The notes beneath the pieces are model-generated. The model ran no database searches and was not told the DNA's origin. It worked only from the letters and a program-made list of their open reading frames with translations. DNA of 6,714 nucleotides from contig JAUVCS010000047.1 of NCBI GenBank assembly GCA_030590745.1, forward strand, positions 1-6,714. The letters are read 5' to 3'. Numbering within the stretch: position 1 is the first letter of the stretch; every line of letters starts with the position of its first letter. The position numbers were made by a program, and so were the translations under genes. Positions 1 to 6,714 of this stretch are shown in pieces. The DNA is from Desulfuromusa sp. Lineage in GTDB: Bacteria; Desulfobacterota; Desulfuromonadia; Desulfuromonadales; Geopsychrobacteraceae.

Positions 1-127
1 GCCTTAGGCTGCTAGTGCGTAACTAACGTCAGTATCTGCGTTTAGTTAAGTTGGGCTTGTTACGGAGCCAGCCCACTCCGGCATGCGACACTTCGTCTCT
101 GTCCCCCGTCGAAACCTTGACACCCCC
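1..127 (-). ncRNA. ssrA: tmRNA (transfer-messenger RNA), 5' part, cut by the window edge
   Basis: This RNA rescues stalled ribosomes together with SmpB: it enters as an alanyl-tRNA mimic and then serves as a short mRNA for a degradation tag. Read on the minus strand, the mature 5' end is GGGGGTG (127-121), which would pair with the 3' acceptor arm outside the window. It is followed by the conserved GGTTTCGACGGGGGACAG block. Pseudoknot PK1 is visible: stem CGGAG (80-76) with CTCCG (67-63), and loop bases TGGGCT (75-70) complementary to AGCCCA (57-52). The tag frame follows at 39-4. The remaining pseudoknots and the tRNA-like 3' half lie beyond position 1. The gene follows smpB on the same strand, a common arrangement. 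Identity is near certain; the 5' end is inferred from the acceptor stem and could be off by a base. Confidence 0.96.
4..39 (-). other. tmRNA proteolysis-tag reading frame
   Basis: The resume codon is GCA at 39-37 and the frame reads ADTDVSYALAA, ending in TAA at 6-4. The first alanine of the finished tag comes from the charged tmRNA itself. The C-terminal ALAA is the type of end recognised by ClpXP and related proteases. The bases just before the resume codon (CTAAAC) resemble the conserved upstream signal that SmpB uses to set the frame. The resume codon is inferred by similarity to other tmRNAs. Confidence 0.93.
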
Positions 128-174
128 TTATAAAATTGTTATTTTTCAGTTAGTTAAAGTACTACTTCTTGAGC

Positions 175-203
175 ATTATCTCATATTTTCAAAAATTTTA
201 CAA
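175..203 (-). promoter_or_regulatory. Predicted sigma-70 promoter of ssrA
   Basis: On the minus strand a -35 like element TTGTAA (203-198) is separated by exactly 17 bases from a -10 like element GATAAT (180-175, five of six matches to consensus). Transcription would start near position 168, giving a leader of about 40 nt before the mature tmRNA 5' end at 127, to be removed by RNase P as known for other tmRNAs. The -35 box begins two bases after the smpB stop codon. It would allow ssrA to be expressed independently of smpB. No start site has been measured; this is a consensus match only. Confidence 0.55.
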
Positions 204-204
204 G

Positions 205-660
205 TCAGTGCAAAGAACTCTTGATTGCCTTGGCCATCTCGCGATCGGCCTCTTTCTGTTTTAGAGTCTCCCGCTTATCATGCATCTTTTTCCCCCGTCC
301 GACACCGATCTCCAACTTGACATAGTTACGCTTGAAATAGATCTTGGTCGGCACCATCGACAGCCCTTTCTGCTCAGTCAGCCGGAGCAGTTTGTCAATT
401 TCGACATGATGGAGCAACAGCTTTCTCATCCGGGTAGGATCGTGATTTTCCCGGTTACCGAATTCATAGACGGCAATATTCATGTTGTTGATAAACACTT
501 CCCCGTTCTTGATGCGGCAGAAGGATTCTTTCAGATTGACCTTCCCTTCACGGATCGACTTCACTTCGGTTCCGGTCAAAGCGATACCGGCTTCAAAGGT
601 CTCTTCGATAAAATAATCGTGATAGGCTTTTTTGTTAGTGGCGATAATCTTGATTCCCAT
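205..660 (-). CDS. smpB: SsrA-binding protein SmpB
   Basis: SmpB binds the tRNA-like domain of tmRNA, brings it to stalled ribosomes and probes the empty mRNA channel with its C-terminal tail. The protein has 151 residues, within the usual 150-160 of the family. The start [17 protein letters not shown] (residues 4-20), the [13 protein letters not shown] segment (28-40), [11 protein letters not shown] (73-83) and the tail [19 protein letters not shown] (123-141) are all hallmark stretches. The beta-barrel core precedes the basic tail, which becomes helical on the ribosome. The ATG start has AGGA at 667-664, only three bases upstream, a short spacing. It lies 77 bases upstream of ssrA, its RNA partner. 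Transcription may come from the AT-rich gap before it (661-765) or by read-through from the amidohydrolase. No anomaly was seen. Confidence 0.98.
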
Positions 661-765
661 AAATCCTGCTAACTATTTAAAATATATTAAGCTTGTAACT
701 TTCCCGCCACATCCGGTCTTCGACCACCTTCTCCCTGATGGAGAAGGATTGGACGGAAAATTATG
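661..765 (-). other. Intergenic gap between amidohydrolase and smpB
   Basis: The gap of 105 bases carries the inverted repeat described separately (727-747) and, next to smpB, an AT-rich stretch (662-700) with a TATATT sequence at 686-681 that could act as a -10 element. No good -35 box sits at the expected distance (TGGCGG at 17 bases), so a dedicated smpB promoter is only possible, not supported. No open frame with family features was recognised. Confidence 0.4.
715..747 (-). repeat. Perfect inverted repeat plus small adjacent hairpin
   Basis: CCTTCTCC (727-734) and GGAGAAGG (740-747) form a perfect 8-bp stem with a 5-base loop. On the minus strand, one base after this stem, lies a second small hairpin, GGTC-GAA-GACC (725-715). 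No U-tract follows on either strand, so it is not a standard intrinsic terminator. It starts 19 bases after the amidohydrolase stop, a typical place for mRNA-end stabilising hairpins or for dispersed intergenic palindromes. Whether it is repeated elsewhere in the genome cannot be seen here. Confidence 0.6.
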
Positions 766-2034
766 TCAATCAACTTGAGACAACTGCGGCTTCCCACAAT
801 GATACGCTTGGATGATATCATCAGTACAGGTGGAGGAAATAAAATAATCAAAAATTTCTGTGGCAGAGACTGTTGCTTTTGATCGTAACAGCTGAAAACT
901 GGCTGTTTTACCAACTTCAAGAGAGCCGACCCCGGTTTCCAGCCCTAAAGCCCCCGCTCCACCGAGAGTTGCCATACGAAACAAAGTTGGGGCATCCAGC
1001 TCACCATCAAACCACTGGTGGGCAAATGCCATTTCGTCCCAGATCGACAGGCTGTCGCAGCTGGATAAACTGTCAGTTCCAAGTGCCAGCTTCACCCCGG
1101 CCTGTTGGAGCTTTCCGGCAGGGGCACGACCGACACCGAGCCGGGCATTGGAGCGCGGGCATAACACCAGAGACATATTTTTTTCCGCCAGAGCTATAAT
1201 CTCTGCATCATTCAACTGAACTCCATGAACCAGCAGATTTTCAGGAAACAGCCCACCGGTCTGATCAAGATATTCAACCGGTCGCAAACCCGAAGGGGGT
1301 GGGAGATAACCTTCCCAGCCAACATAAGGATAGAATCTACCCGCCAGAGCACCGCAACTCTTCTCGATAAACTGAACCTCTTCTACAGATTCAGCCAGAT
1401 GAGTCGTACACCGGCAGCTATTCTTACTGCACCATGAATATATGCGGGTTAAATAATCACGACTGATCGTATAGGGTGAATGGGGAGCAACTCCCAGAGA
1501 GACAGAACCACAATTATTACCGTCAAGGGCCTGATGAAGTTTCTGACTTATCTTACCAATCTTTTCAGGATCCTGCCCCAACGTTTCCAGGAATACAAAA
1601 CCAGCCAATGACGCCTGATCATAAAGATCACGCAGATCGTAGCGTGAAAGAATATCCCCCACAGCACCGGTTCCGGCAGCAATCGACTGCTCAATGCCAT
1701 GTTGTAGAGAAAGACGATAATCAGTTCCGCTCAGAGTCCGTTTTATTTTGATCAGATGGAGAATCCAGCCAACAAAATTAGCCGGGGTCTCCCCTGCTGC
1801 TTGCCGATTCCAATCGGGATAATCAGTCAGCTCAAGGTGAGTATGGGCATTCACCAGCAGTGGGGTCAGAATTGCATCAGGATAATCGATAACTTCCACG
1901 CCAGGATAATTTCGCTTCACTTCAGCCAGAGAACCGACAGCAATTATCTGACCATCATGAACGACTAACGCTCCACCCTCAACCGGGGGAGCGTTAGCGG
2001 AAACAAGATATTGTGCAGTATAGATACAACTCAA
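766..2034 (-). CDS. Amidohydrolase-superfamily deaminase, possibly aminodeoxyfutalosine deaminase-like
   Basis: The protein has 422 residues and is a metal-dependent hydrolase of the cytosine deaminase/MtaD/AtzA-like branch. The first metal motif is AHTHLEL (H64, H66), followed by APHSPYT (H185), THLAES (H212, E215), LVHGVQL (H270) and LGTDSLSS (D321), so all expected metal and catalytic residues are present. LCPRSNARLG (291-300) is typical of the branch. The HTHLELT and APHSPYT forms resemble enzymes that deaminate aminodeoxyfutalosine in the futalosine route to menaquinone, but adenosine, methylthioadenosine or other amino-purine substrates cannot be excluded. The start is TTG: the frame is open upstream only to the panP stop and contains no ATG or GTG. 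AGGG sits at 2046-2043, eight bases before the TTG. It follows panP by 24 bases and so is probably the last gene of the pan operon, although it has no known role in pantothenate synthesis. No signal peptide is seen; it should be cytoplasmic. The superfamily is certain and the substrate is not. Confidence 0.9.
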   Translation of the reverse strand: MSCIYTAQYLVSANAPPVEGGALVVHDGQIIAVGSLAEVKRNYPGVEVIDYPDAILTPLLVNAHTHLELTDYPDWNRQAAGETPANFVGWILHLIKIKRTLSGTDYRLSLQHGIEQSIAAGTGAVGDILSRYDLRDLYDQASLAGFVFLETLGQDPEKIGKISQKLHQALDGNNCGSVSLGVAPHSPYTISRDYLTRIYSWCSKNSCRCTTHLAESVEEVQFIEKSCGALAGRFYPYVGWEGYLPPPSGLRPVEYLDQTGGLFPENLLVHGVQLNDAEIIALAEKNMSLVLCPRSNARLGVGRAPAGKLQQAGVKLALGTDSLSSCDSLSIWDEMAFAHQWFDGELDAPTLFRMATLGGAGALGLETGVGSLEVGKTASFQLLRSKATVSATEIFDYFISSTCTDDIIQAYHCGKPQLSQVD

Positions 2035-2042
2035 AAGAGCAA

Positions 2043-2046
2043 CCCT
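2043..2046 (-). promoter_or_regulatory. Shine-Dalgarno site supporting the TTG start of the amidohydrolase
   Basis: AGGG on the minus strand lies eight bases before the TTG at 2034-2032 and 12 bases after the panP stop codon. It is the only plausible ribosome site in the gap and supports this non-ATG start. Confidence 0.6.
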
Positions 2047-2058
2047 GTATTCTTGAAA

Positions 2059-3687
2059 TTAAGCAACGATCCCTTTGATCTCTTCAACAAATTTCTGGAC
2101 CCTAGACTGCTTGACGATAGCACATTGTTCTTCTAGAACGGCGGCTAAAATACCTTCGGTGGTCAATGGATTGGCTAGAACCGAGCGAAATACCGAAATC
2201 TGGGTATCGGGATAGCGCGCTGAACGGAGTCGGGTTCTGGAGACAAAGGTCTTGCCTGCTTCCCGCTGCCGTTTTTGCACTTCCTGAGTAATCATATCCA
2301 GATGCTGATTGACCTCAACCAGTTGTTTCTGATCAAGGGTTGAGAGCTTTTTCTGCAACCATGCCGGATTATAACGATAGGTGAGGATATTCAGTTCCGG
2401 GGCTGTAATCAGCTCAAAATTTTGATGTTCATTGATCAGTTCAGCAAACCGATGCGCTTTTTCTATCCCCAGATCGATCAACAGTTCATACCCTTTGCGA
2501 CCGATAATTGATAATCCGGCATGTACCAGCATTGCCTTGCCGGGTCGGGATCCCTCCAGAGTATGGCTCCCCAGGTCTTTGGAACCGTGCCGCAGAATAT
2601 AGTTGGCGTGATGTTCAATCGCCGTCAGAGCATGCGGATCTTTGAACAGCACCATCCCGGCTCCCATCGGTACATAAAGCTGTTTATGGGCATCGATTGT
2701 CAGGGAATCGGCCCGTTCAACCCCCTTGAGCAAGTGCCGGTGGGTTTTTGAAAACAACGTCGGCCCGCCCCACGCAGCATCAACATGAAAATAGCAACCA
2801 ATTTCCTCAGCGAAATCCGCCAGCTTTTCCAGGGGGTCAACATGCCCCGTCTCAGTCGTTCCGGCAATCCCAACCAGGGCCAGGGGACGGATGTTCCGAT
2901 CACACAATTTTGTATATTCGTGACGGAGTGCCGCCATATCGATGCGACTGTTATCATCGGTATCGACCAGGATCAGATTATCCCGACCGATTCCAAGCAG
3001 GTCGACCGCTTTTCCAAGGGAATAATGGCCTCGGCGGGAAACCAGTATTGCCAGACCAGCACAGTTGAGATGCTGCAACGCCTTGAAGTATCCCTGCTTA
3101 GCAATCCCGGAAAAATCACCATCCGGCCCGCAAAGTTGATTTCTGGCAACCCACAGAGCCGTTGTGTTGGCAATGGTTCCTCCGGAGCAGAATGCCCCCA
3201 ATGCATGTTGGCTGTCATGAATCCATCTGTCATAAAAATCATTATCACGCTGATAAATCAGATGATGGAGCATGGCAAGAACCTGCCGTTCCAAGGGGGT
3301 AAATGCTTTGGAGGTTTCAACCTTGACCAGATTCTGATTTAAAGCTGTCATGATCCGCGACAGGGGGAGCATGAAATAAGGTAATGCCGAGGTCATATGA
3401 CCGACGAATCCGGGTGCTGAGGTATAGACTGACTGGGCAACCAGCTTTTCTTTGACAAATTCGGCGTAGGTCGAAACAAAGGAGGGTTCTTCAGGGATTT
3501 TTGCCGCAGCAAAGTCTTTTTCTATATCTTCCAGACTCCGCTCCAATGCGACAATGTGTTTCTGCAAAAAATCGGCTACATTCTCACTGATGGCATGATC
3601 AACAACACCCAAAGTTGAATCGGGAGCTTCCGGTACAGTAAAAATACGATAGAGATTTTCCAGATTGGCTAATGCAGTTTCAGTCAT
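2059..3687 (-). CDS. panP: PLP-dependent aspartate 1-decarboxylase PanP
   Basis: It is predicted to decarboxylate L-aspartate to beta-alanine for pantothenate synthesis, replacing the pyruvoyl enzyme PanD. The 542-residue protein belongs to the group II (glutamate decarboxylase-like, Pfam PF00282) fold-type I PLP enzymes. Visible sites are FCSGGTIANTTAL (166-178, phosphate binding), SRRGHYS with the cofactor-stacking H221, GTTETGHVDP (276-285), HVDAAWGG with D303 for the pyridine nitrogen, and IDAHKQLYVPMG with K335 as the Schiff-base lysine. The N-terminal 80 residues are helical and form part of the dimer, as in the family. The panP family was proposed from genomes that have panB and panC but no panD, and is clustered with them in Geobacter. 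This same linkage is seen here, with 3 bases between the panC stop and this ATG. GGA lies seven bases before the ATG. A glutamate, tyrosine or other amino-acid decarboxylase cannot be ruled out from sequence alone, but the context strongly favours aspartate. Confidence 0.93.
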   Translation of the reverse strand: MTETALANLENLYRIFTVPEAPDSTLGVVDHAISENVADFLQKHIVALERSLEDIEKDFAAAKIPEEPSFVSTYAEFVKEKLVAQSVYTSAPGFVGHMTSALPYFMLPLSRIMTALNQNLVKVETSKAFTPLERQVLAMLHHLIYQRDNDFYDRWIHDSQHALGAFCSGGTIANTTALWVARNQLCGPDGDFSGIAKQGYFKALQHLNCAGLAILVSRRGHYSLGKAVDLLGIGRDNLILVDTDDNSRIDMAALRHEYTKLCDRNIRPLALVGIAGTTETGHVDPLEKLADFAEEIGCYFHVDAAWGGPTLFSKTHRHLLKGVERADSLTIDAHKQLYVPMGAGMVLFKDPHALTAIEHHANYILRHGSKDLGSHTLEGSRPGKAMLVHAGLSIIGRKGYELLIDLGIEKAHRFAELINEHQNFELITAPELNILTYRYNPAWLQKKLSTLDQKQLVEVNQHLDMITQEVQKRQREAGKTFVSRTRLRSARYPDTQISVFRSVLANPLTTEGILAAVLEEQCAIVKQSRVQKFVEEIKGIVA

Positions 3688-3690
3688 AAA

Positions 3691-4536
3691 CTAATCCATT
3701 AAGAATCCATTGTCGATCAACCGGGTATTTCCGATATAAACTGCCAACAACAAAACCGAATTACCAGCGACTTCAAGCTGATCTTTCAGGGTCAACTGAT
3801 GGCAGATCTGCAGATAATCAATACGTGCAGCAGGTTGCTGGTTTATCGCTGTTTTCAATTGTAAAATAATTTCTGCAGCATCCTTTTGCCCCGCAGCAAC
3901 CAACTCTCTTGCCTTTATCAGCGATTGTGAAAGAACCAGAGCCTGCAGGCGTTGATCTTCTGTCAAGTAGACATTACGGGAGCTCATTGCTAAACCATCA
4001 GGTTCACGAAAGATCGGCAGACCAAGGATCTCAACCGGCATATTCAAGTCCTGAGTCATCCGCTTGATTACCGCAAGTTGCTGAAAATCCTTATTACCGA
4101 AAATCGCCAGCTGCGGTTGAATAATATTGAACAGTTTACTGACGACAGTACAAACGCCCCGAAAATGACCGGGACGACTGGCACCACAGAGAGTCTGGGT
4201 AATCCCTTCAACGTCAACATAAGTGGCATAACCATTCGGATACATCTGCTTTGCCTCGGGGGCAAAAATCACATCGACACCCGCCTGTTCTGCTAATTGA
4301 CTGTCCTGCTGCAGATCACGTGGGTAATCCTCAAGATCCTCCCCCGGTCCAAACTGAGTCGGGTTAACAAAGATAGAGAGAACCAGCTTATCCCCGCGCC
4401 GTTGCCCCTCTGCAAGCAAGGAGACATGTCCTTGATGGAGAAAGCCCATGGTCGGGACAAAAGAGATCGTTTCGTCAGCGCCCCTGACGCTGGCAACCCA
4501 CTGTTGCATTTCAGTGACTGATTTAATGATTTGCAT
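3691..4536 (-). CDS. panC: Pantothenate synthetase (pantoate--beta-alanine ligase)
   Basis: It joins D-pantoate and beta-alanine with ATP through a pantoyl-adenylate, the last step of pantothenate synthesis, in the cytoplasm. The 281-residue length is normal. VPTMGFLHQGH (27-37) holds the HxGH nucleotidyltransferase signature (H34, H37). IFVNPTQF (55-62) binds pantoate. FGNKDFQQL (146-154) corresponds to the usual FGEKD-QQL loop with an Asn in place of the common Glu, while the key K149 and D150 remain. MSSRNVYL (184-191) is the KMSKS-like loop. The C-terminal domain (from about 192) is the less conserved lid. The ATG lies 6 bases after the panB stop and has no clear Shine-Dalgarno sequence (CAAGTAAATAATC precedes it), so translation is probably coupled to panB. 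Its beta-alanine is presumably supplied by the next gene, panP. Confidence 0.97.
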   Translation of the reverse strand: MQIIKSVTEMQQWVASVRGADETISFVPTMGFLHQGHVSLLAEGQRRGDKLVLSIFVNPTQFGPGEDLEDYPRDLQQDSQLAEQAGVDVIFAPEAKQMYPNGYATYVDVEGITQTLCGASRPGHFRGVCTVVSKLFNIIQPQLAIFGNKDFQQLAVIKRMTQDLNMPVEILGLPIFREPDGLAMSSRNVYLTEDQRLQALVLSQSLIKARELVAAGQKDAAEIILQLKTAINQQPAARIDYLQICHQLTLKDQLEVAGNSVLLLAVYIGNTRLIDNGFLMD

Positions 4537-4542
4537 GATTAT

Positions 4543-5346
4543 TTACTTGAAGGAGTGGTTGGTTGTCGGGAAATCACCAGCTTTGACTTCCTTGATATAC
4601 TGCTCGATTCCCGACGTAATCGTTGCCGAAATATCGGCATAACGTTTGACAAACTTTGGTGAGTATTTATCGCAGAGACCCAGAATATCGTGAATCACCA
4701 GCACCTGACCATCACAGTCAGAACCGGCACCGATACCGATGGTCGGGATATTGACAGACTCGGTAACCGCTTTTGCCAGATCGCGGGGGATTCCTTCCAA
4801 AACCATGGCAAACGCACCAGCCTCTTCGACAGCTTTTGCATCAGCAAGAATCTTTCTCGCCTGTTCATCTTCGCGACCCTGCACCCGGAAGCCACCCATC
4901 CGATGGATCGATTGGGGAGTTAAACCGATATGACCAACAACCGGAATATCAATATCAACAATCGCACGGATTGTCTTGGCCATGTGCTCACCACCTTCCA
5001 GTTTCACCGCCTGGGCACCACCCTCTTTGATTAAACGACCAGCGTTGAATCTGGCTTCCCGTTCATCAATCTGATAAGACATAAAAGGGAGGTCGGTCAC
5101 AATCAACGCCTGCTGACTGCCACGGACCACCGCCCTGGTATGATAGAGCATCTCTTCCACAGTGACCGGTAGAGTATTGTCATAGCCGGAAAACACCGAG
5201 CCAACTGAATCTCCAACCAGAATGATGTCAATTCCAACCCGATCCATCAATTGAGCAAAAGGGTAATCATAAGCGGTCAGAACGGTAATTTTATTCTGCT
5301 GCTCTTTCATCAGACTGATATCAAGAATTGTCTTACGGTTTTTCAT
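4543..5346 (-). CDS. panB: 3-methyl-2-oxobutanoate hydroxymethyltransferase (ketopantoate hydroxymethyltransferase)
   Basis: It transfers the one-carbon unit of 5,10-methylene-THF to 2-oxoisovalerate to form ketopantoate, the first committed step towards pantothenate and CoA. The 267-residue protein is of standard length and a TIM-barrel enzyme. Metal and substrate residues are present: ILVGDSVG with D46, VTDLPFMSYQ with D85, VKLEGG with K115 and E117, and VLEGIP with the likely catalytic acid E184. GHIGLTPQS (138-146) and IGIGAGSDCDGQVLV (203-217) are further signatures. The ATG is preceded by GAGGT (5357-5353) with six-base spacing. That ribosome site directly touches the U-tract of an intrinsic terminator in the leader, so transcription must begin upstream of the terminator and pass it. 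It is the first gene of the probable operon panB-panC-panP-amidohydrolase. Confidence 0.98.
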   Translation of the reverse strand: MKNRKTILDISLMKEQQNKITVLTAYDYPFAQLMDRVGIDIILVGDSVGSVFSGYDNTLPVTVEEMLYHTRAVVRGSQQALIVTDLPFMSYQIDEREARFNAGRLIKEGGAQAVKLEGGEHMAKTIRAIVDIDIPVVGHIGLTPQSIHRMGGFRVQGREDEQARKILADAKAVEEAGAFAMVLEGIPRDLAKAVTESVNIPTIGIGAGSDCDGQVLVIHDILGLCDKYSPKFVKRYADISATITSGIEQYIKEVKAGDFPTTNHSFK

Positions 5347-5357
5347 CGATATACCTC

Positions 5358-5390
5358 AAAAAAAATACCCTTCGCAGTTAACGAAAGGTA
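5358..5390 (-). terminator. Intrinsic terminator inside the panB leader (attenuator)
   Basis: TACCTTTCG (5390-5382) and CGAAGGGTA (5374-5366) form a 9-bp stem (one G-U) with loop TTAACTG, followed at once by eight U residues (5365-5358). The next base begins the panB Shine-Dalgarno sequence. There is no room for a promoter between this terminator and the gene, and the upstream gdh gene already has its own strong terminator 240 bases earlier, so regulation by attenuation is the best reading. Confidence 0.85.
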
Positions 5391-5424
5391 GCGACAGAAC
5401 TCAGTGGTTCTGTTTCAGACAAAT

Positions 5425-5466
5425 CACCTTCCGTCCCGGTCCGCAGATCCAGGCGGCATTTAGATG
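5425..5466 (-). other. Leader hairpin 2 with bulged A, overlapping the antiterminator strand
   Basis: CCG-CCTGG (5456-5449) pairs with CCGGG-A-CGG (5439-5431) around a nine-base loop, leaving the A at 5434 bulged. An outer helix CATCT (5466-5462) with AGGTG (5429-5425) may close it, leaving another A at 5430 opposite AAATG. The 3' side reads GGG-A-CGG-A, parallel to hairpin 1. Its last nine bases are also the antiterminator strand. Confidence 0.55.
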
Positions 5467-5482
5467 CTTCAAAAAAACCTCG

Positions 5483-5507
5483 TGACTCCGATGTGTGCAC
5501 CGGGTCA
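5483..5507 (-). other. Leader hairpin 1 with bulged A
   Basis: TGAC-CCGGTG (5507-5498) pairs with CATCGG-A-GTCA (5493-5483) around a CACA loop. That gives ten base pairs (one G-U), with a single unpaired A at 5487. Read on the 3' side the pattern is CGG-A-GTC-A (5490-5483): two adenosines spaced by three bases, the same spacing as in hairpin 2. The hairpin starts about ten bases after the predicted transcription start. Confidence 0.6.
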
Positions 5508-5524
5508 ATGAGCAGGTCAAAACG

Positions 5525-5553
5525 GATATAACACAGCTATCATTCCGTGTCTA
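5525..5553 (-). promoter_or_regulatory. Predicted sigma-70 promoter of the pan operon
   Basis: TAGACA (5553-5548, five of six to the -35 consensus) and TATATC (5530-5525, four of six to the -10 consensus) are separated by exactly 17 bases. The start would be near 5518, just before the first leader hairpin and downstream of the gdh terminator, which makes the position sensible. An imperfect palindrome with arms ACGGA (5548-5544) and TCCGT (5526-5522) straddles the spacer and the -10 box and could be an operator, but this is weak. Confidence 0.55.
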
Positions 5554-5605
5554 TTGAGAAAACAGCGCCGTTTCAGAGAGTCTGGATAAGGGGTTTTCGG
5601 CGCAT

Positions 5606-5634
5606 AAAAAAAGGGGCGGAAACTTCCCGCCCCT
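5606..5634 (-). terminator. Intrinsic terminator of the glutamate dehydrogenase gene
   Basis: AGGGGCGG (5634-5627) and CCGCCCCT (5619-5612) form an eight-pair stem that can be extended by a G-U and an A-U pair to a 3-base loop. U residues run from 5612 to 5606. The stem begins 22 bases after the gdh stop codon. It separates gdh transcription from the pan operon. Confidence 0.92.
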
Positions 5635-5656
5635 GACATTCAGTACAGATGATAAA

Positions 5657-6714
5657 TCAGGCCTTTACCAGCCCTTCCAAAGAACGCAACAGAACCGTAA
5701 ATGGGTGGAAATTGCGTGGCGAATCGTTGATCAAAGATTGTCGCAACCCCTCAAAAGAGCGTAACTTCTGCCGTCGTTTAGCAAAAAACGTCTGCGGATT
5801 ATCGACTGACTCCAATGCAACCTGCTGGATAATTCGAATATTGACCGCATGCAGGGAACTGATCAAAGATTCCCTCGCCCGGCGATCCCAGCTATCGACG
5901 ACCGAGACTTTTTCCAGTAATGCATAGATGGCAGCACTGTTAATTTTTTCATCAACCAGAACCTTGATTTGAGCCAGTTGTCCGAGGTTCTGCCCTGACG
6001 AATCAATCATACAGATCAACGGTAAGAAATCGGTCAAACGATCAAGAACTGCATAAGTATAAGCAATCTCTTCACCTAAACCATCATCGATAAGCTCTCT
6101 TTTAAATTGATCACACTCCTGCCAGGCAGCGGCAGGAAGAACCGTTGGCAACAACTCTGTATATTGTTTCAACTGGAGGCTGATACGTTCCAGATCTTCA
6201 TGAGAGGTTGGAATAACCATCCCATTACCCAGGGCATAGGTGCAGAAGAAACTGAGCAAATCTTCAAGCTTTAATAACAATTCATATTGGCGATCTGCAG
6301 AAATTTTGTTATCCAGAGCAAAAACTGCCTGGCGAAGTTCTTGACCATTGAGCAAACTATCAAAAATCAGGTAGGCACTCGCGACCTCAACCTGAGTACT
6401 GCCTGTCATCCGACTGACGGTCTGAGGAAAAGTGCTCCCGGCCTGATCAATAATCCGATTGGTCAATATGGTGGCGGAAATCTCTTTAGCCAAGGGGTGA
6501 AGTGGTAAAGAATCGGGGTAACGATCAATCACCTGCTGCGGGAAGTAATCAAACAGCAGCTGTGATACCACCTCATTCTTTGGCAACTCGGCATCGAGAA
6601 GAGCTTTAAACAGGAACATTTTACTGTAGGCCAGCAAGACAGAAAGTTCCGGCCGAACCAGACGGTTTGGCTGGCGTGCAGAAACTTCTTTACGGCTGGG
6701 TAAAAATTCACCAC
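5657..6714 (-). CDS. NAD-specific glutamate dehydrogenase, large type, C-terminal part (cut by the window edge)
   Basis: The bacterial large NAD-GDH (about 1600 residues, Pfam Bac_GDH) oxidatively deaminates glutamate to 2-oxoglutarate and ammonia with NAD+ and usually works in amino-acid catabolism. Only about 351 C-terminal residues are in the window; the frame stays open to position 6712 and the catalytic domain lies upstream of it. The stretch RPELSVLLAYSKM is a hallmark of the family and spans the TTG at 6637-6635, which is an internal leucine and not a start. HPLAKEI followed by NRIIDQAGSTF, and the helical C-terminal region with repeated Leu-rich segments, also fit. The stop TGA at 5659-5657 is followed by a strong terminator, so this is the natural 3' end of the gene. 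No frameshift is seen in the visible part. It forms a transcription unit separate from pan. Confidence 0.94.
   Translation of the reverse strand, partial: GEFLPSRKEVSARQPNRLVRPELSVLLAYSKMFLFKALLDAELPKNEVVSQLLFDYFPQQVIDRYPDSLPLHPLAKEISATILTNRIIDQAGSTFPQTVSRMTGSTQVEVASAYLIFDSLLNGQELRQAVFALDNKISADRQYELLLKLEDLLSFFCTYALGNGMVIPTSHEDLERISLQLKQYTELLPTVLPAAAWQECDQFKRELIDDGLGEEIAYTYAVLDRLTDFLPLICMIDSSGQNLGQLAQIKVLVDEKINSAAIYALLEKVSVVDSWDRRARESLISSLHAVNIRIIQQVALESVDNPQTFFAKRRQKLRSFEGLRQSLINDSPRNFHPFTVLLRSLEGLVKA

Follow-up and report, generated by a model that had tools for sequence, protein, structure and literature searches.

The pan RNA motif was described in 2010 (Weinberg 2010, PMC2864571), with a tandem arrangement in most, although not all, of its occurrences (PMC2864571). 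RNA-seq studies of Bacillus and Paenibacillus list the motif as well (PMC4342826, PMC4634765, PMC5670726). No terminator or antiterminator role is given to pan in the pan section or in the main-text terminator passages of the original description (PMC2864571), and neither a pan ligand nor an attenuation mechanism was recognised in open-licence PMC text. In a 2022 review, CoA is named among the cofactors that are surprisingly without a known riboswitch (PMC9971707).

The window (the whole stretch of DNA analyzed here, 6,714 nucleotides) carries a panB leader in which the pan tail can pair with the 5' arm of a terminator. This leader is quite probably an attenuator, predicted to turn panB-panC-panP off once an effector, likely a pantothenate- or CoA-pathway product, holds the second pan hairpin (P2) closed.

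The Locus and Its Leader

On the minus strand, a GDH_C-family gene is followed by the leader, panB, panC, and panP. The operon had already been read as panB-panC-panP, and all three identities were confirmed above the TIGRFAM cut-offs: panB, ketopantoate hydroxymethyltransferase (4543..5346; TIGR00222, 364.2 bits, cut-off 207.55), panC, pantoate-beta-alanine ligase (3691..4536; TIGR00018, 337.1 bits, cut-off 212.75), and panP, pyridoxal-dependent aspartate 1-decarboxylase (2059..3687; TIGR03799, 892.7 bits, cut-off 606.1). The GDH_C-family gene (PF21074), on the same strand, ends at 5657 and has its own terminator (5634-5612). After panP, also on the minus strand, lies an amidohydrolase of uncertain substrate (2034-766), whose best NCBIfam score of 167.2 bits is below the cut-off of 320. 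Farther along this strand, the 5' part of a tmRNA gene, cut at the window end (127-1), adjoins smpB (660-205).

A promoter is predicted at 5525..5553 (minus strand), with TAGACA (5553-5548), a 17-base spacer, and TATATC (5530-5525) preceded by TGTG. From this prediction the start site would lie near 5518, ahead of the first pan hairpin (P1). A start below 5390, which would speak against an attenuator, was not seen; the promoter, itself only a prediction, lies upstream of the whole element. A generic sigma-70 promoter scan found none. Among order relatives, a TGTGnTATA promoter-like element recurs upstream of P1, with a T(A/G)GACA box farther upstream. The promoter tally covered 83 of the 94 order leaders, and TG.TA[TA]A, a pattern picked after the leaders had been viewed, was present in 73 of these 83 against 6.1 in mononucleotide shuffles.

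The remaining leader features are likewise on the minus strand. P1 (5484..5506) reads GAC-CCGGUG-CACA-CAUCGG-A-GUC, with a CACA loop and a 3' bulged A near its base. Its basal pairs covary in the order, and the pair below the loop is G-C in the window versus A-U in 78 of the 94 order leaders. Beyond the sequence-only reading, the pan element starts upstream of hairpin 2, with this hairpin and the predicted promoter ahead of it. P2 (5431..5456) consists of 3 bp, a bulged A, 5 bp with a central U-G, a second bulged A, and 2 bp. The conserved pan tail CGGAAGGUG (5425..5433), the predicted antiterminator strand, has CGG (5433-5431) in common with the P2 base. Between the tail and the terminator arm is a further hairpin, CAGAAC-CACUGA-GUUCUG (5395..5412); a fold with z below -1 was found at this site in 67 of 90 order, 41 of 55 class, and 13 of 65 Bacilli leaders.

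The intrinsic terminator hairpin, assigned by sequence (5366..5390), has main arms of 9 bp, the 5' arm being UACCUUUCG (5390-5382) and the 3' arm CGAAGGGUA (5374-5366). Its U8 tract (5358..5365) abuts the GAGG ribosome site (5357-5354), and the panB ATG at 5346 is separated from the tail by 78 bases. Three terminator-like sites, including the panB terminator, occur in 451 bases, where shuffles give 0.8. The tail pairs with all nine bases of 5390-5382, two of the pairs being G-U. When the leader was dinucleotide-shuffled 3000 times, 43 of the shuffles contained a 9-bp partner for the 5' arm; in the leader itself, the tail is the best arm partner of 117 ten-base windows (-11.7, next -6.0; close overlaps with the tail excluded). 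The main elements of the sequence-only reading were recovered at their positions: the 9-bp terminator with a U8 tract against the panB ribosome site, the segment 5433-5425 able to pair with the entire 5' arm, and the overlap of this segment with the 3' strand of a competing hairpin 2. In that hairpin (5456-5431), two A residues are bulged. Two hallmarks of an attenuator were found by sequence, namely a terminator (5390-5358) between the predicted promoter and panB, and a tail-arm pairing that excludes the terminator and recurs in relatives.

Membership in the pan Motif

The Rfam pan model RF01749 matches the window at 5491-5427 with 34.1 bits (E 0.0045). The proposed check with this model thus gave a match, but one 2.1 bits below the cut-off of 36.2, and hairpin 1 was misplaced. 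Because of the low score and the misplaced P1, 27 of the 93 order leaders other than the window's own were used to build a separate covariance model, R1. R1 matched the window at 5508-5425 with 61.8 bits (its E-values are rough), and the assignment to pan is supported by this lineage model, though the Rfam score remains under the cut-off. Two leaders from the same genus score above the RF01749 cut-off (G008, 43.5 bits; G002, 42.8 bits).

In relatives the tandem is clear, with a P1 in which CCGG pairs with CCGG and an A is bulged, a linker of variable length, P2, and a tail that is usually GGAAGG. When the P2 5' strand was positioned by best match to a consensus, the two bulged P2 positions were A in what rounds to 100% of the leaders of each group (94 order, 61 class, 80 Bacilli). 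A P2 with two conserved bulged A residues is a feature of pan, and it was found in the window at 5456-5431; the genomic position upstream of a panB-panC-panP operon fits pan as well. In the window P1 the lower bulged A is present and the upper one is replaced by pairs, and order relatives are likewise without a clear upper bulge. The window leader is a member of the known motif and most likely a tandem pan RNA.

In the nearest relatives, RF01749 matched 46 of 60 at E up to 1, with 15 over the cut-off. At E up to 0.1, matches were found in 94 of 136 order genomes, 195 of 277 class genomes (order included), and 125 of 150 genomes in the order of a Bacillus. The comparative set comprised 235 leaders, the window's own included: 94 from the order, 61 from the class (drawn from 60 of the 101 class genomes outside the order that had a match), and 80 from Bacilli. 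The Bacilli sites came from 30 best-ranked, 40 hand-picked, and 12 further places, less L193 (a second match at the L192 site) and L288 (no P2 match by the rule used). The gene downstream of pan was panB in 230 of the 235 leaders, panC in one, and panD in one (from reading the translation); three had no match, and one of these sits at a contig end. The leaders before panC (L191) and panD (L192) belong to Bacilli genomes with another pan match elsewhere. A pattern scan of named genomes gave at least 117 stretches, and panB adjoined in 14 of those 117 (tblastn). Six non-panB stretches among the matches listed were inspected; L056 is a pan before panC, and by eye the other five, L090 and L101 with Chloroflexi titles among them, had no pan-like context.

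Tail and Terminator in Relatives

A rule-based terminator was found between pan and the gene in 226 of the 235 leaders (94/94 order, 60/61 class, 72/80 Bacilli). For arm pairing, the tail was among the best 5% of the leader's ten-mers in 184 of these 226 (76/94, 48/60, and 60/72, respectively), and it was the outright best ten-mer in 53 of 94 order, 36 of 60 class, and 49 of 72 Bacilli leaders. A sequence complementary to the pan tail is present in the terminator 5' arm; among order leaders the match is mostly GCCUUUCG against CGGAAGGC. A divergent tail often comes with a correspondingly changed arm: CGGAAGG occurs with CCUUUCG, CGAAA with UUUCG (L024, L035, L039, L042), CGGACGG with CCGUCC (L351, L352, L255), GGCAGU with ACUGCC (L171, L194, L205), and, in Bacilli L183, AGAGGGAU with AUCCUUCU. 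Tail-arm pairing is poor in L264, L266, L192, and L212.

Swapping of partners among 70 distinct tails weakened the pairing (z -5.0, 0/5000), while four control segments of the same leaders gave z values of -0.2 to -1.4; these z values ignore relatedness and are not probabilities. By group, the test gave z -3.0 in the order (9/5000) and z -2.3 in the class (60/5000), and within Bacilli it was not significant (z -0.8, 1045/5000). The within-group controls reached -1.7 for the terminator 3' arm (order), -1.9 for the segment before the arm (class), and -2.4 for the segment after the U tract (Bacilli).

Column covariation was examined in the order, where the share of pairs kept exceeded all 300 shuffles for the P1 base, the P1 upper stem, the P2 base, and the terminator. 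For the P2 upper stem, 37 of 300 shuffles reach the observed share, and the P2 tip is invariant; both are too conserved to be informative. In a fixed register, the antiterminator columns showed no covariation beyond shuffles within the order (53 of 300 reach the observed share). The antiterminator cells are 86% paired, and sliding the register one or two columns lowers this to 41-57%. Both tail and arm hardly vary in the order, and some families use another register. The covariation to be sought in aligned leaders was found for hairpin 1 and the base of hairpin 2 but not for the antiterminator, for which the evidence is therefore conserved complementarity, cross-lineage partner swaps, and joint loss instead of classical covariation.

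Joint loss was seen in the order genomes without an RF01749 match, 26 of 42 of which were covered by a re-search. Seventeen of the 26 have panB. At these 17 loci, four have an R1 match beside panB and a fifth has a diverged pan by eye; 11 panB leaders have no pan by eye, and one more contig starts inside the leader. Of the panB leaders whose pan was missed by RF01749, 5 of 5 have a terminator, as against 1 of 11 in which no pan could be recognised. Loss of pan goes with loss of the terminator.

Nine leaders have no terminator by the rule (8/80 Bacilli, 1/61 class). In L249 the hairpin is present and was missed by the rule. In Bacilli L281 the tail AGAAGGAGG is the ribosome site itself. Similarly, the tail CUAAGGAGG of L288, one of the two sites dropped from the Bacilli set, overlaps the ribosome site, and in Bacilli L309 and L296 the complement of the tail directly precedes it. 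These arrangements suggest that the four leaders may be translational variants, with the tail coupled to translation instead of a terminator. L189 and L299 have a different tail and no terminator by the rule, and L232 and L313 also have no terminator by the rule. Three further leaders (L364, L365, L366) are pan-like, with a changed P2 (UGAAUC, CCGCGAC), an apparently damaged P1, and an intact tail and terminator.

Folding and the Proposed Switch

Folded from 5512 to just before the terminator 3' arm, the leader favors the antiterminator (-45.9 kcal/mol versus -42.6 with the P2 base forced, a difference of 3.3). In the full-leader fold the terminator form is favored (-53.5 versus -49.7 kcal/mol, a difference of 3.8). 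Because of these energies, read-through set by the order of folding would be the default in the window, and a stabilizer of P2 would switch the operon off. Relatives were folded from P2, with 4 order, 5 class, and 7 Bacilli leaders omitted. Before the 3' arm the antiterminator was favored in 77 of 90 order, 26 of 55 class, and 55 of 65 Bacilli leaders; after the 3' arm the terminator was favored in 76 of 90, 54 of 55, and 55 of 65, respectively. The class count of 26 of 55 does not support a read-through default there.

The competition between terminator, antiterminator, and hairpin 2 that had been proposed for this leader is supported, and it recurs in relatives in the rank, swap, and fold-energy tests. 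As the sequence itself shows, pairing of 5433-5431 in the P2 base and in the antiterminator is mutually exclusive. In view of the rank and swap tests, the antiterminator strand is most likely formed by the pan tail, and the closing of hairpin 2 likely turns the operon off. With no effector, the tail would leave the P2 base and pair with the terminator 5' arm once this is made, which would allow read-through. With effector, the CGG of the tail would be kept paired inside P2 below the bulged A; with the antiterminator deprived of three of nine pairs, the terminator would form.

Nature of the Effector and Alternative Explanations

The effector of this attenuator has close to an even chance of being a metabolite bound by the RNA itself. 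More speculatively, pan may be the missing riboswitch for CoA supply, in which the two bulged-A hairpins would jointly bind CoA or a precursor. Its conserved tail would then serve as a switching strand common to several phyla, opposing a terminator in most lineages and, in some Bacilli, the ribosome site.

It is also quite conceivable, if tentative, that the same attenuator responds to a protein, probably dimeric, which grips both bulged-A hairpins and reports the status of the pathway; the leader would then not be a riboswitch. The length of the P1-P2 linker varies, and most P2 positions show no variation across the 27 model leaders, as is possible for protein sites; both points favor this explanation. 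We know of no candidate protein for pan binding. A protein effector has already been proposed for pan, and a dimeric binder was favored from the tandem arrangement and the simple stems (PMC2864571). However, guanidine-II, a small-molecule class, also consists of two small tandem hairpins (PMC5486947).

Whatever the effector is, a switch in the opposite direction, with the effector favoring the antiterminator and turning the operon on, is improbable. The P2 base and the antiterminator share 5433-5431, and since these bases are common to both, an effector on the closed bulged-A hairpin would disfavor the antiterminator. Moreover, product repression is the expected mode for a biosynthetic operon.

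It is similarly unlikely that the terminator has a fixed strength without switching and that pan has another role, e.g., in mRNA stability. The lack of antiterminator column covariation in a fixed register within the order would agree with such a terminator, but the tail-arm match across 70 distinct tails exceeds that of the four control segments, and pan and terminator are lost jointly. Finally, ribosome-controlled attenuation through a leader peptide is very improbable and was rejected: two short frames exist (5500-5378, 40 aa, GTG; 5520-5401, 39 aa, TTG), but runs of valine or of any other pathway amino acid are absent from both translations, while RNA helices are conserved.

Comparison With Known Systems

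With the leader read as an attenuator in which P2 closure turns the operon off, the leader sequences offer comparative evidence on the action of a motif already known. Should the tail act as the antiterminator strand, candidate effectors could be tested directly by a simple read-through assay, and the natural tail and arm variants point to compensatory mutants. The guanidine-II (mini-ykkC) riboswitch is similar to pan in having two small, similar hairpins in tandem; in that class, though not in the picture drawn here, a loop-to-loop interaction of the hairpins with the ligand is reported (PMC5486947, PMC7544219). Compared with pan as modeled in RF01749, the window leader shares the bulged A residues of P2, a conserved GAAGG-like tail, and the place upstream of panB, and its hairpins are probably in tandem as well, but its 34.1 bits are below the Rfam cut-off and its P1 keeps only one clear bulged A. 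In attenuating off riboswitches (e.g., TPP and FMN leaders), a strand of the aptamer competes with the antiterminator for the terminator arm. The same strand competition is predicted in the window.
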